Shown here: one piece after another, positions 1 through 64,000 of the stretch | Layout: each line of letters starts with the position of its first letter | Numbering within the stretch: position 1 is the first letter of the stretch | Assembly (NCBI GenBank): GCA_024998565.1 | Contig: JACOEM010000001.1 | Coordinates: 456,485 to 520,484, forward strand | DNA from: Nitrospira sp. | GTDB taxonomy: Bacteria > Nitrospirota > Nitrospiria > Nitrospirales > Nitrospiraceae | DNA: 64,000 nucleotides | Direction of reading: 5' to 3' | The notes under the pieces: model-generated | Database searches by the model: none | Told to the model about the DNA's origin: nothing | What the model saw: only the letters and a program-made list of their open reading frames with translations | Made by a program: the position numbers and the translations under genes

Positions 1-88
1 CGGGAGCCATCCACGCGAGCAGGGACAGGAGCAGCGCCGCCAGGGTGCTGTGGCAGGATCGGTTTTGGAGCAGGTGATGTCGAATCAT
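1..88 (-). CDS. N-terminal fragment of an exported protein, cut by the window edge
   Basis: Reading the minus strand from the ATG at 88 gives 29 codons that run off the left edge. The peptide begins MIRHHLLQNRSCHSTLAALL and continues with a Leu/Ala-rich stretch ending near WMAP. This is a polar, basic n-region followed by a hydrophobic core, as expected for a Sec signal peptide. A purine-rich GAGGGAG lies about 11 bases upstream on the minus strand. The gene is divergent from ettA. The mature protein lies outside the window, so no function can be given. Confidence 0.55.
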   Translation of the reverse strand, partial: MIRHHLLQNRSCHSTLAALLLSLLAWMAP

Positions 89-188
89 GGGAATGGGGAC
101 TCCCTCGCGGTTGTGAATCAAGCCGTGCTTTGTTATGGTGACCGATTGCACGAACGAACAGACGGCTCACACTCTACCGAGGATGGCT

Positions 189-1871
189 ATGGCGACGAAC
201 GATAAGCAAGTAATTTTTTCACTGGTCGGTGTCGGCAAGGTCTATCCGCCGAAGAAGCAGGTCCTGCGCGATATCTACCTGGGCTTTTACTACGGCGCCA
301 AGATCGGCGTGCTGGGGTTGAACGGGTCCGGAAAAAGCTCATTGCTCAAAATTATTGCCGGGACCGATCCCAACTATGTCGGTGAGATCACCCGCTCGAA
401 GGGCTACAGTGTCGGACTGCTCGAACAGGAACCGCAACTCGACCCCAACAAGACCGTCAAAGAGGTCGTCGAGGAAGGCAAGAAGGAACTGGTCGCCTTG
501 CTGCACGAGTACGAGGCGGTCAGCAACAGCATGGGCGAAGCCGGCCCCGATGAGATGGAAAAGCTCATCGACAAACAGGCTCAATTGCAGGAAAAGATCG
601 AAGCGGCCAACGGCTGGGAACTGGAGAGCGAACTCGAAATCGCCATGGATGCACTGCGCTGTCCCCCCGCAGATCAGAAAGTGAACGTGCTATCAGGAGG
701 TGAAAAACGCCGCGTGGCCCTCTGCCGACTCATGATTCAGGAGCCCGACATTTTGCTGCTCGACGAGCCGACCAATCACCTCGATGCGGAATCCGTGCAA
801 TGGCTGGAGCAGCACCTGCAACAGTACAAGGGTACGGTCATCGCCGTGACGCACGACCGCTATTTTCTCGACAACGTGGCGGGCTGGATTCTGGAACTCG
901 ATCGCGGCTCCGGCATTCCCTTCCAAGGCAACTACACGGCGTGGCTCGAACAGAAGCAGGATCGGTTGGAGAAGGAAGAGAAGGCCGAATCCAAGCGCAA
1001 GAAAACACTCGAGCATGAGTTGGAATGGATTCGCATGTCGCCGAAGGCCCGGCAGTCGAAGGGTAAGGCACGTCTCAACCGATATGAGGAATTAGTCAAT
1101 CAAAAGCAGGACCAACTGGCCGCCGATCTGGAAATCTATATTCCGCCGGGACCTCGGCTCGGCGATCTGGTGGTCGAGGCCAAGGGCATCAGCAAGGCGT
1201 TCGGCGACAACGTGCTCTATGAAAATGTCGAATTCAGCCTGCCGAAGGGCGGCATCGTCGGCGTCGTCGGTCCCAACGGCGCAGGCAAAACGACCATGTT
1301 TCGCATGATTATCGGCAAGGAGAAGCCGGATACGGGCACCATCCGCATCGGCGAGACGGTCAAGCTCGGCTATGTGGATCAGGATCGTTCGCTCGATCCC
1401 AACAAGACGGTGTACGAAGTCATTTCCGACGGCCAGGACACGATCATGCTGGGCAAAGCCGAAGTGAATGCCCGCGGCTACTGCGCGCGCTTCAACTTCG
1501 CCGGCACCGATCAGCAGAAGAAGGTGAAGGATCTGTCAGGCGGCGAGCGGAACCGCGTGCATCTCGCGCGTATGTTGAAAGAAGGGGCCAACCTCATCAT
1601 CCTCGACGAACCGACGAACGATCTGGATGTGAACACGTTGCGCGCATTGGAAGAGGGGTTGGAAGGATTCGCCGGCTGCGCCGTCATCAGCAGTCACGAT
1701 CGCTGGTTCTTGGACCGCGTCGCCACCCATATCATGGCCTTCGAAGGCGACAGCAAAGTGGTGTGGTACGAGGGCAACTACAGCGAATACGAAGCCGATC
1801 GTAAGAAACGGCTCGGCAAAGAAGCCGACCAGCCGCATCGGATACGCTATCGCAAACTGACCAGGAATTAG
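189..1871 (+). CDS. ettA: Energy-dependent translational throttle protein EttA (ABC-F ATPase)
   Basis: About 560 residues, the usual EttA length. ABC-F proteins bind the ribosomal E site; EttA gates the first elongation step according to ATP/ADP level. The first ATPase domain has Walker [10 protein letters not shown] near residues 43-51, signature [11 protein letters not shown] and Walker [12 protein letters not shown]. The second has [23 protein letters not shown] and [10 protein letters not shown]. The charged linker between them ([14 protein letters not shown] onward) is the P-site tRNA-interaction motif. There is no transmembrane segment, so it is not a transporter. The frame is open from 135, but GAGG at 179-182 sits six bases before the ATG at 189, and the N-terminus then matches family length. 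It stands alone; repeat family A begins at its stop codon. Confidence 0.95.
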
Positions 1872-1998
1872 CAGGCTGTTGAAAAAGGGCTGCCAGCGGC
1901 GTTCTCAGTCGCACGCCTCCCTGCGACGTACCCGGAGGGTACGCCTCAGTCGTCGTGCTTCCTGCGGCCTTGCTGGACAGCCTTTTTGAACAGCCTGC
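1871..1998. repeat. Repeat family A, intact copy 1 (about 128 bp, palindromic ends)
   Basis: The ends are inverted repeats: GCAGGCTGTTGAAAAAGG on the left and CCTTTTTGAACAGCCTGC on the right, with one central mismatch. Inside come CTGCCAGC and CTTGCTGGACAG, also near-complementary, and a central ACGTACC...GGGTACGC. The outer base is the last base of the ettA stop codon. The same layout recurs at 14233-14358 and, degenerate, at 10807, 15189, 19359 and 49427. It has no coding capacity. It could fold as a long hairpin ending in a T run and so act as a terminator for ettA. Confidence 0.8.
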
Positions 1999-2069
1999 GA
2001 TGGTTCTCAGCTTGTCACGATTCTTGCCGGAGAAACATCCGTTTTTCCGACTCAGCCGTAGATTCACAC

Positions 2070-3326
2070 ATGAGCATGTTACTGGGACGTTCCCTGTGCT
2101 GTTGGCTCGCGACGCTGCTGCTGACCTCCGTGTCCTGCACGACTGCCGATCCTCCTCGGGTCCTCTCCCCTGAGCCTCGTGCCTCCCACACCAGAGCGAC
2201 ACTGCACTTGGGGCACAAGGAATTGGCGGATGGCCGGTTCGTCGGAATGGCCTTTTCCGGTGGGGGAAGCCGCGCGGCGGTGTTCGGGGCGGCGGTGATG
2301 AAGGAATTGGACCGGCTGGGTGTGCTCCAGCAGGTCGATGTGCTGTCTGCGGTATCCGGAGGGGCACTGCCCGCGGCGTCTTACGCGCTGGAGGGGTATC
2401 GTGATTTCAATTTCCAGAACGGGTTTGCGGAATTGGTCGGACGGGATTTTCAAGGCGCGATGCTGGGTCCCTGGTATACCGTTCCCCAGAACGCGATCCG
2501 GTATGCCGTGACCGATCGGGTTCCAGCCGAACAGGTCATTCGCGTCCTGGACGACCGGCTTTTTCGCGGCGCGACCTTTGCCGATTTGAATCCTTCGAAG
2601 CCGATTCTTCTGCTGAACTCGACCGATGCCCTCACCGGCGATCCACTGGTCATTTCCGATGAACGGTTCGCGGAGCTACACCAGCCGCTGGCGCCCTTCA
2701 GCATCGCCCGCGCCGTCTATATGTCGGCGGCCTATCCCGGGGTGCTGGAGCCGCTGGCCATCTCGGATGGAGAGGCAGGTCGCAACGGGTCTGGCTCCTT
2801 GCCGATATTGGCGTACGATGGAGGCGCGGCTGACAATCTCGGCATTCGAACCCTCATGCAAGTTGTAGAGAGTGCGTTGTCGGAACGGTCGATGATGGAC
2901 CTCTTTCCGCAGGGCTGTCTGGTCATCTCTGTTGATGCCACCGGGCGGCAGAGAAACGACTCGCGCAAACCGCTTTCTGCCGCTGCGGCTCTGCTCAGAG
3001 GCCATCGGCGCAACGTGCTGGAGCTGGCCGGGATTCCTGTGTCACAGCAGGATGCGTCGATGTTCGGCACCTTTCAGGTGGGCATGAACGGAAACGGCGG
3101 GTCCTGCCGCTTCTGGCACATTGCGTTACGCCAGTTGCCGGACAGCGATCCATTGGGCGATCGCGTGACCCATATCAAGACGAATCTCGGGTTGTCGGCG
3201 GAAGATCAGGCGGCCCTCGCCACCGCAGCGGCCCGGCTCGTGGCGAAGGGCCGCGAGGAGATGCATCAAGCCGACGGGTGGGCCGAGTTTATGAGTGCCC
3301 GGCCCGCACTGCTCACGCATCCATGA
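2070..3326 (+). CDS. Patatin-like phospholipase family lipoprotein
   Basis: 418 residues. It begins with a signal sequence (MSMLLGRSLCCWLATLLL) ending at a lipobox-like TSVSC, so it is probably an exported lipoprotein. The catalytic core shows the oxyanion motif GGGSRAAVFG, the nucleophile elbow SAVSGGA (Gly at the first position of GxSxG is replaced, as in several bacterial patatins) and the dyad Asp in YDGGAADNLG. These are the serine-aspartate dyad features of patatin lipases, which hydrolyse acyl esters of phospholipids. The open frame extends back to a TTG inside repeat A, but the ATG at 2070 starts the signal peptide. It overlaps the next gene by ATGA, implying translational coupling with the two SDR-like genes. 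Confidence 0.85.
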   Translation: MSMLLGRSLCCWLATLLLTSVSCTTADPPRVLSPEPRASHTRATLHLGHKELADGRFVGMAFSGGGSRAAVFGAAVMKELDRLGVLQQVDVLSAVSGGALPAASYALEGYRDFNFQNGFAELVGRDFQGAMLGPWYTVPQNAIRYAVTDRVPAEQVIRVLDDRLFRGATFADLNPSKPILLLNSTDALTGDPLVISDERFAELHQPLAPFSIARAVYMSAAYPGVLEPLAISDGEAGRNGSGSLPILAYDGGAADNLGIRTLMQVVESALSERSMMDLFPQGCLVISVDATGRQRNDSRKPLSAAAALLRGHRRNVLELAGIPVSQQDASMFGTFQVGMNGNGGSCRFWHIALRQLPDSDPLGDRVTHIKTNLGLSAEDQAALATAAARLVAKGREEMHQADGWAEFMSARPALLTHP

Positions 3327-3997
3327 CGACACCCCTCATGACCCGGCGCGTGTTTGTGACCGGCGCAACCGGCTATCTTGGCGCGCGGCTCATTCCGTTG
3401 TTGCTTGAACGGGGTCATCAGGTGACCGCCCTGGCTCGGCCGGAATCAGTCCGTAGGGTTCCCACCGGATGCCAGATCGTCGTCGGCAATCCGCTGGAGA
3501 GCGGGACGTTCGTTGAGCAGGTGCTCGGCGCCGATACCCTCGTGCACCTGGTGGGTGTGCCGAAACCTGCACCCTGGAAAGGCTCGCAGTTCCGCGCCAT
3601 CGACGGGCCTTCGGCCATGGCAGCGATCCGTGCAGCCCGCGAAGCGGGCGTGCGACATATGGTTTATGTCAGCGTGGCGCATCCGGCTCCCGTCATGCGG
3701 GACTATATTGCCGTGCGTAGCGAATGCGAAGCGGCGATTGCGGGAGCGGGGTTGGTCGCGACGATCCTCAGGCCCTGGTATATTCTCGGTCCGGGTCATT
3801 GGTGGCCAGTGGCGCTGCAGCCGGTCTATCGGCTGATGGAGCAGTTCCCGGGAACGAGAGCCGTCGCTCTGAGGCTGGGTTTGGTCACAATTCACGAGAT
3901 GCTCATGACGACGCTGTGGGCGATTGAACAGCCACCGTCCGGTAGTCGGGTGATCGAGGTGCCGGAGATCCGTCGCCTCGGCCGGAGTGACGCATGA
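3323..3997 (+). CDS. NAD(P)-binding SDR/NmrA-like family protein
   Basis: 224 residues with an N-terminal Rossmann motif (TGATGYLG near residues 13-20). The usual catalytic YxxxK is replaced by YIAVR, as seen in atypical SDRs of the NmrA/NDUFA9 type, which bind dinucleotide without obvious dehydrogenase chemistry. The start ATG overlaps the stop of the lipase gene (ATGA), and the next SDR gene overlaps its stop the same way. An activity on a lipid or sugar substrate is possible from context but not shown. Confidence 0.8.
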   Translation: MTTPLMTRRVFVTGATGYLGARLIPLLLERGHQVTALARPESVRRVPTGCQIVVGNPLESGTFVEQVLGADTLVHLVGVPKPAPWKGSQFRAIDGPSAMAAIRAAREAGVRHMVYVSVAHPAPVMRDYIAVRSECEAAIAGAGLVATILRPWYILGPGHWWPVALQPVYRLMEQFPGTRAVALRLGLVTIHEMLMTTLWAIEQPPSGSRVIEVPEIRRLGRSDA

Positions 3998-4866
3998 AAC
4001 CGACCGCTTTGATTACCGGGGCCGGCGGGCTGATCGGCGGGTACCTCGTCAGAACCGCTGCGCGCTGGGCCCCGCAGTGGAACGTGTGCGGTGTCACCAG
4101 GACCGAGACGGATTTGACCGACTCGATGCAGGTACGGGAACTCTGGCGCCGATCGAGACCGGCTCTGGTCATCCACTGTGCGGCCCTGAGCCGAACCGGC
4201 GCCTGCGAGCAGGACCCGGCGCGGGCCAGGCACATCAATGTCGATGCGACTCGCGCTCTGGCTGCCGCCGCCCGGGACATCCCCTTTATTTTTCTATCTA
4301 CTGATCAGGTGTTCGACGGCGCGAAGGGCTGGTATGTCGAAACGGATGCGGTGCATCCCCTGAATGTGTATGGACAGACGAAGGCAGAAGCGGAGCAGGT
4401 GGTACTCGAGAATCCGGTCCATTCAATCGTTCGTATCGCCCTGACGGCGGGCACCTCGCCGACTCACGACCGGAGTTTTGTCGAAGACATGTTGCGGGCT
4501 GCGGGCAAGGGGACGAAGCTGACGCTCTTCACGGACGAGTTCCGCTGCCCCATTCCGGCCGGACCATTGGTGCGTGCCCTGTGGGAGTTTGCCGCTCAGC
4601 CGCGGGCGGGCCTCTATCACCTGGGTGGGAGCGAGCGGTTGTCTCGATGGGAAATCGGTGAGTTGCTGGCGAGGCGCTATCCGGAACTCCGGCCCTGGAT
4701 TCAACCCGGGTCAGTCGCCGACTATCATGGCCCGCCGCGTCCTCCGGACCTCTCGATGCGAAGCGACAAGATGCAGGCGCTGCTGTCGTTCCGCCTGCCG
4801 GGTTTTCGTCACTGGCTCAATGGTGACTTCTCGGTCGGCGACGATCCCTGGGGCACAGGTCAGTGA
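3994..4866 (+). CDS. SDR family oxidoreductase, RmlD (dTDP-4-dehydrorhamnose reductase)-like
   Basis: 290 residues. It has the Rossmann motif TGAGGLIG, the RmlD-type segment FIFLSTDQVFDG and the catalytic YGQTK. Length and motifs fit the RmlD substrate-binding family, which reduces dTDP-4-keto-rhamnose. No rmlA, rmlB or rmlC neighbour is present, so the substrate may be another nucleotide sugar or S-adenosylmethionine-like ligand (MAT2B-type). It overlaps the preceding SDR gene by ATGA and its last 7 bp overlap the convergent cytochrome gene. Confidence 0.8.
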   Translation: MKPTALITGAGGLIGGYLVRTAARWAPQWNVCGVTRTETDLTDSMQVRELWRRSRPALVIHCAALSRTGACEQDPARARHINVDATRALAAAARDIPFIFLSTDQVFDGAKGWYVETDAVHPLNVYGQTKAEAEQVVLENPVHSIVRIALTAGTSPTHDRSFVEDMLRAAGKGTKLTLFTDEFRCPIPAGPLVRALWEFAAQPRAGLYHLGGSERLSRWEIGELLARRYPELRPWIQPGSVADYHGPPRPPDLSMRSDKMQALLSFRLPGFRHWLNGDFSVGDDPWGTGQ

Positions 4867-5216
4867 GGCAAGGTGCGAATGTAGGCCAGCACATTCCGAA
4901 TGTCGCGTTCGGAGAGGAGGCCTTTCCAGGACGGCATGTTCGGTTTGCCTTCATGAATGGTGGCCAGCAGGGCACGGTCGGATTTTTTTCTGGTCGCCGG
5001 TGCCGTGAGATTCGCTGGATCGGGCCCCAGTAGTTTGTATCCATCCCCTTTGCCTTGAACTCCGTGACATCCGGCGCAGTGTTTGATGAAGAGCGTCTTA
5101 CCCTTCGCAGGGTGAGCCGCTTTCGGGGAAGCATTCTCGCCGGCCTCGGATTGCATCGGGAGTGTCGCCGCAAAGGCCATCGCGAGGATCAGCACGTTGA
5201 CGAAACCCATGTTCAT
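4860..5216 (-). CDS. Small c-type cytochrome, single haem
   Basis: 118 residues with a signal peptide (MNMGFVNVLILAMAFAATLP, cleavage near SEA). The mature protein has one haem-binding CAGCH and a probable Met axial ligand in KPNMPSW, giving a class I cytochrome c fold suited to periplasmic electron transfer. The ATG at 5216 is preceded by GGAGGGA at a spacing of about 5-7, which rejects the longer upstream frame. It is transcribed convergently with the SDR genes. Nitrospira-type genomes carry many such small cytochromes; the partner is not evident here. Confidence 0.9.
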   Translation of the reverse strand: MNMGFVNVLILAMAFAATLPMQSEAGENASPKAAHPAKGKTLFIKHCAGCHGVQGKGDGYKLLGPDPANLTAPATRKKSDRALLATIHEGKPNMPSWKGLLSERDIRNVLAYIRTLPH

Positions 5217-5400
5217 AACGGTCCCTCCGGTGTGATGTGACGGTGCGTGCCGCAGTGCATGTCCGGAATCATACCCGCCTCTGAACCCGAATGCCATTCG
5301 ACTCCTGCGACCCTGTCTTGAGCGTGACCGCCATAGTACAATCGCAGACTCTGTGCGGTGAAGACGATTCGTTGTCAGTCCACCTCCGGTAGCTGATCGC

Positions 5401-6219
5401 ATGACACTGCGAGATCCCCTGTCCCTCCTCATCACCGCCTGGGCGGCCTCCGCAGCCTTGATGGTCCTGCTCTGGTTGATCGAGCGCCGCATACGTAACG
5501 CGTCCATCGCCGATGTGGGCTGGTGTTACGGGCTGGCACTGGTGGTGTGGTGGTACGCAGGCTCCGGTGCGGGAGAACCGGCCAGGCGCTTGCTGGTGGC
5601 GTTGATGATCTCTCTCTATGCCGTCCGCCTGGGCACACACGTGCTCATCGACCGGGTGTGGCGCAAGCAGGAGGATGGGCGATATCGGGCTTTGCGCCAT
5701 CAATGGGGCGCGCACGAGTCCTCGCGCATGTTCTGGTATTTCCAGCTCCAGGCTGCCGCCATCGCGTTTTTTTCTCTCCCGCCGCTTGTGGTCATGCAGA
5801 ACCCCCATCCGCCGTTTCATTTTTGGGACCTGATTGGATTTCTCTGGTGGGCTGTGGCGGTCACGGGTGAGGCTGTGGCCGATCGGCAGCTGGCTGCGTT
5901 TCGCAGCAAACCGTGGAATACCGGTCGTGTGTGCCGGATCGGTCTGTGGCGCTACTCACGCCATCCCAACTACTTCTTCGAATGGCTGCACTGGTGGAGT
6001 TATGTGTGGATGGCGCTGGCGATTCCTACGGGAGGCTGGGGCCTGACGCTGATCGGTCCGATGGTCATGGGCGTAGCGCTGCTGAAGGTCACCGGCATTC
6101 CCTGGACGGAAGCGCAGAGCATGGCAAGCCGTGGTGAGGAATATGCGGAGTACCGGCGCACCACCAACGCATTCTTTCCCTGGTTTCCGCGCCGGATAAG
6201 CGCAAAACGTGAAACGTGA
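5401..6219 (+). CDS. DUF1295 domain membrane protein (steroid 5-alpha-reductase-like)
   Basis: 272 residues with about six or seven hydrophobic segments. The C-terminal half has RYSRHPNYFFEWLHWWSYV and a final EYAEYRRTTNAFFPWFP, the signature of DUF1295 and the related isoprenylcysteine methyltransferase / steroid reductase superfamily. These are integral membrane enzymes or enzyme-like proteins acting on lipidic substrates; the bacterial substrate is usually unknown. It is divergent from the cytochrome gene across about 180 bp. No strong ribosome-binding site is seen before 5401. Confidence 0.85.
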   Translation: MTLRDPLSLLITAWAASAALMVLLWLIERRIRNASIADVGWCYGLALVVWWYAGSGAGEPARRLLVALMISLYAVRLGTHVLIDRVWRKQEDGRYRALRHQWGAHESSRMFWYFQLQAAAIAFFSLPPLVVMQNPHPPFHFWDLIGFLWWAVAVTGEAVADRQLAAFRSKPWNTGRVCRIGLWRYSRHPNYFFEWLHWWSYVWMALAIPTGGWGLTLIGPMVMGVALLKVTGIPWTEAQSMASRGEEYAEYRRTTNAFFPWFPRRISAKRET

Positions 6220-6237
6220 AAGGCACTTCGCGGGGAC

Positions 6238-6330
6238 TCAGAGCATATGGCTGATGGCCCTCTCTTTGCACCATACGCTCCTCTATCCGGATGAGAGACG
6301 AACCACACTTCACGAACGACGGACCAAGGT
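6238..6330. repeat. Repeat family B, copy 1
   Basis: Begins AGAGCATATGGCTGATGGCC, later has CCATACGCTC (inverted relative to the left end) and then GAGAGACG...CTTCACGAACGACGG. The same blocks occur in the same order at 14515-14656 with extra sequence in between, and the left block recurs beside the four-helix-bundle gene at 55769. No open frame of substance. It fills most of the gap between the DUF1295 gene and the convergent lipoprotein gene. Confidence 0.6.
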
Positions 6331-6383
6331 GACGACCTTTCTACGCATCTCGCGGCGATTCCAGGAGAACTATATAACGGGGG

Positions 6384-6608
6384 CTACGGTTTGTCGGTGA
6401 GTTCAGTCAGTCGTGCACGCGCCGTTTTGGCGGCGGGACTGTCCGGGTAATGACGGAGAATGTCTTCGTACAGTTCCCTGGCGTGGGCCTTGTTGGTCTG
6501 GCGCTCTTCGAACTGGGCCGTCTCGAGCATCTGCGCAGCCTGGTCGGGACCGCAGGCGGAGAGTGCCAGCAGAAGAGTCGAGACGATCCACGTGGCGACT
6601 CTGTTCAT
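6384..6608 (-). CDS. Small lipoprotein with one TPR-like helix pair
   Basis: 74 residues. MNRVATWIVSTLLLALSAC is a lipoprotein signal with lipobox LSAC. The mature part (AHARELYEDILRHYPDSPAA) resembles one TPR or YfiO/BamD-type unit. AAAGGA lies about 8 bases upstream of the ATG at 6608, so the long upstream extension of the frame is rejected. It is probably an outer-membrane-anchored helper protein; no specific role can be assigned. Confidence 0.75.
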   Translation of the reverse strand: MNRVATWIVSTLLLALSACGPDQAAQMLETAQFEERQTNKAHARELYEDILRHYPDSPAAKTARARLTELTDKP

Positions 6609-6724
6609 GCGACGGTCCTTTCGGCTGACGTGTCGCGCAATGTCGTGATGAGTTGAGACATGTGCGTAGTGTCGCCCAAGACGCCGGGAGTTGCAAGAAG
6701 GCAGGGTCGAGGTGACACTCGATG

Positions 6725-7036
6725 TCAGGGGGATTCGTGCTCGCGGATGCCGTATCGCGGAGAGGTGATGGCTTCGCTGCGGCAGCGCGGGCAGCGGCTG
6801 GGGCGGGTGAGTCTCGTTCGTTCGCGGAAGACGTACGTGCACTCCTGGCATTCCGACGGTTCAAGCAGGAATGTCCGCGCGGGATCGCGAGACAGGGTTT
6901 TGACGATATGCGTCATATGGTCTTCCACCTGTCGTTCCGGCATGCCGAGCAGTTGCGCCAGTTGGTGAGAAGACAACAGAGTACCGGTCAACAGCTCGAT
7001 GATCCGCCGTCGTGGTGTCAGTCCGGGTGACAACAT
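6725..7036 (-). CDS. Putative transcriptional regulator: HTH plus C-terminal zinc ribbon
   Basis: 103 residues. The N-terminal half (RRRIIELLTGTLLSSHQLAQ onward) looks like a winged-helix region, with SSHQLAQLLGMPERQVEDHM as the probable helix-turn-helix. The C-terminal half has two CxxC knuckles (CQECTYVF and CPRCRSE) forming a rubredoxin-like zinc ribbon. Proteins of this architecture are annotated as predicted HTH/Zn-ribbon regulators, mainly in archaea and anaerobes. It is divergent from tldD with about 115 bp between start codons, so it may regulate that operon or itself. Confidence 0.8.
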   Translation of the reverse strand: MLSPGLTPRRRIIELLTGTLLSSHQLAQLLGMPERQVEDHMTHIVKTLSRDPARTFLLEPSECQECTYVFRERTRLTRPSRCPRCRSEAITSPRYGIREHESP

Positions 7037-7097
7037 CAGCGGGTATCTTAGGGGAACGGCCTGCCGATGAAAAGGCAGGAATCAGCCCCCGCGATCT

Positions 7098-7106
7098 TGT
7101 TATACT
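7098..7106 (+). promoter_or_regulatory. Extended -10 promoter element for tldD
   Basis: TGTTATACT fits an extended -10 (TGn followed by TATACT). It predicts a start of transcription near 7113, about 38 bases before the tldD ATG. No convincing -35 is seen, which is common with extended -10 promoters. A short inverted repeat CCTGCC...GGCAGG just upstream (about 7060-7079) could be an operator. Confidence 0.4.
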
Positions 7107-7150
7107 ACGCAAGACTGCCCGAGCTTCCTTCCGCAACGAGAGATGCTGCT

Positions 7151-8614
7151 ATGAGTGGACCGCCGTGGGACGAGTTGGCCGAGCTGGCGTTGTCTCGCCT
7201 CTGCGCGGCCGGGGTCGAGTATGCGGATATCCGTCTGCTCGATACCACGACGCGGACGATCACCGGTGAAGATCGGCGCATCGCTCACATTCGTGAGGGC
7301 ACCGATCGCGGGTTTGGTATTCGGGTGCTGCATCGCGGCGCCTGGGGATTTGCGGCCAGCTCCATCATTTCCCTCGAAGAAATTCCGCGTGTTGCGGACC
7401 TTGCCGTAGAAATTGCCAAAGGATCGGCCTCGCTCGCCATCACGAAGGTGCATCTGGCGCCTGAGCCGGTGCATCGTGATCGTATCGTCACTCCCTGTCG
7501 ACTGGATCCCTTTGCGGTTCCTCTTGAAGAACAAACGTCGTTGCTGCTGAACACCATGGATGTGATTCAGCGACACCCGGGGATCGCCAGAAGCCAGGCC
7601 AGTTTCTGGGCCCAACGGGACCGCAAACTGTTCGCCTCCTCGGAAGGCTCACATCTTGAGTTCACCCTGCTGGCGGTGCAGGGCGAGTGCAGCGCGACGG
7701 CGGTTCAGGACGGACGGTTTGCCACGCGTTCGTTCAACAGCCCGCATTTGCGCATGGGGTATGAGTTGATCCGCGACACCGACTTTGCCCGCGAAGGGGC
7801 GCGCATCGCCGAACAGGCCGTGGAAAAGGTGCGGGCGCCGGTAATCGAGGCCGGGCGATACGATCTGGTACTCGATCCGGAACATCTGTCGTTGACGATG
7901 CATGAGTCCTGTGGACATCCCAGTGAGTTGGATCGCGCGCTCGGCTACGAGGCGAATTATGCCGGCACCAGTTTTCTGACGCCGGATAAACGCGGCACCT
8001 ATCGCTATGGCTCGTCCCACGTGAATCTGGTGGCCGACAACACCGAACCGCAGACGCTGGCGGCGACGGGGTACGACGACGATGGCGTGAGTTGCCAGAA
8101 GTGGGACATCGTGCGGGAGGGACTCTTCGTCGGATACTGCACGAACCGCGAGGTGGCGCCGCGTATCAACGAAGAACGTTCTCGTGGTTCCAATCGGGCC
8201 GATAGCTGGGGGAGCGTGCCGATGGTGCGTATCGCGAACATCGGACTGGAGCCGGGCGCGGCGACCCTCGATGAACTGCTGACCGATGTGAAGCGGGGGA
8301 TCTACATCGAAGGTCACGGTTCCTATAGTATCGATCAACGACGGTACAATTTTCAGTTCGGGGGCGATGCGTTCTGGCTGATTGAAAACGGTCGCCGTAC
8401 GCACATGGTGAGGGACGTGATCTACCACGGCATTACCCCGGAGTTTTGGGGGCGGTGTGACGGCGTTGCCGATCGCAGTCATCGACGCCGGTATGGATTT
8501 ATTACCTGCGGCAAAGGCCAACCGGGCCAATCGGGCTGGATGACCCATGCTGCCTCCCATGCCCGGTTCAGGCGTGTGGATGTCATTGCCGGAGAAGCGA
8601 AGGCCAACGAATGA
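7151..8614 (+). CDS. tldD: TldD metalloprotease subunit
   Basis: 487 residues, the normal TldD length. TldD and TldE form a heterodimeric zinc protease that degrades unfolded peptides and matures some modified peptides. The zinc motif HESCGH lies in TMHESCGHPSELDRALGYEA. The conserved C-terminal block with GIYIEGHGSYSIDQRRYNFQ is present. The ATG at 7151 has GAGAG about 8 bases upstream; an earlier in-frame ATG at 7067 would add a tail absent from the family. It overlaps tldE by ATGA. Confidence 0.93.
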   Translation: MSGPPWDELAELALSRLCAAGVEYADIRLLDTTTRTITGEDRRIAHIREGTDRGFGIRVLHRGAWGFAASSIISLEEIPRVADLAVEIAKGSASLAITKVHLAPEPVHRDRIVTPCRLDPFAVPLEEQTSLLLNTMDVIQRHPGIARSQASFWAQRDRKLFASSEGSHLEFTLLAVQGECSATAVQDGRFATRSFNSPHLRMGYELIRDTDFAREGARIAEQAVEKVRAPVIEAGRYDLVLDPEHLSLTMHESCGHPSELDRALGYEANYAGTSFLTPDKRGTYRYGSSHVNLVADNTEPQTLAATGYDDDGVSCQKWDIVREGLFVGYCTNREVAPRINEERSRGSNRADSWGSVPMVRIANIGLEPGAATLDELLTDVKRGIYIEGHGSYSIDQRRYNFQFGGDAFWLIENGRRTHMVRDVIYHGITPEFWGRCDGVADRSHRRRYGFITCGKGQPGQSGWMTHAASHARFRRVDVIAGEAKANE

Positions 8615-9957
8615 CGTCGTCGATCACTCCCTCCTGGCCCAAGTTGACGGGACGGCAGGAATTCGAGTTCCTGGCCGATCTGGTGATGAGTCATTCGACC
8701 GGGGACCACACCTGCCTGTCGTTGCGCGATGTCCACGGCGGCACGACTCGCTTTGCCAACAATCAGGTCATTCAGAATGTAAATCAGCGACGCGGCGCCC
8801 TGTCGATCACGGTGGCTTTCGGACGACAACACGGCACAGCGAGCACGACGGATTTCACCGCCGGCGCGGTGCGGGAAACCTTGAAGCAGGCCGAGTGCAT
8901 CGCCCGCATCTCTCCCGAAGATCCCGAGTATCTTCCCCCCGTCGGGCCGCAGACCTACCTGTCGCTGCCGACCTCGCGTCCCGAAACGAGTGCGGCTGGA
9001 CCCGCGCGGCGGCTCGACTATGCGCGTGAGGCCATCGGCCAATGCAAGATGGAGAATTTAAACGCGGCCGGGACGGTGTCGTCCAGCACGGCCATCGTGG
9101 GGCTGGCGGCTGACACGGGATTGCGGGCCTACGAGGAACGTACCGAGGCCCGGTTCAGCCTGACGGTGCAGGCCGGCGAGGCCACCGGCTGGTCGGCGGC
9201 GGCTCATCGGTCAATCGATCGTTTGCATGTACAGGAGCGCACGCTGGCGGCCATCATCAAGGCCAAACGAGGAGCGGATGAACCGCAGGAGTTGCCGCCC
9301 GGCCGGTACACGGTCATTTTGGAGCCGGCGGCCGTCGCAGGGCTGCTGAGCTGGATGATTTGGATGCTGGACGCGAAATCCTTCTATAAAGGGACGAGTC
9401 CGTTCAGTAGAAAACTGAACACCCGCATCCTCGACCGACGCCTCTCCCTGTTCAATCAGCCGGCCCATGCCGACCTGCTCGGCCACGGATTCACGAGTGA
9501 GGGCCTCCCGGTCATCGAATCCAGTTGGATTGAGGCGGGGGTGCTGAACCAGTTGTTGCACGACCGGTATACCGCGCAGGAACATGGGATCGATCCGCTG
9601 ACGACGCTGGAGTCTCCCTACCTCTCCGGTGAACGTCCCGTCGGCACAAGGGTGGATGACCTGATTCGCACGACCCAGCGAGGCATCCTGGTGACGAATT
9701 TCTGGTACATCCGCCCCGTCAATCCATCCGACCTGACACTCACCGGCATGACGCGGGATGGCACCTTCCTCATTGAAAACGGGGAGATCACCTCGGCCGT
9801 CCGGAACTTCCGGTTTCACGAGAGCCCCCTGCGAGCCTTCAACCAGGTGGAGACCTACACCGCCCCGGTCGAAGCGGTCACGTCGGAAACCGGGAAGGCC
9901 CTGGTGCCTGCCATGAGGATCCACGACTTTAATTTTTCAAGCGTCACTCGATTCTAA
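8611..9957 (+). CDS. tldE: TldE/PmbA family protein, partner of TldD
   Basis: 448 residues, typical of PmbA/TldE. It shares the TldD fold but lacks the HExxxH zinc motif, as expected of the non-catalytic partner. Recognisable parts are the N-terminal RFANNQVIQNVNQRRGALSI strand and the C-terminal block LIENGEITSAVRNFRF. It starts inside the tldD stop codon (ATGA), supporting equal expression of the two subunits. No modified-peptide precursor gene is visible next to it. Confidence 0.9.
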   Translation: MTSSITPSWPKLTGRQEFEFLADLVMSHSTGDHTCLSLRDVHGGTTRFANNQVIQNVNQRRGALSITVAFGRQHGTASTTDFTAGAVRETLKQAECIARISPEDPEYLPPVGPQTYLSLPTSRPETSAAGPARRLDYAREAIGQCKMENLNAAGTVSSSTAIVGLAADTGLRAYEERTEARFSLTVQAGEATGWSAAAHRSIDRLHVQERTLAAIIKAKRGADEPQELPPGRYTVILEPAAVAGLLSWMIWMLDAKSFYKGTSPFSRKLNTRILDRRLSLFNQPAHADLLGHGFTSEGLPVIESSWIEAGVLNQLLHDRYTAQEHGIDPLTTLESPYLSGERPVGTRVDDLIRTTQRGILVTNFWYIRPVNPSDLTLTGMTRDGTFLIENGEITSAVRNFRFHESPLRAFNQVETYTAPVEAVTSETGKALVPAMRIHDFNFSSVTRF

Positions 9958-10081
9958 GCCTGCTCGGGGTGACGGAAATCGAGGGCTTCGAAGGGCAAAA
10001 AACCTGTTCCGGCCATTGACTCGGACTAGTGGAAAGAGTAATGAATGAACGAGTACCGACCGATAAGATGCCGGTGTCCCT

Positions 10082-10789
10082 ATGAAGCGTAAACAGCAGC
10101 GCTTAGCCGAAAAACCGATTCATCTCCTAACGTTCGCTCCCGACAAGGGTGATAAAGGAGCGGTGAATCCGTTTGCGCCTTCGCCGTTGCGCGCGGCGAT
10201 CGGAAAGGTGTTCGTCAAGCTGGAAGATATGACCGAGCGGTTCGAGGATTGGTGCCAGTACGGCAACTCTGAGGACCGGACGGAACAGCCGTTGGGACAA
10301 CGGGTCTCGAAATGGCTGGGAGCTCCTGTCGCGCGTCATATCGAGCATGAGGTCCAGGAGGAACACGGGCTGGTTCCCGCCCGTCGGTGGGATGGCGCAG
10401 TCGGTGATCTCATTTTCCGGTTGCGCGACCGTGCGGGCTTTGTGCAACGCGCGTTGACCGCGCAGGCTCGTGAGCTCAAGGAGTGGGTGATCGAACATAC
10501 CCGGTCCACCCAGGCGGAAGTCGATCAATTGCGGGAACAGGTGTCGACTCAACAGGTCCAGGTCGAAGAGTTGACGGCGCAGCTGCAAGATTTGCGGGCT
10601 CTGGTGACCTCCCAGCAGAAAGTCTTGATGTACATGGGCAAGGACATGGAGCTGGCGCAGCCTGCCGAGCTGGAGCTCTCCCTCGTGCCGTCACGCGCGA
10701 TTCCATACCGTGACCGTGACAAGAAATCCTCGAGAGACCGACGGGAGGCTTCTGCCGAAGCATCCCAGACTCCCTACCTCAACGCCTGA
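10082..10789 (+). CDS. Hypothetical coiled-coil protein
   Basis: 235 residues, no signal peptide or membrane segment. Residues about 140-185 (STQAEVDQLREQVSTQQVQV and on) form a heptad-like coiled coil. The C-terminus is basic and Ser/Arg-rich (RDRDKKSSRDRREAS). The middle part has a region like LGAPVARHIEHEVQEEHGLV. I do not recognise a family. The preceding 120 bp contain TTGACT at 10016, a possible -35. It stands alone between tldE and repeat A copy 3. Confidence 0.75.
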   Translation: MKRKQQRLAEKPIHLLTFAPDKGDKGAVNPFAPSPLRAAIGKVFVKLEDMTERFEDWCQYGNSEDRTEQPLGQRVSKWLGAPVARHIEHEVQEEHGLVPARRWDGAVGDLIFRLRDRAGFVQRALTAQARELKEWVIEHTRSTQAEVDQLREQVSTQQVQVEELTAQLQDLRALVTSQQKVLMYMGKDMELAQPAELELSLVPSRAIPYRDRDKKSSRDRREASAEASQTPYLNA

Positions 10790-10806
10790 TTCCTGCCGAT
10801 CGAGCA

Positions 10807-11024
10807 GGACGCTGAAAACGACCGCCAGCTTTGTTCTCGCATCGTTCAGAACCTCAACGTACCCCAGCGGGAAAGAGTCTGGCGCGGTAGGTGCGGGGCA
10901 GGCGGGTAAGCACGTAACGCCTCGGCGAAGACACGGCCGGGTCACCGTCTCGCCGGCGTCCACAGACGTGGCGCTCATTACTCCTCGCGCCGTGGACCTC
11001 GCTGGACGACCGTTTTGAGCGTCC
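10807..11024. repeat. Repeat family A, expanded and degenerate copy
   Basis: The left end GGACGCTGAAAACGACCGCC and the right end (GCTGGACGACCGTTTTGAGC then GTCC) are imperfect inverted repeats. They match the layout of the copies at 1871 and 14233, including CAGCTTTGTTCTCGCATCGT and CTCAACGTACC inside. The element is about 90 bp longer than the intact copies because of extra sequence at about 10875-10985. It occupies most of the non-coding gap before the TPR gene. Confidence 0.6.
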
Positions 11025-11184
11025 CGCATTCGAGCTATTCCAACCGATCTTCTCTTGCCGACATGCTCCGACTAGCAACTTCTCGACGGGACTGCTAATT
11101 TGTGCCGTTCTGTGGGGCGGCGGAGTCGTCGCGGGTGACGGCGCGGTCCGTCCGACATACGAAGAACCGAGCAGGAGAGGGGCG

Positions 11185-12819
11185 ATGGTAAAGGGGCGGT
11201 ATGCGAGGGCGCTGGTTCACGGCTTGATGGTCGCGGGGTTGGCGTGGCCTGTTTCGGGTGGAGTCGCGCGAGCAGAGGTCACGCTGTTCGAGAATCTCGG
11301 CTCTCTACATCATCAGATCACGACCAACTCAGACCTCGCGCAAAAATTTTTCGATCAAGGGCTCCGGCTGGTCTATGCCTTCAATCACGAGGAGGCGATT
11401 ACGGCCTTCACCGAGGCCTCCCGTCTCGATCCCGATGCGCCCATGCCCTATTGGGGTGTGGCGTTGAGCCTGGGGCCGAACATCAACGCGGCCATGGATC
11501 CCAAGGTAGAGCCACGTGCCGTGGAGGCGGTTCAGAAGGCCACTGCGCGTCTGTCGCAGGCCACCGCCAGGGAGCGAGCCTACGTGGAAGCCCTTGCCGC
11601 TCGCTACTTGGCTAAAAAATCAGTCACCCGCAAGGCGAAGGACGAAGCCTATGCCAAAGCGATGCGTCAGGTGGCGCGAGAGGCTCCCGACGATGCCGAT
11701 GCCGCGACCATAGCGGCTGAAGCCATGATGGTGCTCCGGCCCTGGGACTACTGGCGCGCGGATGGACGGCCTCAACCGGGGACGGAGGAGATCCTGGCCA
11801 TCTTGGAAGCGGCGCTGCGGCAGCACCCGGATCATCCGGGTGCCTGTCACTATTACATTCATGCGGTCGAAGCTTCACCCGACCCTCAGCGCGCGCTCGA
11901 CTGTGCGAAGCGGTTGCCCTCGCTGATGCCGGGTGCCGGACATCTGGTGCATATGCCGGCGCATATCTACATGCGGCTGGGGCGTTATCGGGAGGCGTCG
12001 GAGCGCAATGCGACCGCCGCGATGGTGGATCATGAGTATTTGTCCCGTCACCCCCTTGAGGGCAACTACGCATCGGGATACTATGCGCACAACCTCCATT
12101 TCCTGAACGCCTCCTTGATGATGGAAGGCCGAAGCGCGGAAGCCCTGCAAGTCGCGCGGGATCTCCTGGCGAAGGTTCCGGCTGACGAGATTGCCAGGGA
12201 GCCGTCGCTGGAATGGTATGCGCCGACGGTGCTGCTGACCATGGCCCGCTTCGGCCAGTGGGGCGACCTGATCAGACATCCGCCGCCGTCCAAGAGTCTG
12301 CGGCTCACCACAGGTCTGTGGCATTTTTCGCGCGGGTTGGCCTTTGCCGCGACGACACGATTCGGGAGCGCCGAGGGGGAATTGTCGAATCTCCGGAAGG
12401 CGATGAAGCCATTCGCTCGCGCCAAGACGGCGGAAGGCAAGATCAGTCGCACGATGTTGAAGGTGGCCGAACGGATCCTGGTCGGGGAAATGGCCGCGCG
12501 GCGCGGGCAATACGAGCAGGGAATTCAGGCCTTACGCGAGGCGCTGCAGTTGGAGGCGTCGTTGCCCTACAGCGAGCCGCCGTTCTGGGTTCAGCCGGTT
12601 CGCCACAACCTGGGAGCGGTGCTGTTGCTGGCGGAACGTCCGACCGAGGCTGAAGCCGTGTACCGGGAAGACTTGCGCCTCAACCCCGAGAATGGATGGG
12701 CGTTGTACGGACTGATGCAGAGCCTGCGGGCTCAGAACAAGGAGGCGACCCAGGAAGAAGCCCGGTTTCGTGCTGCATGGGGACAGGCCGACGTGACATT
12801 GACGGGGTCTCGATTTTAG
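11185..12819 (+). CDS. Exported tetratricopeptide-repeat protein
   Basis: 544 residues. A signal peptide ends near GVARA (residues about 25-32). Several TPR units follow, such as FNHEEAITAFTEASRLDPDA near the N-terminus and PTEAEAVYREDLRLNPENGW near the C-terminus. The start has AGGAGAGGGG seven bases upstream. This long TPR family, with HQITTNSDLAQKFFDQGLRL near the mature N-terminus, is found in several phyla without known function; a periplasmic scaffold is likely. A methyltransferase gene follows after 56 bp. Confidence 0.85.
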   Translation: MVKGRYARALVHGLMVAGLAWPVSGGVARAEVTLFENLGSLHHQITTNSDLAQKFFDQGLRLVYAFNHEEAITAFTEASRLDPDAPMPYWGVALSLGPNINAAMDPKVEPRAVEAVQKATARLSQATARERAYVEALAARYLAKKSVTRKAKDEAYAKAMRQVAREAPDDADAATIAAEAMMVLRPWDYWRADGRPQPGTEEILAILEAALRQHPDHPGACHYYIHAVEASPDPQRALDCAKRLPSLMPGAGHLVHMPAHIYMRLGRYREASERNATAAMVDHEYLSRHPLEGNYASGYYAHNLHFLNASLMMEGRSAEALQVARDLLAKVPADEIAREPSLEWYAPTVLLTMARFGQWGDLIRHPPPSKSLRLTTGLWHFSRGLAFAATTRFGSAEGELSNLRKAMKPFARAKTAEGKISRTMLKVAERILVGEMAARRGQYEQGIQALREALQLEASLPYSEPPFWVQPVRHNLGAVLLLAERPTEAEAVYREDLRLNPENGWALYGLMQSLRAQNKEATQEEARFRAAWGQADVTLTGSRF

Positions 12820-12875
12820 CGTTCCGCGCCGGATCGGCCCCGGAGCCCATCGCTGTGCCAGACAAAGGACACGAA

Positions 12876-13697
12876 ATGCTGAAGACGGATTACGTGTTTC
12901 ATGCCACTCAAGAGGCACGTGAATTGGAACGGTTGCAGATGCTGGAGCGGATCTTCGATCCGAGCACGCAACGACGCATGTTAGCCACCGGGTTGACGAC
13001 CGGGTGGCACTGCCTGGAGGTGGGGGCGGGCGCCGGCTCCATCGTGCGTTGGTTGGAGCAGCGGGTCGGGCCATCCGGCAAGGTGGTCGCGGTCGACACG
13101 AACCCGAGGTTCCTGCGCGGGAGCGGCAGCTCGACCATCGAAATCCTGCAAGGGGATATCTGTGACATGGAACTTCCGCCCGCCGCGTTCGATCTGGTGC
13201 ACGCGCGGTATGTGATGATTCATATCGCGGACTATCAGACGGCGTTCGAGCGGATGCTGCGGTGCGTCAAACCGGGCGGCTGGGTCGTGATCGAAGAACC
13301 GGATTTTCAAGCGGCTCGCGCCGTGACCGGACCGGACGAGGCGCGGGCGGCATTCGGGCGAGTGAGCGATGCGATCGAACGGATGTTCACGTCCCTCGGG
13401 ATGGACCATGCGTTAGGTGCGAAGTTGCCCGTGTTGTTCCGGCGCCACCACCTGGACCAGGTGACGGTGGAACACGAGGGGCATTTATCCGCCGGCGGCG
13501 ACCTGATTCCGCAGATGATGAAATTGTCTGCCGAGCAGCTTCAAGCGAAGTATGTGGCGACAGGGCTAGTGACCGAGTCCGATATTGAGCAGTATGGGAG
13601 GCTTGCCGACGATCCGGACTTCTGGGCCATTTATTACGCGACGGTAGCGGTGACCGGCTGGTGGCAGCCGCAATGCGGCGGGCGAACCCAAGGATAG
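12876..13697 (+). CDS. Class I SAM-dependent methyltransferase
   Basis: 273 residues. The SAM-binding glycine motif is LEVGAGAGSIVRWLEQ, followed by VVAVDTNPR and the post-I motif. The active-site strand FDLVHARYVMIHIAD and the segment CVKPGGWVVIEEPDF are typical of small-molecule methyltransferases. AAAGGA lies six bases before the ATG at 12876; the longer frame would run into the TPR gene. The next gene begins two bases after its stop. Substrate unknown. Confidence 0.88.
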   Translation: MLKTDYVFHATQEARELERLQMLERIFDPSTQRRMLATGLTTGWHCLEVGAGAGSIVRWLEQRVGPSGKVVAVDTNPRFLRGSGSSTIEILQGDICDMELPPAAFDLVHARYVMIHIADYQTAFERMLRCVKPGGWVVIEEPDFQAARAVTGPDEARAAFGRVSDAIERMFTSLGMDHALGAKLPVLFRRHHLDQVTVEHEGHLSAGGDLIPQMMKLSAEQLQAKYVATGLVTESDIEQYGRLADDPDFWAIYYATVAVTGWWQPQCGGRTQG

Positions 13698-13699
13698 GC

Positions 13700-14233
13700 A
13701 TGCGATACATTGTAGGAGTCATGGGGCCGGCCAAGGCCAGGAAAAAAGATGTCGACAATGCTCGCGTGTTGGGCGAATTGATTGCGCGACGCGAGTGGGT
13801 GGTGCTGACCGGCGGTCGTGACGTCGGCGTGATGGATGCCGCCTGTCAGGGCGCCAAGAAGGTTCCCGGCAGCCTGACGATCGGGGTGCTGCCTTCGGCT
13901 CGTGAACGTGTGTCCAAGTATGTCGATCTGGCCATCATCACCGAAATGGGCAATGCCCGCAACAACGTCAACGTCATGTCCAGCAATGTGGTGGTGGTCT
14001 GCGGGCTGATGGGGGCCGGCACCGTGTCGGAGGTGGCGCTTGCGCTCAAGGCGGGAAAGCCGGTGATTCTGGTCGGGGCCACGCCGGCCGAGGAGAAATT
14101 TTTCAAGAAACTCGGCGGGCGGCTCATCGCTTCCGTGGACAGTCCGGAAGAAGCCATCGGGCTCATGCTGAAGCAGTTCGAACAGCAGCAACCGGATCTT
14201 GTGCAGGGGGCGCGCTCCTGGGGCGGAGTCTGA
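13700..14233 (+). CDS. TIGR00725 family protein (LOG/lysine-decarboxylase-like Rossmann fold)
   Basis: 177 residues. Conserved features are TGGRDVGVMDAACQGAK and the later GLMGAGTVSEVALALKAGKP, which replaces the PGGxGT of classical LOG enzymes. TIGR00725 proteins bind a nucleotide or ribosyl ligand by homology to LOG phosphoribohydrolases, but the altered motif leaves the activity uncertain. AAGGATAGG precedes the ATG at 13700. It is the last gene of the TPR-methyltransferase run, and repeat A copy 2 starts at its stop codon. Confidence 0.85.
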   Translation: MRYIVGVMGPAKARKKDVDNARVLGELIARREWVVLTGGRDVGVMDAACQGAKKVPGSLTIGVLPSARERVSKYVDLAIITEMGNARNNVNVMSSNVVVVCGLMGAGTVSEVALALKAGKPVILVGATPAEEKFFKKLGGRLIASVDSPEEAIGLMLKQFEQQQPDLVQGARSWGGV

Positions 14234-14358
14234 CAAGCTGTTGAAAAAGCCCGCCAGCTTCGTTCTCGCATCGCTCTTAGGCTCAACGTACCGCAAGGGT
14301 ACGCCTCGCCTCCTCGCATTGCTGCGGCCTTGCTGGACGACCTTTTTGAACAGCTTGT
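14233..14358. repeat. Repeat family A, intact copy 2
   Basis: Left end ACAAGCTGTTGAAAAAGC and right end CCTTTTTGAACAGCTTGT are inverted repeats. Internal blocks GCCAGCTTCGTTCTCGCATC, CTCAACGTACCGCAAGGGTA and TGCGGCCTTGCTGGACGACC match copy 1 at about 80% by eye. Its first base is the last base of the TGA stop of the TIGR00725 gene, the same relation that copy 1 has to ettA. Confidence 0.8.
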
Positions 14359-14514
14359 GAACACGTGCGATTCTCTCGCCCGCCAGGGCCGTTCTCGTTC
14401 GGCCTTCTCGACGGACCGCACGTACACCTGCGTCGGCCTCACTTGCGAGCAGCCCCGGCGGGCTTCGGGCTCAAACGCCTCGCGACGGGCTACATGAAGC
14501 GTATCCGTCGGGGA

Positions 14515-14656
14515 GAAGAGCGTATGGCTGATGGCGTATCGCCGGCTGCAAAGACTTTCACTCTCTCTGTCGGACTATACGCTATGAGCTATTCGCCATA
14601 CGCTCATTTCTCCGGACGAGAGACGGACGACGCTTCACGAACGACGACGGAAGGGG
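14515..14656. repeat. Repeat family B, copy 2
   Basis: Starts AGAGCGTATGGCTGATGGCG near 14519, has an internal inverted match TTCGCCATACGCTCAT near 14593, and ends with GAGAGACGGACGACGCTTCA then CGAACGACG. The blocks match the copy at 6238 in the same order with about 50 bp more in the middle. Together with repeat A copy 2 it makes up nearly all of the 430-bp gap between the TIGR00725 gene and the convergent LEA-2 lipoprotein; no gene is supported there. Confidence 0.6.
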
Positions 14657-14664
14657 GCAGCCTT

Positions 14665-15138
14665 TTAGGGAGCAGCGGGAGATCCGGATAGCGCGCCTTT
14701 TTCCAGCAGCACACCGGAACTGTCGAAGGGGAGGCGGCCGTCCTTGGTATACAGCACACCTGTGACGTGGTAGGTGAGCGGCTGGTCGCCGGAGAAGGAT
14801 AGTAGCTGGCGGACGACCTGTAAGGTCGAGGTACTTGTTTCGACCGATGTGACGGAATCGCTCAGCCTGGGGACGACCAGTTCCTTATTACCGAGCCCAC
14901 GGACCAACCGGTTATCATTCAGATCGAGCCGGAAGTCGATGCCGGTGACGGCGAGATCGAAATCATTGGGGTTCCGAATACGAAGATCCACCTGAAGTCG
15001 CTGTTCGAAGGCACTTGCCTCGAGCGGCGTGACGTTGGTCACCAGGACTTCCGGTGCCTCCCCTTTCATGAACCAGGAGGCGCATCCGGAAAGCATCAGC
15101 GCCGCTATCAATCCCGCACAGAAAATCAGTCGTTTCAT
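14665..15138 (-). CDS. LEA type 2 (WHy domain) family lipoprotein
   Basis: 157 residues. The N-terminus MKRLIFCAGLIAALMLSGC is a lipoprotein signal with lipobox LSGC. The mature part has the LEA-2/WHy pattern: RLQVDLRIRNPNDFDLAVTG, a single beta-sandwich domain of about 120 residues. Bacterial members are linked to desiccation and envelope stress tolerance. The ATG at 15138 was chosen because it starts the signal sequence directly. It is divergent from msrA. Confidence 0.85.
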   Translation of the reverse strand: MKRLIFCAGLIAALMLSGCASWFMKGEAPEVLVTNVTPLEASAFEQRLQVDLRIRNPNDFDLAVTGIDFRLDLNDNRLVRGLGNKELVVPRLSDSVTSVETSTSTLQVVRQLLSFSGDQPLTYHVTGVLYTKDGRLPFDSSGVLLEKGALSGSPAAP

Positions 15139-15188
15139 CCCGCCTATCATATAGAAACATCCGTTCGATTGCGACGCTCGTAGATAAC

Positions 15189-15245
15189 AGCTGGATGTGG
15201 AAAAAGGCCGCCTGCGGCGTTCTCGCATCGCTCTGAGGCGCCGCC
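15189..15245. repeat. Repeat family A, half copy
   Basis: GGATGTGGAAAAAGGCCGCC followed by TGCGGCGTTCTCGCATCGCT matches the left half of the family A element. The right half is missing. It lies between the divergent LEA-2 and msrA genes, unlike the other copies, which lie downstream of genes. Confidence 0.5.
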
Positions 15246-15339
15246 CGGAAAAATCACCGGCACTGCAATCGCAGCGGGATGAGTGCTTTGGTAAGATGAG
15301 CAGCGAGGAGCCGGGTCAGTTGCAGGGAGGACTTATTCT

Positions 15340-15963
15340 ATGAATATCGTGATACGCCGAGGCATGTATACGTGGCTGGTTCTGGCGATGGTGCTGGCAG
15401 GTTCACTGGCTTCGGTCGGGCAGGCCGCGGGTCCTGCCGGTCCGGCGAAAGCCTATTTTGCCGGAGGGTGTTTCTGGTGCATGGAGGAAGTGTTCGAGAA
15501 AGTGCCGGGCGTCATATCGGTGACCAGCGGATATATGGGCGGGCGGGTCGAACACCCCAGCTATGAGCAGGTCTCTGCCGGTGGAACGGGTCATGCCGAG
15601 TCGGTGGAGGTGGTCTACGATCCAGCCAAGGTCAGTTACACCGCCTTGCTCGACGCCTTTTGGCACAATGTGGACCCGGTCACGCCGAACGCACAGTTTT
15701 GCGACCATGGCAGCCAATACCGCGCGGTGATCTTTTACCAGGGCGACGAGGAGAAGCACCTGGCGGAGGAGTCAAAAGGCGCCATCGAGCAATCCGGGCG
15801 GCTCCCAGGGAGGATTGTTACGGAACTCACCCTGGCGTCGACGTTTTATCCGGCCGAGGACTATCACCAGGATTTTTATAAAAAGAATCCGGTCCGGTAC
15901 AAATTCTACAAATATAACTGCGGGCGGGCGCAGCGACTGGAAGATCTCTGGGGGGCTCCATGA
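15340..15963 (+). CDS. msrA: Peptide-methionine (S)-S-oxide reductase MsrA, exported form
   Basis: 207 residues. The catalytic motif GCFWC is at residues 43-47, after a signal peptide (MYTWLVLAMVLAGSLASVGQ, cleavage near QAA). The substrate-binding region GTGHAESVEVVYDPAKVSY and the C-terminal resolving Cys in YNCGRAQ are present. MsrA reduces methionine S-sulfoxide; the signal peptide places this one in the periplasm, repairing oxidised envelope proteins. GGGAGGA precedes the start by about 10 bases. The next gene overlaps its stop (ATGA). Confidence 0.92.
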   Translation: MNIVIRRGMYTWLVLAMVLAGSLASVGQAAGPAGPAKAYFAGGCFWCMEEVFEKVPGVISVTSGYMGGRVEHPSYEQVSAGGTGHAESVEVVYDPAKVSYTALLDAFWHNVDPVTPNAQFCDHGSQYRAVIFYQGDEEKHLAEESKGAIEQSGRLPGRIVTELTLASTFYPAEDYHQDFYKKNPVRYKFYKYNCGRAQRLEDLWGAP

Positions 15964-16406
15964 CAGGTGAGGGTTCGCAAGCGTGGCTCGCTCGACTGAT
16001 CCGCGAATGCCGGACGATTGCCGTGGTGGGATTGTCGTCGAATCCGGCACGACCGTCCTACCGCGTGGCTGCCTACATGCAGCAGCAGGGCAAGGTGGTG
16101 GTTCCGGTCAATCCGCGAGAGTCGGACGTGTTGGGGGAGCGGGCTTATCCGGCCCTCTCTGCTGTGCCCGGTCCGGTCGATATGGTGAATATTTTCAGAC
16201 GATCTGAAGAGGCGGGCGCGGTCGTCGATGAAGCCATCCTTATCAAGGCCAAGGCGGTCTGGCTCCAGGAGGGTGTGATCGACGAGGCGGCGGCTGAGCG
16301 TGCCCGCCGGGCCGGACTGCAGGTGGTGATGGATCGTTGCTGGCTGAAGGAGCATATGCGTTGCGTCAGCGAGCACGGCCCGGATGTCAGGTCGGCGAAC
16401 GCATGA
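15960..16406 (+). CDS. CoA-binding domain protein (YccU-like)
   Basis: 148 residues forming a single CoA-binding Rossmann domain: TIAVVGLSSNPARPSYRVAA near the N-terminus, VVPVNPRESDVLGERAYPAL, and C-terminal AGLQVVMDRCWLKEHMR. This matches the YccU family, homologous to the CoA-binding domain of acyl-CoA synthetases, without a catalytic partner domain. It overlaps msrA upstream and a membrane protein gene downstream by ATGA, so all three are probably translated together. Confidence 0.88.
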   Translation: MTGEGSQAWLARLIRECRTIAVVGLSSNPARPSYRVAAYMQQQGKVVVPVNPRESDVLGERAYPALSAVPGPVDMVNIFRRSEEAGAVVDEAILIKAKAVWLQEGVIDEAAAERARRAGLQVVMDRCWLKEHMRCVSEHGPDVRSANA

Positions 16407-16843
16407 CTGTGGATCGTTCCCTGCTCCGCCTGATCCTGGTTATTGCCTGGCTGAATGGGGTGCATACGATCGACCACATCATGCGGGGAGACTTCCACTG
16501 GCCGCTTGACGGGCAATCGGTTGGTGTTGTGCTCGTCGTTGCCGCCATCTACCTCGTGATTGGAATGGGAGTACGGCTGTCCCGCAGAGGGGGTGTCGGG
16601 CCCCTGTTCTGGGCCATCGTCGGATGCGGAGGATTGGTGTTTGTATGGTTGGCCCACTTCAGTCCCTTCACCGACCAGCCGTTGCACGTGATCTACGGGA
16701 GCTATCACAATGCCACGGGTGGCGCTTTCGCGGTGTTTTGTCTGATGCTGATGATGAGTTTCGTGCTGGCGGCGACGCTCTATTCGTTCTACCTGTGGCA
16801 TCGCCAACGTCACATCACTGTGTCGCGTCCCGTTTCGCGGTAA
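16403..16843 (+). CDS. Hypothetical four-helix membrane protein
   Basis: 146 residues with about four hydrophobic segments: LLRLILVIAWLNGVHTI, VGVVLVVAAIYLVIGM, PLFWAIVGCGGLVFVWLAHF and FAVFCLMLMMSFVLAATLYS. His residues in VHTIDHIMRGDFHW and WLAHFSPF could be ligands but nothing proves this. It begins in the stop codon of the CoA-binding gene. I do not recognise the family. Confidence 0.75.
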   Translation: MTVDRSLLRLILVIAWLNGVHTIDHIMRGDFHWPLDGQSVGVVLVVAAIYLVIGMGVRLSRRGGVGPLFWAIVGCGGLVFVWLAHFSPFTDQPLHVIYGSYHNATGGAFAVFCLMLMMSFVLAATLYSFYLWHRQRHITVSRPVSR

Positions 16844-16993
16844 CCTCGTTCCCTCACCTGCCATCGATTTCCCTCAGGGCCGATTTCTGTCATTTTCTTG
16901 AGCATTCCGTCCCTCCATGGAATAGTGACATGACGGTGCGCCGCGCCTTTCTTGCACCGGCTTCCATACCATTCATTCCTGGAGGTTACAGCC

Positions 16994-17380
16994 ATGATGC
17001 CCTTGCTCACGGTGTGCGGTCGTTTGTTGTTCGCGCTTCCCATGGGGTTCTTCGTGATGGGCTGTACACAGTCGGCCCTGCAGGCACCCTCTCCGCAAGA
17101 AAATCTTGGCATGGGCATCGTGACGGGAACGCTCGGAGCGCAAATTCCGGTTGCAGCCACGGTCGGTGACCAGCCCGGCGGGTCATTGGTCGGTCAGGTG
17201 CAAGCCGTGGAAGGCGGAGCGTATCTGGTCCGCGATGTTCGCGGGCAGGAATATCGTATCCCCCATGATCAAAACACGAGGATCGATCGACCGGCTCATG
17301 TGGGCGATCGTATCCAATCCTGGTTCGATCGGCAGGGCCGAGCCGTGCTCATCAGAAGCCTCGATGAGGAGGCCCGGTAG
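16994..17380 (+). CDS. Small lipoprotein with OB-like C-terminal domain
   Basis: 128 residues. GGAGG lies 8 bases before the ATG at 16994. The signal sequence ends at lipobox FVMGC. The mature protein has a Gly-rich linker and then a region (LVGQVQAVEGGAYLVRDVRG) of alternating beta character that reads like a small barrel. Proteins of this type are common in Nitrospira-like genomes and have no known function. A lytic transglycosylase gene follows after about 40 bp. Confidence 0.75.
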   Translation: MMPLLTVCGRLLFALPMGFFVMGCTQSALQAPSPQENLGMGIVTGTLGAQIPVAATVGDQPGGSLVGQVQAVEGGAYLVRDVRGQEYRIPHDQNTRIDRPAHVGDRIQSWFDRQGRAVLIRSLDEEAR

Positions 17381-17419
17381 GACGAGCCAGGCCCACGCCG
17401 CTCTAGTCCTCGCACGATC

Positions 17420-18037
17420 ATGCAAGAGCCGGAATGGAATTCCCGTTGGGAGCGTGTCGCCCGCGTGCTCTGCCCATTTGTGGTGGCAGGGTGCCTGGTG
17501 GTGATGATGCCTCCGGTGAGCCGGGTCGCGATCGATCCCGGCATGCGGGACGTTCCGTTTTCTCGCGCGTCCGAATCGATCACCTCGCTGATTGCCCGCT
17601 CTGCCGCGCAGTACGGGCTCGACCCCGCCCTCCTGCGGGCCGTGATCAAGGTCGAATCGAATTTCAATTCGGAAGCCGTGTCGTCGAAAGGGGCCATCGG
17701 GTTGATGCAGCTCATGCCACTGACCGCGGCGGCGCTCCATGTGCTGGATCCGTTCGATCCGAAAGACAATATCCATGCGGGTGCGGCGCTGCTTCGCCGG
17801 CTCTTGAACCGGTTCGACGGGGACCTTTCGTTGGCGCTGGCTGCGTATCATGTCGGTGAGACGCGAGTCAGGCAGACGCTCGGCACGCCGGCGCTTCCCG
17901 CGACGCAGCTCTATGTCGAACGCGTGCTGGGTCATTACCATCGATTCCGCGCGGAGGCTCATCAGACGGCTTCGCAATCCAGGGCGCGGGAATCAGGCGG
18001 CGAGGTATTCCTGGCTTCTCCTCGGGTGCGTGAATGA
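17420..18037 (+). CDS. Lytic transglycosylase, SLT domain
   Basis: 205 residues. An N-terminal hydrophobic segment (FVVAGCLVVMMPPVSRVA) acts as signal or anchor. The SLT domain begins near SAAQYGLDPALLRAVIKVES, with catalytic Glu in KVESNFN, then the GAIGLMQLMP motif and ALAAYHVGETRV. It cleaves peptidoglycan glycan strands to 1,6-anhydro products. The domain is complete, similar in size to MltC/Slt70 catalytic domains. The start ATG at 17420 has no strong ribosome-binding site. Confidence 0.9.
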   Translation: MQEPEWNSRWERVARVLCPFVVAGCLVVMMPPVSRVAIDPGMRDVPFSRASESITSLIARSAAQYGLDPALLRAVIKVESNFNSEAVSSKGAIGLMQLMPLTAAALHVLDPFDPKDNIHAGAALLRRLLNRFDGDLSLALAAYHVGETRVRQTLGTPALPATQLYVERVLGHYHRFRAEAHQTASQSRARESGGEVFLASPRVRE

Positions 18038-18196
18038 AGCCGGTCTGTGCATTGACAGCTGGCCCGCTGCAGGCATGCGGCGTCGGTTGCATTTTCCGCT
18101 AGGAACGGGTACGGGATTCTGACTCGCGCAATCGCGACGCGACGGCCTCCGGCCGCTAAGCCGGTGGAAACCAGACCACGATTTTTGAGGATAGTG

Positions 18197-19351
18197 ATGA
18201 AGAAAAGCGATCGGACTGCTCGTTTGGCTCAGTCGGATATCCGTGCCATGACCCTCGCTTGTGCCAAGGTGAACGGAATCAATATGTCTCAGGGCGTGTG
18301 CGATACCCCCGTTCCTCCGGTCGTGGTGCAGGGCGCGCAACAGGCGATGGCCCAAGGGCACAACATCTATTCACGCTTTGACGGCATTCTGGAATTGCGG
18401 CAGGCTATCGCCGACAAACTCGCCGCATACAATCGAATCACGGCGGACCCGGACGTCAATATTACGGTGAGCGCCGGCGCCACCGGATCGTTTCAGGCCA
18501 CCTGCATGGCGTTGCTGAATCCCGGCGACGAAGTGATTCTCTTTGAGCCCTTCTACGCCTACCACATTCAGGCGATCGTTGCGGTCGAGGCCGTGCCCCG
18601 CTGTGTGCCGATGCGACCGCCGGACTGGACGGTGGATTTCAAAGGCCTGGAGCAGGCGATCACGTCCAGGACCAAGGCGATCGTCGTGAACACTCCGGGA
18701 AACCCTTCCGGAAAGGTCTTTACACGACGGGAGTTGGAACAGATTGCGGAGACGGCCTGCCGCCATGACGTGATGGTGATCACGGACGAAATTTATGAAT
18801 ATTTCGTGTTCGATGGGCGGGAGCACGTGAGCATGGCGTCTCTCCCCGGGATGGCCGACCGCACCATTACCATCGGGGGTTACTCGAAAACGTTCAGTAT
18901 CACCGGTTGGCGCATCGGCTATAGCGTGGCGGAGGCCACGTGGGCGAAGGCCATCGGCGCGATGAGTGATGTGTTGTATGTCTGCGCGCCAACCCCGCTG
19001 CAGCATGGTGTTGCCGCGGGGATTCGTGCGCTCGGCCCGTCGTTTTACAGCGACCTGACGAAGGAGCATCAGGAAAAGCGCGATCGATTCTGCGACGCGT
19101 TGGCCAAAGCGGGACTGCCCCCTGCCGTGCCGCAGGGCGCGTATTACGTGCTGGCGGATGTCTCCCGGCTACCGGGAAAGACGAGTCGCGAGCGCGCGCT
19201 GTATCTGTTGGACAAGACAGGGGTGGCAGGCGTGCCGGGCGAAGCGTTTTTTGAAGGGCCGGACGGGAGTCGGTTTATGCGATTTTGTATGGCGAAGACC
19301 GACACAGATCTGGAGCGAGCCAGTCAGGCGATCGAACGATTCAGGTCATAA
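18197..19351 (+). CDS. Pyridoxal-phosphate aminotransferase, class I/II
   Basis: 384 residues. Fold-type I features are present: NTPGNPSGKVFTRRELE, the Asp of VITDEIYEYFVFDG, the PLP Lys at about residue 231 in GGYSKTFSITGWRIGY, and the C-terminal carboxylate-binding Arg in GSRFMRFCMAK. It most resembles aspartate/tyrosine/kynurenine-type aminotransferases; the exact substrate cannot be read from sequence. GAGGATAG precedes the ATG at 18197. It stands alone; a repeat A derivative follows. Confidence 0.88.
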   Translation: MKKSDRTARLAQSDIRAMTLACAKVNGINMSQGVCDTPVPPVVVQGAQQAMAQGHNIYSRFDGILELRQAIADKLAAYNRITADPDVNITVSAGATGSFQATCMALLNPGDEVILFEPFYAYHIQAIVAVEAVPRCVPMRPPDWTVDFKGLEQAITSRTKAIVVNTPGNPSGKVFTRRELEQIAETACRHDVMVITDEIYEYFVFDGREHVSMASLPGMADRTITIGGYSKTFSITGWRIGYSVAEATWAKAIGAMSDVLYVCAPTPLQHGVAAGIRALGPSFYSDLTKEHQEKRDRFCDALAKAGLPPAVPQGAYYVLADVSRLPGKTSRERALYLLDKTGVAGVPGEAFFEGPDGSRFMRFCMAKTDTDLERASQAIERFRS

Positions 19352-19358
19352 GCTAGCA

Positions 19359-19493
19359 GGATCCGGTAAAAGGCCGTCAGCGACGTTCTCGCCCGACACT
19401 GCCGCTGGTTAGCCGGGCCCGTTTCAGCGTGACCGCGTCTGCCAGGACGCGGTTCTCGTCATCGCCCCCGGGTGGCCTTTTTTCGAGCTATCC
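19359..19493. repeat. Repeat family A, degenerate copy
   Basis: Left end GGATCCGGTAAAAGGCCGTC and right end GGCCTTTTTTCGAGCTATCC are imperfect inverted repeats, and GCGACGTTCTCGCCCGACA matches the family core. It starts 8 bp after the stop of the aminotransferase gene. The following 200 bp up to the promoter at 19707 hold no supported gene. Confidence 0.5.
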
Positions 19494-19706
19494 AGCGATA
19501 CAGCCCGATCAATTTCCACACACTGACGCCCTGTCGATTGAGACGATTCAGGGTGAGGAATCGGCCCTGGATAGGAGGCGGCCGGGTGAGGCGTGACGTT
19601 CTCGCGGGCTCACCCGCTGGCCTCGAAATGGTTGCGCGGCCGGCTGGTGGCGCAATATGAGACAATCGGTGCAACTGGTTGAAATGAGCCACAATTCACA
19701 TGATGC

Positions 19707-19735
19707 TTGAGACAGGCGGGTATGCGTGGTAAATA
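19707..19735 (+). promoter_or_regulatory. Sigma70-type promoter for the lipoprotein at 19795
   Basis: TTGAGA at 19707-19712, a 17-bp spacer, then TAAATA at 19730-19735. This predicts transcription from about 19742, giving a leader of some 50 bases. The region is clearly more A+T-rich than its surroundings. Confidence 0.5.
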
Positions 19736-19794
19736 AATAGTTTCGAAGAAACACAAGAAGAAGAGTGCGTACGGAAACACTAGGGATTCACACG

Positions 19795-20280
19795 ATGAAG
19801 TTGAACCGTCTGTCGTTCTTGTCGATCTGCTTCGGTGCGCTGGTGTTGCAGGCCTGTAGTCATGCGCCACGGCCACAGGAGGCTTCCTGGGCGGAGCCTG
19901 TGTCGGGGGAAATTTCCCTCCATCGGGCTGAACATGCGGTCCTTGCAGGCGAATGGGAATATGAGGAAAGCGGGATGGTGGTGCCGTTGAGATTGGATCA
20001 ATTCGGCAACGGTTCGTATGACTTTAAGGATGGACGGTTTCGGACGGATGTCCTCTCCGATCACCGTTGGGCCGGGGCCTGGGCTCAACGGGAAAACGAT
20101 CGGGAAGGCGGATTCGAGATCACCCTGTCGCCAGACTACTTGGAAGGCGAAGGTCGTTGGTGGTACACACGCATCGAGAGTGATGCCGCGCCGACCAAGG
20201 CCGGTGGAACGTTCCACGTGATGAAGGTGCAATCGATCGTCGAGAACCAGCCTGTGCCCGGCGCGCGCGCCTCCCAGTAG
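19795..20280 (+). CDS. Hypothetical lipoprotein
   Basis: 161 residues. The signal sequence MKLNRLSFLSICFGALVLQ ends at lipobox LQAC. The mature part contains GEWEYEESGMVVPLRLDQFG and VGGTHVM-like beta strands, perhaps a lipocalin-like or calycin-type barrel, but I do not recognise the family. The ATG at 19795 starts the signal peptide; an upstream in-frame start at 19765 would add a polar extension. It is convergent with the oxidoreductase gene. Confidence 0.75.
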   Translation: MKLNRLSFLSICFGALVLQACSHAPRPQEASWAEPVSGEISLHRAEHAVLAGEWEYEESGMVVPLRLDQFGNGSYDFKDGRFRTDVLSDHRWAGAWAQRENDREGGFEITLSPDYLEGEGRWWYTRIESDAAPTKAGGTFHVMKVQSIVENQPVPGARASQ

Positions 20281-20289
20281 AGACCAGAG

Positions 20290-21159
20290 TCACGTGCCGG
20301 CAACGGGGTCCACCCGTTCATAGAGCGCTGAGTAGTCCACATCTCCCAGCCCCAGGGCAATCGTGTCGATGAGCAGTGATCGGACGCCCGGAAGTCCGCC
20401 GGGAGAGAGCTGGGCGCTGTCTGCGGCGGCGAGGGTCAACTCCACATCTTTCAGCAGGTGGCGGGTCGAAAAGTTCGGCCGGGCATAGTTGCGTTCCGCC
20501 AGTCGAGGCAACTTCTTATCGAACGTCGGTGCATACAGCGCACTCTTGCGTAACACCGCCATAAAATTCTCCACATCGACCCCGCCACGGCGGATGAGTC
20601 CCAGACTGAGGGCGAACGCTGCCGTTTCTGCGGCAATGAGCTGATTCAGCGCCAGCTTCATCACGGCGGCTTTTCCGACCGGGCCGATCAGGCGCACGTC
20701 CGAACTGAGGGCCTGCAGGAGCGGTGCCCATGCGGCATAACGCTCCGGAGTCGCACCGACCATGATCAGCAGGGCGCCCGATTTGGCTTCGGCGATACTT
20801 CCCAGCACCGGCGCTTCCAAGTACTGTCCGCCGAGGCGCTCGATCTCTTCTCCGATCGAGCAACTTTCCGACGGGCCGATCGTGCCCATCTGAATGATGG
20901 TGCGTCCGCCGAGCGCCTGGCTGGTGGAGGGATCGAGCAGCACGGCACGGATAGCCGCCGCGTCTGCCAACAGGAGGATGACCACCTCTGCAGCGGCGAT
21001 GGCTTCTACCGCAGTCGAGGCGATGTGAAGACCCTGTTGCCGCAGCGACAGGGTCTTTTCAGGGGTACGATTATAGGCCGACAGGTGATGACCGGTGGCA
21101 TGCAGCCGTTCGGCCACCGCCTGCCCCAGCAACCCTGTGCCTAGCAAGGCCACATTCAT
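20290..21159 (-). CDS. NAD(P)-dependent beta-hydroxyacid dehydrogenase family protein
   Basis: 289 residues. The N-terminal Rossmann motif is VALLGTGLLGQAVAERL; the family catalytic Lys lies in GKAAVMKLALNQLIAAETAA. This is the 3-hydroxyisobutyrate dehydrogenase / GLYR family. Members reduce small aldehyde or keto acids such as succinic semialdehyde or glyoxylate. GGAGG is 8 bases upstream of the ATG at 21159. It follows the cysQ-like gene on the same strand after 65 bp, so the two may share a transcript. Confidence 0.88.
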   Translation of the reverse strand: MNVALLGTGLLGQAVAERLHATGHHLSAYNRTPEKTLSLRQQGLHIASTAVEAIAAAEVVILLLADAAAIRAVLLDPSTSQALGGRTIIQMGTIGPSESCSIGEEIERLGGQYLEAPVLGSIAEAKSGALLIMVGATPERYAAWAPLLQALSSDVRLIGPVGKAAVMKLALNQLIAAETAAFALSLGLIRRGGVDVENFMAVLRKSALYAPTFDKKLPRLAERNYARPNFSTRHLLKDVELTLAAADSAQLSPGGLPGVRSLLIDTIALGLGDVDYSALYERVDPVAGT

Positions 21160-21224
21160 ATGGAAAACCTCCATCCTGTATGCGAGACGGTCATCGTACA
21201 GAGAAGCGGCCGCGGTTGAAAGGG

Positions 21225-22037
21225 TCAAGGGAGAGGGGCGCGAAGGTCTCTACTTGCGGCACTGAGTTGAATGAGGTGTGTGCGCGTCGGTGTGGTCAGG
21301 TCTGTGCCGATGGCCAAGGTGCCCTTCACCCTGGGATCGGCGCGGTTGAACGTAAACGGATGGCCTGCGGCCGTGGTGGCGCGCCCTCCGCTTTCTTCGA
21401 TCAACAGGACGCCGGCGGCGATGTCCCACTCATTGCCCCCTTCCAGCGTCACGACGGCATCGGCCTGTCCGGCTGCGACCAGGGCGAGGGCGTAAGCAAT
21501 AGATCCGATCGGACGGCAATGGAGATGGGGCTCCAGGGCCTGAAAGCGGCCGACCCGGAGTTCCCATGGATTCACGAGCGCGAGTGGGCGCTCCGGCGGG
21601 GTGAACGGAGCCTGGCCGGCTTCTGCCTGGCGCTCAACGCGGATGCCCTGGCCGCGAATGGCCGAGAAGAATTCACCGGTCGCGGGATTGAAGATGGCTG
21701 CAACGGCCGGCATGCCCTGCTCAACGAGCGCCACTGAGAGGGAGAATTCCGGCAGGCCTCGCACGAATGAGCGCGTTCCATCGATCGGATCGACGATCCA
21801 GACCCGTGATCTGGTCAGGCGATTGTGGTTGTCCTCGGTTTCCTCCGACAACCAGCCATCCTCCGGAAATGCCGCCGACAAATGGTCCCGAAGGATCTGA
21901 TTGACCGCCAGGTCGGCAGAGGTGACGGGTGACTGATCCGGCTTGGTGTAGGTGTCGAATCCGGTGGCCGCCATTCGAAGGGCTTCACGCCCGGCCCGCC
22001 TCATGGCTTCCGACAAGATGCTGAGTTCATGATCCAT
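21225..22037 (-). CDS. Inositol-monophosphatase family protein, CysQ/HisN-like
   Basis: 270 residues. All metal-binding motifs are present: EETED near residue 69, WIVDPIDGTRSFVRG, and NEWDIAAGVLLIEESGG. Members dephosphorylate inositol phosphate, histidinol phosphate or 3'-phosphoadenosine 5'-phosphate. WIVDPIDGTRSFVRG and overall length suit either CysQ or the HisN-type histidinol phosphatase; I cannot separate them. The start may be the GTG at 22043 instead, which has GGGAG five bases upstream. Confidence 0.88.
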   Translation of the reverse strand: MDHELSILSEAMRRAGREALRMAATGFDTYTKPDQSPVTSADLAVNQILRDHLSAAFPEDGWLSEETEDNHNRLTRSRVWIVDPIDGTRSFVRGLPEFSLSVALVEQGMPAVAAIFNPATGEFFSAIRGQGIRVERQAEAGQAPFTPPERPLALVNPWELRVGRFQALEPHLHCRPIGSIAYALALVAAGQADAVVTLEGGNEWDIAAGVLLIEESGGRATTAAGHPFTFNRADPRVKGTLAIGTDLTTPTRTHLIQLSAASRDLRAPLP

Positions 22038-22179
22038 CGTCACAGGGGCTCCCGGTTCGCAGAGAAGGGTGATGGCTGCATGTCTTCACCGTACCAGGTC
22101 TTGGCTCGGGAGCAAAGCCCGGAGTGGCGGGCACCGCTTCCGCTCTTGACCCTCCCTCCGGTTCCGCGTACAAGCTGGA

Positions 22180-23244
22180 ATGACGATGAAGTTGAAGCAC
22201 AAACATTCCCGCAAAGCGGGGTTGCCGCCCGGCACGCTGGTCCATATCGGCGAAAAAAAGTCCGAGACGGTCACGATCTCGGTGTACGAATACGGCGAGG
22301 GACAGTTTCAAGAGCGAACGGTGTCGAAACCGGACGAGATCGCGATGACGGGGGAGCCGACGGTCCGATGGGTGGACGTCGGCGGCATCCACAAGATGGA
22401 GGTGCTGGAGAGTTTCGGGAAAATGTTCGGCCTCCATCCCTTGCTGCTGGAAGATATCGCGAATACCGACCAACGTCCGAAACTCGACGACTACGGCTCG
22501 TACGGATATGTGGTGCTCAAGATGCTGTACGAAGGGGACCGGGAGGGCGATATCAATGTCGAGCAGGTCAGCCTGGTATTCGGTGAGAACTTTCTCCTGT
22601 CGTTTCAAGAGAACGGCGGGGATGTCTTTCAAGGTGTGAAGGAACGGCTGCGGAACGGGAAAGGCCGGTTACGTCATGCCGGCGCGGATTATCTCTTGTA
22701 CGCCCTGATGGACTCGATTGTGGACCGGTATTTCGTCATTCTGGAGACGCTGGGAGAAAGAATTGAAGCGCTCCAGGATCTGTGCGTCACGAACCCCGGT
22801 CCGGAGACATTGCGCGATATCCACGGCCTCAAGCGGCAACTGCTGTTTCTGCGTCGCTCCGTCTGGCCGCTCCGGGATGTGATGAACAATTTGTCGCGTT
22901 CGGACGGCCAATTTCTGCAGGGTTCGACGAAGGTGTTTTTCCGCGATGTCTATGACCACATCATTCAGATCGGCGATACGATCGAGACCTTGCGCGAAAT
23001 GGTGTCGTCCATGATGGAAGTGTATCTCTCCAGCGTGAGCTATCGCTTGAACGGCGTCATGAAAGTGTTGACGATCATCACGACTATTTTCATGCCGCTC
23101 AGCTTTATCGCCAGCATCTACGGGATGAATTTCGAGCACATGCCGGAATTAAAATCGCCCTGGGGATATCCAGCCGTACTCGGCGTCATGGCCGCAACCG
23201 GGCTGGCCATGCTGTATTTTTTCAAGCAAAAGAAGTGGCTGTGA
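22180..23244 (+). CDS. corA: Magnesium/cobalt transporter CorA
   Basis: 354 residues. A long cytoplasmic domain (EKKSETVTISVYEYGEGQFQ onward) precedes two C-terminal membrane helices with the selectivity motif YGMNF between them, in ASIYGMNFEHMPEL. The C-terminus KQKKWL is basic as in other CorA proteins. It forms a pentameric Mg2+ channel. It is divergent from the cysQ-like gene. The start could be the second Met at 22186. No riboswitch-like leader is seen in the 140-bp gap. Confidence 0.92.
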   Translation: MTMKLKHKHSRKAGLPPGTLVHIGEKKSETVTISVYEYGEGQFQERTVSKPDEIAMTGEPTVRWVDVGGIHKMEVLESFGKMFGLHPLLLEDIANTDQRPKLDDYGSYGYVVLKMLYEGDREGDINVEQVSLVFGENFLLSFQENGGDVFQGVKERLRNGKGRLRHAGADYLLYALMDSIVDRYFVILETLGERIEALQDLCVTNPGPETLRDIHGLKRQLLFLRRSVWPLRDVMNNLSRSDGQFLQGSTKVFFRDVYDHIIQIGDTIETLREMVSSMMEVYLSSVSYRLNGVMKVLTIITTIFMPLSFIASIYGMNFEHMPELKSPWGYPAVLGVMAATGLAMLYFFKQKKWL

Positions 23245-23264
23245 TGGTGTGCAGAATGGGGCCG

Positions 23265-23654
23265 TCAATCCAAGACTTCAGCGCGATCCACAAAGTAGGC
23301 GGTCTCTCCGAAGCAGGTGGTGGGGATATAGCGGAATTCCTTATAATGGAGGACCACTCGTTTTCCCATCTGCCCGTCGAGTTTCTTGGCCACGGCATCA
23401 TCCCACACGCTGAAACTCCATAATACCGGTGCGACGCCGGGCACAGTCGTCATGGCGAGTTCGCCTTCCTGGGTCTTGCAAATCCACCCTTTCCGAGAAA
23501 GCTTCTGGAGATAACCTACGCGGTCTCCGTCTGAATAACTCCAGTTGAAGATGATCAGGAGATAGGCGGCCCCGCCGAAAAAGAGCAACGTGAAGAGAAG
23601 TTTCGGTCTCCACAGCCAGGCTACCGGAAACAGAATGGTTTCCCACCACGTCAT
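23265..23654 (-). CDS. Conserved membrane protein of unknown function
   Basis: 129 residues with one N-terminal transmembrane segment (LLFTLLFFGGAAYLLIIFNW). The soluble part has GDRVGYLQKLSRKGWICKTQ followed by EGELAM, a block conserved in small proteins of many bacteria, some mislabelled as dehydrogenases. AAAGGAG lies 9 bases before the ATG at 23654. It sits just downstream of leuD (23-bp gap on the same strand) and may be co-transcribed with it, but a metabolic link is not indicated. Confidence 0.82.
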   Translation of the reverse strand: MTWWETILFPVAWLWRPKLLFTLLFFGGAAYLLIIFNWSYSDGDRVGYLQKLSRKGWICKTQEGELAMTTVPGVAPVLWSFSVWDDAVAKKLDGQMGKRVVLHYKEFRYIPTTCFGETAYFVDRAEVLD

Positions 23655-23677
23655 GGGGAGCGCTCCTTTCCCGACGG

Positions 23678-24298
23678 TTAGCGTACGTCTTGAAACAGCC
23701 AGGGGGCTTGTGTGCGGCGGCGTTGCTCGTATTCCGTGATCCGACCGGCATGTTGGAGCGTGAGGCCGATCGCGTCCAATCCTCGATACAGGCAATCTTT
23801 TCGAAACGGATCGATCTCGAAATGGTAGGTCGCGCCGTCCGGCGTCGTGACCTGCTGCGCCGCCAGGTCCACCGTCAGCTGATAGCCTTCACGGGCCGTC
23901 ACGCCTTCGAACAGGGCTTGGATTTCTGACCCCTTCAGCACCACCGGGAGAATGCCGTTTTGAAAGCAGTTGTTGTAGAAGATGTCCGCGAAGCTGGGGG
24001 CGAGGACGCAACGGAACCCTTGATCGAGCAACGCCCAAGGTGCATGTTCACGCGACGATCCGCAGCCGAAGTTATCCCGCGCCAGTAGAATCGTGGCCTT
24101 CTGATAACGAGGCTGGTTCAGGAAGAAGGCGGGATCCTGCGAGCCATCCTTCAGCCGCCGCCAATCGTAGAACAGTCCTTCGCGCAGGCCCGTCCGCTTG
24201 ATGGTCTTCAAAAACTGTTTCGGAATGATCTGATCGGTATCGACATTGAGCCGGTCCAAGGGAGCGACCAGTCCGGTGAGTGTTGTGAATGCGTCCAT
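23678..24298 (-). CDS. leuD: 3-isopropylmalate dehydratase small subunit LeuD
   Basis: 206 residues, the normal length. N-terminal [16 protein letters not shown] and [20 protein letters not shown] are the swivel-domain signatures of the isopropylmalate isomerase small subunit. With LeuC it converts 2-isopropylmalate to 3-isopropylmalate in leucine synthesis. GAGGA precedes the ATG by five bases. The large subunit gene lies 86 bp upstream on the same strand. Confidence 0.96.
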
Positions 24299-24384
24299 AG
24301 ATGTCCTCGTGTGTCCTCTTCGGCTTCGTGCCTGACGGGCATCGACTCAATCGCGCCGCTGGCAGTTCCAGAATGCGTCCTGGC

Positions 24385-25788
24385 TTACGACCAGTGACGG
24401 ATATCGACGAAATGTCCTTCGACGGCGGCGGCCACGGCCATTGCCGGCGATACCAGATGAGTTCGTCCGCCGGCTCCCTGACGCCCTTCGAAGTTCCGGT
24501 TGCTGGTTGATGCGCATCGTTCCCCGGGTTGCAGAACGTCGGCGTTCATCGCCAGGCACATGCTGCAGCCCGCTTCCCGCCATTCGAATCCCGATTCCTT
24601 GAAGATACGATCCAGGCCTTCTTGTTCCGCCTGCTGCTTCACGAGTCCCGATCCGGGGACCACCATGGCATGCACGGTGCTGGCGACTTTTTTCCCCTTG
24701 GCGAAGGAGGCGGCCAGGCGGAGGTCTTCAATCCTGGAATTGGTACAGGATCCGATGAATACCTTGTCGATCTTGATGTCGCGGATCGGCATGCCGGGCA
24801 GCAACGCCATGTACTCAAGGGCCCGTTCCGTCGCCTGGCGGAGTTTGTCGTCCCCCATAGTGCGAGGGTCGGGAACGTTCCCGTCCACGCCGGTGACCAT
24901 CCCCGGGCTGGTACCCCAAGTAACTTGCGGAGCGATCGTTTCGGCTCGCAACTCTACGACGGCGTCATACTTCGCACCGGGATCGGTGGCGAGTTGCCGC
25001 CAGGCCGTCACGGCCTGATCCCAGAGGGCACCCTTCGGAGCCATCGGGCGGCCTTTAATATAGGCAAAAGTGGTTTCGTCCGGTGCCACCATGCCGGCGC
25101 GGGCTCCGCCCTCGATCGACATGTTGCAGAGGGTCATACGGCCTTCCATGCTGAGCGCGCGAATGGCCGACCCGGTGTACTCAATTACGTATCCCGTTCC
25201 GCCGGCCGTGCCGATTTTTCCGATAATGGCCAGAATGACATCCTTGGCGGAGCAGCGGGGCGACAGTTGCCCGTCGACGCGGACTTCCATGGTCTTAGGG
25301 CGTTTCTGAACCAGGCATTGCGTCGCCAGGACATGTTCGACCTCGCTGGTGCCGATGCCGAACGCCAGCGCGCCGAAGGCTCCATGGGTCGAGGTGTGAG
25401 AATCGCCGCACACGATCGTCATGCCCGGCAGTGTGAACCCTTGCTCAGGGCCGATGACGTGCACCACACCCTGCCGGATGTCGTTCATGCCGAACATCGT
25501 GATGCCGAACGTCTTGCAGTTATCGTCCAGTGTCTGAATCTGTTTGGCGCTGATCGGGTCGGCGATGGCCACGCGGCGGTCGGTCGTGGGGACGTTGTGG
25601 TCGGGGACGGCCAGCGCGGCGCCCGGTCTGCGCGGGGTCCGGCCGGCCACGGCCAACCCTTCGAAGGCCTGCGGTGAGGTCACTTCATGCACTAAGTGGC
25701 GGTCGATATAGAGCAACGTGGTCCCGTCCGGTTCCGCCCGAACCACGTGGTCGTTCCAGATTTTGTCGAATAATGTCTGTGCAGCCAT
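24385..25788 (-). CDS. leuC: 3-isopropylmalate dehydratase large subunit LeuC
   Basis: 467 residues. It carries the aconitase-family [4Fe-4S] ligands: [20 protein letters not shown] near residues 131-150, and two later Cys in [14 protein letters not shown] and [26 protein letters not shown] directly precedes the ATG. leuC-leuD is a short operon here; leuA and leuB are not in the window. No leucine leader peptide is visible upstream. Confidence 0.96.
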
Positions 25789-25948
25789 GGCGATACTCCT
25801 TGTAGACCCGCCCCGTTGCCAGTGATTGAAGGCGCAGCAGCGGTGCGGGCCTATTATATATGCGAGCAGGCCTATGGCATCAAGGGCAAAGGGGGGTCGG
25901 AAGAAATTGCCTCTTTAGATTTTAAAACCGGGGACCGATACAGTCTGC

Positions 25949-26182
25949 ATGGAACAGGAACCGGTCGACGCCGAACGCATCACGATTCCCCGCTGGACGA
26001 TCAAACGCGATCCCCGGGCGCTGGGCTGCACGATCTGCGGATCGGCGATCGTGAAAATTACCGCCGAATGGCGGCAGGTTTCGTTCTGTACTTGCCGGTT
26101 GATCGAGTATCGTGTGCTGCCGCGCGCTCCCAAAGCGCTTCCCGCTCCGTCCCCGGCGGCAGACGTACGAAAAGAACCCTAA
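25949..26182 (+). CDS. Small cysteine-containing protein, probable
   Basis: 77 residues. CTICGSAIVKITAEWRQVSF followed by CTC provides three or four Cys that could bind zinc. Third-codon positions are G/C-rich like neighbouring genes, supporting translation. The C-terminus is Pro/Ala-rich. No known family. It lies in the 500-bp gap between leuC and the exported protein at 26284, where no other gene is supported. The start has no strong ribosome-binding site. Confidence 0.5.
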   Translation: MEQEPVDAERITIPRWTIKRDPRALGCTICGSAIVKITAEWRQVSFCTCRLIEYRVLPRAPKALPAPSPAADVRKEP

Positions 26183-26283
26183 TTTCGTTGAGTGTCTGAC
26201 AATCTCCGAACCTCAGCCAGGCTTGTCTTCAGGCAAGCTCCGGGCATGGGTCTGGAGAGATCATTCTTGAAACGGAGGATCGT

Positions 26284-26835
26284 ATGGCACGATGGCTCGG
26301 GGTATTCCTGTTCGCGGGTTGCCTGGGTGTGGCTGGTTGGTGTCCGGCCGAGGCGAAGGACCATGCTGTGGCAAAGTCGCTGACGCGAACCGGGCTAGCC
26401 GGTCACGGGCAGTTTTCCCGGGCCTGCGCGTCAGACGATGTGCTCGGAAATTGGCAACTGGTTGCCTTCGATTCCTCGTATCGGTTCCGAAACCCGCAGG
26501 CCCCGTATCTGTTTCCTCACCAAGCGTTTCAATACTCGCAGCGGGGTGGTGCCAAATCGGCCCACTCGCTCCAGCCGCTCTCCGGCGATCCGGACCAGCT
26601 GTTTGAGGCGGTGCCATTGGACATGACCTATCGAGTCGAACGAAAAGGCCGCGTCGTCCTCAAGTCAAAGGCGCATGATGAGACGGTGGAAACCTGGACC
26701 TGCAAGGTGATTACGGAAGATCCCGAGGGCATGGGAGATCAACCCATGCTGCAACGCGGCGATCTGGTGATGACCTTGATGGGAAGCCACGGGCAGGGGT
26801 TGTTTGTCCGTCATTTGAGAAAACGCGCCGCATAA
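26284..26835 (+). CDS. Hypothetical exported protein
   Basis: 183 residues. GGAGG lies 6 bases before the ATG. The signal peptide MARWLGVFLFAGCLGVAGWC ends near AEAKD. The mature part begins with basic residues and includes a lipocalin-like opening (SDDVLGNWQLVAFDSSYRFR) and VTYR-type beta strands, with a C-terminal QRGDLVMTLMGSHGQGLFVR. The family is not recognised. It lies upstream of and co-directional with the MEKHLA gene. Confidence 0.75.
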   Translation: MARWLGVFLFAGCLGVAGWCPAEAKDHAVAKSLTRTGLAGHGQFSRACASDDVLGNWQLVAFDSSYRFRNPQAPYLFPHQAFQYSQRGGAKSAHSLQPLSGDPDQLFEAVPLDMTYRVERKGRVVLKSKAHDETVETWTCKVITEDPEGMGDQPMLQRGDLVMTLMGSHGQGLFVRHLRKRAA

Positions 26836-26926
26836 CCCGCTTGGCATGGAGCGGGGAGGCGTGCTACTACCGGCACGTTCGTCATGCGTCGGGGACAACG
26901 CATCGACCTATTCCGCCGAGGGGGCC

Positions 26927-27400
26927 ATGGACGATCCGAATCAAGTGTGGAGTCAGCCGTCGGTCGTCGAATGGTCCCAGCTGCTATTGAACAGTTATCG
27001 CCACTGGGTCGGGCGGGACTTGATGCCACGGACCGGCGGGCCTGAGGAGCAGGCCCATGCATTGTTCATGGCGCCTTTTGTGGTGGTCTCGCACGGTGCG
27101 CAGGAAGATCCGATCCTGAATTACGGGTCGCATCTGGCGCTGACCTTGTGGGAGATGACGTGGGAGCAGCTCCTGCAGACGCCATCCCGCCTGACGGCTG
27201 AACCCGTAAATCGTGCCGAGCGAGAGTGGATGCTTGAACGGGCCCGCGTGCAGGGGTATGTGGATAATTACCGCGGGGTCAGAATTTCGAACAGCGGACG
27301 ACGGTTTCTGATCGAACGCGCGATTGTGTGGAGCGTGGTCGACCGAGCCGGGCGTCGTCAGGGGCAGGCCGCGACCTTCTCACGCTGGACCTTCCTCTAA
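26927..27400 (+). CDS. MEKHLA domain protein
   Basis: 157 residues, essentially one MEKHLA domain: LFMAPFVVVSHGAQEDPILN, GSHLALTLWEMTWEQLLQTP, and DNYRGVRISNSGRRFLIERA. MEKHLA is a PAS-related domain first described at the C-terminus of plant HD-ZIP III transcription factors and found as stand-alone proteins in bacteria; it is thought to bind a small ligand. The ATG at 26927 is preferred since it leaves a domain-sized protein; a longer frame opens at 26846. Its 3' end overlaps the convergent DUF1653 gene by 21 bp. Confidence 0.88.
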   Translation: MDDPNQVWSQPSVVEWSQLLLNSYRHWVGRDLMPRTGGPEEQAHALFMAPFVVVSHGAQEDPILNYGSHLALTLWEMTWEQLLQTPSRLTAEPVNRAEREWMLERARVQGYVDNYRGVRISNSGRRFLIERAIVWSVVDRAGRRQGQAATFSRWTFL

Positions 27401-27598
27401 CCGTCGGAATCGAGGGACGACGGTCTCGCCGATGGTCACCGATTCGAGAAACATCCCCAGCGGCCTGATCCACAGTCCGCCTGCCCCATAGAGCTGTCGA
27501 TACACGACATACTCCTCCTCGGTTTCAGAGTGCCGAGCGACGCCCAACACCTCATAGTCCTTCCCTTTGTAGTGACGATAGCGACCAGGTTTCATCAT
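27380..27598 (-). CDS. DUF1653 domain protein
   Basis: 72 residues. GRYRHYKGKDYEVLGVARHS then EYVVYRQLYG and LWIRPLGMFLE are the full DUF1653 signature. This is a small SH3-like domain of unknown function, common in bacteria. AAGGA lies about six bases upstream of the second of two adjacent Met codons. It is convergent with the MEKHLA gene and divergent from the disulfide reductase gene. Confidence 0.88.
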   Translation of the reverse strand: MMKPGRYRHYKGKDYEVLGVARHSETEEEYVVYRQLYGAGGLWIRPLGMFLESVTIGETVVPRFRRLEEGPA

Positions 27599-27647
27599 GG
27601 TGTATCCTTGCGGGTTCGTGTCAGCGGGACAGTCTATCGGACCGGGA

Positions 27648-29057
27648 ATGTCATCACAACTCTTTCACATACCTGAACGGCGGCATGATGTCGTGGTGAT
27701 CGGCGGTGGGTCGGCCGGGTATGCCGCCGCGCGAACGGCTCGCGACGCCGGCGCCGATGTGGCCATCGTGGATCAGGGCCCGCTCGGGGGGCTGTGCATC
27801 CTGCGGGGTTGCATGCCGACCAAAACGATTCTACGGTCGGCTGAAATCATGGCGCTGATGAAGCGCGCGCGCGAGTTCGGGATTGCGCCGGTCACCGTTC
27901 AGGCCGATCTGTCGGCCATCGTCGATCGCAAGAACCGATTGGTTCAGGAGTTCGCCGACTACCGCATCGACGCGCTGCGAGACCCGCGGTTTACCTTGTA
28001 TGAATCACGCGCCGAGTTCCTCTCGCCTCACGAACTTCGTGCCGGAGCTGTTCGAATTCGAGGTGGGGCATTCGTCATTGCCACCGGGTCGAGTGCGGCT
28101 GAGGTGGCCATTCCGGGGTTGGACGAGGCCGGCTACCTGACCAGCGATGAGATGCTTGATGTTCGCCGCCAACCGGCGTCGCTCCTGGTGTTGGGAGGTG
28201 GCCTGGTCGCCGTCGAGTTCGCGCAATTTTTTGCCCGAATCGGCACGAAGGTCACCATGTTACAGCGTGGCACGACCTTGTTGTCCGATATGGATGAAGA
28301 CATCGGTCAGGCCCTGGCGGCGGCCTTTCGGGATGAAGGGATCGAGGTGATGACCGGCGTGTCGTTTCAACGTGTGACCTCAACCCCGTCCAAGAAGACC
28401 GTGCATTTTGTGCAGGGGGGGATCACGCACGCTTGCTCTGCCGAAGTCATTTTTCAAGCCCTCGGGCGTCGTCCCAACCTGAACGGGCTCAATCCGGAGG
28501 CGGCTGGTGTGCAAGTCATCGACGGTCGTCTGGTAGTCGGCGGCGATATGCGGACTTCTCAGCCGCACATCTTTGCTGTGGGTGACGTCAATGACCTCAC
28601 TCCTATTGTGCACCTGGCCATACAACAAGGTGAAACGGCCGCGTTTAACGCGACGCATCCGAATGAGCCGGCACGTGTGATCGACCACCGGCTGGATGCC
28701 GAAGTTGTGTTCACCGAACCGCAGGTTGCGGTCGCGGGAATGAGTGAACGGCAGTGCCGCGAAAAGGCGATTCCGTATCTGACGGCGTCCTATCCGTTTG
28801 CCGACCATGGAAAGGCCATGTGTATGGGCGCCGCGCATGGCTTTGTGAAGCTGCTCTGTCGTCCGGACGACGGTGCCTTGCTGGGCGCTCAGATTGTGGG
28901 GCCGGAGGCGGGGGAATTGATCCATGAGTTGATCGCGGTGATGTATTTTCACGGCACCGCACAGGACCTGCTGCGCATTCCCCACTATCATCCGACGCTC
29001 GCGGAGATCGTGACGTATCCGGCGGAGTCCATTGTCGAGCAGATGGGGAGAGCATGA
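27648..29057 (+). CDS. Pyridine nucleotide-disulfide oxidoreductase (Lpd/MerA-like)
   Basis: 469 residues. FAD motif VVVIGGGSAGYAAARTARDA, redox-active CILRGC (C-x4-C) in GGLCILRGCMPTK, NAD motif LLVLGGGLVAVEFAQFF, FAD contact IFAVGDVND, and the C-terminal His-Glu pair in HYHPTLAEIV. This is the group I flavin disulfide reductase family, including dihydrolipoamide dehydrogenase and mercuric reductase; no MerA C-terminal CC pair is present. No 2-oxoacid dehydrogenase genes are adjacent. It overlaps the next gene by ATGA. The Met at 27648 fits family length. Confidence 0.9.
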   Translation: MSSQLFHIPERRHDVVVIGGGSAGYAAARTARDAGADVAIVDQGPLGGLCILRGCMPTKTILRSAEIMALMKRAREFGIAPVTVQADLSAIVDRKNRLVQEFADYRIDALRDPRFTLYESRAEFLSPHELRAGAVRIRGGAFVIATGSSAAEVAIPGLDEAGYLTSDEMLDVRRQPASLLVLGGGLVAVEFAQFFARIGTKVTMLQRGTTLLSDMDEDIGQALAAAFRDEGIEVMTGVSFQRVTSTPSKKTVHFVQGGITHACSAEVIFQALGRRPNLNGLNPEAAGVQVIDGRLVVGGDMRTSQPHIFAVGDVNDLTPIVHLAIQQGETAAFNATHPNEPARVIDHRLDAEVVFTEPQVAVAGMSERQCREKAIPYLTASYPFADHGKAMCMGAAHGFVKLLCRPDDGALLGAQIVGPEAGELIHELIAVMYFHGTAQDLLRIPHYHPTLAEIVTYPAESIVEQMGRA

Positions 29058-29737
29058 CACGAACCGTTGCCGCCGGTGCGTCGGCCCTTCTGCTGCTGGT
29101 GACCCTGGCCTGCGGGCAACAGACGTGGGAGGCTGCGATGCAGGCAGGCGAATCGGCCTTGCAGCGAGGGCAGTATGAGCAGGCCGAAAAAATTTTCGCG
29201 GCCGCCGTGTCTAAGGCGGAAGAATTCGGTCTGCATGACCGGCGGGTCGCGGTGACCTTGGCCCATTTGGCCCAAGCCTACAGCGCGCAGGGGAAATTCG
29301 TCGAGGCTGAGCCGGTGTATCTGGAAGCGCTCAAGATTTACCAAGATGTGCACGGTGAGACCCATCTCGATGTGGCAGCCATGTTGAATAACCTTGGCGT
29401 GTTGCATCGCAAGCACGGACAATATGCCGATGCGCAGCGCCTCCTGATGCGGGCGCTCTCGATCAAGGAGAAGCTCCTGGGGCCGGACCATCCGGAGGTG
29501 GCGCTGGCCCTGAGTAATTTGGCCGCGATGTATCTGGCGCAAGGCGACGGGGAGCAAGCAGGGGCGTTATTTGCGCGGGCGTTGGCGGTGCGGGAGAAGC
29601 ATTTGGGGCCTGACCATCCGGATGTGGCCAAAAATCTTGAGGACTATGCGAGTGCGTTGCGCAAGGTAGGTCGGGTTGCAGAGGCGGAGGGGCTCGAGCG
29701 GAGGGCAGGGGCGATTCGGTCAAAATCGAAATCGTGA
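29054..29737 (+). CDS. TPR lipoprotein, kinesin-light-chain type repeats
   Basis: 227 residues. Lipoprotein signal with lipobox TLAC, then four or five 42-residue repeats of the kinesin light chain type, for example GKFVEAEPVYLEALKIYQDV and ALSIKEKLLGPDHPEVALAL. These form a superhelical protein-interaction scaffold. The gene starts in the stop codon of the disulfide reductase gene. A periplasmic binding role is likely; partner unknown. Confidence 0.88.
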   Translation: MTRTVAAGASALLLLVTLACGQQTWEAAMQAGESALQRGQYEQAEKIFAAAVSKAEEFGLHDRRVAVTLAHLAQAYSAQGKFVEAEPVYLEALKIYQDVHGETHLDVAAMLNNLGVLHRKHGQYADAQRLLMRALSIKEKLLGPDHPEVALALSNLAAMYLAQGDGEQAGALFARALAVREKHLGPDHPDVAKNLEDYASALRKVGRVAEAEGLERRAGAIRSKSKS

Positions 29738-29814
29738 TGACGGAGAGGTGCAGAGTTGAACCGGTGGGATGCGCCGGTGTAGCGTACAGATTCGTAAGGG
29801 CTCGAGGACGAACG

Positions 29815-30030
29815 ATGTCTGATTGGCGAACCAATGCATTGATTGCGCGCGGCATGGGCATTGTCTTCATTGCCGGGGGCTTCATGCTTGGTATTTACGG
29901 GTTGGAATTCCCCAACAGCATGTGGCTTCAAACTGCATTAGGGCTGCTTGTCACCGGGATGATGGCGCAGGGCTATGCGATGTATTGCTCCATCCGGCGG
30001 GTTCGGGAGCAGCGTGATTCGGAACGGTAG
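29815..30030 (+). CDS. Small two-helix membrane protein
   Basis: 71 residues with two hydrophobic segments: MGIVFIAGGFMLGIYGL and QTALGLLVTGMMAQGYAMY. GAGGA lies six bases before the ATG at 29815. The C-terminus is Arg-rich and probably cytoplasmic. Family unknown. The next lipoprotein gene follows closely on the same strand. Confidence 0.7.
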   Translation: MSDWRTNALIARGMGIVFIAGGFMLGIYGLEFPNSMWLQTALGLLVTGMMAQGYAMYCSIRRVREQRDSER

Positions 30031-30058
30031 CCAGTTGAGACGCGAGACGGAGAAGACG

Positions 30059-30505
30059 ATGGTGTGCCCTGGTCGATGGAGTACTCTCCTGCTCCTTTTC
30101 TGTGTCGTGGTGCTATCCGGTTGCGGCGGGCCTTGGCGTGACCGGTATTTGGATAAGGGAGTGAAGAAGCTCACGCAGGACGATATTGCAGATAAATTCG
30201 GTCCTCCAAGTACCGCGAAGACACCGGTGCTGGGTGGTGACACAGTCTGGACCTATCGCGTACCCATGGGGGATCGAGAAGTGCATCCCTGGGATCCTGG
30301 GAGTCTGACGGCCGGCAAGAAAACCAAAGCCCCACCATCGCCCTCGCCCTTCGGAAAAAGCCTGGCCGGTAATGACGAACCCTACCGGGAGCCGCTCTAT
30401 TGTTATCGATATACGCTGTCGTTTGATGAGGCCAAGCTGCTGAAAGACTGGAAACGGGAAGAATGTGTTCCTCGCGCCAGTGAGGATGAGAACGCATCCC
30501 AATAA
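30059..30505 (+). CDS. Hypothetical lipoprotein
   Basis: 148 residues. Signal sequence WSTLLLLFCVVVLSGCGGPW with lipobox LSGC. The mature part has DDIADKFGPPSTAKTPVLGG and DTVWTYR, a pattern reminiscent of SmpA/OmlA (BamE-like) small folds where a G-x-P loop precedes a WxY strand. GGAG lies seven bases upstream of the ATG at 30059. The MscS-type channel gene starts 17 bp after its stop. Confidence 0.75.
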   Translation: MVCPGRWSTLLLLFCVVVLSGCGGPWRDRYLDKGVKKLTQDDIADKFGPPSTAKTPVLGGDTVWTYRVPMGDREVHPWDPGSLTAGKKTKAPPSPSPFGKSLAGNDEPYREPLYCYRYTLSFDEAKLLKDWKREECVPRASEDENASQ

Positions 30506-30522
30506 GGCGGACCCACGACGTT

Positions 30523-31347
30523 ATGCGCGAACTGTTGCCGGTGATCGGATCGAGCGTTTTCTTCGACCTGCTCAAGTCCATCCTCCTCCTCCTCATTTTG
30601 CTCATCGCACGCACGGTTCTGGTCCGCTGGATCAAAGGCAATCAGACGCTGACCATCGATGCGAAGCGACGATGGATCGTCACGGCTCGGAACAGCATGG
30701 TGCTGGGGCTCTTCGTGGGGCTCGTCGTGATCTGGGCCCACGAGTTGGAAGCGTTTGCCGTGTCGTTGGTCGCGCTGGCGGCCACCGTGGTGCTGGCGAC
30801 AAAGGAATTGATCCTCTGCTGGAGCGGTGCAGCGTTGCGTGTCGGCGGGGGCGTGTATGGTGTGGGTGATCGTATCCAATTGGGCACGTATCGGGGCGTT
30901 GTCCTGGAATACGATGTCTTCGCGACGAAGTTGCTGGAAATCGGGCCGGGTCAGACGTCGCATCTCTATACCGGTCGAACCGTGGTCTTCCCCAACAGTC
31001 TTCTGTTTGGAAATCCCTTGATCAGAGAGAGCCCGTCGCAGGAATACGGCCTCTATGTTTTGTCGGTTCCGCTTCAGAGCACGGACGATTGGCAAGCCGC
31101 TGAGCAAGCTCTGCTCAATGCCGCAAAAGTCGAGTGCGCCTCCTTCATGGATCAAATGGGCCGGCAGATGAAATTGCTGGAACAGCGAAACCTGCTGGAA
31201 GCGCCGTCTCCTGAGCCACGTATTACCATCCAGCTCCCTGAGGCGGGACGTATTCATCTGGTGCTCAGGTTTCCAGCCCCCGACCGTGGGCGTTCACGGG
31301 TCGAACAAGCCATTCTCAGGCGCTATCTCATCGCTGTGCGGACGTAA
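30523..31347 (+). CDS. MscS-type mechanosensitive ion channel protein
   Basis: 274 residues. Two or three N-terminal membrane segments (LLLLILLIARTVLVRWI; MVLGLFVGLVVIWAHELEAF; AVSLVALAATVVLATKELIL) are followed by the MscS beta domain, with YGVGDRIQLGTYRGVVLEYD and TGRTVVFPNSLLFGNPL. The pore-lining Gly/Ala pattern of TM3 is weaker than in E. coli MscS. It probably opens on hypo-osmotic shock. Length is close to MscS (286). Confidence 0.85.
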   Translation: MRELLPVIGSSVFFDLLKSILLLLILLIARTVLVRWIKGNQTLTIDAKRRWIVTARNSMVLGLFVGLVVIWAHELEAFAVSLVALAATVVLATKELILCWSGAALRVGGGVYGVGDRIQLGTYRGVVLEYDVFATKLLEIGPGQTSHLYTGRTVVFPNSLLFGNPLIRESPSQEYGLYVLSVPLQSTDDWQAAEQALLNAAKVECASFMDQMGRQMKLLEQRNLLEAPSPEPRITIQLPEAGRIHLVLRFPAPDRGRSRVEQAILRRYLIAVRT

Positions 31348-31450
31348 GGTCTCGCGACGATCCTTCCACTCACGTGTCAGTTTCTGTGAAGCCTCTGCCA
31401 CCGGCTTGTCGTGTGAGGATTCGCGGTCCCGGCAAAAACCGGCAAAATAA

Positions 31451-31479
31451 TTGGCAAACTCGTCCCTTCACGGTATTGA
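31451..31479 (+). promoter_or_regulatory. Possible promoter for the Lys/Ala-rich protein gene
   Basis: TTGGCA at 31451-31456, a 17-bp spacer, and TATTGA at 31474-31479. Just upstream GGCAAA occurs three times (near 31429, 31441 and 31453), which might form an operator. The match to the -10 consensus is weak. Confidence 0.35.
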
Positions 31480-31547
31480 TGAATCCTGCATGCCGGTCGG
31501 TTCTCCATTGAGCCGGGCACCATATTTCAACCAAGGGGGAGTTGTTG

Positions 31548-31952
31548 ATGAGAAGGTCAATTGCTGTGTTGATCGCCGTCGCATTTGTGGGAATGAGTTC
31601 GTTGGCCGTGGCCGATGATATGGGGCTGGGTCAGATGTCCGAGGGGATGAAGCAGGACATGAGCGGGCTGTCGAACGACCTGAACGCCCAGAAGGAAGAT
31701 CTGGCGAGTGACCTGAAAGCCAAGAAAGAATCGGTGAAGAGCGAGATGAAGGCGAAGCGGGAGGCGGCGAAAGCGAAGAAAAAGCAAACGAAGGCCGACT
31801 TGAAAGCAAAGAAGGAACACATGAAAGCCAAGGTCAAGGCCAAGAAAGACGCGGCTCGCGCGAAGGCGGCAGAAGCGAGGAGTATGGCCGACGATGCGGC
31901 TCACGAGGCCGGCGGGATGAAGAACGACGTCACGGGGGCGATGCGGAACTAA
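31548..31952 (+). CDS. Exported Lys/Ala-rich coiled-coil protein
   Basis: 134 residues. The signal peptide MRRSIAVLIAVAFVGMSSLA ends near AVADD. Most of the mature protein is a degenerate heptad-like repeat rich in Lys, Ala and Glu (DLKAKKE recurs), predicting a long, very basic single helix or coiled coil. AGGGGGAG lies about seven bases upstream of ATG 31548. Histone- or LEA-like behaviour is possible, but a signal peptide points to the periplasm. A strong terminator follows at 32002. Confidence 0.8.
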   Translation: MRRSIAVLIAVAFVGMSSLAVADDMGLGQMSEGMKQDMSGLSNDLNAQKEDLASDLKAKKESVKSEMKAKREAAKAKKKQTKADLKAKKEHMKAKVKAKKDAARAKAAEARSMADDAAHEAGGMKNDVTGAMRN

Positions 31953-32001
31953 AGTCGGCCGGTTGGCTGAGAGCCGGATAACGCTGATATTCGACAATTG
32001 C

Positions 32002-32045
32002 GGCCTGTGATCGGGAAATGTCCGATCACAGGCCTTGTTGTTCTG
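32002..32045 (+). terminator. Rho-independent terminator
   Basis: Perfect 13-bp stem GGCCTGTGATCGG / CCGATCACAGGCC (32002-32014 and 32022-32034), loop GAAATGT, then TTGTTGTTCT. It lies between the Lys/Ala-rich gene and xthA and would separate their transcripts. Confidence 0.85.
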
Positions 32046-32055
32046 TCTGCCTCAG

Positions 32056-32084
32056 TTGTTGCGGCGGGCGGGCTCTGCTAGAAT
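32056..32084 (+). promoter_or_regulatory. Sigma70-type promoter for xthA, leaderless
   Basis: TTGTTG at 32056-32061, 17-bp spacer, TAGAAT at 32079-32084 preceded by TGC (extended -10). The -10 ends nine bases before the xthA ATG, so transcription should start at or within a few bases of it. No ribosome-binding site is present, consistent with a leaderless mRNA. Confidence 0.6.
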
Positions 32085-32093
32085 CCTCGCCGT

Positions 32094-32867
32094 ATGAAAG
32101 TCGCCACCTTCAACGTCAACTCACTGCGCAAGCGTCTCCCTATCGTGCTGCAGTGGCTCGAACGCCATCAGCCTGATGTGCTCTGTTTGCAGGAAACAAA
32201 AGTTCAGGACAGCGAATTTCCGCTGACTGCGCTCGCCTCCTCCGGTTACGAGATTACGTTCCGGGGTATGAAAGCCTACAACGGAGTTGCGATTCTCAGC
32301 CGAACGAAGCCTGAAGCAGTCTGGCATGGGTTCGATGACGGGGGGGAAGCAGAGGATGCACGGCTCTTACGCGTGGTGATTCAAGGCATCCCGATCATCA
32401 ACACGTATGTTCCGCAGGGTTTCGAGATCGAATCGCCCAAGTACCAATATAAACTGGGTTGGTACGACCGGTTACGAAAGCATTTCGAAACTCATCTTTC
32501 CCCGAAGGAGCCGGCGATCTGGTGTGGAGACATGAATGTGGCCCCAAGACCCATTGATGTCCACAGCCCGGAGAAACATCTGAAACATGTCTGCTACCAC
32601 GAAGACGCGCGCAATGCCTATGGGAAGACGGTTGCGTGGGGCTTCGAAGATGTGTTCTGCAAACTGTATCCAGATCGCCAGCAGTTCACGTTTTTTGACT
32701 ATCGTGCACCCAGTGCCCTTGCCGCGAACAAAGGGTGGCGGATCGATCATATTCTGGCAACCCCGCCCTTGGCTCAGAAGTGTCAGCGCGTTGATGTCGA
32801 TTTGGAACCACGCCGTGCGGCCGATCCCTCCGATCACACTGTCCTGTGGGCCGAGTTTTCCACCTAG
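32094..32867 (+). CDS. xthA: Exodeoxyribonuclease III
   Basis: 257 residues, the usual length. AP-endonuclease family motifs: TFNVNSLRKRL, VLCLQETKVQD, WCGDMNVAPRPIDV, GWRIDHIL and the C-terminal SDHTVLWAEF. It cleaves abasic sites and removes 3' blocking groups in base-excision repair. It is a single-gene unit between a terminator upstream and a hairpin at 32953 downstream. Confidence 0.96.
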   Translation: MKVATFNVNSLRKRLPIVLQWLERHQPDVLCLQETKVQDSEFPLTALASSGYEITFRGMKAYNGVAILSRTKPEAVWHGFDDGGEAEDARLLRVVIQGIPIINTYVPQGFEIESPKYQYKLGWYDRLRKHFETHLSPKEPAIWCGDMNVAPRPIDVHSPEKHLKHVCYHEDARNAYGKTVAWGFEDVFCKLYPDRQQFTFFDYRAPSALAANKGWRIDHILATPPLAQKCQRVDVDLEPRRAADPSDHTVLWAEFST

Positions 32868-32952
32868 CATAGCATTGCGCAGGGGCACCGTACCCTTTGT
32901 CTCGTTCAGACCTTAGAGGGATCTGGTAGATAGTCCGCTCTCTGCATCTTCA

Positions 32953-32988
32953 TCTTCGCTGCGGCCAGCTTGATGGCCGCAGCGAAGA
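32953..32988. terminator. Perfect 15-bp hairpin downstream of xthA
   Basis: TCTTCGCTGCGGCCA at 32953-32967 pairs with TGGCCGCAGCGAAGA at 32974-32988 around a 6-base loop. On the plus strand TTGTACT follows, a weak T tract. It separates xthA from the convergent zinc-ribbon gene and could serve both. Confidence 0.65.
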
Positions 32989-33053
32989 TTGTACTCGTCA
33001 ATCAGTGCCGCAGGACTCGGGGCATCTGTCATGCCGGTCCTGCGACTCCTCTA

Positions 33054-33233
33054 TCACTGCAATACTTCGACTGGCTCCAGCAACAGTTGTTCAGCAAGTC
33101 GAGTTCGGCGGTTTTGTTCAATCAATGGATCGACAATCGATCCGCAATTAATGCAGCGCCAGACAAACGTTTCCGGCGAAAAGTCCGGTCTCCACTCATC
33201 GACCATCAACCCTTTGCATCGTCCGCATGTCAT
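33054..33233 (-). CDS. Zinc-ribbon miniprotein
   Basis: 59 residues. Two CxxC knuckles, CGRCKGLMVDEW near the start and CINCGSIVDPLIEQNR in the middle, make a complete zinc ribbon. The C-terminus is a Leu/Glu-rich helix. AAGGAGGTG sits eight bases upstream of the ATG at 33233, one of the best Shine-Dalgarno sites in the window; a GTG nine bases earlier lies within it. Function unknown; such small ribbons often bind RNA, DNA or partner proteins. Confidence 0.78.
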   Translation of the reverse strand: MTCGRCKGLMVDEWRPDFSPETFVWRCINCGSIVDPLIEQNRRTRLAEQLLLEPVEVLQ

Positions 33234-33818
33234 GGTTCCCACCTCCTTAGGATTGCGCCCTTATGATCTAAAGGCCGTGCCCATGTGAGGAGAGAGTAGC
33301 AACGCGAGATTAAAGAGGTGTTAGTGAGACGTTAAAACCATTTAATCCGGATTGTGTAGCGATATCAGGGCGTTCACGTTTCACGGTTGGACAAATTCTG
33401 AGCGAATGGGAAGGGTTCTGTACAAAATGAGGTCTGCGATGAGAGTTGTGGTGGCGATGCACGCTCGGAACATGACGAATCACAGGGTCAATTCGGCGAG
33501 CACCGAAATCGGCAGATCTACGCTGACTGGCCTCTGAAAAGAGAAGGGCTAATCAGTGAATCTGCCTTCCTTTTGGAGCGAACCGTTGAGTTTCTTGACA
33601 GAACTCCCCCCATCCTTTATCGATTGAACTGACAGTGTCATTCCGCTGCGCCCACGGCCGGTGGTGTGTCAGACTGTGGGAAGTTGCTGTGATCTGTGTC
33701 CGCGGTCGGTTTTGCTTCAAGGCCATCTGTCGTGAGTATTCAGGTGGAGCCGTGACCGGCGTCCGGCAGAGTATCTTGTATTCGGGAGAGCGGCGCTAAT
33801 ACCCGCCGATCATTCAGC
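33234..33818. other. 585-bp A+T-richer non-coding region
   Basis: This gap separates the divergent zinc-ribbon and PilZ genes. Frames in it are short and lack coding bias or ribosome-binding sites. TTGACA at 33595-33600 followed after 17 bp by TATCGA could be a promoter for a long PilZ leader or for an untranslated RNA. Otherwise I see nothing specific. Its lower G+C than the flanks is noticeable. Confidence 0.4.
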
Positions 33819-34319
33819 ATGATCCAACCCCTCACGTGTCCGCAGTGCGGCCAAGACAATGTGTTTCGTTCACGCTGCTCCACGCTGATGGAGCGGTTGC
33901 AGTCGCTTGCTTGTATTGCCCCGTTCCATTGTCAGTCTTGTAGCTTCCGTTTCCAGGCCTTCCGATTGGGACGCCGGTATCCGGCGCAGATGCTCGATCG
34001 GCGAAAACATCTGCGTATTCCTGTGCACCTGTTTTTGTCTTTCTCCGGCGGCAAAGTTAGGGGAGAAGGAACCGTCTTGGACATTTCGATGGGCGGGTGC
34101 ATCATCGAGAGCCAAGCTCCGGTGCACGTGGATGATATTTTTTATCTTCAGATCGCGCTTGAGAATGACCAGACGCCGCTCGAAGTGGCTGCGATGGTTC
34201 GGTCTGTGAGTTCCCGCGGTATTGCATTCAAGTTTCTTCGGTCGGCGCAAGAAAACAAACGGCTGCTCGCGTTTGTGCACGCCAAAACTGAATCTTCCGG
34301 AGCAGGGTCCTCCAGCTAG
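33819..34319 (+). CDS. PilZ domain protein with N-terminal zinc ribbon
   Basis: 166 residues. The N-terminus has CPQCGQDNVFRSRC and CQSCSFRFQAF, a zinc ribbon. The PilZ part follows with RKHLR (RxxxR) near residue 63 and DISMGGCIIES (DxSxxG), the two motifs that bind cyclic di-GMP. It is therefore a likely c-di-GMP receptor. The ribbon is an unusual addition; it may link the signal to a protein or nucleic-acid partner. No motility or secretion genes are adjacent. Confidence 0.88.
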   Translation: MIQPLTCPQCGQDNVFRSRCSTLMERLQSLACIAPFHCQSCSFRFQAFRLGRRYPAQMLDRRKHLRIPVHLFLSFSGGKVRGEGTVLDISMGGCIIESQAPVHVDDIFYLQIALENDQTPLEVAAMVRSVSSRGIAFKFLRSAQENKRLLAFVHAKTESSGAGSSS

Positions 34320-34453
34320 CTGTACCCACTTCTCCTATTTCCTCCGTTGCCCCGCTCCAGTTTGCCCAGAGTCATGCCCGATTACGGGAACATCTGCTCG
34401 GACGCCAGCGGGCGACTTGCTGCGTGGGGGACAGCGTTCTCTTCGATGTTCTG

Positions 34454-34759
34454 TTAGAGTGGAGTTTCCCAGGCGGAGGCCTGGGGATGCTCAGTTGTGA
34501 GGCGGTCGTGTTCGGTGTGGTCGAAGGGTTCCACGATGAGGTCTGCTCGATTCAATGGTTCAGGGCATGCCGGTGACGAGAGAAAATCGACATAGTCTTG
34601 TGCCTTCGCCTCAGTGGCAAAGCGACAAAGCCCGTACTCCGGCATATGAGAGGATGGATGCCAGAAGGCCAGCCCGATGGAGCTGCCTTGAAACACTCCC
34701 AAGGCTCGATGCCGGACTTGATAACCCCCCGGAGTATCAGTCGAATGATCGAGTGCCAT
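34454..34759 (-). CDS. Hypothetical protein
   Basis: 101 residues with no signal or membrane segment. The centre reads as a small alpha/beta domain (GVFQGSSIGLAFWHPSSHMP, then LCRFATEAKAQDYVDFLSSP). The spacing of hydrophobic residues and G/C third positions support a real protein. GGGAAG lies several bases upstream of ATG 34759. No known family; it lies between the PilZ and lemA genes. Confidence 0.6.
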   Translation of the reverse strand: MALDHSTDTPGGYQVRHRALGVFQGSSIGLAFWHPSSHMPEYGLCRFATEAKAQDYVDFLSSPACPEPLNRADLIVEPFDHTEHDRLTTEHPQASAWETPL

Positions 34760-34920
34760 GCCGCTTCCCGTTGTGTGCTGATCGACTACAAGTGGGTAAG
34801 TATAGCAAGGTTATCAAGGAATCGACACCTCGCGGGTCCCGCCGGTGATTGACTTCGCCGGTGAAAGCCTTACGTCCTAAGAATGCGTGGTCCGCTGCGA
34901 CCGGCGCGAAGGAGGAGAGC

Positions 34921-35523
34921 ATGGTCATGTCATTGATGCGTTCGATGGGCGGAGTCGTGCTGCTTGCGGCAGTGCTGGCCCTGTCCGGCTGCGGCTATAA
35001 CGACTTGCAAGGTCTTGACGAGGATACCAAGGCGGCTTGGAGTGAAGTGATCAACCAATATCAGCGGCGGGCCGATTTAATCCCGAATCTGGTGAATACG
35101 GTGAAGGGATATGCCGCGCATGAGAAGGATACGTTAGAAAGCGTCGTGCAAGCGCGTGCTAAGGCGACCAGCGTTCAGGTGACGCCGGAGTTGCTCAAGG
35201 ACGAAGCCGCCTTCAAAAAGTTCCAAGAGGCGCAGCAGGGTCTCTCGAGTGCGCTGGGGCGGTTGCTTGCCTTGGCCGAGAATTATCCCAATCTCAAGGC
35301 GGATCAAGGGTTCCGCGACCTTCAGAGCCAACTCGAAGGCACTGAGAATCGCATCGCCGTGGCACGCAAGCGGTACATCGACAAGGTTGCAGAATTCAAC
35401 AAGATGATTCGTTATTTCCCCACCAATCTCACCGCCAAGTTTCTCCTGCATCTGGAGGAGAAGGCCAATTTCACCGTGGCTGACGAAAAGGCGGTGGCCA
35501 AGCCGCCCGAAGTAAAATTCTAA
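34921..35523 (+). CDS. lemA: LemA family lipoprotein
   Basis: 200 residues. Lipoprotein signal ending LALSGC, then the LemA core: QRRADLIPNLVNTVKGYAAH, LGRLLALAENYPNLKADQGF, ENRIAVARKRYIDKVAEFNK. LemA folds into a four-helix bundle. AAGGAGGAG lies about six bases upstream of ATG 34921. It heads an operon with two TPM-domain genes, a common arrangement thought to concern membrane or envelope protein quality control. Confidence 0.92.
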   Translation: MVMSLMRSMGGVVLLAAVLALSGCGYNDLQGLDEDTKAAWSEVINQYQRRADLIPNLVNTVKGYAAHEKDTLESVVQARAKATSVQVTPELLKDEAAFKKFQEAQQGLSSALGRLLALAENYPNLKADQGFRDLQSQLEGTENRIAVARKRYIDKVAEFNKMIRYFPTNLTAKFLLHLEEKANFTVADEKAVAKPPEVKF

Positions 35524-35554
35524 CGACGGTCTCCTAAGTCAGGGAGCGATTGCG

Positions 35555-36460
35555 ATGCGGCTGCTGGGGCGAACAGGGTGGGGGCTCCTCATCGGGTGGC
35601 TCTGGCTCACAGGGGTGGCGAGCCTCCCAGCTGCAGCGCTGGATGTGCCGCCTCTCAGCGGGCGCATCGTGGATCAGGCGCACGCCTTGCCGCCTGCCGT
35701 CGCAGAGCGACTCTCAGCCGATCTGGCGGCACACGAAGCCAACACCTCCAATCAGGTGGCGGTCCTCATCATTCCATCGTTAGAGGGTGAGCCGCTGTTT
35801 GATTTTTCCCATCGTGTCGCGACGGCGTGGAAGCTGGGCCGCAAGGGGACCGATAACGGAGTTCTCCTGCTCGTCTCGATCAAGGATCGTAAAATTCGCA
35901 TAGAGGTGGGCTACGGATTGGAGGGAGTCCTGACGGATGCAAGGTCGGCTCAGATTATCCGGAATGAGATTGTGCCAAGATTTCGAGCCGGAGATGTTCC
36001 GGCCGGTGTGACGGCCGGTGTCCAAGCCATCTTGCGCACCATTGAAGGGACCTACCTTGCACCGGAACATCCGGCGGGTACTCCTTCTTCCAGCGATGCC
36101 TTCGCCACTGCGGCCTTCGCGGTGATTCTGGGAGTCGTGGTTGGTCTCTTCTTCTCACGCGCTCATCGAGTGCTGGGGCCTGTTGTCGGGGGAGGCCTTT
36201 CGTTTCTGGCTGCCCCATGGGTGATACCGGCAGTGATGGCCGGGGCCGTGAGCCTGGTTCTGGTCGGCCTGCTGAGTAGGCTGGGACCAAGTAGCGGATC
36301 ACGCAGGCGGGGAGACGGCGGTGCGTTTGACGGGACCTGGTTCAGCACGCAACAAGGCGGATGGGGGTCCGGTGGTCTCGGGGGGTCGTTTGGAGGATCC
36401 GGTGGCTTCTCCGGCGGTGGAGGTGATTTCGGAGGAGGAGGCGCTAGTGGCGACTGGTAG
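35555..36460 (+). CDS. TPM domain protein, YgcG-like
   Basis: 301 residues. Signal peptide (GWGLLIGWLWLTGVASLPAA), then a TPM domain: GRIVDQAHALPPAVAERLSA, DNGVLLLVSIKDRKIRIEVG, GYGLEGVLTDARSAQIIRNE. Two membrane segments follow, and a Gly-rich tail ends in GGASGDW. This is the YgcG architecture. The last codons (GGA repeats) also supply the ribosome-binding site of the next gene, whose GTG start lies inside this one. Confidence 0.9.
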   Translation: MRLLGRTGWGLLIGWLWLTGVASLPAAALDVPPLSGRIVDQAHALPPAVAERLSADLAAHEANTSNQVAVLIIPSLEGEPLFDFSHRVATAWKLGRKGTDNGVLLLVSIKDRKIRIEVGYGLEGVLTDARSAQIIRNEIVPRFRAGDVPAGVTAGVQAILRTIEGTYLAPEHPAGTPSSSDAFATAAFAVILGVVVGLFFSRAHRVLGPVVGGGLSFLAAPWVIPAVMAGAVSLVLVGLLSRLGPSSGSRRRGDGGAFDGTWFSTQQGGWGSGGLGGSFGGSGGFSGGGGDFGGGGASGDW

Positions 36461-37109
36461 ACGGCCGGCGCTGACCGATGAAGAACGCGCGCGTGTCGAG
36501 GCGGCGGTGCAGGCGGCCGAACAACGAACCAGCGCGGAAATTGTGCCGATGATCGTCGGGCGCTCCGGTGTATATCGTGAGGCGCACCATCGTGCCGGGC
36601 TACTGAGCGCGGTGCTCGCCTTGACGACGCTGCTGACGACCGAAACCACGTGGCTCCCGTGGGGGTGGCATGCGGCGAATGCCGTCTGGTTGCTGGGGGT
36701 GACCATGCTGGCCTATGCCCTCGGAGCCTGGGTCGGGATATGGCCTCCGGTGCTGCGATTTTTCACCTCCCGCGAACGGATGCATCGGAAGGTGCAGTTA
36801 CGGGCGCAATTAGCGTTTGCTCAGCATGGTCTCGCGCAGACCCGTGAGCGAACAGGACTTCTGCTGCTGGTCTCCCTACTCGAACGGCAGGTCTCTGTGT
36901 TGGCAGACCAATCATTGCGCGATGGAATCTCGGATGCGGAGTGGCAGGAGGTTGTTGCCGTCGTCGTCGAACGACTGAAGGTTGGTGATCTGGTCGGCGG
37001 CCTGTGCTGCGGCATCGAAGCCAGCGGAATGCTCCTTGCGCGCACCTGTCCTGTGCGTGACGGCGACAATCCCGATGAGCTATCGAATCAGGTGATTCAG
37101 GATACGTGA
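36447..37109 (+). CDS. TPM domain membrane protein
   Basis: 220 residues from GTG 36447, which has GGAGGAGGAGG upstream within the ygcG-like gene. TPM-type segment RVEAAVQAAEQRTSAEIVPM, then two membrane helices (GLLSAVLALTTLL and NAVWLLGVTMLAYALGAWVG), then a soluble part with RERTGLLLLVSLLERQVSVL. This matches the second, shorter TPM protein of lemA-TPM-TPM operons. The 14-bp overlap with the preceding gene suggests coupled translation. Confidence 0.85.
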   Translation: MATGRRPALTDEERARVEAAVQAAEQRTSAEIVPMIVGRSGVYREAHHRAGLLSAVLALTTLLTTETTWLPWGWHAANAVWLLGVTMLAYALGAWVGIWPPVLRFFTSRERMHRKVQLRAQLAFAQHGLAQTRERTGLLLLVSLLERQVSVLADQSLRDGISDAEWQEVVAVVVERLKVGDLVGGLCCGIEASGMLLARTCPVRDGDNPDELSNQVIQDT

Positions 37110-37130
37110 TCGCCGGTTCTTGTCCGACAA

Positions 37131-37159
37131 TGGACGGCTCCATCCTGTTTCGCTACAAT
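37131..37159 (+). promoter_or_regulatory. Sigma70-type promoter for murJ, leaderless
   Basis: TGGACG at 37131-37136, 17-bp spacer, TACAAT at 37154-37159. The -10 ends eight bases before the murJ ATG at 37168, and there is no Shine-Dalgarno sequence, predicting a leaderless transcript. Confidence 0.5.
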
Positions 37160-37167
37160 CGCCGATA

Positions 37168-38796
37168 ATGTCGGATCCCGCCGAGTCCGTTGAACCATCT
37201 CGACCAGCTCCGGATGAAACCCGTTCCGTCGTCAAGGCGGCGGGCCTCATCGGCGTGGCGACCTTTTCCAGCCGTATCCTCGGTTTTGTCCGCGACATGG
37301 TGTTAGCGAGACTCTTTGGCGCGACCCCGGCGGCCGACGCGTTCTTTGTCGCATACCGCATCCCCAATTTATTGCGGGAACTGTTCGCTGAAGGCTCGAT
37401 GTCCGCCGCCTTTATTCCGGTCTTTACCGAATATCACACCCTGAAGACCAAGCGGGATGCCTGGGAACTGGCCAGTGCCACCTTCACGACGCTGCTGACA
37501 ATCGTCACCGCCGTGACCCTGCTGGGCATTCTGGCGGCACCCGGGATTGTCTGGCTCCTTGCCCCGGGTTTCCGCGGAAGTCCGGATAAGCTGGCGCTGA
37601 CGACGCTGTTGACGCAGATGATGTTTCCCTATCTGATCTTCATCAGCCTGGCGGCCCTGGCGATGGGGATTCTGAACTCGCTGCGCGCCTTTGCGGCGCC
37701 GGCTTTCTCGCCGGTGTTTTTCAATATTGCTACCATTGCCTGCATGCTGTTCCTCTCGCCCTGGTTGCCGGAGCCCATCATCGGCGTGGCGATCGGCATC
37801 GTCGTCGGGGGGGTGGCGCAATTTGCGATGCAGTTGCCGGGATTAAAAGGCCGGGGAATGTTGTTCGGTCTGCGGTTACAACCCGGCCATCCGGGCGTGA
37901 AGCGTATCGGGTGGCTGATGGTGCCATCGTTGCTGGGCTTGTCGGTGACGCAGATCAATATCACCGTGAGTACGATCCTGGCCTCGTATTTTGCCGGTGG
38001 CCCGACCTATTTGTTTTACGGTATGCGGCTCATCCAGTTTCCGCTCGGCATATTCGGCGTGGCACTCGCGACGGCGATTCTTCCGACGCTCTCCGCGCAG
38101 GCCGCCCGTGGGGCCTTGGATGAATTGCGGACAACGATCGGGTTCGGCCTTCGGATGATTTTTTTCATCATTTTGCCCGCGATGGTGGGGTTGATCCTCT
38201 TGCGGCACCCGATCGTGCATCTGGTGTTCGAGCATGGATCGTTCACCAAAGCCGATACGCTGGCGACGGCGACGGCGCTCCTCTGTTATGCCGTCGGGTT
38301 GTGGGCCTTTGCCGGAGTGCGTATTATCGTCTCCGCGTTTTATTCTCTACAGGATACGAGGACACCGGCGGTCACTGCGGGGATTGCGGTCGGGGCGAAT
38401 ATTCTATTGTCCCTGTGGTTGATGACGCTGCTGGATGCCGCGGGGCTGGCGCTGGCCACGGCGCTGGCTTCCATGCTGAACGGGAGTATTTTGGTGGCCG
38501 TGTTGTACCGGCGTCTGGGGCGTGTCGATTGGGGTTCGATTGTACGGTCGGCTTTTCGAGTGTTAGGGGCCTGCATTCCGGTCGCCGTGATGTGCCTCTG
38601 GGTCGCGAATGCGTCCCTGTGGGAGCGCGACGGCGCGTGGGTCGTGAAATCCGCAGCCTTGTTTGGTGGAATCGGAGTCAGCGTCATCGGATATCTCGGG
38701 GTGCATATTATGCTCGGTTCGGAGGAATTGGACGTGATGCTAGGAATGGTGAAGCGGAAATTGGGCCGGGTCGCGAAGAAGTTTGGGGCAACCTGA
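37168..38796 (+). CDS. murJ: Lipid II flippase MurJ
   Basis: 542 residues with about 14 membrane segments, the MurJ/MviN fold. Early motifs RILGFVRDMVLARLFGATPA and NLLRELFAEGSMSAAFIPVF are diagnostic. It flips lipid II across the inner membrane for peptidoglycan synthesis. The ATG at 37168 was chosen because of the promoter position and family N-terminus. It is followed two bases after its stop by ogt. Confidence 0.95.
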   Translation: MSDPAESVEPSRPAPDETRSVVKAAGLIGVATFSSRILGFVRDMVLARLFGATPAADAFFVAYRIPNLLRELFAEGSMSAAFIPVFTEYHTLKTKRDAWELASATFTTLLTIVTAVTLLGILAAPGIVWLLAPGFRGSPDKLALTTLLTQMMFPYLIFISLAALAMGILNSLRAFAAPAFSPVFFNIATIACMLFLSPWLPEPIIGVAIGIVVGGVAQFAMQLPGLKGRGMLFGLRLQPGHPGVKRIGWLMVPSLLGLSVTQINITVSTILASYFAGGPTYLFYGMRLIQFPLGIFGVALATAILPTLSAQAARGALDELRTTIGFGLRMIFFIILPAMVGLILLRHPIVHLVFEHGSFTKADTLATATALLCYAVGLWAFAGVRIIVSAFYSLQDTRTPAVTAGIAVGANILLSLWLMTLLDAAGLALATALASMLNGSILVAVLYRRLGRVDWGSIVRSAFRVLGACIPVAVMCLWVANASLWERDGAWVVKSAALFGGIGVSVIGYLGVHIMLGSEELDVMLGMVKRKLGRVAKKFGAT

Positions 38797-38797
38797 G

Positions 38798-39301
38798 ATG
38801 ACGCATGCAATCACGTTTCAGACCGCTTGGGGCTTGATCCGTATTACGGCTTCCGAGAAGGGCGTGACCTCCATTGATTTGTCGCCATCGGATCCTGCTG
38901 CGCTGCAACAACCGGCTGAAGCTAGCGGCGCAGCCGCATCGATCGTGGAAGAGGCGCGAGTGCAGCTTCTGGCGTATATTGCGGGTACGCGTCGTGAGTT
39001 TTCTTTTCCGGTGGATTGTTCGGCCGGCACGCCGTTTCAACGGAAGGTCTGGAAGGCGATCACGCGGATTCCCTATGGCCGGGTGCGGTCCTATCAATGG
39101 GTCGCCATGCGTGTGGGTGGTAAGCAGTATGCCAGGGCGGTGGGGATGGCGCTCGGAGCCAACCCGGTCCCCATTGTAGTGCCCTGTCACCGGATCGTCT
39201 CACATGACGGTTCTCTGGGTGGGTTTTCTTGCGGATTGCCGTTGAAGCGTCGCCTGCTGAATTTGGAAGGCACATTGAATCAACTGCGGAATGCGCAGTG
39301 A
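38798..39301 (+). CDS. ogt: Methylated-DNA--[protein]-cysteine S-methyltransferase
   Basis: 167 residues. The suicidal Cys is in IVVPCHRIV; the helix-turn-helix region [20 protein letters not shown] and the Asn hinge [12 protein letters not shown] are present. It directly reverses O6-alkylguanine. The ATG at 38798 follows the murJ stop codon by one base. dtd starts 34 bp after its stop. Confidence 0.94.
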
Positions 39302-39335
39302 TTGTGGCTGGTTATCGCTCTGTGAAGGACGATGC

Positions 39336-39806
39336 ATGAAGGCCGTCATTCAACGGGTCACACGCGCGGCAGTTGAGGTGGAGGGCCGGATCGTCGGCCG
39401 GATCGGCGCAGGTCTCTTGGTGCTGTTGGGCGTCGCGAAAGGTGATGCCGAGCGCGACCTGCTGTATCTCGTCGAGAAGCTTCAGACCCTGCGGATCTTC
39501 GGCGACGAACAGGGGAAGATGAATCGTACGCTCGCCGAGGCTGGCGGGGCGCTGCTGGTCGTTTCGCAATTTACGCTGCTCGGCGATACGACCAAGGGGA
39601 GACGGCCAGGGTTCGACCTAGCTGCTCCGCCGGAGCAGGCGCGTGCATTGTACGAAGAGGTCGTGAGCCGGCTTCGGGCGAAGGGCCTGACGGTGGAAAC
39701 CGGGAATTTCGGGGCGCACATGCAAGTGGAATTGCTCAACGACGGTCCGGTAACATTTCTGTTGGACAGCCGAGTCGGATCGGCAGCTCCGCCGCTCAAG
39801 TCTTGA
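39336..39806 (+). CDS. dtd: D-aminoacyl-tRNA deacylase
   Basis: 156 residues. [20 protein letters not shown] carries the SQFTL motif and [11 protein letters not shown] the GPVT cross-subunit motif, together forming the active site of DTD. It recycles D-aminoacyl-tRNA and mischarged Gly-tRNA(Ala). GAAGGA lies six bases before ATG 39336. It probably shares a transcript with murJ and ogt. Confidence 0.95.
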
Positions 39807-39860
39807 ATGTACGTGCCGATAAGGAATCAGGGAGAAAGTCCGCTAGGGTTGAGCATGGTC

Positions 39861-39869
39861 TGCTATACT
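39861..39869 (+). promoter_or_regulatory. Extended -10 element for the gene at 39905
   Basis: TGCTATACT is an extended -10, predicting transcription from about 39876. No good -35 is seen. The gene downstream then has a leader of about 30 bases containing GGGAGG. Confidence 0.35.
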
Positions 39870-39904
39870 ATTTTCACAGGGCAGGGATTGCCCGGGAGGT
39901 CGAG

Positions 39905-40471
39905 ATGGGAAGTCCCGTTTCTCGCAGCCATCCACTCCGGCAGCTCTTCGGAGCGTTGACGGAGAAAAGCTTCACCGAACACCTCGGGTGGCCCGATCTG
40001 AATGTCACCGAGTACGTCTCCAACCTGCTCGTCGAATTCGCGCACACCGACCAACTCTACAAGATCCAGAATACGCAGGGCCGCGCCGTCGATTCCGTCG
40101 TCGAGATGCTGTTCGAATCCGAAGTGCTGTTGGACGCACAATCCTTCGAGCGTGAGCGCGAGGTGCACCGCCATATCGGTGACTTTACACTCTTCATGAC
40201 CGGCCTGTTTCCAGAATATCTCCGCCGCCTCAAGAGCGTAGGCCGCATCTACCATAAAGACTTCCTGGTGGACTACGTGAAGACGGGCAAACGCTCGTAC
40301 GGGTTGGTCGCCGAGTATGGCAGCTACGACCCCGAGCAGGATTCCCCGTTGTTCCGGAAGCTGTCGGAAAACTTCGAGCTGTGCGTGACCGGTTTGGGGT
40401 TTGTCCGGTCAGACCTCGATCGAATGCAAGATCCTGCCTGCCGTCGTGTGAAAGATCTCCTGCTGAATTGA
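39905..40471 (+). CDS. Conserved hypothetical protein
   Basis: 188 residues, soluble and acidic. GGGAGG lies six bases before ATG 39905; an upstream in-frame start at 39803 would bypass the promoter. Conserved-looking segments are QLFGALTEKSFTEHLGWPDL, REVHRHIGDFTLFMTGLFPE and SPLFRKLSENFELCVTGLGF. Mostly helical. Function unknown. It overlaps the next gene by TTGA. Confidence 0.8.
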   Translation: MGSPVSRSHPLRQLFGALTEKSFTEHLGWPDLNVTEYVSNLLVEFAHTDQLYKIQNTQGRAVDSVVEMLFESEVLLDAQSFEREREVHRHIGDFTLFMTGLFPEYLRRLKSVGRIYHKDFLVDYVKTGKRSYGLVAEYGSYDPEQDSPLFRKLSENFELCVTGLGFVRSDLDRMQDPACRRVKDLLLN

Positions 40472-41406
40472 AACGCTCACGACCGATCCTGCTCATTCAC
40501 GGTGGCGCGGGACGCCGCGCCATGACCGTCGCTCAAGCGGCCTGCGTCGAGGCCGCCCTGGCCGAGGGCCATCGTTTGCTCATGGCCGGTACTCCGGCGC
40601 TGTCTGTGGTGGAAGAAGCCGTTCGCCTGCTGGAGGAGTCAGGCCTGTTCAATGCAGGGCGAGGCTCGAACCGTCAGCTCGATGGAGTGCGGCGTATGGA
40701 TGCGTCGATAATGGAAGGGCGCGATCTGCGGGCGGGGGCTGTGGCCTCCATCGAGGGCATCGTTCATCCCATTACCGCCGCGCGACTGGTGATGGAAAAA
40801 ACGGCCCATGTATTGCTGGTCGGGCAATCCGCTTCCCGCTTTGCGGACTATTTCGGCTTGGAGCGCGCGCCCCGTGCCAAGCGGACGGCAGGGCCACAGT
40901 CCAAGGAATTGAGGCCGCGGGACGGGCTGAAGCACACGTTGCGCTTGCATCAGGCGATCATGCAGCGGGGCCGCCTCCGTGCGCGCAGCTTGGGCAAGGA
41001 AACCGTGGGCGCGGTGGCCTTGGATCTCGCCGGAACGGTGGCTGCCGGCGCATCGACCGGCGGGGTGGATGTGATGCTGCCGGGCCGGGTCGGCGATACG
41101 CCGTTGATCGGATGCGGGGTCTATGCCGACAATGAGGCCGGAGCGGTCTCCATGACTGGATTAGGGGAGAGCATCATTCGAGTAGCCGTTGCGAAGGAGA
41201 TCAGCGATCTGTTGGCGAGCGGGTTGAGTCCGCTGGTAGCGGCGAATCGGGTACTGCGGAAGGTCGTGGAGCGTATTCACGGTGCGGCCGGGGTGCTGGT
41301 GCTCTCGCCCGATGGCCGGTTCGCCATTCGGCACAGTACGCCGAACATGGTGGCCGGTGTGATCGGGCGCGACGGCCGCCCACATGTGAACGGGCGGTTT
41401 GCCTAG
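40468..41406 (+). CDS. Isoaspartyl peptidase/L-asparaginase family protein (Ntn hydrolase)
   Basis: 312 residues if started at the TTG at 40468, which overlaps the previous stop. ILLIHGGAGRRAMT, GLFNAGRGSNRQLDGVRRMD, then the autocleavage site with the catalytic Thr in ETVGAVALDLAGTVAAGAST. This matches type 2 L-asparaginases, which self-cleave into two subunits and hydrolyse isoaspartyl dipeptides. There is no ATG near a sensible position; the longer frame to 40381 lies inside the previous gene. Confidence 0.88.
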   Translation: MKRSRPILLIHGGAGRRAMTVAQAACVEAALAEGHRLLMAGTPALSVVEEAVRLLEESGLFNAGRGSNRQLDGVRRMDASIMEGRDLRAGAVASIEGIVHPITAARLVMEKTAHVLLVGQSASRFADYFGLERAPRAKRTAGPQSKELRPRDGLKHTLRLHQAIMQRGRLRARSLGKETVGAVALDLAGTVAAGASTGGVDVMLPGRVGDTPLIGCGVYADNEAGAVSMTGLGESIIRVAVAKEISDLLASGLSPLVAANRVLRKVVERIHGAAGVLVLSPDGRFAIRHSTPNMVAGVIGRDGRPHVNGRFA

Positions 41407-41417
41407 TCGCGCGAGTG

Positions 41418-41444
41418 GCTGATACAGTGACCAGAGGTATCAGC
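41418..41444 (+). promoter_or_regulatory. Hairpin around the ribosome-binding site of the VOC gene
   Basis: GCTGATAC at 41418-41425 pairs perfectly with GTATCAGC at 41437-41444, three bases before the ATG. The putative Shine-Dalgarno AGAGG lies in the loop and at the stem base. It might be an mRNA structure affecting initiation, or a DNA palindrome bound by a regulator. Confidence 0.4.
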
Positions 41445-41446
41445 TC

Positions 41447-41875
41447 ATGCCGGCACTCTTTCACCTCGCATTTCCTGTCCACGATCTCGCCGCAGCCAAG
41501 CAATTTTACGTCGATGGTCTCGGTTGTGTGCTGGGTCGGGAATCCTCCTCCGCCGTTACCTTCGGACTAGCCGGGCACCAGTTGGTCGCCCATCTCTCTA
41601 CCCAGTCGACAGTGCCGCAGAAGGGCGTCTATCCGCGTCATTTCGGGCTGGTGTTGACGCAGGAAGAGGAATGGCAGGCGCTGGCCGATCGCGCGCAGGC
41701 CAATGACCTCAGGTTTTATCAGCAGCCACGCCGCCGGTTTCCCGGGACACGGATCGAGCATCGCACATTTTTTCTGGAAGACCCGTCAGGAAATCTGCTC
41801 GAATTTAAATATTACATGCACGAGTCGGCGATTTTTGGAGAGCGGGACTACAACTCAGTCGGCGAATCCACGTAG
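41447..41875 (+). CDS. VOC (glyoxalase/dioxygenase) superfamily protein
   Basis: 142 residues. Two beta-alpha-beta-beta-beta modules: LFHLAFPVHDLAAAKQFYVD in the first and HRTFFLEDPSGNLLEFKYYM in the second. Candidate metal ligands are His near residue 6, His in YPRHFGLV and Glu in NLLEFKYY. Such enzymes include glyoxalases, extradiol dioxygenases and resistance proteins; I cannot choose. It is convergent with mtgA. Confidence 0.88.
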   Translation: MPALFHLAFPVHDLAAAKQFYVDGLGCVLGRESSSAVTFGLAGHQLVAHLSTQSTVPQKGVYPRHFGLVLTQEEEWQALADRAQANDLRFYQQPRRRFPGTRIEHRTFFLEDPSGNLLEFKYYMHESAIFGERDYNSVGEST

Positions 41876-41903
41876 CGCAGGAGTCGTTTGTGGTACGTGG
41901 TCA

Positions 41904-42680
41904 TTACTCCACGGGGACTACTTCGAGGTTCTCCGAAGGGATTCGGTTAATCGAGGGCGCTTTCCGGCTGTTCCCCCGTTCCAGCCATCGGACGATGTGG
42001 TGCTGCCGTCGATTCAAGTAGGCGGTATGGCGGATCGGGTCATACCGGCGCGGGGAGGGAAGAATCGCGGCCAGTAGCGCCGCTTCGTCGATCGTCAGCT
42101 CCTTGGCCGATTTCCCGAAATGGTGCCGCGCGGCCGCTTCCGCGCCGAATACGCCCTGCCCCCATTCCGCGACATTCAAATACAATTCCAAAATCCGTTC
42201 CTTCGTCAAATGATGTTCCAGGGAACGGGTGATGAGGGCTTCGCGGGCCTTCCGTAGCAGGGAGCGTTCAGACGAGAGGTACAGATTCTTCGCCAGCTGC
42301 TGGGTGATGGTGCTGCCGCCGCGCTTGAATTCGCCGACCTCCAGGTTGTAGAGCGCCGCATCTTTGATGCCTTCCCAATCGAATCCTTCGTGCGCGAAGA
42401 ACGAGGCGTCTTCGGCCGCCACCACGGCGCGCTGAAGGGCGGGCGCGATTCGAGCCAGAGGGACCCAGGAGAATTTGATGTGCAGAGGATGGCCTTGTTC
42501 CTTGGCCTGAGCCCGCCGGGCTTCCATGACCGCTGTTTCCGTGGGGTGATGTTTGGTCAGATGGGAGACGTCCGGCAGCGTCACCAGCCAATACAGCGCC
42601 AATGCGGCTGCGGGGAAACCGACCAGGATGGTCCCCCACAACAGCATTCGGCCGAACAGGCTGCCAGTTGACTTGCTCAT
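41904..42680 (-). CDS. mtgA: Monofunctional biosynthetic peptidoglycan transglycosylase
   Basis: 258 residues. One N-terminal membrane helix (MLLWGTILVGFPAAALALYW), then the GT51 domain with catalytic Glu in VAAEDASFFAHEGFDWEGI and the motifs GGSTITQQLAKNLYLSSERS, RKAREALITRSLEHHLTKER. It polymerises glycan strands from lipid II. A GTG nine bases upstream of ATG 42680 is an alternative start. Divergent from engB. Confidence 0.92.
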   Translation of the reverse strand: MSKSTGSLFGRMLLWGTILVGFPAAALALYWLVTLPDVSHLTKHHPTETAVMEARRAQAKEQGHPLHIKFSWVPLARIAPALQRAVVAAEDASFFAHEGFDWEGIKDAALYNLEVGEFKRGGSTITQQLAKNLYLSSERSLLRKAREALITRSLEHHLTKERILELYLNVAEWGQGVFGAEAAARHHFGKSAKELTIDEAALLAAILPSPRRYDPIRHTAYLNRRQHHIVRWLERGNSRKAPSINRIPSENLEVVPVE

Positions 42681-42781
42681 TCCCGACACTCTATCTATGA
42701 GGACACGAGGTGTTCCACCGGTCCGGCCTGTGTCTCCGGAGGTGAAAGCACATCCCGCACGTCGATACGCGGTTGATCACC

Positions 42782-43384
42782 ATGAAATTACTCAGCGCTG
42801 AGTTTATCAAAAGTTCGGTCTCCCCAGAACAGTTTCCTCCCGACCGATTGCCGGAGATCGCCTTCGTCGGACGATCCAATGTCGGGAAGTCCTCGTTGAT
42901 CAATTCCCTGCTTCACCGCAAGAAGTTGGCCAAGGTCAGCAAGACGCCGGGGAAAACGCGAGCCGTTAACTTTTTCACGGTCCGCACCTCGGATCCGAAG
43001 CTCTCCCTGCTGTCGCTGGTCGACCTGCCCGGATACGGGTACGCCAAGGTCTCCAAAACCATGCGGGCGCAATGGGGGCCGATGATCGAGCAGTATCTCG
43101 AACAGCGACAATCCCTCGGCGCTGTGATTCTGTTGATTGAGGCACGTGTGTGGATGCCGCAGGATGTGATGACGGTGCAGTGGGTGCAGTCCCTCGGGTG
43201 CGGCATGATCATCGTCCTGACGAAAGCCGATAAATTGCGGCAAAGTGAGCGGGCGCCCAGCCTCGCTGCCGTGCGGACTGCTTGCGGATTGGGGCCCGAG
43301 GTGCCGATTGTGCTCTACTCGGCTGAAACGCATGAGGGGCGGGACGCCTTGTGGGGCGAGATTCGTACGCAGTTTAAAACTTGA
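42782..43384 (+). CDS. engB: Ribosome biogenesis GTP-binding protein EngB (YsxC/YihA)
   Basis: 200 residues. G1 GRSNVGKSSLINSLL, G2 region TPGKTRAVNFF, G3 DLPGYGYAKVSK, G4 LTKADKL, and the EngB-specific SEAERAPS-like region. It helps assemble the 50S subunit. The first ATG with family alignment is 42782. The 3' end overlaps the convergent PpiC-type gene by 11 bp. Confidence 0.95.
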   Translation: MKLLSAEFIKSSVSPEQFPPDRLPEIAFVGRSNVGKSSLINSLLHRKKLAKVSKTPGKTRAVNFFTVRTSDPKLSLLSLVDLPGYGYAKVSKTMRAQWGPMIEQYLEQRQSLGAVILLIEARVWMPQDVMTVQWVQSLGCGMIIVLTKADKLRQSERAPSLAAVRTACGLGPEVPIVLYSAETHEGRDALWGEIRTQFKT

Positions 43385-44408
43385 TCTCGATGTAGGCCTT
43401 GTTTTTCAGGTCGGCCATCCAGATCTGGTACTGATCTTCGGTCTTCTGCTGAAACACGAGGGATTGAATTTCGGCCTTCACCTGTTCAAACGGCCGGAAC
43501 TGGCGCGGCTTTTTGTCGTCGACCCGCACGATGTGCAGCCCTTCCGACGTCTCCACAATGCCCGTAATCTGCCCCACGTCCACGGACGTCAGCGCCTGTT
43601 CCAGCGCGGGAATCAATTCGCCTTGTCGGACTAGGCCGAGCCGCCCGCCGCGCGAGGCATCCGCGCCGTCGGAAAAGCGCAGGGCGAGATCCTCGAACGG
43701 TTCACCTTGCTTGAGGGTTGCCAGAAGCGCTTCGGCTCGTCCATGGGCGGCGGAGAGGCCGTCCGGCGTGCGCGGCTTGATCAGGATTTGGCTGAGTTGG
43801 TATTCCTCGGGGTAGGCAAACCGGTCCTGGTGCTCATGGTAATACCGTTTCATTTCCGAGTCCGCCACCATAATCAGGCCGCGGACTTCGCGGTCGACAA
43901 CTCGCATCAAGGTCAACTGTTCGCGAATGCTCCTGGCGGTGTTCGGATCGGCGCTGTCGATGGCCTCGCCCTGTTTCTTCATCTCTTCGACCGCCTGCAC
44001 GACTTCCTGATCGGACACGTCCACACCTTTGTTCTTCGCGGCTTGCAACTGCAGTTTCCGCTCGATCATTTTCGTGACGCCCATGGCCTCAGCCGTCTTG
44101 AGGCGGCGCTCCAGGTCTTCGCCTTTGTACAGCTTGCGCAGCCGGTCCTGCTCGGGAAGGAGGTCGCGTTTCAATTCGGACAGCATGATCAGGTCGGTAT
44201 TGACGACCGCGACAATGCGGTCTTCCAGCTTGGCGGCCTCCGCATTGGAAATCAGGATGAAGAGTAGGCAGAGGCAGAAAATGAGCGCACCAAGGGTGGT
44301 GAACCCGGTTGCGCTGCGAGCGGGTCCGGGGGAACGCCTGTCCCTCAGGGACGAGAAGAGCCTGTAGCCGTGGAGGCAGGTGCGGGCGAACAGCGATTGA
44401 TCGTTCAT
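43374..44408 (-). CDS. SurA-like periplasmic peptidyl-prolyl isomerase
   Basis: 344 residues. After a basic n-region and hydrophobic core (LGALIFCLCLLFILISNAEA) comes the SurA N-terminal chaperone domain (DRIVAVVNTDLIMLSELKRD), then one parvulin domain (YQLSQILIKPRTP ... SRGGRLGLVRQGELIPALEQ ... LHIVRVDDKK). SurA of E. coli has two parvulin domains; here only one. It likely chaperones outer-membrane proteins. It is the last gene in the rfaE2-mfd-ppiC run. Confidence 0.9.
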   Translation of the reverse strand: MNDQSLFARTCLHGYRLFSSLRDRRSPGPARSATGFTTLGALIFCLCLLFILISNAEAAKLEDRIVAVVNTDLIMLSELKRDLLPEQDRLRKLYKGEDLERRLKTAEAMGVTKMIERKLQLQAAKNKGVDVSDQEVVQAVEEMKKQGEAIDSADPNTARSIREQLTLMRVVDREVRGLIMVADSEMKRYYHEHQDRFAYPEEYQLSQILIKPRTPDGLSAAHGRAEALLATLKQGEPFEDLALRFSDGADASRGGRLGLVRQGELIPALEQALTSVDVGQITGIVETSEGLHIVRVDDKKPRQFRPFEQVKAEIQSLVFQQKTEDQYQIWMADLKNKAYIEIKF

Positions 44409-44505
44409 AGGGTTGTTGGATTGTACACAATCGAGGCGTCAGAAAGGGAGCGCTCTGGAGATGAAAAACGCAGACGGGTGAAGACGGAGGGGAGTGCGCG
44501 GGCGG

Positions 44506-45402
44506 TTACGGGCGCGGTGGTTCATCGGTCACGTAACGAGCTGCGTCGGCCAGGCGGATCGTGGCGCCGGTGCGAAGTTCGGCAAACACATCGTCCAGAC
44601 GTTTCCGGCGTTTCTCGGCCAACAGTTCCTGGCGGAGTCGTTCGCGGGTGGCCTGGTCCGCCTGCAGAATTTCCGGCTCCAGGGGGCTGACCTTCACGAG
44701 GTAATAGCCCTGCGCGGTCTTGATCGGATCGCTGATGACTCCGGGGTGCAGAGAAGGAATCAGCGCATCGACTTCCGGCTCCAGCAGACCTTTCTTATAG
44801 GGGCCCAGATCGCCGCCTTTGGCACGGCTGCGTTCGTCGATTGAATACCGGAGGGCGAATCGCGTGAAGTTACCGCCCGCTTCGACCTGCCGTTTGAGGT
44901 CCTTGGCCGCATAGACGTTCGGCAGCAGCATAATCGACACTTGCACCTTGGGATTGGCCAGGAGCTGATTGGCGTGTTTCCCCAGATAGGCGTCCAGTTC
45001 CTCTTTGCTGACTTCGACCTTGGTCTTGATCCGGTCTTTGAGCAACTCATCCAGAATCAGCTGCTCGCGGTAGCGCAGGGTCTTTTCGCGAATCTCATCG
45101 GACTGATCCAAACCCTGCTTGCGCGCTTCCTGCATCAGCAGTTCGCGCATGATCAATTCATCCAAAAATCGGCGTTTCCCGCCTTCCTTTTCGTAGCGCG
45201 CGCGCGTGGCCTGCGACAGGTCTTCCCAGCGGATGTCGAATTCGGATTGAGTAATGGATCGGCCGTTGATCATCGCGATCACCGGCTCTTCCTGCGGTGG
45301 TTCGGTGCAGGCGGCCAACGACCCGAGCGCGCAGAGACCCAGCGCGGCGCTGGTCAATCGTGTCTGCCAGAATGAAATCTGTCGTGTGCGCGGTGGCGTC
45401 AT
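44506..45402 (-). CDS. PpiC-type peptidyl-prolyl isomerase, lipoprotein
   Basis: 298 residues from ATG 45402. Lipobox SLAAC (residues about 28-32), then SurA-N-like domain (AMINGRSITQSEFDIRWEDL) and a parvulin domain (VQVSIMLLPNVYAAKDLKRQ ... KGGDLGPYKKGLLEPEVDAL ... QGYYLVKVSPLEPE). It resembles PrsA-type foldases anchored to a membrane. Its start lies 31 bp after the mfd stop; with the next gene it gives two related foldases in tandem. Confidence 0.88.
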   Translation of the reverse strand: MTPPRTRQISFWQTRLTSAALGLCALGSLAACTEPPQEEPVIAMINGRSITQSEFDIRWEDLSQATRARYEKEGGKRRFLDELIMRELLMQEARKQGLDQSDEIREKTLRYREQLILDELLKDRIKTKVEVSKEELDAYLGKHANQLLANPKVQVSIMLLPNVYAAKDLKRQVEAGGNFTRFALRYSIDERSRAKGGDLGPYKKGLLEPEVDALIPSLHPGVISDPIKTAQGYYLVKVSPLEPEILQADQATRERLRQELLAEKRRKRLDDVFAELRTGATIRLADAARYVTDEPPRP

Positions 45403-45432
45403 GCGGTCGGGGCGGAGCATCCTCTACGAAGG

Positions 45433-48400
45433 TCAGGTCGAGGCCGTGCGGGGCCCTTGATTGTTGGTACCACAGACGTGGAGGGTTTGCAAGGTTGCGT
45501 TGAGTTCTGGAAAGACCAAACTCCAGTCGTCATGCGGTATCTGGAGTTCAAAAGACAGCGGCGACAGAAACCGTAGTCGTTTCTTGTATCGGTCCATCAG
45601 GGCTTGCACGGCGGTTTCGGAGACCGTGGCCTTGGGATCGAAGGTGATTACGACCGCATGCGGTTGCTCGACCACAGAGCTCAGCCGGAGCTGCTTGGCC
45701 AACAGCCGGATTTGCATGAGCTCGAACAAACGCTCGACCGGATCGGGCGGATGCCCGTAGCGGTCTTCGATCTCTCCGTGCATCAGGGCCAGGTCGCCGA
45801 GTTGTCCGCAGGAGGATAGTCGTTTGTAGAGCGACAGGCGCTGGTGGCTGTCGGCCACGTACTCTTCGGGAATATAGGCGGAGACGCTGAGACGCAGCTC
45901 GGGATCCGGTTCTTCCTCCACGACCTGACCCTTCAGGCGTTGGACCGCCTGTTCCACCATTTGCAGGTAGAGATCGAGCCCGACGGCGGCAATATGGCCC
46001 GATTGCTGTTTGCCGAGCAGATTCCCCGCACCGCGAATTTCAAGATCCGCTGCGGCGATGCGGAAGCCCGATCCCAATTCGGTAAACTGTTGGATGGCGG
46101 TCAGCCGCTTCTGGGCATCGTCCGAGAGGTTGCCTTCATCCGGCACCAGGAAGTAGGCGTAGGCCTGTTCGCCGCCCCGGCCGACCCGGCCGCGGAGTTG
46201 ATAGAGCTGGGCGAGTCCGAAGGTGTCGGCGCGATTCACGATGATGGTGTTGGCGGTCGGCACGTCGATGCCCGATTGGATAATGGCGGAGGCGATCAGA
46301 ATATCCGCTTCCCGGTGGAAGAATTTCAGCATCACGGCTTCCAGCGGTTTCGAGTCCATCTGGCCGTGTGCCATCACGATGCGGGCTTCCGGCACCAATT
46401 CCTGGAGCCAGGCGCCCATCCGCTCCATGGTTTCTACCCGATTGTGAACAAAGTAGGTTTGTCCCCCTCGGCCGAGTTCGCGGAGAATCGCCTCACGGAT
46501 CGCCTTTTCGCTGAAGCGAAGGACTTGGGTGCGGATCGCCAGGCGTCCCGACGGGGGCGTATCGATGATCGAAAGGTCGCGCACACTCGCCATGGTCATT
46601 TGTAATGTGCGTGGGATCGGAGTCGCGGTCAGGGTCAACACATCGACTTGGGTGCGCAGCTGTTTCAGCCGTTCCTTATGTTTCACGCCGAACCATTGCT
46701 CTTCGTCGATGATGACGAGGCCGAGGTTGCGGAACTTCACGTCTTTTTGGAGCAGCCGGTGGGTGCCGATGAGGATATCGACCAGGCCGGCTTCCGTATC
46801 CTTGACGATCGCTTTCGTATCCTTCGGAGACTGAAAGCGTGACAGCAGGGCGACGCGAGTCGGAAAGGGGGCAAACCGTTCGGCGAAGTTGTCGTAATGC
46901 TGGTGGGCGAGCAGCGTCGTCGGCACCAGCACGGCCACCTGTCGATTTTCCTCGACGGCCTTGAACGCCGCCCGCATGGCGACTTCGGTCTTGCCGTAAC
47001 CCACGTCGCCGCAGACCAGGCGATCCATCGGCTTCGTGGAGGCCAGATCGTTGGCAATGTCTTCGATCGCCTTGCGCTGATCGACTGTTTCTTCGTATTC
47101 GAAGGCCGCTTCGAACTCGTGGTAGAGCATGCTGTCTTTACCGTACGAGGTGCGATGGACGAGCTCCCGGTTGGCGTAGAGATCGACGAGCTCGTGCGCC
47201 ATTTCTTCGATGTCTTTCTTGACCCGCGCGGTCGTTTTGGCCCAGCTGGTGCCGCCCAGGCGGTCCAGGCGGGGGACATGGGCATCCGCCCCCGCATAGC
47301 GTTGGACCTGGCTGAGTCGATCGAGCGGCACATAGAGCTTGTCGGTCCCCGCGAATTCCAGCACCAGAAAGTCGCTGTCGAAGTCTTGCACCGAGAGCCG
47401 ACGCAGCCCCTGATACTTCGCGATGCCGTATTGCATGTGCACGACGTAGTCGCCGATGTTCAGATCTTCCAGCGAGGAGAGGAAGGTGGCGGCCTTGCTC
47501 TTGGGCTGCGGTTTATGGCGGGCGCCTTTGGCGAAGAGTTCTTCTTCGGTGAGGACCACCAGCCGCAGATCGGGGGATAGAAAACCGGCCGACACTTCGC
47601 CGTTCAAGACCGAAAACGGCGCCTTTTGCGCGCCGCCGGCCGAGAGTGCCGAGGGCTTCCATTCCATCGCCGGTCGATCATGCTCGCCGAATAACGCCAG
47701 CAAGCGGCCGACCTGGCCCTGGCTGCGGGCGACCAGGACGACCGGTCCGGCTTCGCGCAAGCGATCGAGTACCTCCAGCGTATGGCTGAATGCGGTGCCG
47801 CGTTGACCGAGCCCCACGCTGGCTGGTGTTTGAGCCGGGCAGGTCAGCACCGGGTCCCAACTCGCGTCCGGTGCGGTGACCGGCTCAAGCGCGAGCGTGG
47901 CGTAGCCTTGGGTGGCGGCGAGGATCTGATCCCACGTGAGGTACAGGTTGTCCGGTGTGGGGTAGGGATTCGGATCCGTGCGATCTTCGTGACGCAGGAA
48001 TCCTTCCTCGATGGCTTGCCAACATTCTTCCGTGTGGGCCTTCAGCGTGCCGGGTTGATCCAGGACCAGCACCGGCGGCCGAGGGAAATAGTCGAGGAGG
48101 CTGTCCATGGTCCCGTAGACCGATGGGGCATGCCATTCAGCGTCGGCGGCCAGGGGCGCGAGGGCATCGGGTGCGTCCTCGGGGCGAATCAATTCGCGGG
48201 CCGGCAGCACCCAGGCCTGCTTGATCTTGTCGGTCGATTTTTGTGTGGCCGGATCGAAGAAGCGGATCGACTCGATCGTGTCGCCGAGAAACTCCACCCG
48301 TAGCGGGTCGGCATAGGCGGTCGAATAGATATCGACGATCCCGCCGCGAATGCTGAACTCACCGGGAATTTCTACCACCGATCCCTTCCGGTAGCCCAAC

Positions 48401-48906
48401 CGCAACAGGCTGGACACGAGCACTTCCCGCTCCAGGGAACCATCCGGTCGAAACTGCAGAATCGCGTCGGTGAAGACCAGGGCCGGCAGGACCCGCTGCG
48501 TTAAGGCCGGGACGGAGGTGAAGAGCACCGTGCGCGCCGTGGTGCAGAGGCGGTTGAGCGTCTGCATGCGGCGGGCCACCAGATCGATGTGGGGGACCGT
48601 CGATTCATAGGGCAGCGTTTCCCATTTCGGGAAGAGTGCGAGATCGTCGACGGACTGCCCGCAGAGGGTTCGGAAAAACACCGTGTCGCGATAGAGGCGT
48701 TCCGCCTCGTCATCGTTTTTGGCGACGATCAGCCAGGAACGGTCGGCCAGGGGCTGAGATGGCAGGCTGTGTGTGAGGAGCGCCAAGCCGAAGCCGGCGG
48801 TCGACCCATGCAACCCCATGAGGCAGGGTTTGCCCGAGCTGCTGCGAAGGGCTTCTCGCGCCGGCGCGAGCCACTGAGTCAGATGTAGCGGGATCAGGGG
48901 AGGCAC
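45433..48906 (-). CDS. mfd: Transcription-repair coupling factor Mfd
   Basis: 1157 residues, the family length. UvrB-homology module at the N-terminus, CarD-like RNA-polymerase interaction domain (LNIGDYVVHMQYGIAKYQGL), then helicase motifs: GDVGYGKTEVAMRAAFKAVE (Walker A), VIIDEEQWFGVKHKERLKQL (DEEQ), TLTATPIPRTL, and the RecG-like TRG region. It removes stalled RNA polymerase and recruits UvrA. GTG at 48906 has AAGGA about six bases upstream and lies 7 bp after the rfaE2 stop. Confidence 0.97.
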   Translation of the reverse strand: MPPLIPLHLTQWLAPAREALRSSSGKPCLMGLHGSTAGFGLALLTHSLPSQPLADRSWLIVAKNDDEAERLYRDTVFFRTLCGQSVDDLALFPKWETLPYESTVPHIDLVARRMQTLNRLCTTARTVLFTSVPALTQRVLPALVFTDAILQFRPDGSLEREVLVSSLLRLGYRKGSVVEIPGEFSIRGGIVDIYSTAYADPLRVEFLGDTIESIRFFDPATQKSTDKIKQAWVLPARELIRPEDAPDALAPLAADAEWHAPSVYGTMDSLLDYFPRPPVLVLDQPGTLKAHTEECWQAIEEGFLRHEDRTDPNPYPTPDNLYLTWDQILAATQGYATLALEPVTAPDASWDPVLTCPAQTPASVGLGQRGTAFSHTLEVLDRLREAGPVVLVARSQGQVGRLLALFGEHDRPAMEWKPSALSAGGAQKAPFSVLNGEVSAGFLSPDLRLVVLTEEELFAKGARHKPQPKSKAATFLSSLEDLNIGDYVVHMQYGIAKYQGLRRLSVQDFDSDFLVLEFAGTDKLYVPLDRLSQVQRYAGADAHVPRLDRLGGTSWAKTTARVKKDIEEMAHELVDLYANRELVHRTSYGKDSMLYHEFEAAFEYEETVDQRKAIEDIANDLASTKPMDRLVCGDVGYGKTEVAMRAAFKAVEENRQVAVLVPTTLLAHQHYDNFAERFAPFPTRVALLSRFQSPKDTKAIVKDTEAGLVDILIGTHRLLQKDVKFRNLGLVIIDEEQWFGVKHKERLKQLRTQVDVLTLTATPIPRTLQMTMASVRDLSIIDTPPSGRLAIRTQVLRFSEKAIREAILRELGRGGQTYFVHNRVETMERMGAWLQELVPEARIVMAHGQMDSKPLEAVMLKFFHREADILIASAIIQSGIDVPTANTIIVNRADTFGLAQLYQLRGRVGRGGEQAYAYFLVPDEGNLSDDAQKRLTAIQQFTELGSGFRIAAADLEIRGAGNLLGKQQSGHIAAVGLDLYLQMVEQAVQRLKGQVVEEEPDPELRLSVSAYIPEEYVADSHQRLSLYKRLSSCGQLGDLALMHGEIEDRYGHPPDPVERLFELMQIRLLAKQLRLSSVVEQPHAVVITFDPKATVSETAVQALMDRYKKRLRFLSPLSFELQIPHDDWSLVFPELNATLQTLHVCGTNNQGPRTAST

Positions 48907-48913
48907 AATATCC

Positions 48914-49396
48914 TTACGCTGTCGTGGAGCGAATACGTTGCACCAGCGTGGTCGTCGACACGCCGGGAACGAGTGGAATGGTCTGGACGCGTCCGCCGCG
49001 GGCCTCGACCGTTTCCCGTCCCACAATCCGATCGACGGACCAATCTCCGCCTTTGACGAGAATATCCGGTTGGAGGGTTGCGATGAGGGCGCCGGGGTCC
49101 GGTTCCGAAAAGATCACTACATAGTCCACGCAGGCTAACGCAGCGAGAACCTCGGCTCGCTGGGTATCGGGCACGATGGGGCGGTCGGTGCCTTTATTCA
49201 GGGCGCGCACGGACTCGTCGGAATTCACGCCCACCACCAGCGCATCCCCCAGATCGCGGGCTGCTTGCAGATACCGGGTATGGCCGATGTGCATCAGGTC
49301 GAAGCAGCCGTTCGTGAAAACGATACGATGTCCCTGCCGACGGTGCTCATTCAGCCGTGAGGCAAGCTCTTGTCGCGTGGTGATCTTGGTGTGCAT
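48914..49396 (-). CDS. rfaE2: D-glycero-beta-D-manno-heptose 1-phosphate adenylyltransferase
   Basis: 160 residues, matching the C-terminal half of HldE as a separate protein. FTNGCFDLMHIGHTRYLQAA contains the HxGH nucleotidyltransferase motif. ADP-heptose synthesis also needs GmhA (present at 52338) and a kinase (not in the window). It begins the minus-strand run with mfd; the two genes are separated by 7 bp. Confidence 0.95.
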   Translation of the reverse strand: MHTKITTRQELASRLNEHRRQGHRIVFTNGCFDLMHIGHTRYLQAARDLGDALVVGVNSDESVRALNKGTDRPIVPDTQRAEVLAALACVDYVVIFSEPDPGALIATLQPDILVKGGDWSVDRIVGRETVEARGGRVQTIPLVPGVSTTTLVQRIRSTTA

Positions 49397-49426
49397 CGTG
49401 GGTGCGTCGCGAAAATGTCATCTTAA

Positions 49427-49480
49427 CAGGATGTGGAAAAAGTCTGCCACCACGAATCCACGGCGGCCTGGCTGCCATCC
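49427..49480. repeat. Repeat family A, short remnant
   Basis: AGGATGTGGAAAAAGTCTGC resembles the left end and CGGCGGCCTGGCTGCCATCC the right arm of family A, brought close together by deletion of the centre. It lies between dinB and rfaE2. The match is partial. Confidence 0.35.
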
Positions 49481-49485
49481 GGTTG

Positions 49486-50679
49486 TCAGTTTTCCGTGCG
49501 CCGTCCCCGCTTCTTCGGGCTGTTCCAGCCTTGTGGAAGTCCTCCCAGTCGAACCACCCCCGCGCCATGTTGCTCGATCAACCGGTCGAGTATGGCGACC
49601 GCGTCGCGCTGTCGCCGGTCGAACAGGGGTTCAGGAGCCGGGACGAGGTCCGACAGTCCCAAACCGACAAGACGATAACGCGATCGCGGCTGCAGCAACT
49701 CGTGAAGGGCAGCGCAGATGTCCGGCCACATGTCCGGATCGTAGTTCGCCGGTGAGGAGAATTTTCGTTGCCGCGTGGTGATGCGAAAGTGCGAATCTTT
49801 CAGCTTCACGGTGAATGACCCGGCGGCGAGTCCCTCCAGCCTGAGATCGTGCGTCAACGTTTCAAGGAAGCCATGAATGATTGGTTCCAGCAGGGCCGGA
49901 TCGTTCGTGTCTTCGTCGAAGGTGGTTTCATGGCTCATACTCTTGGCCTCGCGATCGGCCACCACGGGATCGGAGTCATGGCCGCGAGCGAGTGATTGAA
50001 ACGCCGCCAGCCGCGAGCCAAGCAGGCGGACGAGAGATTGTTCGAATCGAGGCTCGAGCAGATCGCCGACCGTATGAATGCCCAGACGCTCGATCGCTTC
50101 GGTGGATTTGGGACCCATGCCCGGCAAGGAGCGAATCGGCAGCGGGGCGAGGAACGCCGCTTCCGAGCCCGGTTCAATCACGGCGAGTCCGTCGGGTTTA
50201 TGCGCATCGGCCGCGATCTTGGCGACGGTCTTGCCGGACGCCAGGGCAATGGTGCAGGTCAGGCCCGTGACGCGGGTGATGTCGATTTTGAGCGCTTGCC
50301 CCAACTCGCGGGGATCGGGATGCCGCGTTTGCAATCGGGTCGTATCTGCATAAAACTCATCGATACTGGTCCATTCGGTCTCCGGGAAAAACCGGTCGGT
50401 GATGTCCTGAAGCTGGCGGTGCAGACGCTGGTACAACGGACGGTCCGGCGGTACGAGAACGAGCTGAGGGCAGAGTCGCATGGCCTGAATGGTCGGCATC
50501 GCCGATCGCACCCCGAAGCGACGCACCTCATAACTCGCCGCTGCCACAATGCCGCGTGGCGGAGGGCCGCCCACGGCAACCGGTTTCCCTTTCAGCGATG
50601 GATCTGCGAGAACCGCGGCAGAGGCAAACATGGCGTCGATGTCGCCGAAGAGAATTTGTCGGGGCCATCGTCCGGACAT
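49486..50679 (-). CDS. dinB: Y-family DNA polymerase IV
   Basis: 397 residues. Metal-binding FGDIDAMFASAA, YEVRRFGVRSAMPTIQAMRL, catalytic WTSIDEFYAD and helix-hairpin-helix SLPGMGPKSTEAIERLGIHT. The steric-gate Phe position (DAMF) is kept. The C-terminal little-finger domain follows. It performs translesion synthesis. AGGA precedes ATG 50679 by seven bases. It starts 7 bp after the SprT-like gene stop. No LexA-type box is seen upstream, but none could be confirmed by eye. Confidence 0.93.
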   Translation of the reverse strand: MSGRWPRQILFGDIDAMFASAAVLADPSLKGKPVAVGGPPPRGIVAAASYEVRRFGVRSAMPTIQAMRLCPQLVLVPPDRPLYQRLHRQLQDITDRFFPETEWTSIDEFYADTTRLQTRHPDPRELGQALKIDITRVTGLTCTIALASGKTVAKIAADAHKPDGLAVIEPGSEAAFLAPLPIRSLPGMGPKSTEAIERLGIHTVGDLLEPRFEQSLVRLLGSRLAAFQSLARGHDSDPVVADREAKSMSHETTFDEDTNDPALLEPIIHGFLETLTHDLRLEGLAAGSFTVKLKDSHFRITTRQRKFSSPANYDPDMWPDICAALHELLQPRSRYRLVGLGLSDLVPAPEPLFDRRQRDAVAILDRLIEQHGAGVVRLGGLPQGWNSPKKRGRRTEN

Positions 50680-50686
50680 CGATGTC

Positions 50687-51298
50687 CTACACGGGGGTGA
50701 AGGGAAAGCCGAGCTGAGGACCTGCGGCAGATGTGTGGGCCGGTTCCGTGGTGGTGACGGGTGCCACGGCAGGAAGCTCGCGGAGCGGCCCCCGGCAGGC
50801 GCCGCAGAAGTGGCGTCTCGGTTGGATGGTCCGGCGTTGTCGTTGATAGAGGCAGCCGCAGTGCTGGCAACGCCAGGCATATTTGGCCAAGGCAGCCACT
50901 TCTTTTCCCAGCGAGTGATAGATCGTGATGCCCAGGCCGTCGCGATTCATCTGGCCCATCATGCGACGAAAATCGGCACCATGATTCGGGCGACGCTTCA
51001 AGATATCGTACTGCCATTGGTGAATCATTTCGTGCGCCAGGGTCATGACGGTTTCGTGGCTCGGCTCCGGGTAATTGGATTGAAGTAGCACCGCCGACAG
51101 TCTGATACAACGCCGTCTGGCCGGTTCTTCGAGAGTGCGCGCAAGCGGCTGTCGTGGCCCGATCCGGCAGACGAACATCCCGGCTGAGGAGGTCAGTCGG
51201 CGGCTCCATTCAATGGGAATCGGAGGTAAGCCGCCCTGAAAGTAGCGGCGGTTGAGATCGGTCCAGATTGTGAGCAGCGGTTCCGCAGAGGGGGACAT
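50687..51298 (-). CDS. SprT-like zinc metalloprotease domain protein
   Basis: 203 residues. Zinc protease motif TLAHEMIHQWQYD followed by the third His ligand region GADFRRMM, then a zinc ribbon with CQHCGCLYQRQRR and CGACRGPL. This is the SprT/Spartan architecture; Spartan cleaves DNA-protein crosslinks in eukaryotes, and bacterial roles are less clear. Being translationally adjacent (7 bp) to dinB suggests a joint role in damage tolerance. GTG 51307 is an alternative start. Confidence 0.9.
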   Translation of the reverse strand: MSPSAEPLLTIWTDLNRRYFQGGLPPIPIEWSRRLTSSAGMFVCRIGPRQPLARTLEEPARRRCIRLSAVLLQSNYPEPSHETVMTLAHEMIHQWQYDILKRRPNHGADFRRMMGQMNRDGLGITIYHSLGKEVAALAKYAWRCQHCGCLYQRQRRTIQPRRHFCGACRGPLRELPAVAPVTTTEPAHTSAAGPQLGFPFTPV

Positions 51299-51355
51299 GG
51301 TACTCACAACATGATCGTAATGTTGAACAGCCGAGTGAAAGCTGAAAGGCCGGAA

Positions 51356-52354
51356 TCAGCGGCCGGACAACTCTTCAATGACCGCGGCGGCCAGCAATGG
51401 CACCATGATCTCGTGGTGGCCGGTCAATGCGTATCCCTTGCCGCCCTTCTGGGTGGGTCTGCGCACGACATTGGTCATGGGGCGATAGTGCGAGAGGAAG
51501 TCCATATTGACCGTGGTGATGTTCGTCAACGGATGACCAAGGTTGCGTCCGAGCGAGACGGCTTTCAGGAAGACCTCCGGCAGGATCACGGCTGACCCCA
51601 GATTGAGATAGACCCCGCCTTCCATTTCGGAGACAACTGCGGCCAGGCGGCGAAAATCGAGCAGCGAACCCGCCCCGATCGCGGCGCCGTCTGCGGACGG
51701 ATGCATGTGAATGATGTCGGTTCCGACGGCCACGTGCACGGTGACGGGAAGGCCCAGCCGGAATCCGGTGGCCAGCAGGCTGGTGGCGCGATGTGGGAAC
51801 AGTTGTTTCCGTCGATGAATATAACTGCCGAGCGATTCGCCAAGCCCCTGACCTTCTTTCATGCCCAGGGTGATGGCTTCATTCAGCATGCGGCCGGTTT
51901 CTTCCGCCATGCCGAATCGGCCGGAGTCGATCTCCGCGTCCACTTCTTCGGACGTGTGCCCCATAAACGCGAGTTCGAAGTCATGGATGATGACCGCTCC
52001 GTTCATGGCGAGAGCGGTGACGATGCCGCGTTCCATCAGGTCCACGAGGAGCGGGCCGAGCCCGACCTTCACGACGTGGGCGCCCATGCCAACGATCACC
52101 GGCCGGCCGTTGCGATGGGCTTTGGCAATGGCCTGCGCCACTTCGCGCAACGTTTTGACCGCCAGGATATCGGGGAGTGAGTCCAGAAACCGCGCGAACG
52201 AGCGACCCTTCGTCCAGACCTTGGCAAAGTTGGAGACCTGCACCTTGCTGTGTCGGCGCTGGAGCGGATAGGTCTTCAGGCGCGACGCATCGATCGGCCG
52301 GATGATCGCGGGGGGCGTTGATGCTGCAGTGGGGCGCTTACGCCGGGTTGGCAA
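51356..52354 (-). CDS. Deoxyhypusine synthase-like protein
   Basis: About 332 residues. Rossmann-like GRPVIVGMGAHVVKVGLGPL, AFMGHTSEEVDAEIDSGRFG, VAVGTDIIHMHPSADGAAIG and GGVYLNLGSAVILPEV resemble the deoxyhypusine synthase fold, but I do not see that enzyme's active-site Lys motif. Bacteria lack eIF5A, so the substrate must differ, perhaps a polyamine such as homospermidine. The start is uncertain: TTG 52354 has GAGGAT seven bases upstream; ATG 52387 would overlap gmhA by 50 bp without a ribosome-binding site. Confidence 0.75.
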   Translation of the reverse strand: MPTRRKRPTAASTPPAIIRPIDASRLKTYPLQRRHSKVQVSNFAKVWTKGRSFARFLDSLPDILAVKTLREVAQAIAKAHRNGRPVIVGMGAHVVKVGLGPLLVDLMERGIVTALAMNGAVIIHDFELAFMGHTSEEVDAEIDSGRFGMAEETGRMLNEAITLGMKEGQGLGESLGSYIHRRKQLFPHRATSLLATGFRLGLPVTVHVAVGTDIIHMHPSADGAAIGAGSLLDFRRLAAVVSEMEGGVYLNLGSAVILPEVFLKAVSLGRNLGHPLTNITTVNMDFLSHYRPMTNVVRRPTQKGGKGYALTGHHEIMVPLLAAAVIEELSGR

Positions 52355-52916
52355 GAACGTGATCCTCAATGAGTTCGCAGAGCACATGGCCCAGCGTGAT
52401 GTGACTTTCCTGAATGCGGGCGGTCAGCGTGGAAGGCACGACGAAGGCGTAGTCCACCATGCCTGCCAGTTTGCCGCCGGTTCCGCCGGTCCAGGCGATC
52501 GTGGTGAGGCCCAGGGCTTTGGCCGCCTCGACCCCTTTCAACACGTTGGGGGAGTTGCCGCTGGTGCTGATCGCGATCGCCACATCTCCACGCTGCCCGT
52601 GTGCGCGAACTTGACGGGCGAACAGCTCCTCGAAGCCGTAGTCGTTGGCGATGCAGGTGATGGCGGCAATGTCCGTGGCGAGGGCAATGGCCGGAAACGG
52701 GGCACGTTCGCGCTTATAGCGGCCGACAAACTCGGCGGCTATGTGCGCGGCATCGGTGGAGCTGCCGCCGTTGCCGAAGAGCAAGACTTTATGTCCGGCC
52801 TGAAACGCGCCGCCGATGAGTTGCGCGACCTGCACGATTCGGTCGGCATGGTCCCGCGCGAAGCGCCGCTTGATCTCGGCGCTGTCGTCGAAGGCCTTGA
52901 TGGCAAATTCTTTCAT
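52338..52916 (-). CDS. gmhA: Phosphoheptose isomerase GmhA
   Basis: 192 residues. SIS domain with FGNGGSSTDAAHIAAEFVGR, ISTSGNSPNVL and the C-terminal ESHITLGHVLCELIE. It turns sedoheptulose 7-phosphate into D-glycero-D-manno-heptose 7-phosphate for lipopolysaccharide core. A canonical promoter ends eight bases before the ATG, so its mRNA is predicted leaderless. Its 3' end overlaps the following deoxyhypusine-synthase-like gene by 17 bp or more. Confidence 0.95.
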   Translation of the reverse strand: MKEFAIKAFDDSAEIKRRFARDHADRIVQVAQLIGGAFQAGHKVLLFGNGGSSTDAAHIAAEFVGRYKRERAPFPAIALATDIAAITCIANDYGFEELFARQVRAHGQRGDVAIAISTSGNSPNVLKGVEAAKALGLTTIAWTGGTGGKLAGMVDYAFVVPSTLTARIQESHITLGHVLCELIEDHVLANPA

Positions 52917-52924
52917 GGTCCGGA

Positions 52925-52953
52925 ATTGTAGGGAAGCCCCGAGTCACTGTCAA
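52925..52953 (-). promoter_or_regulatory. Consensus sigma70-type promoter for gmhA, leaderless
   Basis: On the minus strand TTGACA (52953-52948), a 17-bp spacer, and TACAAT (52930-52925). The -10 ends eight bases before the gmhA ATG at 52916. There is no Shine-Dalgarno sequence. This is the best promoter match in the window. Confidence 0.7.
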
Positions 52954-52970
52954 ACGACCGCAGACGTCTC

Positions 52971-53909
52971 TTACTTTCCCGGAGATGTGGGCGAAGACCG
53001 TTTCGTGATCATATTCATCGCCAGCGTCAGCATCGAGCCGACATCCGAGACGTTGGCGGGGAGCACGAGGGTGTTGCTGGCTTTGGCCAGTTCCCCGAAC
53101 TTGGTGATGTACTGCTCGGCGACGCGCAGCTGCACGGCTTCGTAGCCGCCCGGAATTTGCGTGGATTCGGCGACTTTGCGGAGTCCGTCTGCCGTGGCGC
53201 TGGCGATGGCCATAATCGCGGAGGCTGCGCCCTCGGCCTCGTTGATCTGCTGCTGTTTCTTCGCCTCGGAGGCCTTGATGACCTGCTGCTTCTCGCCTTC
53301 CGCCTGGTTGATGGCGGCGTCGCGTTCGCCCTCGGAGGTCAGAATCACCGCGCGTTTTTCCCGTTCGGCCCGCATTTGCTTTTCCATCGCGGCCAGCACG
53401 TCTTTCGGCGGCGTGATGTTCTTGATCTCGTACCGCAGCACCTTCACGCCCCAGGGTTCCGTTGCCTTGTCCAGCTCATTCACAACCTGGCTGTTGATAT
53501 TGGTGCGCTCTTCGAAGGTGCGGTCGAGTTCGATTTTGCCGATCTCGCTCCGGAGGGCGGTCTGAGCCAGCTGCGTGATCGCAAAGCGATAGTCGCTGAT
53601 GCCGTAGGAGGCTCGCTGCGGATCCAGCACCTTGGAATAGAGAATGCCGTCGACGCCGACCTGCACGTTGTCGCGCGTGATGCAGATCTGTTCGGGAATA
53701 TCGATGGCGGTTTCTTTCAGCGAGTGTTTGTACTGCACACTGTCGAGGAACGGCCACAGGATGTGGAACCCCGCGCCGAGTGTCCGTGAGTACCGGCCCA
53801 GCCGCTCCACGACGTAAGCGCTCTGTTGCGGCACGACACGCGCGGTTTTCGAGATGACGAGCAGGACGAGGCCTGCAAGGAAAATAACAACCCAAAGTCC
53901 GCCTGGCAT
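52971..53909 (-). CDS. SPFH/stomatin-like protein (QmcA type)
   Basis: 312 residues. N-terminal membrane hairpin (LWVVIFLAGLVLLVISKTAR), the SPFH domain (YVVERLGRYSRTLGAGFHIL; CITRDNVQVGVDGILYSKVL) and a long charged coiled coil (GERDAAINQAEGEKQQVIKA). It scaffolds membrane microdomains and often modulates the FtsH protease. GGAGG lies 8 bases before ATG 53909; ATG 53924 is an alternative. nfeD lies 27 bp upstream on the same strand, the classic partner. Confidence 0.93.
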   Translation of the reverse strand: MPGGLWVVIFLAGLVLLVISKTARVVPQQSAYVVERLGRYSRTLGAGFHILWPFLDSVQYKHSLKETAIDIPEQICITRDNVQVGVDGILYSKVLDPQRASYGISDYRFAITQLAQTALRSEIGKIELDRTFEERTNINSQVVNELDKATEPWGVKVLRYEIKNITPPKDVLAAMEKQMRAEREKRAVILTSEGERDAAINQAEGEKQQVIKASEAKKQQQINEAEGAASAIMAIASATADGLRKVAESTQIPGGYEAVQLRVAEQYITKFGELAKASNTLVLPANVSDVGSMLTLAMNMITKRSSPTSPGK

Positions 53910-53936
53910 TCCGCTATCCTCCATGATGGTGCGACC

Positions 53937-54371
53937 TCATTCTGGTTTGATCCACAGGGTGATGCCGTCGACACGCTCGACGCGGCTGCGTTGTCCTTTG
54001 AGCAGCGGCTTGTCGCCGGCGTTGTGCGCATTCCAGGTGCTGCCCCGGCATTCCGCTTTGCCCGTGGCGCCGGGAGGAAGGTCGTCCAGGACGATGGCGG
54101 TTTCGCCGCCCATGGTATCGACCGATGAGCCGTTGCCCCGGTCGGCCGTCATGAGGCGGCGGAGCGGAGGACGAAGGATGACGAGGGAGGCAACGGAGAA
54201 GACCGAAAAGAGGAGCCAGGACACCCATTCACTCTGAATCACGCCCAGGCCGACCAGCGCGCCGACGACCAGCGCCCCGATGCCGAAGAACAACATATAG
54301 AACCCGCCGGGCGTGACGACTTCGCTGCCGAGCAGAAACAGTCCCAGGAAGGCCCAGAGCCACCAGGTCAT
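53937..54371 (-). CDS. NfeD family protein
   Basis: 144 residues. Two or three membrane helices (LWAFLGLFLLGSEVVTPGGF; IGALVVGALVGLGVI; WLLFSVFSVASLVIL) and a C-terminal OB fold with GETAIVLDDLPPGATGKAEC. It is the short NfeD1b-type partner of SPFH proteins. GGAGG precedes the ATG. Together with the stomatin-like gene it forms a two-gene operon. Confidence 0.92.
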   Translation of the reverse strand: MTWWLWAFLGLFLLGSEVVTPGGFYMLFFGIGALVVGALVGLGVIQSEWVSWLLFSVFSVASLVILRPPLRRLMTADRGNGSSVDTMGGETAIVLDDLPPGATGKAECRGSTWNAHNAGDKPLLKGQRSRVERVDGITLWIKPE

Positions 54372-54474
54372 CGCACCTCCTCAGACGTCACGGGCGCGGG
54401 TTGTCTCGTGATTCACGCGGAAGTCTATGCGTCTTTCCCGGGACCGTCAAGGATTGTGAGGAAACCGTCGTTCG

Positions 54475-54503
54475 TTGAAGCAGCCGGAGTGCAGTGGTAT
54501 AGT
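54475..54503 (+). promoter_or_regulatory. Promoter for the CARF gene, leaderless
   Basis: TTGAAG at 54475-54480, a 17-bp spacer, and TATAGT at 54498-54503 preceded by TGG (extended -10). The -10 ends eight bases before ATG 54512. No Shine-Dalgarno sequence is present. Confidence 0.55.
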
Positions 54504-54511
54504 CCGCGGTC

Positions 54512-55768
54512 ATGCCTGCGGATACTCCTGTCAAAGCGCTCATTCTGGCCTTTACCGATGCGCCGTCGCTCGCCGCCTATGTGATCAACCGGCTGCAGCC
54601 GGAATTGCTCTGCTTTTTCGTGCCGGAATCGGCGAAGACGCAGGTCGAAGAGGCGGTGCAACCGCTGGTGCAGCAGATGCCGAAACGTTGGGATTGGGTG
54701 GTGACGCCTGATCCGGCCGACGTCATCGCCTGTCATCAGGCCCTGTCACGATCTATCCACGACCTCTTTCGAAACTGGGCTGTGCAGGTGGGCGAAGTGG
54801 TCGTCGATTTGACCGGCGCCACCCCTGCCATGGCCGCGGCGCTGGCGACGGTGAGCCAACCCTGGACGTCACGGGTGATCAGTCTGGTCGATGCGGAGGG
54901 CCGCGAAGAGGGGGAGGCGATCGCGATCGGCGGGTTGACCAAGTATTGGTTGCAGGGCAATCCCTGGGATGAGTCGGCGGTCGTGGTGCGCCGTGAAGCC
55001 AGCGACGCCTTTAATCATGGTTCATTCAGAGCCGCCGCCACGCTGTTTCATACCCTGGAAGCTCGCGTGAGCGGGGGACAAAAGCCCCTCTATCGTGCCT
55101 TGGGCGAATTGGCGTTGGGGTACGGGTTGTGGGAGCAGTTTCACTACCGCCAGGCGTGGGACAAACTGAAGACCTCGTTGAAGGCGCTCGACATGGCCTC
55201 GCTCTGGGGAGGGCCGCCCGGGTTAAAGGCGCTCCTGCCGTTCATCAAGGCCAATAATGGATTCTTGGAAAAGCTGGTACTGGATCCCGCCGACGTGAAG
55301 GAAGGGGTAGTGCTCGATCTGCTCGCGCATGCCCATCGTCGCGCCCACGTGGACCATGACTATGAACGGGCCATGGTGGCGCTCGTGCGCGCGATGGAAG
55401 CCTGCGCCCAGCGGCAACTGTTCAAACAGTACAAGATCAAGTCCTGGGATGTGCAGCCGGAGCAATTGCCCGAATCGATGCGGGACACCTGCCGCACCTG
55501 TTACCTCGATGATGTGGACGGGAAGTACAAGCTGCCGTTGCAGAGTCAGTTCCGGGTATTGGCCGGTCTTGGCGATCAGATGGGGCAGGCCTTTCTTCGC
55601 GATTGGCCCAAGATGAAGCCGCTGCTCGACGCCGCCAACCATGCGGTGTTGGGCCACGGGTTTGAGGCCATCAAATCCGAGCGGGTGCAGCAACTGTCCG
55701 ATGTGGTCATGAAACTCACGGGCGTGAACGAGTCCTCGCTGCCGAAGTTCCCGAATCTGAACCTCTAA
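54512..55768 (+). CDS. Orphan CARF protein, TIGR02710/Cas02710-like
   Basis: 418 residues. The N-terminal Rossmann-like half ends in VVVDLTGATPAMAAALA (residues about 97-113), the position of the CARF motif that normally reads DxTGGTKxM and contacts cyclic oligoadenylate; here GG-K is changed to GA-P. The C-terminal half is helical and ends near residues 374-383 in AANHAVLGHG, where related proteins have an RN-x4-H HEPN RNase motif; the Arg is absent. No CRISPR array or cas gene is nearby. It may be an inactive or repurposed effector. Its stop abuts repeat B sequence. Confidence 0.78.
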   Translation: MPADTPVKALILAFTDAPSLAAYVINRLQPELLCFFVPESAKTQVEEAVQPLVQQMPKRWDWVVTPDPADVIACHQALSRSIHDLFRNWAVQVGEVVVDLTGATPAMAAALATVSQPWTSRVISLVDAEGREEGEAIAIGGLTKYWLQGNPWDESAVVVRREASDAFNHGSFRAAATLFHTLEARVSGGQKPLYRALGELALGYGLWEQFHYRQAWDKLKTSLKALDMASLWGGPPGLKALLPFIKANNGFLEKLVLDPADVKEGVVLDLLAHAHRRAHVDHDYERAMVALVRAMEACAQRQLFKQYKIKSWDVQPEQLPESMRDTCRTCYLDDVDGKYKLPLQSQFRVLAGLGDQMGQAFLRDWPKMKPLLDAANHAVLGHGFEAIKSERVQQLSDVVMKLTGVNESSLPKFPNLNL

Positions 55769-55800
55769 AGAGCATATGGCGTATAGCCTATGGTTAAGGG
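55769..55800. repeat. Repeat family B end, left of the four-helix-bundle gene
   Basis: AGAGCATATGGCGTATAGCC begins right after the CARF stop codon and matches the left block of the copies at 6238 and 14519. A counterpart in inverted orientation (GCCATTCGCTCC, about 56309-56320) lies on the other side of the four-helix-bundle gene. Confidence 0.5.
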
Positions 55801-55810
55801 GGGATATTGG

Positions 55811-55846
55811 GACCGTTCAGGGAACGGATGACTACGCTGAACGGTC
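55811..55846. repeat. Inverted repeat upstream of the four-helix-bundle gene
   Basis: GACCGTTCAG at 55811-55820 and CTGAACGGTC at 55837-55846 are perfect 10-bp inverted repeats with a 16-base loop. They lie 33 bp before the GTG start. It could be an operator, an mRNA hairpin, or part of a mobile unit. Confidence 0.55.
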
Positions 55847-55878
55847 GCTGACCGAAGTTGAAAGGTTGAGCGCAAGAA

Positions 55879-56232
55879 GTGTCATTCAGGTTTGAAACGC
55901 TCAATATATGGAAGAAGGCAAAAAATTACGCTTCGAAAGTATATTTGGCGACGGCGAAATTCCCTCGTCACGAGGACTATGGATTGAGATCTCAGATGAA
56001 CAGAGCCGTGAATAGTATTTGCCTCAATATTGCCGAAGGTTCGGCCAAAAGCTCTAAAAAGGCTTTTGACTATCATCTGGAAATTGCCCTAGGTTCGACG
56101 GTCGAAGTCGTGGCTGCGTCCTGTCTCGCTGCGGAGCAGGCATATATTGCCGACCTTGAACACAAGGCCTTGTACGATGAAGGTCAGAAGCTGGCAAAGA
56201 GCATCAATGCATTCCGGAACGCACTGGAGTGA
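55879..56232 (+). CDS. Four-helix-bundle protein, TIGR02436/S23 family
   Basis: 117 residues from GTG 55879. ETLNIWKKAKNYASKVYLAT, YGLRSQMNRAVNSICLNIAE (with NIAEG), KKAFDYHLEIALGSTVEVVA and LAKSINAFRNALE match the 23S intervening-sequence (S23) four-helix family, related to the Avd accessory of diversity-generating retroelements. Members form pentameric barrels that bind nucleic acid. Its codons are more A/T-rich than neighbours, and repeat B segments flank it, so it was probably acquired as a unit between the CARF and ybgC genes. Confidence 0.88.
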   Translation: MSFRFETLNIWKKAKNYASKVYLATAKFPRHEDYGLRSQMNRAVNSICLNIAEGSAKSSKKAFDYHLEIALGSTVEVVAASCLAAEQAYIADLEHKALYDEGQKLAKSINAFRNALE

Positions 56233-56320
56233 GGAGAGCGTTTGTGCGATAGGGCATTTGCCATTCGCACCGGTTATTCCGGCCACATACCATAAGCTCT
56301 TGTCTACGCCATTCGCTCCC
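56233..56320. repeat. Repeat family B-like segment right of the four-helix-bundle gene
   Basis: This 88-bp stretch contains AGAGCGTTTGTGCGATAGGG, GCCATTCGCACC, CATACCATAAGCTCT and GCCATTCGCTCC, variants of the repeat B end in both orientations. It separates the four-helix-bundle gene from ybgC and lacks a ribosome-binding site for ybgC. Confidence 0.4.
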
Positions 56321-56722
56321 ATGGAAATTAGAATCTACTACGAGGACACCGACTGCGGAGGGGTGGTGTACTATGCCAACTACCTCAAGTATTTCGAGCG
56401 GGCGAGGACGCAGTATCTCGAAGAGCGGGGCCTGTCGGTTGCCGAGTTACGGGACGGCGGGACCCAGTTTATGGTCGTGCACGCCGAGCTCGACTATCGA
56501 TCGCCGGGGCGTTATGGTGAGACATTGGTGATCGAGACGACACTGGCGTCGGTCAGCCAGGCCTCGTTCACCTTTGCGCATGTCCTGCGGGAACGGAGGA
56601 GCGGGCGAGTGGTGGTCGAAGGCTCGGCCAAGCTGGTGACGGTGGATGACAACTTGAAAGTAAAGCGACTCGACAAACCCACCTTGGCTGCGTTACAAGG
56701 ACCTCCAGAGACGAGGAGCTAA
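56321..56722 (+). CDS. ybgC: Acyl-CoA thioesterase, YbgC/4HBT family
   Basis: 133 residues. IYYEDTDCGGVVYYANYLKY carries the catalytic Asp and the full YbgC signature; FERARTQYLEERGL follows. YbgC hydrolyses short acyl-CoA or acyl-ACP and is usually linked to the Tol-Pal system, which is absent here. The Met at 56321 matches family starts. Its stop codon overlaps the ATG of the next small gene. Confidence 0.92.
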   Translation: MEIRIYYEDTDCGGVVYYANYLKYFERARTQYLEERGLSVAELRDGGTQFMVVHAELDYRSPGRYGETLVIETTLASVSQASFTFAHVLRERRSGRVVVEGSAKLVTVDDNLKVKRLDKPTLAALQGPPETRS

Positions 56723-56835
56723 TGGACAAACTCGGCACATGGCTGGCAGTGACTGGTGTGGCGATCGGTTTCGTCGTCCTCGCCTGGTTGCTCTTTTCCG
56801 ACAATCCTTCCGACAAGAACAAGAAGAAACCGTAA
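56722..56835 (+). CDS. 37-residue single-helix membrane protein
   Basis: Begins in the ybgC stop (TAATG), with GAGGAG about seven bases upstream. The peptide has one membrane helix (WLAVTGVAIGFVVLAWLLF) and a charged tail SDNPSDKNKKKP. Overlap with ybgC, the ribosome-binding site and the neat topology support translation. Function unknown; such miniproteins often modulate a larger membrane complex. Confidence 0.6.
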   Translation: MDKLGTWLAVTGVAIGFVVLAWLLFSDNPSDKNKKKP

Positions 56836-56954
56836 GCCCTCCGCGCCTCTCCTCCCGCAACGGCATGTGTCCGCCGTCGGGGCAGCGCTATTCTCAACGA
56901 GTGTGAGTTCTCACCGCCGTTCGGACGTTGCGTCCATCAACCGGGGCCATTGAC

Positions 56955-58193
56955 TCAAGGCTGGGCTGCGACTTGGGGCGGGTGGAGCAGACTGTCGAGG
57001 GCAGTATTCACCAGCGTCGCCACGATGCGGTGGCCGCGTTCATCCGGATGGGCGAGGTCGAGGTAGAGACTCGCGTCCTGGGCGAGGACCTGACCGGCTT
57101 CGACCACGATCGCGCCATGCCGGCGGGCGACCGCTCTCACGATGTCGTTATACTCGCTGTCGAGGCGGAGCGGTTTCCCGCCGTGCGTCAGTTTCCAGGC
57201 CGGAAGGGTGAGGCTCGCCGTCATCGTCGCTTCTTCTATCGCCCCGCGTTGCTCCAGGACTACGGCGAGGTATTTCCTGGCGAGATCGGAGAACCAGTTG
57301 TCCATGTTCACGGCAATCCGCAGTTCCGCTTCGGCCTGTGCCTGCCGTCCGGCATTCAGGTGGGCGATGCCTGCCCGCAGATGTTCGGAGTGAGCCGGAT
57401 TATCCTGAAATGCAACGAAGACCAGCGGCACGTGCCGTTCCTGGCAGAATCGTGCGATGCGCTCAAGATTCTGCCGATACTGCTCTGGCGAGACCCGGGT
57501 CGGCGCTGTTCTTGCGTCAACGGTCGTGCTGCCGTCGCCGCTTCGTTTCATGAGGTGTAATCTGATCAGCAGGTGCTGGAGGCCTCGGTACAGATAGATC
57601 TTCTCTCTGAAGTCCATCCGATGCAGCAGTGCCTCCCGCTCGAATTTTTCGTGGCTGTCGGTGGCCGCTTCCGAGGGCACCACTCGACGATCGTTGAAAC
57701 TGAACGAGGCGATGACGACATCCGGGCGGACGCGGTCGAAATATGTGAGCAGTGCCGTATAGCCCTGGAAAGAACTGTACCCGCTTACGCCCAGGTTGAT
57801 CACGTCGGCATCCGGGCGCAGATCGTCCAGCACTTCCGGGTACGCATTACGGGTCGGCACACCCCAGCCGAAGGTATTGGAGTCGCCGATCGCAAGGATA
57901 CGCGTACGGGTCTTCTCACCGATCTGTGCCGTATCGACGGCGAAGAAGCCCTGCGCATCGAATTCACGCAGGTATCGCGCCGGATCATGTCGGTGCAGTT
58001 CTCCGGCAACGAGCCCCTTGAAGTGCGGGCGACGTTCCCAACCCAACTCCGGCGTGTATCGATACCAGTCCGGCTGCTCCGGGGTCAGATCGGCTTGTGC
58101 CGTGAGCAGGGCTCGCGATACCCCTTCAAGGGCCAGTAACCCGGCCAGTGTGAGCGTCACGCCGATCAGGGCTGCGGTCAGACGAGACTTCAT
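56955..58193 (-). CDS. SGNH/GDSL-type hydrolase, exported
   Basis: 412 residues. N-terminal membrane anchor or signal (AALIGVTLTLAGLLALEGVS), block I ILAIGDSNTFGWGVP, block III-type NLGVSGYSSFQGY, SFSFNDRR, and the Asp-x-x-His dyad in LDLAHPDERGH. An insertion of about 100 residues lies before the C-terminal dyad, with a TPR-like part (AHLNAGRQAQAEAELRIAVN). It probably removes acyl or acetyl groups from a glycan or lipid. GGAG lies seven bases upstream of ATG 58193. Confidence 0.85.
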   Translation of the reverse strand: MKSRLTAALIGVTLTLAGLLALEGVSRALLTAQADLTPEQPDWYRYTPELGWERRPHFKGLVAGELHRHDPARYLREFDAQGFFAVDTAQIGEKTRTRILAIGDSNTFGWGVPTRNAYPEVLDDLRPDADVINLGVSGYSSFQGYTALLTYFDRVRPDVVIASFSFNDRRVVPSEAATDSHEKFEREALLHRMDFREKIYLYRGLQHLLIRLHLMKRSGDGSTTVDARTAPTRVSPEQYRQNLERIARFCQERHVPLVFVAFQDNPAHSEHLRAGIAHLNAGRQAQAEAELRIAVNMDNWFSDLARKYLAVVLEQRGAIEEATMTASLTLPAWKLTHGGKPLRLDSEYNDIVRAVARRHGAIVVEAGQVLAQDASLYLDLAHPDERGHRIVATLVNTALDSLLHPPQVAAQP

Positions 58194-58456
58194 GCAGAGA
58201 CTCCGATTGTTGCGATGTTCATCCAAGTCATGACCGCCCTGGGGCGGAAGCGGGAGGGAAAGAGTTTCGGGCCCGGTCAGTGAGCGACCGATGCCGTGAC
58301 TTAGTATTGAGGAAGAGATCCGACTTGCCAAGCAAAGCGTAAAGTTTTGCATGGGTGGGTCGACGCCGGTCGCAGATCTGCCGGGAGAAACAGCGCTCTT
58401 GCGACTAGAGAGACGTGAGGGACGGGATAGTTCGCAGCCCCGTTAGAGCGGCACCC

Positions 58457-59200
58457 TCAGGATTCCTCCAGGAGGCTCTTAACCAGGTCTTCCATGCCTT
58501 CGGCCCATAGGCGGTACCCGCGTTCATTGGGGTGCAAGGCGTCCGGCATGACATCCTCGGAGAGTCGTCCTGCCTTGTCGAGAAAACGCGGGCCCAGGTC
58601 GAGGAAAAACACGTGGCGCTGGTCGGCGAAGGGCCGCAATCGTTCGTTGACGGCCTGATTCACGCGACGTAGTTGGTCGTTGGCGGACTGGCCTCTGGGA
58701 AACACCGCCAATAACAAGATTTTGGTTTGCGGCAAGCGAGCGCGTAACGTAGCCAGAATCGCCTGGATTCCGGCCGCGGTCTCTTCAGGGGGATCCTCGC
58801 GCCTGGTCGCGTTATTCGTTCCGATCATCACGATCGCCAGTTTGGGAGTGATGCCGTCGATTTCGCCATGTTGGAGCCGCCAAAGGACGTTGTCGGTCTG
58901 ATCGCTGTTAAATCCCAGGTTCACCGCCCGACGGCGCCCGTAAAAGGTATCCCAGACCCGGCGCCCATCCTCCTCCCAGCCCTGCGTGATGGAATCTCCG
59001 ATGAACAACAGATCGACAGGTCCTTGCTGAATGCGGGCCACGGCGCGCGCATGCCGCGCAGACCACCAGGATTGAGTTTGAGGGGTGGGCATCGCCGCTT
59101 TGATGTGGTCTGCGGCGGTGAGCGTGGAATCCAGGAGCGACAGAACGGACCCAAGCCACAAGGCAAGACAGCATAGAGCAGGGAGGCACCGTTGGTTCAT
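58457..59200 (-). CDS. SGNH/GDSL hydrolase, PAF-acetylhydrolase-like
   Basis: 247 residues. Signal peptide (LPALCCLALWLGSVLSLLDS), block I LLFIGDSITQGWEEDGRRVW, block II NLGFNSDQTDNVLWRL, block III IGTNNATRRED and the dyad DALHPNERGY. It matches the platelet-activating-factor acetylhydrolase IB-like esterase family. It lies upstream of and co-directional with the larger SGNH gene, separated by 263 bp in which I see no gene. Confidence 0.9.
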   Translation of the reverse strand: MNQRCLPALCCLALWLGSVLSLLDSTLTAADHIKAAMPTPQTQSWWSARHARAVARIQQGPVDLLFIGDSITQGWEEDGRRVWDTFYGRRRAVNLGFNSDQTDNVLWRLQHGEIDGITPKLAIVMIGTNNATRREDPPEETAAGIQAILATLRARLPQTKILLLAVFPRGQSANDQLRRVNQAVNERLRPFADQRHVFFLDLGPRFLDKAGRLSEDVMPDALHPNERGYRLWAEGMEDLVKSLLEES

Positions 59201-59422
59201 CGGGGTTCTCACGAAGTAGTGATACAACTTTCGATGATTCGTCTAGGCAGCGTCAAGGGGATCTGCGAGCCGAAAAGAGGTTGAGTCGGAGTAACATGGA
59301 GGGTGGCATGGCGAAGGCCGATTCGCAGGTATATCGGATGGGATACAGGGGCGTGTCCAGCCGCGAGATTCGAATGACCTTGTTTCAACGACTTCGATGG
59401 AATACGTACAAATATGCGCTCT

Positions 59423-59438
59423 TGGCCTGTTCCTTGCT
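59423..59438 (+). promoter_or_regulatory. Candidate sigma54 (-24/-12) promoter
   Basis: TGGCCTGTTCCTTGCT matches TGGCAC-N5-TTGCW, with GG and GC exactly 10 bp apart. It lies 91 bp before the ATG of the lipoprotein gene at 59530. The rest of the 329-bp gap between 59201 and 59529 shows no gene. An rpoN gene and activator site are not visible here. Confidence 0.5.
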
Positions 59439-59529
59439 CCTCTGAATGAAGGGAAGACAATGAAAGTGAGCGGATGAAGCCGATCGCGGAAATCATCCCG
59501 CGAGGAACGCTCCGAAAGGAGGATCAACC

Positions 59530-59940
59530 ATGAAACGCCTGTACACCATGTTGGGCTCCATCGGTATCCTGGTACTCTTCACCGGCTGTGTCGCCCAGCA
59601 CACCTGCAGCAGCCAGGACATGATCGGCATGAAGGAAAAGGGTTTCGGGGTGGACGAAATCAATCGCCTTTGCGTCACGTATAAGATTCATGATGAAGCG
59701 GTACAGGTCATGTCGGAGGCGGTGCGGAGTGAACTGGTGAAAACGCGCCAGGGAGGAAATCCGGCGACACCGGTCGCTGCGACACATTCAGAACAGGCGC
59801 GTTCATTTCGAGGCGGCCCGAGACAAGCAGCGACCTGCGCGACGCAAGTCGGGACCTGCCGTTTGGCACAGCCCGTGGACGGTGGGTTGCCCTGCGTCTG
59901 TTATACGCCGTACGGGCAGATCCCGGGTGTGACGCAGTAG
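59530..59940 (+). CDS. Hypothetical lipoprotein, Cys-rich C-terminus
   Basis: 136 residues. AAAGGAGG lies seven bases before the ATG. Signal sequence MKRLYTMLGSIGILVLFTGC with lipobox FTGC. The mature part has a helical segment (GFGVDEINRLCVTYKIHDEA) and a C-terminus with Cys pairs (TCATQVGTC; LPCVCYTPYG). The paired Cys may form disulfides. Family unknown. A sigma54-type promoter upstream suggests regulated expression. Confidence 0.78.
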   Translation: MKRLYTMLGSIGILVLFTGCVAQHTCSSQDMIGMKEKGFGVDEINRLCVTYKIHDEAVQVMSEAVRSELVKTRQGGNPATPVAATHSEQARSFRGGPRQAATCATQVGTCRLAQPVDGGLPCVCYTPYGQIPGVTQ

Positions 59941-60066
59941 GCCGGAATGAGCCGGAAGGATGCGTGGCCCGGTGCCATGCGGCAACCGCGGCCGCGCTCC
60001 GGTATCTGCCGAATGTGTCGTCACGATTGCGAGCCTGGATTCGGACCACATGGGTTCGAATGCCTG

Positions 60067-60747
60067 TCATCCGTGGCAACAGCCCTCGTGGCCGGTTGTC
60101 GATTTTATGGAGGAGGCCGGTTGCGCGTCCAACGCGACGGACGGAACCCCATCTTCTGCATCCGGCGTAAGGACGAGTGTCTTGAGGCGCGCCCAAGGAA
60201 AGGCCGTGCCTGGATCGCTACGCCGCGTCGGGTCCAGCTTTGCGTGCGAGACGACATGTTTCAGGTTGGGGTATTTGGCCCAGCAATAGCGCACGATCTG
60301 CGCGGTGGCTTCGATCTGCCAATCGGAAAATCGATCGCTGCCTGCCTGACGGTTGACTACCTCGATCCCGAGCGACCAGTGGTTGGCCTTGTCGGCACCG
60401 TCGTTGATGTTCGGGTGCGAACAGGAATTCCTCACGTGCCAGGCAGCCCTGGCCTCCGGGGCACAGGCCCAGACCAGTTCCCCATGCTGCGGTTCATCTT
60501 CATCCGGCAGCAACCAGTGAAACGACGCCTTGCCTTCCTTCATCACCGAGATGGCACCGGCCGAACTCGAACCGGCGGTCGCATGAATAACCAGCGCTTT
60601 GATGCCTAAGATGGCGTCAAAGATGCGGCTCGACGTGCTGGTTTCCCAATAGGCTTGAATGCCGGGATACCAGACTTCGTTGAGCATCACATCCGACGGG
60701 CGCCCTCGTTGCGGCAGGTTGAATTGATAGGTGGCGGGATTGGGCAT
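60067..60747 (-). CDS. N-acetylmuramoyl-L-alanine amidase (amidase_2)
   Basis: 226 residues. Zinc ligands are expected in KALVIHATAGSSSAGAISVM, in the central His, and in HVVSHAKLDPTRRSDPG, where the family has GHSxxxPxRKxDPG. WSLGIEVVN is the typical central strand. It cleaves the MurNAc-L-Ala bond of peptidoglycan. No signal peptide, so it may act on recycled muropeptides or be phage-derived. GGAGG lies six bases before the ATG. Confidence 0.88.
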   Translation of the reverse strand: MPNPATYQFNLPQRGRPSDVMLNEVWYPGIQAYWETSTSSRIFDAILGIKALVIHATAGSSSAGAISVMKEGKASFHWLLPDEDEPQHGELVWACAPEARAAWHVRNSCSHPNINDGADKANHWSLGIEVVNRQAGSDRFSDWQIEATAQIVRYCWAKYPNLKHVVSHAKLDPTRRSDPGTAFPWARLKTLVLTPDAEDGVPSVALDAQPASSIKSTTGHEGCCHG

Positions 60748-60954
60748 GGTGGTTCCTCCGTTGGACGGTCCTTGCGTCGCCTGCCACCGAGACTCAGCCC
60801 TTGCGCAGCTTCAGCGCGAGGAGGTGACGAGCGAGAGCAAATGGGACTGACTCCTCCGTTCATGTGCCGCGGATCTCTTCACGAGACGGCTTTGCCATGC
60901 GTATAGCATAAACGGAGCGAACTGTAAGGAGTCCGATCACGTGTCGCGGCTTCA

Positions 60955-61545
60955 TCATTCGGAGGTGTCGGTCACCAACTGACGATCTGAGAGCGTGAGT
61001 ATCATTCTGACCACGAGTCCGGCCAGGCTGACGTAGAAGCCGAAGGTGAGCCACAGCTTGATGATCGTCGCACAGTTGGAAATCGGGACCCACAGGCTCT
61101 GAATACGACCCTCAGTCGAGGGGAGGTAATGGCGGAGCTGCACCAGTTGAATGAGGTGTTCCGTCCAGTCGGCCGTCAGTATCATCGCAAGTGGCGCTGC
61201 GATCCATGCGGGGTGGAACGGGTGCCCCAACGTCGTCCAGACCCACCAGAGACTGCCTGCGAGTGCTCCTCCATGTGCGAACGGAAATAGTAAGTCGAGG
61301 GTCAGGTGCTTCTCCTCTGCCCAGTGGCCTACGAACGTGAGCCAGTTCCGGTATTCCGCAACGGCGATTGTTGTATATCGGGACCAGCGCCGGTTCATCG
61401 GCTCGGGTGTGTCTTGCGTCCTACCGATCGGCTGACGGATCGCGGCAGTGCGCCCGGTCGCAGGAGACGGGAGATGGTTGCCGCCGAACAGAACTGCGAC
61501 GGGGAAGCCAGGAGTGAGGAGAGCGTTGACTGTCACAGGTGCCAT
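60955..61545 (-). CDS. Hypothetical membrane protein
   Basis: 196 residues. The first 50 residues are polar; then a soluble stretch (EYRNWLTFVGHWAEEKHLTL) and three or four membrane segments (LLFPFAHGGALAGSLWWVWT; AWIAAPLAMILTADWTEHLI; IIKLWLTFGFYVSLAGLVVR). Scattered His and Trp residues are notable. I do not recognise the family. Two operator-like palindromes lie 140-180 bp upstream at 61687-61726. Confidence 0.72.
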   Translation of the reverse strand: MAPVTVNALLTPGFPVAVLFGGNHLPSPATGRTAAIRQPIGRTQDTPEPMNRRWSRYTTIAVAEYRNWLTFVGHWAEEKHLTLDLLFPFAHGGALAGSLWWVWTTLGHPFHPAWIAAPLAMILTADWTEHLIQLVQLRHYLPSTEGRIQSLWVPISNCATIIKLWLTFGFYVSLAGLVVRMILTLSDRQLVTDTSE

Positions 61546-61686
61546 GATGTGAAGCTCCAGTCGCTACTCTTAATGAGCAAAACCGATGCCGGGGTGTGAT
61601 GAGAAAGCGCCGCATTGAGGGATGCCGATTCTGAGCGGGGTGAGCGAAGCCGCAAAGTGGAAAGAGCTGTGCGGGGTATGCGGATC

Positions 61687-61726
61687 GGTATCAGAAGCGA
61701 TACCCTGTCGTATCGAAAGGGATACG
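61687..61726. promoter_or_regulatory. Tandem palindromes GTATC-N6-GATAC, operator-like
   Basis: GGTATC-AGAAGC-GATACC (61687-61704) and CGTATC-GAAAGG-GATACG (61709-61726). Both have the same half-sites and the same 6-base centre; their centres are 22 bp apart, about two helix turns, so two dimers could bind on one face. They lie in the 253-bp gap between the META gene stop and the start of the membrane protein gene, both on the minus strand. Confidence 0.55.
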
Positions 61727-61798
61727 GCGTCGGAAAAAAGAGGTGAGAGAGTGAATCGATTCGGGTCCGGATCGGCAAGAGAGGTCGAAAGTTTCTGA

Positions 61799-62242
61799 TC
61801 AGTCCAGGGGACGGCGGTAAAACTCCAACGGCGGAGCGATGTCGCTCTCAAACGACAAGCTTTCGCCGTCCAGGCGGTACCGGGTCGAGGCTTCAAACGC
61901 CCGGATAAACGATGTTTCAAACTCCATGTGCCGGGGCTCGCAGGCCATGCGAGTGGTGATGCCGTGGGAGACCTTCAGCTCGCCCCTGTGGGGTCCGAAG
62001 ACAATGGCCGCACTGTAACGATTGCACCCCGCATGGCCCGACACTCTCCCATCCTTAAACGAGAGGATCACGGGTGCTCCGTCGTCGCCATAGGGAACCG
62101 AACGATTACCCCAATGCGACAGCTCCCATCGATTGTTTTCGGCGCGCTTGTTCATTTCTTCCGGCGAAGGGGAGGTGATGCAGGCCGTCAACATCAATGC
62201 CATGCACATCGTGAAGTAAAGATGAAGCAAGGGCATTCGCAA
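61799..62242 (-). CDS. META domain lipoprotein (HslJ-like)
   Basis: 147 residues from TTG 62242, which has AGGAGG eight bases upstream; ATG 62236 is an alternative. Lipoprotein signal (LHLYFTMCMALMLTAC). The META domain follows with WELSHWGNRS, LSFKDGRVSGHAGCNRYSAA and the C-terminal EFYRRPL. META/HslJ proteins are small beta-rich envelope proteins tied to novobiocin resistance in E. coli. Confidence 0.85.
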   Translation of the reverse strand: MRMPLLHLYFTMCMALMLTACITSPSPEEMNKRAENNRWELSHWGNRSVPYGDDGAPVILSFKDGRVSGHAGCNRYSAAIVFGPHRGELKVSHGITTRMACEPRHMEFETSFIRAFEASTRYRLDGESLSFESDIAPPLEFYRRPLD

Positions 62243-62419
62243 TGGTTGGTCCTCCTGTCGGCATTTCATAATGACATATCCGGTTGAGACTCGCGGCGAA
62301 TTCTACGATGAATTCCAGTCAATTGTCAGAACCAAGGCAAGAGTCTGGATCATGCGACTGGGTGAGATCAATTCAAAGCAGATGAACGGCAATACTCGAA
62401 ACCCACGAGAATGGCACGC

Positions 62420-62962
62420 TTATCCCGGCGAGCGAAGACGATACAGCACATGTCGACGCAGCCTGGATTCGACGGGCACCTGAGGATGGTCGAACTCGGA
62501 GTCGAACTGCATGCCGAGGCGCTCCATCACAGCCCGCGATTTCAGGTTGGTGATGGCGGTGAATGCCACGAGTTCTTTCAGATGAAGTTGTTGAAAGCCG
62601 AACGAGATGGCTGATTGCGCAGCCTCCGTGGCATAGCCCAGACCCCAGTATGGTTTGGCTAGGCGCCATCCCACTTCCACGCAGGGAGAGAACGGCAGTT
62701 CGTGGGATGGGATATGTAAGCCGACGAAGCCGATAAATTGCCGCGAGGCCCGTTCTTCAATCGCCCAGAAACCCCACCCTCGTTCGTCGATCAATCGCAT
62801 CACCCGCTGGGCAAACACGTCGCTCTGCTCCCTGGACCAAGGCGCCGGATAATAGCGCATGACATCGGCGTCGGAACTCATCAGAGCGAATGGCTCAAGG
62901 TCGGATGGTTGCCACTGTCGGAGTAGCAGGCGGGGAGTGGGAAGTTCATTGGAGGAGAGCAT
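62420..62962 (-). CDS. GNAT N-acetyltransferase, RimJ/RimL type
   Basis: 180 residues. TPRLLLRQWQPSDLEPFALM at the start, GFVGLHIPSHELPFSPCVEV, the acetyl-CoA loop YWGLGYATEAAQSAI and NLKSRAVMERLGMQ are classical GNAT_3 features. Targets include ribosomal proteins or small molecules; here unknown. GGAGAGCATG-like sequence lies on the other strand; the minus-strand start at 62962 lacks a strong ribosome-binding site. Confidence 0.88.
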   Translation of the reverse strand: MLSSNELPTPRLLLRQWQPSDLEPFALMSSDADVMRYYPAPWSREQSDVFAQRVMRLIDERGWGFWAIEERASRQFIGFVGLHIPSHELPFSPCVEVGWRLAKPYWGLGYATEAAQSAISFGFQQLHLKELVAFTAITNLKSRAVMERLGMQFDSEFDHPQVPVESRLRRHVLYRLRSPG

Positions 62963-63102
62963 GGCGAAGCGCTCACGATTAAATTAGACCATACGAGTGT
63001 AGACTAGGCGAAGCGAACGAGCGTTAAGAGACAGCACTTCAAAGATATGTGTGATCGCCCGGCATGACACTGTCGCTGGCGCACTAATCGCGTTTCTTGA
63101 TT

Positions 63103-63161
63103 GCAGAACGCCTGAATTATGCTGCGCAGCGAAGTGGCGTCGGCATGAATGAATTATTAGG
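63103..63161 (-). repeat. Integron attC-like site (59 bp) at the end of the HNH gene
   Basis: On the minus strand it runs CCTAATAATTCATTCATGCC, ACGCC, ACTTCGCTGCGC, AGCATAATTCAGGCGTTCTG. From memory it aligns over its whole length with the aadA-type attC (TCTAACAATTCGTTCAAGCC and on), at roughly 75-80% identity. The central arms ATGC...GCAT and CGC...GCG pair. The first core contains the TAA stop of the HNH gene, as in many cassettes. The last core reads GTTCTGC instead of GTTRRRC, so this end looks decayed. Confidence 0.65.
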
Positions 63162-63933
63162 TCCTATTGCGGACCAATATGTCGCGAAGCTGCTCTACAG
63201 ACAAGGGTTCACCTTGATTGATGTGCAACATTGCATGGCAGTTTGGACAAACAGGAATAAGGTCTTTAATTGGATCAACAACATGCGCTTCGCGAAGTTT
63301 GGACAGTGGTGTGATGTGATGCACATGGATAAAGCCCTGCCCGAGATCGCCATATGTCTCGCCAAAGTCTAAATCACATGCTTGGCATCGCGTGTCGTAA
63401 TGATTGAGGCACGCCTTGCGGGCAGCAGGGTCCCTCTCATAGGTTGATAGGGTCAGCTCGATGATGCTGCCTTCAATTAATGCTTCTGGTTTTCGGATTG
63501 GTTGCAGTGGTGCGTAAAAGCTATCTGCGGTTTGCTGAGCGTTATCGGTAATTGTCTTGATCCCAGCCGTGCTGATGGGAGTGGATGAGTTGATGGATAA
63601 GGCACAGACATTTTTCCAGGGCGCTTTGAACTGTCTGGTCCAGCCAAGCTGGTCGCCGAGCTCTCCGGAGGGATCATTGATTATGCGAATGACGCGGCCA
63701 GAATAGCAGGTTGTGCCGCAGATGATTTTTACTGAGTCATCGGGCGAGAGCTGCGGCGTGGCGCGAACACCGAAATCCCAGAAGTTGACCTCCCCGTGGT
63801 TTTGAATGAGTGCGAGGGAGGCTTTGACGCTGTCAGATTTGATTCTTGCCAGGAGAGGGGCGATGGCAACTCGTTTGTCTAGCGTTCGCGCAGCATTTTG
63901 GACCGCCGTGCTGTAGATCTTGACGAACTCCAT
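63157..63933 (-). CDS. HNH endonuclease, cassette-borne
   Basis: 258 residues. C-terminal HNH domain: CQACDLDFGETYGDLGQGFI, HVHHITPLSKLREAH, DLIPVCPNCHAMLH, with two CxxC knuckles and the His-Asn-His pattern. The N-terminal 170 residues lack a recognised domain. AAAGGAG precedes the ATG by seven bases. The gene is bounded by a GTTAGGC core 17 bp upstream and an attC-like site at its stop, and is less G+C-rich than the rest. It may be a restriction-type or defence nuclease. Confidence 0.85.
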   Translation of the reverse strand: MEFVKIYSTAVQNAARTLDKRVAIAPLLARIKSDSVKASLALIQNHGEVNFWDFGVRATPQLSPDDSVKIICGTTCYSGRVIRIINDPSGELGDQLGWTRQFKAPWKNVCALSINSSTPISTAGIKTITDNAQQTADSFYAPLQPIRKPEALIEGSIIELTLSTYERDPAARKACLNHYDTRCQACDLDFGETYGDLGQGFIHVHHITPLSKLREAHVVDPIKDLIPVCPNCHAMLHINQGEPLSVEQLRDILVRNRT

Positions 63934-63949
63934 GGCGCTCTCCTTTGGG

Positions 63950-63956
63950 GCCTAAC
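63950..63956 (-). repeat. Integron core site GTTAGGC upstream of the HNH gene
   Basis: On the minus strand GTTAGGC lies 16 bp before the ribosome-binding region and ATG of the HNH gene, where recombined cassettes begin. The bases beyond it toward 64000 (CCAGCCCAACG side) would be the end of the previous cassette's attC, which is cut by the window edge. Confidence 0.45.
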
Positions 63957-64000
63957 CGTTGGGCTGGTCAGAATAATGGGTCAGGTCCCTTTTGTTCTCC

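Follow-up and report, generated by a model that had tools for sequence, protein, structure and literature searches.

The window, by which we mean the whole 64,000-nucleotide stretch of Nitrospira DNA that was analyzed, carries two overlapping genes on its minus strand. The upstream gene (positions 52338 to 52916) is gmhA, encoding sedoheptulose 7-phosphate isomerase, assigned by TIGR00441 (E value 2.6e-58; 196.5 bits, just below the cut-off of 209.45) and by the SIS_2 domain. The downstream gene (51356 to 52354) encodes a GSU2086-family protein that is a candidate substitute for HldD. An earlier note on this DNA had claimed that the second gene overlaps gmhA, and both reading frames were indeed found there. 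If the first in-frame ATG (52387) is taken as the start, the downstream frame spans 51356 to 52387 on the minus strand. However, that ATG is missing from some relatives. An in-frame TTG at 52352 to 52354, preceded at 9 nucleotides by a GAGG, is found again in those relatives whose sequence was read in the correct strand. The comparison of start codons thus suggests that the overlap is probably 17 nucleotides (52338 to 52354), not 50, giving a protein of 332 amino acids. Outside the order to which the window belongs, overlaps of 4 nucleotides were seen at three loci (L153, L160, and L177), with open reading frame starts as called. Farther downstream on the minus strand lie genes for a SprT-like protein (PF10263; 50687 to 51307), a DinB-like DNA polymerase IV (PF00817; 49486 to 50880), and an HldC-type heptose 1-phosphate adenylyltransferase, a stand-alone rfaE domain II (TIGR02199, 196 bits against a cut-off of 181.5; 48914 to 49396). 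The first two define the slot discussed below. They are followed by a gene (45433 to 49026) that its sequence suggests to be Mfd-like; judged by relatives matched to the window copy, it neighbors HldC in several other genomes as well. On the plus strand, the window also carries a TIGR02710 CARF/Csm6-like CRISPR-associated protein (54512 to 55768) near an SPFH-domain gene (52971 to 53924).

The downstream protein is a member of NCBIfam family NF052581, that of Geobacter sulfurreducens GSU2086, matching the profile over its full length (positions 1 to 301 of 301) with 449.3 bits against a cut-off of 250. The family is uncharacterized, its name giving no function, and its nearest folds are those of AgrE/ArgZ and deoxyhypusine synthase (DHS). 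The ArgZ-like Rossmann domain (PF21570), below its cut-off, was the sole Pfam match listed at 1e-3; Lar_N (PF09861), of the LarA family, was not listed at that threshold, and the Pfam DS domain (PF01916) had no match. The HldD profile (TIGR02197) was likewise not listed at 1e-3, and any likeness to HldD would be one of analogy. Weak matches in the NCBIfam scan were to PRK00770, ArgZ, and TIGR00300, the nickel-pincer nucleotide (NPN)-type ornithine cyclodeaminase, which scored 21.6 bits where its cut-off is 410.8. No match was found in phage records or in PHROGs.

A structure model built from 37 sequences (pLDDT of 78.3, pTM of 0.78) gave deoxyhypusine synthase 7cmc as its best Foldseek match (E value 2.5e-9). 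With a second aligner (VIA), AgrE/ArgZ (6lrg; Z of 20.9, 3.3 Å, 226 residues) and DHS (8put; Z of 20.4, 3.6 Å, 264 residues) were the top matches, tied within 1 Z unit. Sequence searches of the PDB were empty, both with the single protein at 1e-3 and with a profile of 23 proteins at 0.01, and kinship to DHS and AgrE therefore rests on the fold and on weak profile scores. Comparison of the profile with six TIGR00300 proteins gave a weak E value of 1.8e-4 over 193 columns, with a probability of just 48%, and aligned the HDxE and TS motifs. Despite this likeness in fold and motifs, AgrE/ArgZ shows only 17% identity to the window protein over the aligned part, and its gene neighbors differ.

The earlier note had called the gene deoxyhypusine-synthase-like and held that it lacks the active-site lysine motif. 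The fold and the missing motif were both borne out. SWGK, which we take to be the catalytic lysine motif of DHS, occurs in the DS-family gene that this genome carries on another contig; it is absent from the 23 aligned GSU2086 proteins, which also have no invariant lysine in the corresponding C-terminal stretch, as matched to DHS by sequence and not by residue-level superposition. The name itself did not hold, given the lack of a PF01916 match, the DS gene elsewhere, and the curated GSU2086 family. The family assignment, the missing motif, and the DS gene on another contig led us to reject a deoxyhypusine or homospermidine synthase. The 23 GSU2086 proteins, which come from many families of the phylum, have a mean column identity of 49%, and their invariant residues include H93, K96, H124, D125, E127, H207, D213, H216, H218, E260, K264, H313, H314, and E315. 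Most of these residues also occur in two distant plasmid-encoded relatives that share 40% identity with the window protein, but these have arginine at position 96 and lack H313 and E315.

The earlier note had held that its idea would fall if the overlap were not conserved in relatives; this check did not refute it, as the pairing with gmhA is conserved. In 76 of the 80 best-scoring loci, out of 439 relatives, the gene immediately upstream in the same orientation is gmhA; of the remaining four, two start too close to the end of a contig, and the other two stretches contain no gmhA. By their labels as given, 77 of these 80 are Nitrospira or other Nitrospirae/Nitrospirota and three are Nitrosospira or Nitrospinota, and the closest named genomes among the matches listed are Nitrospira, for example, Candidatus Nitrospira defluvii (97% protein identity). 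Outside the order, we looked at 23 loci that were picked by hand, some because their coordinates already seemed adjacent. GSU2086 adjoins gmhA at 8 of them and hldC only at one (G278), while HldC (G233) or an opposite-strand gmhA (G345) is present but not adjacent at two more. The other 12 have no gmhA or hldC near GSU2086, which in one case (G303) begins at a contig edge. At six of the eight gmhA loci, GmhA, GSU2086, and HldC are neighbors, and in five of these the Mfd-like gene follows. Heptose-gene operons with GSU2086 recur in other orders and phyla, though in many genomes GSU2086 stands apart. A 621-residue open frame in G278 that looked like a GmhA-GSU2086 fusion was rejected; no GmhA part was found in it, and its extension resembles read-through of a noncoding frame.

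Of 32 genomes searched for a heptose kinase, 29 have one over the cut-off, among them every one of the 19 that carry GSU2086. In several genomes, 20 proteins encoded close to GSU2086, to HldD, or to this kinase were scanned with Pfam; by their matches none was a further heptose gene, and one of them, beside an hldD, is a glycosyltransferase. Two loci (L048 and L049, from G004 and G008) belong to a family that has GSU2086 without a strong gmhA match, and that family may use a divergent isomerase or lack the early steps. In Geobacter, GSU2086 lies by locus number between hldE (GSU2085) and gmhA (GSU2087). In the Geobacter sulfurreducens transposon study, GSU2086 is a "hypothetical cytoplasmic protein in sugar biosynthesis operon," and the three genes have similar scores of −3.1 (hldE), −3.2 (GSU2086), and −3.7 (gmhA) (PMC5585712).

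Two plasmids carry comparable arrangements, in which the HldE-, HldA-, and GmhA-like matches are below curated cut-offs. One, from Solidesulfovibrio, encodes a GSU2086 protein (384 bits) between an HldE-like protein and a GmhA-like SIS protein, in a heptose-type operon (L178, 5381 to 8462) next to genes for pseudaminic acid. In the HldE-like protein of this operon, the adenylyltransferase part precedes the kinase part, whereas the PRK11316 profile has them the other way round. The other carries a heptose-type route in the Chloroflexota, a phylum generally without lipopolysaccharide; there GSU2086 (386 bits) lies between a HAD hydrolase and an HldA-like kinase, followed by a GmhA-like protein (L179, 6044 to 9474), behind a sugar ABC transporter.

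HldD is the enzyme assigned to the last step of ADP-heptose synthesis, a pathway that supplies heptose to the bacterial outer membrane. It is an NADP-dependent SDR enzyme: with its bound NADP+, it oxidizes and then re-reduces ADP-D-glycero-D-manno-heptose, which inverts C6''. Its distribution is nearly the complement of that of GSU2086. In 325 Nitrospirota genomes, with GSU2086 and HldD counted at curated cut-offs and gmhA at 1e-40, GSU2086 was found in 248, HldD in 44, and gmhA in 288. The genomes with gmhA comprise 233 with GSU2086 only, 36 with HldD only, 4 with both (G075, G097, G115, and G234), and 15 with neither. Four of those 15 (G152, G186, G242, and G349) have weak GSU2086 matches (E values of 1e-16 to 1e-61) that we take for fragments; eight are drafts, 66 to 87% complete, from a family in which 13 other genomes have HldD; and three of fair completeness (G273, G299, and G334) are unexplained. 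The 37 genomes without gmhA divide into 11 with GSU2086, 4 with HldD, and 22 with neither. At most six candidates per genome were scored for GSU2086 and for HldD, so a few HldD proteins could have been missed.

A sample of 146 genomes from the window's order gave a similar picture, with GSU2086 over cut-off in 121 and HldD in 12. As no gmhA there reaches its curated cut-off, a strong match was defined by an E value below 1e-45. All 124 genomes with strong gmhA have at least one of the two proteins: 113 GSU2086 only, 8 HldD only, and 3 both. The 22 without it comprise 16 with neither, 1 with HldD, and 5 with GSU2086. Fisher values are 1.5e-10 for the order and 2.4e-29 for the phylum; these ignore shared ancestry, and the two samples share many genomes and are not independent. 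Weaker HldD-like matches occur in all 146 genomes of the order. These are probably other sugar-nucleotide epimerases, which could themselves carry out the HldD step.

The 40 HldD-only genomes form ten groups, drawn by family or genus. The fourteen HldD proteins compared are 29 to 59% identical between groups, except for two genera of one family (72 to 73%) and the two genera of another (72 to 78%), and the window's own family has two unlike HldD types (41 to 44% identical). This divergence argues for repeated replacement. Three genomes (G137, G027, and G114) have the order DinB-SprT-HldD-GmhA where the window has DinB-SprT-GSU2086-GmhA. In a fourth (G108), HldD is encoded on another contig, and just after gmhA there is a match to GSU2086 residues 15 to 41 (E value 5.9e-4). 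The frame there contains the first GSU2086 codons and then, by eye, apparently its last codons and stop, and an intact relative shares 88% identity with it over the 168 bases between the end of gmhA and the break. The remnant is a GSU2086 deletion scar in an HldD-positive genome. No GSU2086 match was found between SprT and gmhA in G113. Three of the genomes with both proteins (G075, G097, and G115) may represent an intermediate stage of replacement. At three loci (L042, 5052 to 7047; L047, 5358 to 7326; and L057, 5254 to 7231, from G113, G075, and G129, respectively), a divergent member of the DS family is encoded directly against hldD or overlapping it, and in G113 this member matches PF01916 with 142 bits. 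At L042, the two genes are preceded by a TonB-receptor-like gene that scores under the cut-off of its family.

Taken with the alternation, the slot replacement and the scar make it likely that the GSU2086 protein replaces HldD, whatever its cofactor. The window protein has no match to the HldD profile at 1e-3; HldD takes the GSU2086 slot in three genomes, the two have complementary distributions, and they are proposed to catalyze the same reaction.

A clue to the cofactor comes from LarC, which inserts nickel in the NPN (PMC11770544). Of the 248 GSU2086 genomes, 238 have a LarC match at 1e-20; of the 40 HldD-only genomes, 9 do. Within the window's order the figures are 92 of 92 versus 7 of 9, and outside it 146 of 156 versus 2 of 31; since the order keeps LarC in most of its HldD-only genomes, the contrast rests on the lineages outside it. 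Six of the seven HldD-only genomes with LarC in the order have TIGR00300. Other clients of the NPN were sought in 79 of the 268 LarC genomes, picked by hand to span families; 8 have a LarA domain and 17 have TIGR00300. Both are missing from 50 of 58 genomes with GSU2086 and LarC, from 2 of 9 HldD-only genomes with LarC (G127 and G281), and from 5 of 12 LarC genomes with neither epimerase, one of which (G152) has a weak GSU2086 match. The window's genome carries LarB and LarC. It also has a cluster (L138, 2275 to 9548; G000:C1:20000-31000) of TIGR00300, arginine dihydrolase, GpsA-like, LarB, and LarC genes, and the proximity of TIGR00300 to LarB and LarC fits the NCBIfam label "NPN-dependent" for the cyclodeaminase; our literature search found no paper on NPN dependence of ornithine cyclodeaminase.

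Our best explanation, which we consider somewhat more probable than all others together, is that the GSU2086 protein is a nonhomologous HldD substitute inverting C6'' of ADP-heptose, most likely in an NPN-dependent manner. GmhA, the heptose kinase, and HldC would make ADP-D-glycero-D-manno-heptose, which the GSU2086 protein would convert to ADP-L-glycero-D-manno-heptose. A hydride would pass from C6'' to a tightly held acceptor, leaving a 6''-ketone intermediate, and would return to the opposite face. The acceptor would most likely be an NPN made by LarB, LarE, and LarC; the protein would bind it in its Rossmann fold of the DHS/ArgZ type, which has many invariant histidines. In LarA, a hydride moves from lactate to the NPN and back, with histidine residues reprotonating the product (PMC11770544). 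With NPN or NAD bound, a fold of the DHS/ArgZ type could act on ADP-heptose as LarA acts on lactate; the cofactor and hydride-transfer chemistry proposed are the same, but the GSU2086 substrate would be a sugar nucleotide and not a 2-hydroxy acid. Substrate, product, stereochemistry, and catalytic residues are likewise our proposals. The link that the earlier note drew between this fold and heptose synthesis stands in substance, without its deoxyhypusine label; the alternation with HldD and the tracking with the nickel-pincer genes had been missed.

An HldD substitute might instead use bound NAD(P)+ as the acceptor, as in DHS and the AgrE crystal structure, with the LarC association inherited or serving another protein. 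The fold neighbors were solved with NAD according to their structure titles, that of 6lrg with ornithine naming NAD+. Moreover, ten of the 248 GSU2086 genomes have no LarC match at 1e-20. Completeness is 91% or higher for six of the ten (G153, G229, G239, G294, G326, and G331), so NPN may not be obligatory. However, the near absence of LarC from HldD-only lineages outside the order, together with the many GSU2086 genomes in which LarC has neither of the two other clients sought, makes this version unlikely.

It is also rather improbable that the GSU2086 protein acts at another heptose-pathway step, for example, by epimerizing C6 of heptose 7-phosphate or of heptose 1-phosphate, or that it yields a different stereoisomer, so that HldD becomes unnecessary. 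Its place beside gmhA would suit such a role, as would the Chloroflexota plasmid operon, where kinase, HAD, and GmhA-like proteins are present and no adenylyltransferase was recognized among the proteins scanned. Yet hldD alone takes the slot while gmhA stays, which is simplest if HldD and GSU2086 carry out the same step. A noncatalytic partner of GmhA or HldC that stabilizes the pathway would account for the tight coupling to gmhA, but with His, Asp, Glu, Lys, and Arg invariant at so many positions, at a mean column identity of 49%, and with the slot taken over by an enzyme, it is very improbable. The earlier idea of a polyamine- or hypusine-type enzyme coupled to lipopolysaccharide synthesis, which has the shared DHS fold and the weak PRK00770 match in its favor, is scarcely credible without PF01916 or SWGK, with a separate DS gene in the genome, and with the HldD alternation left unexplained.

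Replacement of HldD by the GSU2086 protein is a new proposal for this family; our literature search found no paper that proposes it, none that treats deoxyhypusine synthase together with heptose, and none that describes a nonorthologous replacement of hldD. In its fullest form, which we hold by a narrow balance, the family would consist of ADP-heptose 6-epimerases that depend on NPN. They would form a new class of NPN enzymes, distinct from LarA and with a sugar nucleotide as substrate, and would replace HldD in most Nitrospirota and probably in Geobacter and others. Among the gmhA-bearing Nitrospirota sampled, 233 of 288, including nitrite-oxidizing Nitrospira, have GSU2086 in place of an HldD over cut-off. 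Nevarez and colleagues state that about 15% of the genomes analyzed lack larA although they have larB, larE, and larC, which points to NPN-binding proteins of other kinds (PMC11796402). The GSU2086 family is a candidate for one such missing NPN client.

Follow-up and report, generated by a model that had tools for sequence, protein, structure and literature searches.

The stretch at positions 55769-56320 of the window (the whole piece of Nitrospira sp. DNA that was analyzed, 64,000 nucleotides long) is best explained, with a probability of about 0.8, as a copy of a widespread mobile element, probably non-autonomous, that ends on both sides in arrays of 7-nt units (hereinafter heptads). We are highly confident that it is a mobile unit with heptad arms. 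Such an element measures about 0.4-0.55 kb and has a single four-helix-bundle (4HB; S23/IVP) gene, enclosed by two tandem heptad arrays in inverted orientation; its target is the short spacer from a stop codon to the next start codon, entered mostly along host transcription, and inverted pairs of its heptads that enclose no gene lie scattered genome-wide, resembling miniature derivatives. The copy in the window is 552 bp long, contains a single 4HB gene and occupies the whole gap from a CARF gene's stop codon to the ATG of ybgC (Table 1). The earlier note had placed the unit exactly between these two codons and had likened its ends to those of a repeat family, repeat B; both statements stand, with GAGCATATGGCGTATAGCCTATGG matching on the left and GCCATTCGCTC matching in inverted orientation on the right.

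Table 1. Positions of the 4HB unit, its parts and neighbors, and the gene-less repeat-B hairpins in the window (rc, reverse complement)
Feature	Position	Strand	Basis or remark
CARF protein, upstream neighbor	54512..55768	+	TIGR02710 (Csm6-type HEPN)
CARF stop codon	55766-55768		TAA
Whole 4HB mobile unit	55769..56320	+	junction comparison with relatives; identity of element versus flanks
Left arm	55770..55793	+	~3 degenerate heptads: GAGCATA, TGGCGTA, TAGCCTA, then TGG
4HB (S23/IVP) gene	55879..56232	+	117 aa, GTG start; PF05635, TIGR02436
Right arm, inner block	56281..56299	-	rc GAGCTTATGGTATGTGGCC
Right arm, outer block	56306..56318	-	rc GAGCGAATGGCGT
ybgC start codon	56321		ATG
YbgC/FadM acyl-CoA thioesterase, downstream neighbor	56321..56722	+
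Gene-less repeat-B hairpin	6240..6281	.	GAGCATATGGCTGATGGC ... CCATACGCTC; true inverted pair
Gene-less repeat-B hairpin	14517..14605	.	true inverted pair

Judging by sequence profiles and a structure model, the 117-aa product is a member of the S23/23S rRNA IVP family with a four-helix fold. It matches PF05635 (23S_rRNA_IVP; E 4.5e-29, 101.2 bits against a cut-off of 33.8) and TIGR02436 (94.8 bits against a cut-off of 24), and the best PDB match of its monomer model (pLDDT 97.3) is XCC0516 (2gsc, TM 0.93), a homopentamer (PMC4990558). Other fold matches of the model are BT_0352 (2rld, TM ~0.8), Avd (4dwl, TM 0.80) and a DGR complex (8ub7, TM 0.78); the match to the NCBIfam Avd profile is weak (22 bits, under the 80-bit cut-off). 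Purifying selection on the 4HB protein is strong (dN/dS 0.05-0.19, with 0.05-0.11 given for the gene in the window). A search of window positions 52000-58000 against Rfam matched no family.

The CARF-ybgC junction was compared across genomes that each represent a species and include drafts and incomplete assemblies. The earlier note had suggested looking for loci where these neighbors are joined without the insert, and such empty sites were found: stop and start are separated by 6 bp in G019 and G020 (TAG CCGACG ATG) and by 5 bp in the outgroup genus. The same unit as in the window is present in G000, G015, G044, G012 and G021, in the last of which the gene is interrupted by a stop codon, and its 3' part is present in a G014 contig. 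Three species (G024, G016, G009) have at this junction a 69-76% identical 4HB with different heptads, and four others (G023, G006, G002, G008) a 4HB of 36-42% identity with GTGAAGC/GTATCTC arms; remnants are left in G005 and G003, and the repeat alone in G007 and G001. Between G000 and G044, the unit is 92.6% identical in nucleotides, as against 81.6% and 79.7% for the flanking genes, and at third codon positions the 4HB gene is 94% identical, as against 60% and 56% for the flanking genes. The unit has therefore moved horizontally; the 4HB units of the pairs G015-G044, G021-G012 and G023-G006 are likewise more alike than their flanks. At a second site, with a GTGAAAC-armed 4HB, third positions are 100% identical between G000 and G024, versus 64-68% in the neighbors. 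In G000-G044 the 60-bp bins adjoining the unit show raised flank identity (95% and 88%), but in G021-G012 the bin to the left shows only 82%; accordingly, local recombination may have aided some transfers, and interspecies replacement by homologous recombination at the CARF-ybgC junction may account for some of them.

The earlier note had conjectured that the 4HB gene is a mobile unit, and besides this horizontal movement its conjecture is borne out by the clean insertion of a homologous unit in near-identical plasmids. On conjugative Nostocales plasmids, the site is full in Trichormus variabilis ATCC 29413 plasmid C and Scytonema NIES-4073 plasmid1 (GTAA, a 428-bp insert, then TTAAC; duplication ≤4 bp, GTAA) and empty on the same replicon type in Tolypothrix PCC 7601, Aulosira laxa, Nostoc linckia and N. 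carneum (GTAA-TTAACAAATAAAT-ATG, or ...AATT), where the flanks are 97-99% identical to those of the full plasmids. The arms of the Trichormus and Scytonema units differ in length by 14 nt, that is, by two heptads. The same plasmid spot holds a gene-less hairpin built of the same heptads in Brasilonema pBOCT2 and a truncated unit in Nostoc C052 pE, and Aulosira plasmid2 and Nostoc C052 pD have members of the same unit family (77-81%) at sites unrelated to this one. A second case is a pair of Calothrix plasmids, with a unit where relatives hold a 3-bp spacer. Among phages, a unit is 96-98% identical in three contigs whose flanks are 74-88% identical, and a fourth relative is empty; at two further phage sites, a search with empty-allele patterns found no empty allele. 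Target-site duplication amounts to ≤4 bp (GTAA) at one site and to none at two others. An insertion sequence or MITE moved by a DDE transposase was considered and rejected, as there is no consistent target duplication and the arms share heptads without being mirror copies. Two viral contigs (L268, L273) have related flanking genes and the same junction with different 4HB units and heptads; in another two (L280, L281) the unit and right flank are alike and the left flanks differ, possibly through recombination between inverted arms or as an assembly artefact.

The association of 4HB genes with heptads was scored in five samples of non-redundant genes: 63 clusters from the window's phylum, 72 representing other species across many phyla (picked by a conserved motif among the matches listed, up to 80 loci), 16 from viral contigs, 31 from Xanthomonadales (a sample without X. 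campestris, in which the best match to XCC0516 is 68%) and 24 from the phylum Cyanobacteriota. With the best 7-nt (lag-7) self-match of 21 in the 250-bp flanks as the score, lag 7 was the highest in all five samples (mean 14.1-17.3 of 21); most other lags gave about 10-11, and lag 8 came second (10-12.7), some units being octads. Arrays reaching 14 of 21 on one side were found for 71, 78, 81, 94 and 63% of the genes in the phylum, other-species, viral, Xanthomonadales and Cyanobacteriota samples, respectively, and at 0 of 20 ParE control loci from the window's phylum; control DNA 700 bp off reached 16 of 21 in 5-7% of cases (phylum and genome samples). Every unit family has a heptad peculiar to it, identical in both inverted arms, with a median of 4.4 units per arm: left and right arms of the same gene match at 34-49, versus 17-19 when swapped, with 78-90% exceeding the 95th percentile, and the heptad common to both arms of a gene shows 1.4 versus 3.2 circular mismatches. 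The polarity of the arms is also consistent: among 235 informative coding-strand 5' arms, 216 have G>C and 19 have C>G (p ~2e-43, with relatedness between samples left in). Strict mirror-image arms were rejected, the order of units scoring 18.6 versus 18.4 for permuted units (n=34); the arms are therefore two tandem arrays of one motif and not copied terminal repeats. The XCC0516-like 4HB genes of Xanthomonadales (63-65% identical; L384, L394, L395) have GGGATTC/GGGAATC arms. Gene-bearing units within one genome are mostly single and divergent, and recent duplicates are rare, which argues that full units have rarely jumped within a genome in recent times. At least roughly 10% of 4HB units carry octad (8-nt) arrays in place of heptads, and these are commonest in the Cyanobacteriota sample.

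Repeat B is not one unique repeat; it is built of degenerate heptads in an array ((A/G)GCNNAT). The heptads of the unit in the window are among the weaker copies, their best lag-7 self-matches being 13 and 11 of 21; window-wide lag-7 scoring recovered no array at 16 of 21. When up to 2 mismatches are allowed, the genome has 80 matches to the pattern GAGCRTATGGCNNATRGC, versus 2 to a reversed control pattern; these sites often form inverted pairs with about 70-90 bp between. The earlier note had set against mobility the picture of a gene always present at this locus in related genomes, with no empty sites and with flanks of its own; on every point the opposite was found, the flanks recurring at about 80 loci in the genome. 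The gene-less copies of repeat B that it placed at 6238 and 14519 are real inverted pairs. Its suggestion that the gene-less copies here are deletion derivatives of a gene-bearing unit was not supported: in the 12 gene-less B hairpins inspected, the interiors had neither similarity to the 4HB unit nor a remnant of a 4HB gene, whereas at one plasmid site the spot taken by full units is occupied in other plasmids by a truncated unit or by a hairpin without the gene. The median number of repeat-B copies per genome is 82 with the 4HB-B gene and 27 without it (Mann-Whitney p 0.002, kinship ignored); G019, with 95 copies and no 4HB-B gene, is an exception to this trend. Other repeat-B sites show turnover between species, being occupied by hairpin B, hairpin A, another repeat or nothing. 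Both gene-less B copies are directly adjoined (window 6295-6340 and 14612-14650) by hairpins of another family, repeat A (CTTCACGA/CGTATCTCG), which has its match in the arms of the different 4HB unit that G023, G006, G002 and G008 carry at CARF-ybgC. An inverted element of about 200 bp (CCCGCATTATTCATGA ... TCATGAATAATGCGGG) lies inside or beside repeat-B hairpins in G015 (L314, L315).

4HB units share their strand with the upstream neighbor in 58 of 66 cases and with the downstream neighbor in 55 of 68; given this insertion mostly along host transcription, the element probably lives on read-through transcripts. The unit in the window contains no transposase, integrase or reverse transcriptase, and none of these, nor a Y1 transposase, was found among the 25 most common neighbor families (of 107 Pfam families in 74 proteins). 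Nucleotide-sugar epimerases and other polysaccharide genes are frequent neighbors. We consider it rather likely that the 4HB protein acts on its own heptads: as a pentamer, it would bind the heptad arrays on the unit's RNA or single-stranded DNA, and the bound arrays would be brought to a mobilizing enzyme supplied in trans. Our first guess for this enzyme would be a reverse transcriptase, because Avd, a close structural relative, works with one. More generally, we see an even chance that 4HB proteins serve as specificity factors for mobile elements that form a class of their own, defined by heptad-array ends, and that the heptameric loci, numbering tens to hundreds per genome in many bacteria, are the ends and gene-less derivatives of such elements.

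The route of movement can be weighed against known systems. The 23S rRNA intervening sequences (IVS) of Coxiella and Leptospira resemble the unit in having an S23/IVP protein, a single ORF, inverted stem-forming ends and a patchy, horizontally acquired distribution, and their ORF was proposed to be that of a mobile element by Ralph and McClelland 1993 (cited in PMC4990558). As in an IVS, the ends of the unit in the window are complementary, and in the predicted RNA fold they pair together in a basal stem (z -4.7). Unlike an IVS, the unit lies between the protein-coding genes CARF and ybgC and not inside 23S rRNA, and its ends, in the units analyzed, are tandem heptad arrays that vary by family. 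The unit could be an RNA parasite of the IVS kind, folded with its ends together, excised by RNase III and guarded or re-inserted as RNA by the protein with a reverse transcriptase. The shared protein family, the predicted end-to-end closure, the strong co-orientation with transcription, the Avd-DGR structures among the fold matches and the 28-bp terminal stem of the Coxiella IVS, which is cut by RNase III (PMC4990558), are all consistent with this route through RNA and a reverse transcriptase. We consider it possible but less likely than not: the unmirrored unit order of the arms indicates that selection does not maintain strict pairing of a stem, and no reverse transcriptase partner was found in the units or in the 25 most common neighbor families. 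Avd of the diversity-generating retroelements shares the fold, but neither a template repeat nor a variable repeat was found near the 4HB genes, and no reverse transcriptase was found among the 25 most common Pfam families of their neighbors. Alternatively, the hairpins might move as single-stranded DNA via a Y1 (HUH) transposase in trans, as in REPIN/RAYT systems, with the 4HB as a passenger or cognate recognition factor. The ecology is similar, with a few distinctive single-copy master genes, each with its own cognate flanking repeat family, and many gene-less intergenic inverted doublets (PMC3116915), and so are the insertions with little or no target duplication. We nevertheless regard this as unlikely, since no Y1 transposase was found in the units or in the 25 most common neighbor families, the protein is a four-helix bundle and not an HUH enzyme, and the ends are tandem heptads and not a single imperfect palindrome each. 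A further difference from REPIN/RAYT systems is that the 4HB master unit itself moves horizontally.

Two further explanations were weighed. In one, vertical inheritance with repeated loss and ordinary interspecies homologous recombination would produce the pattern, the unit itself not being mobile; in this genus 4HB-B is seen only at CARF-ybgC, and some other families also keep to a single locus. It is made highly improbable by the fall in identity outside the unit toward the level of the diverged genes (the 82% beside the unit in G021-G012, against the 95% and 88% in G000-G044), by the 36-42% identical 4HB units with other heptads that fill the same 6-bp spacer in sister species and by the closely related plasmid units at unrelated sites. 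In the other, heptad arrays would arise first, through replication slippage or as regulatory hairpins, and 4HB genes would merely land or persist beside them. Arrays do exist without 4HB genes, and array length shifts by whole heptads, as between Trichormus and Scytonema; however, the arms around a gene are inverted, have the same heptad and are of fixed polarity, the empty alleles lack arms and gene alike, and the ParE genes of the same phylum have no arrays, all of which leaves this course with very little probability.

With a mobile element bearing heptad ends as the preferred reading, two old puzzles join: the function of the S23/IVP proteins, whose structures have been solved since 2006 and for which we know of no function, and the abundance of heptameric repeats, which are over-represented in bacterial genomes and for which we know of no accepted cause. 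The rule found in many phyla, of a 4HB gene with its own inverted heptads, mobile in the spacers between genes, gives the protein a testable job, may account for heptameric repeats in bacterial genomes and supplies many natural protein-motif pairs for specificity studies. Rehm et al. described heptameric intergenic repeats, GGGAATC in Xanthomonas and GGGGATT in Nostoc, with 70 inverted pairs of GGGAATC heptads in X. campestris; the Xanthomonas heptads lie on the sense strand just past stop codons and on the antisense strand just ahead of start codons, for which no cause was given, and the heptads were reported to have generally no association with mobile elements (PMC4692102). TAACTGA repeats are similarly known in Beggiatoaceae (PMC4679880). 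These repeats resemble the arms described here in their 7-nt tandem units, often in inverted pairs, in the G-rich strand near the stop codon and in their position between aligned ORFs; the published descriptions (PMC4692102, PMC4679880) differ in linking no gene family to them. A literature search, with preprints and most subscription journals outside it, found no paper linking 4HB genes with heptameric repeats, and we regard the novelty of this link as provisional. As a separate observation, 4HB units adjoin regularly spaced CRISPR-like arrays at L334 and L335 (G058) and at L103/L337 (G056); the G058 pair beside such arrays, left out of the definition of the ends, consists of two unit copies that are 95% identical.
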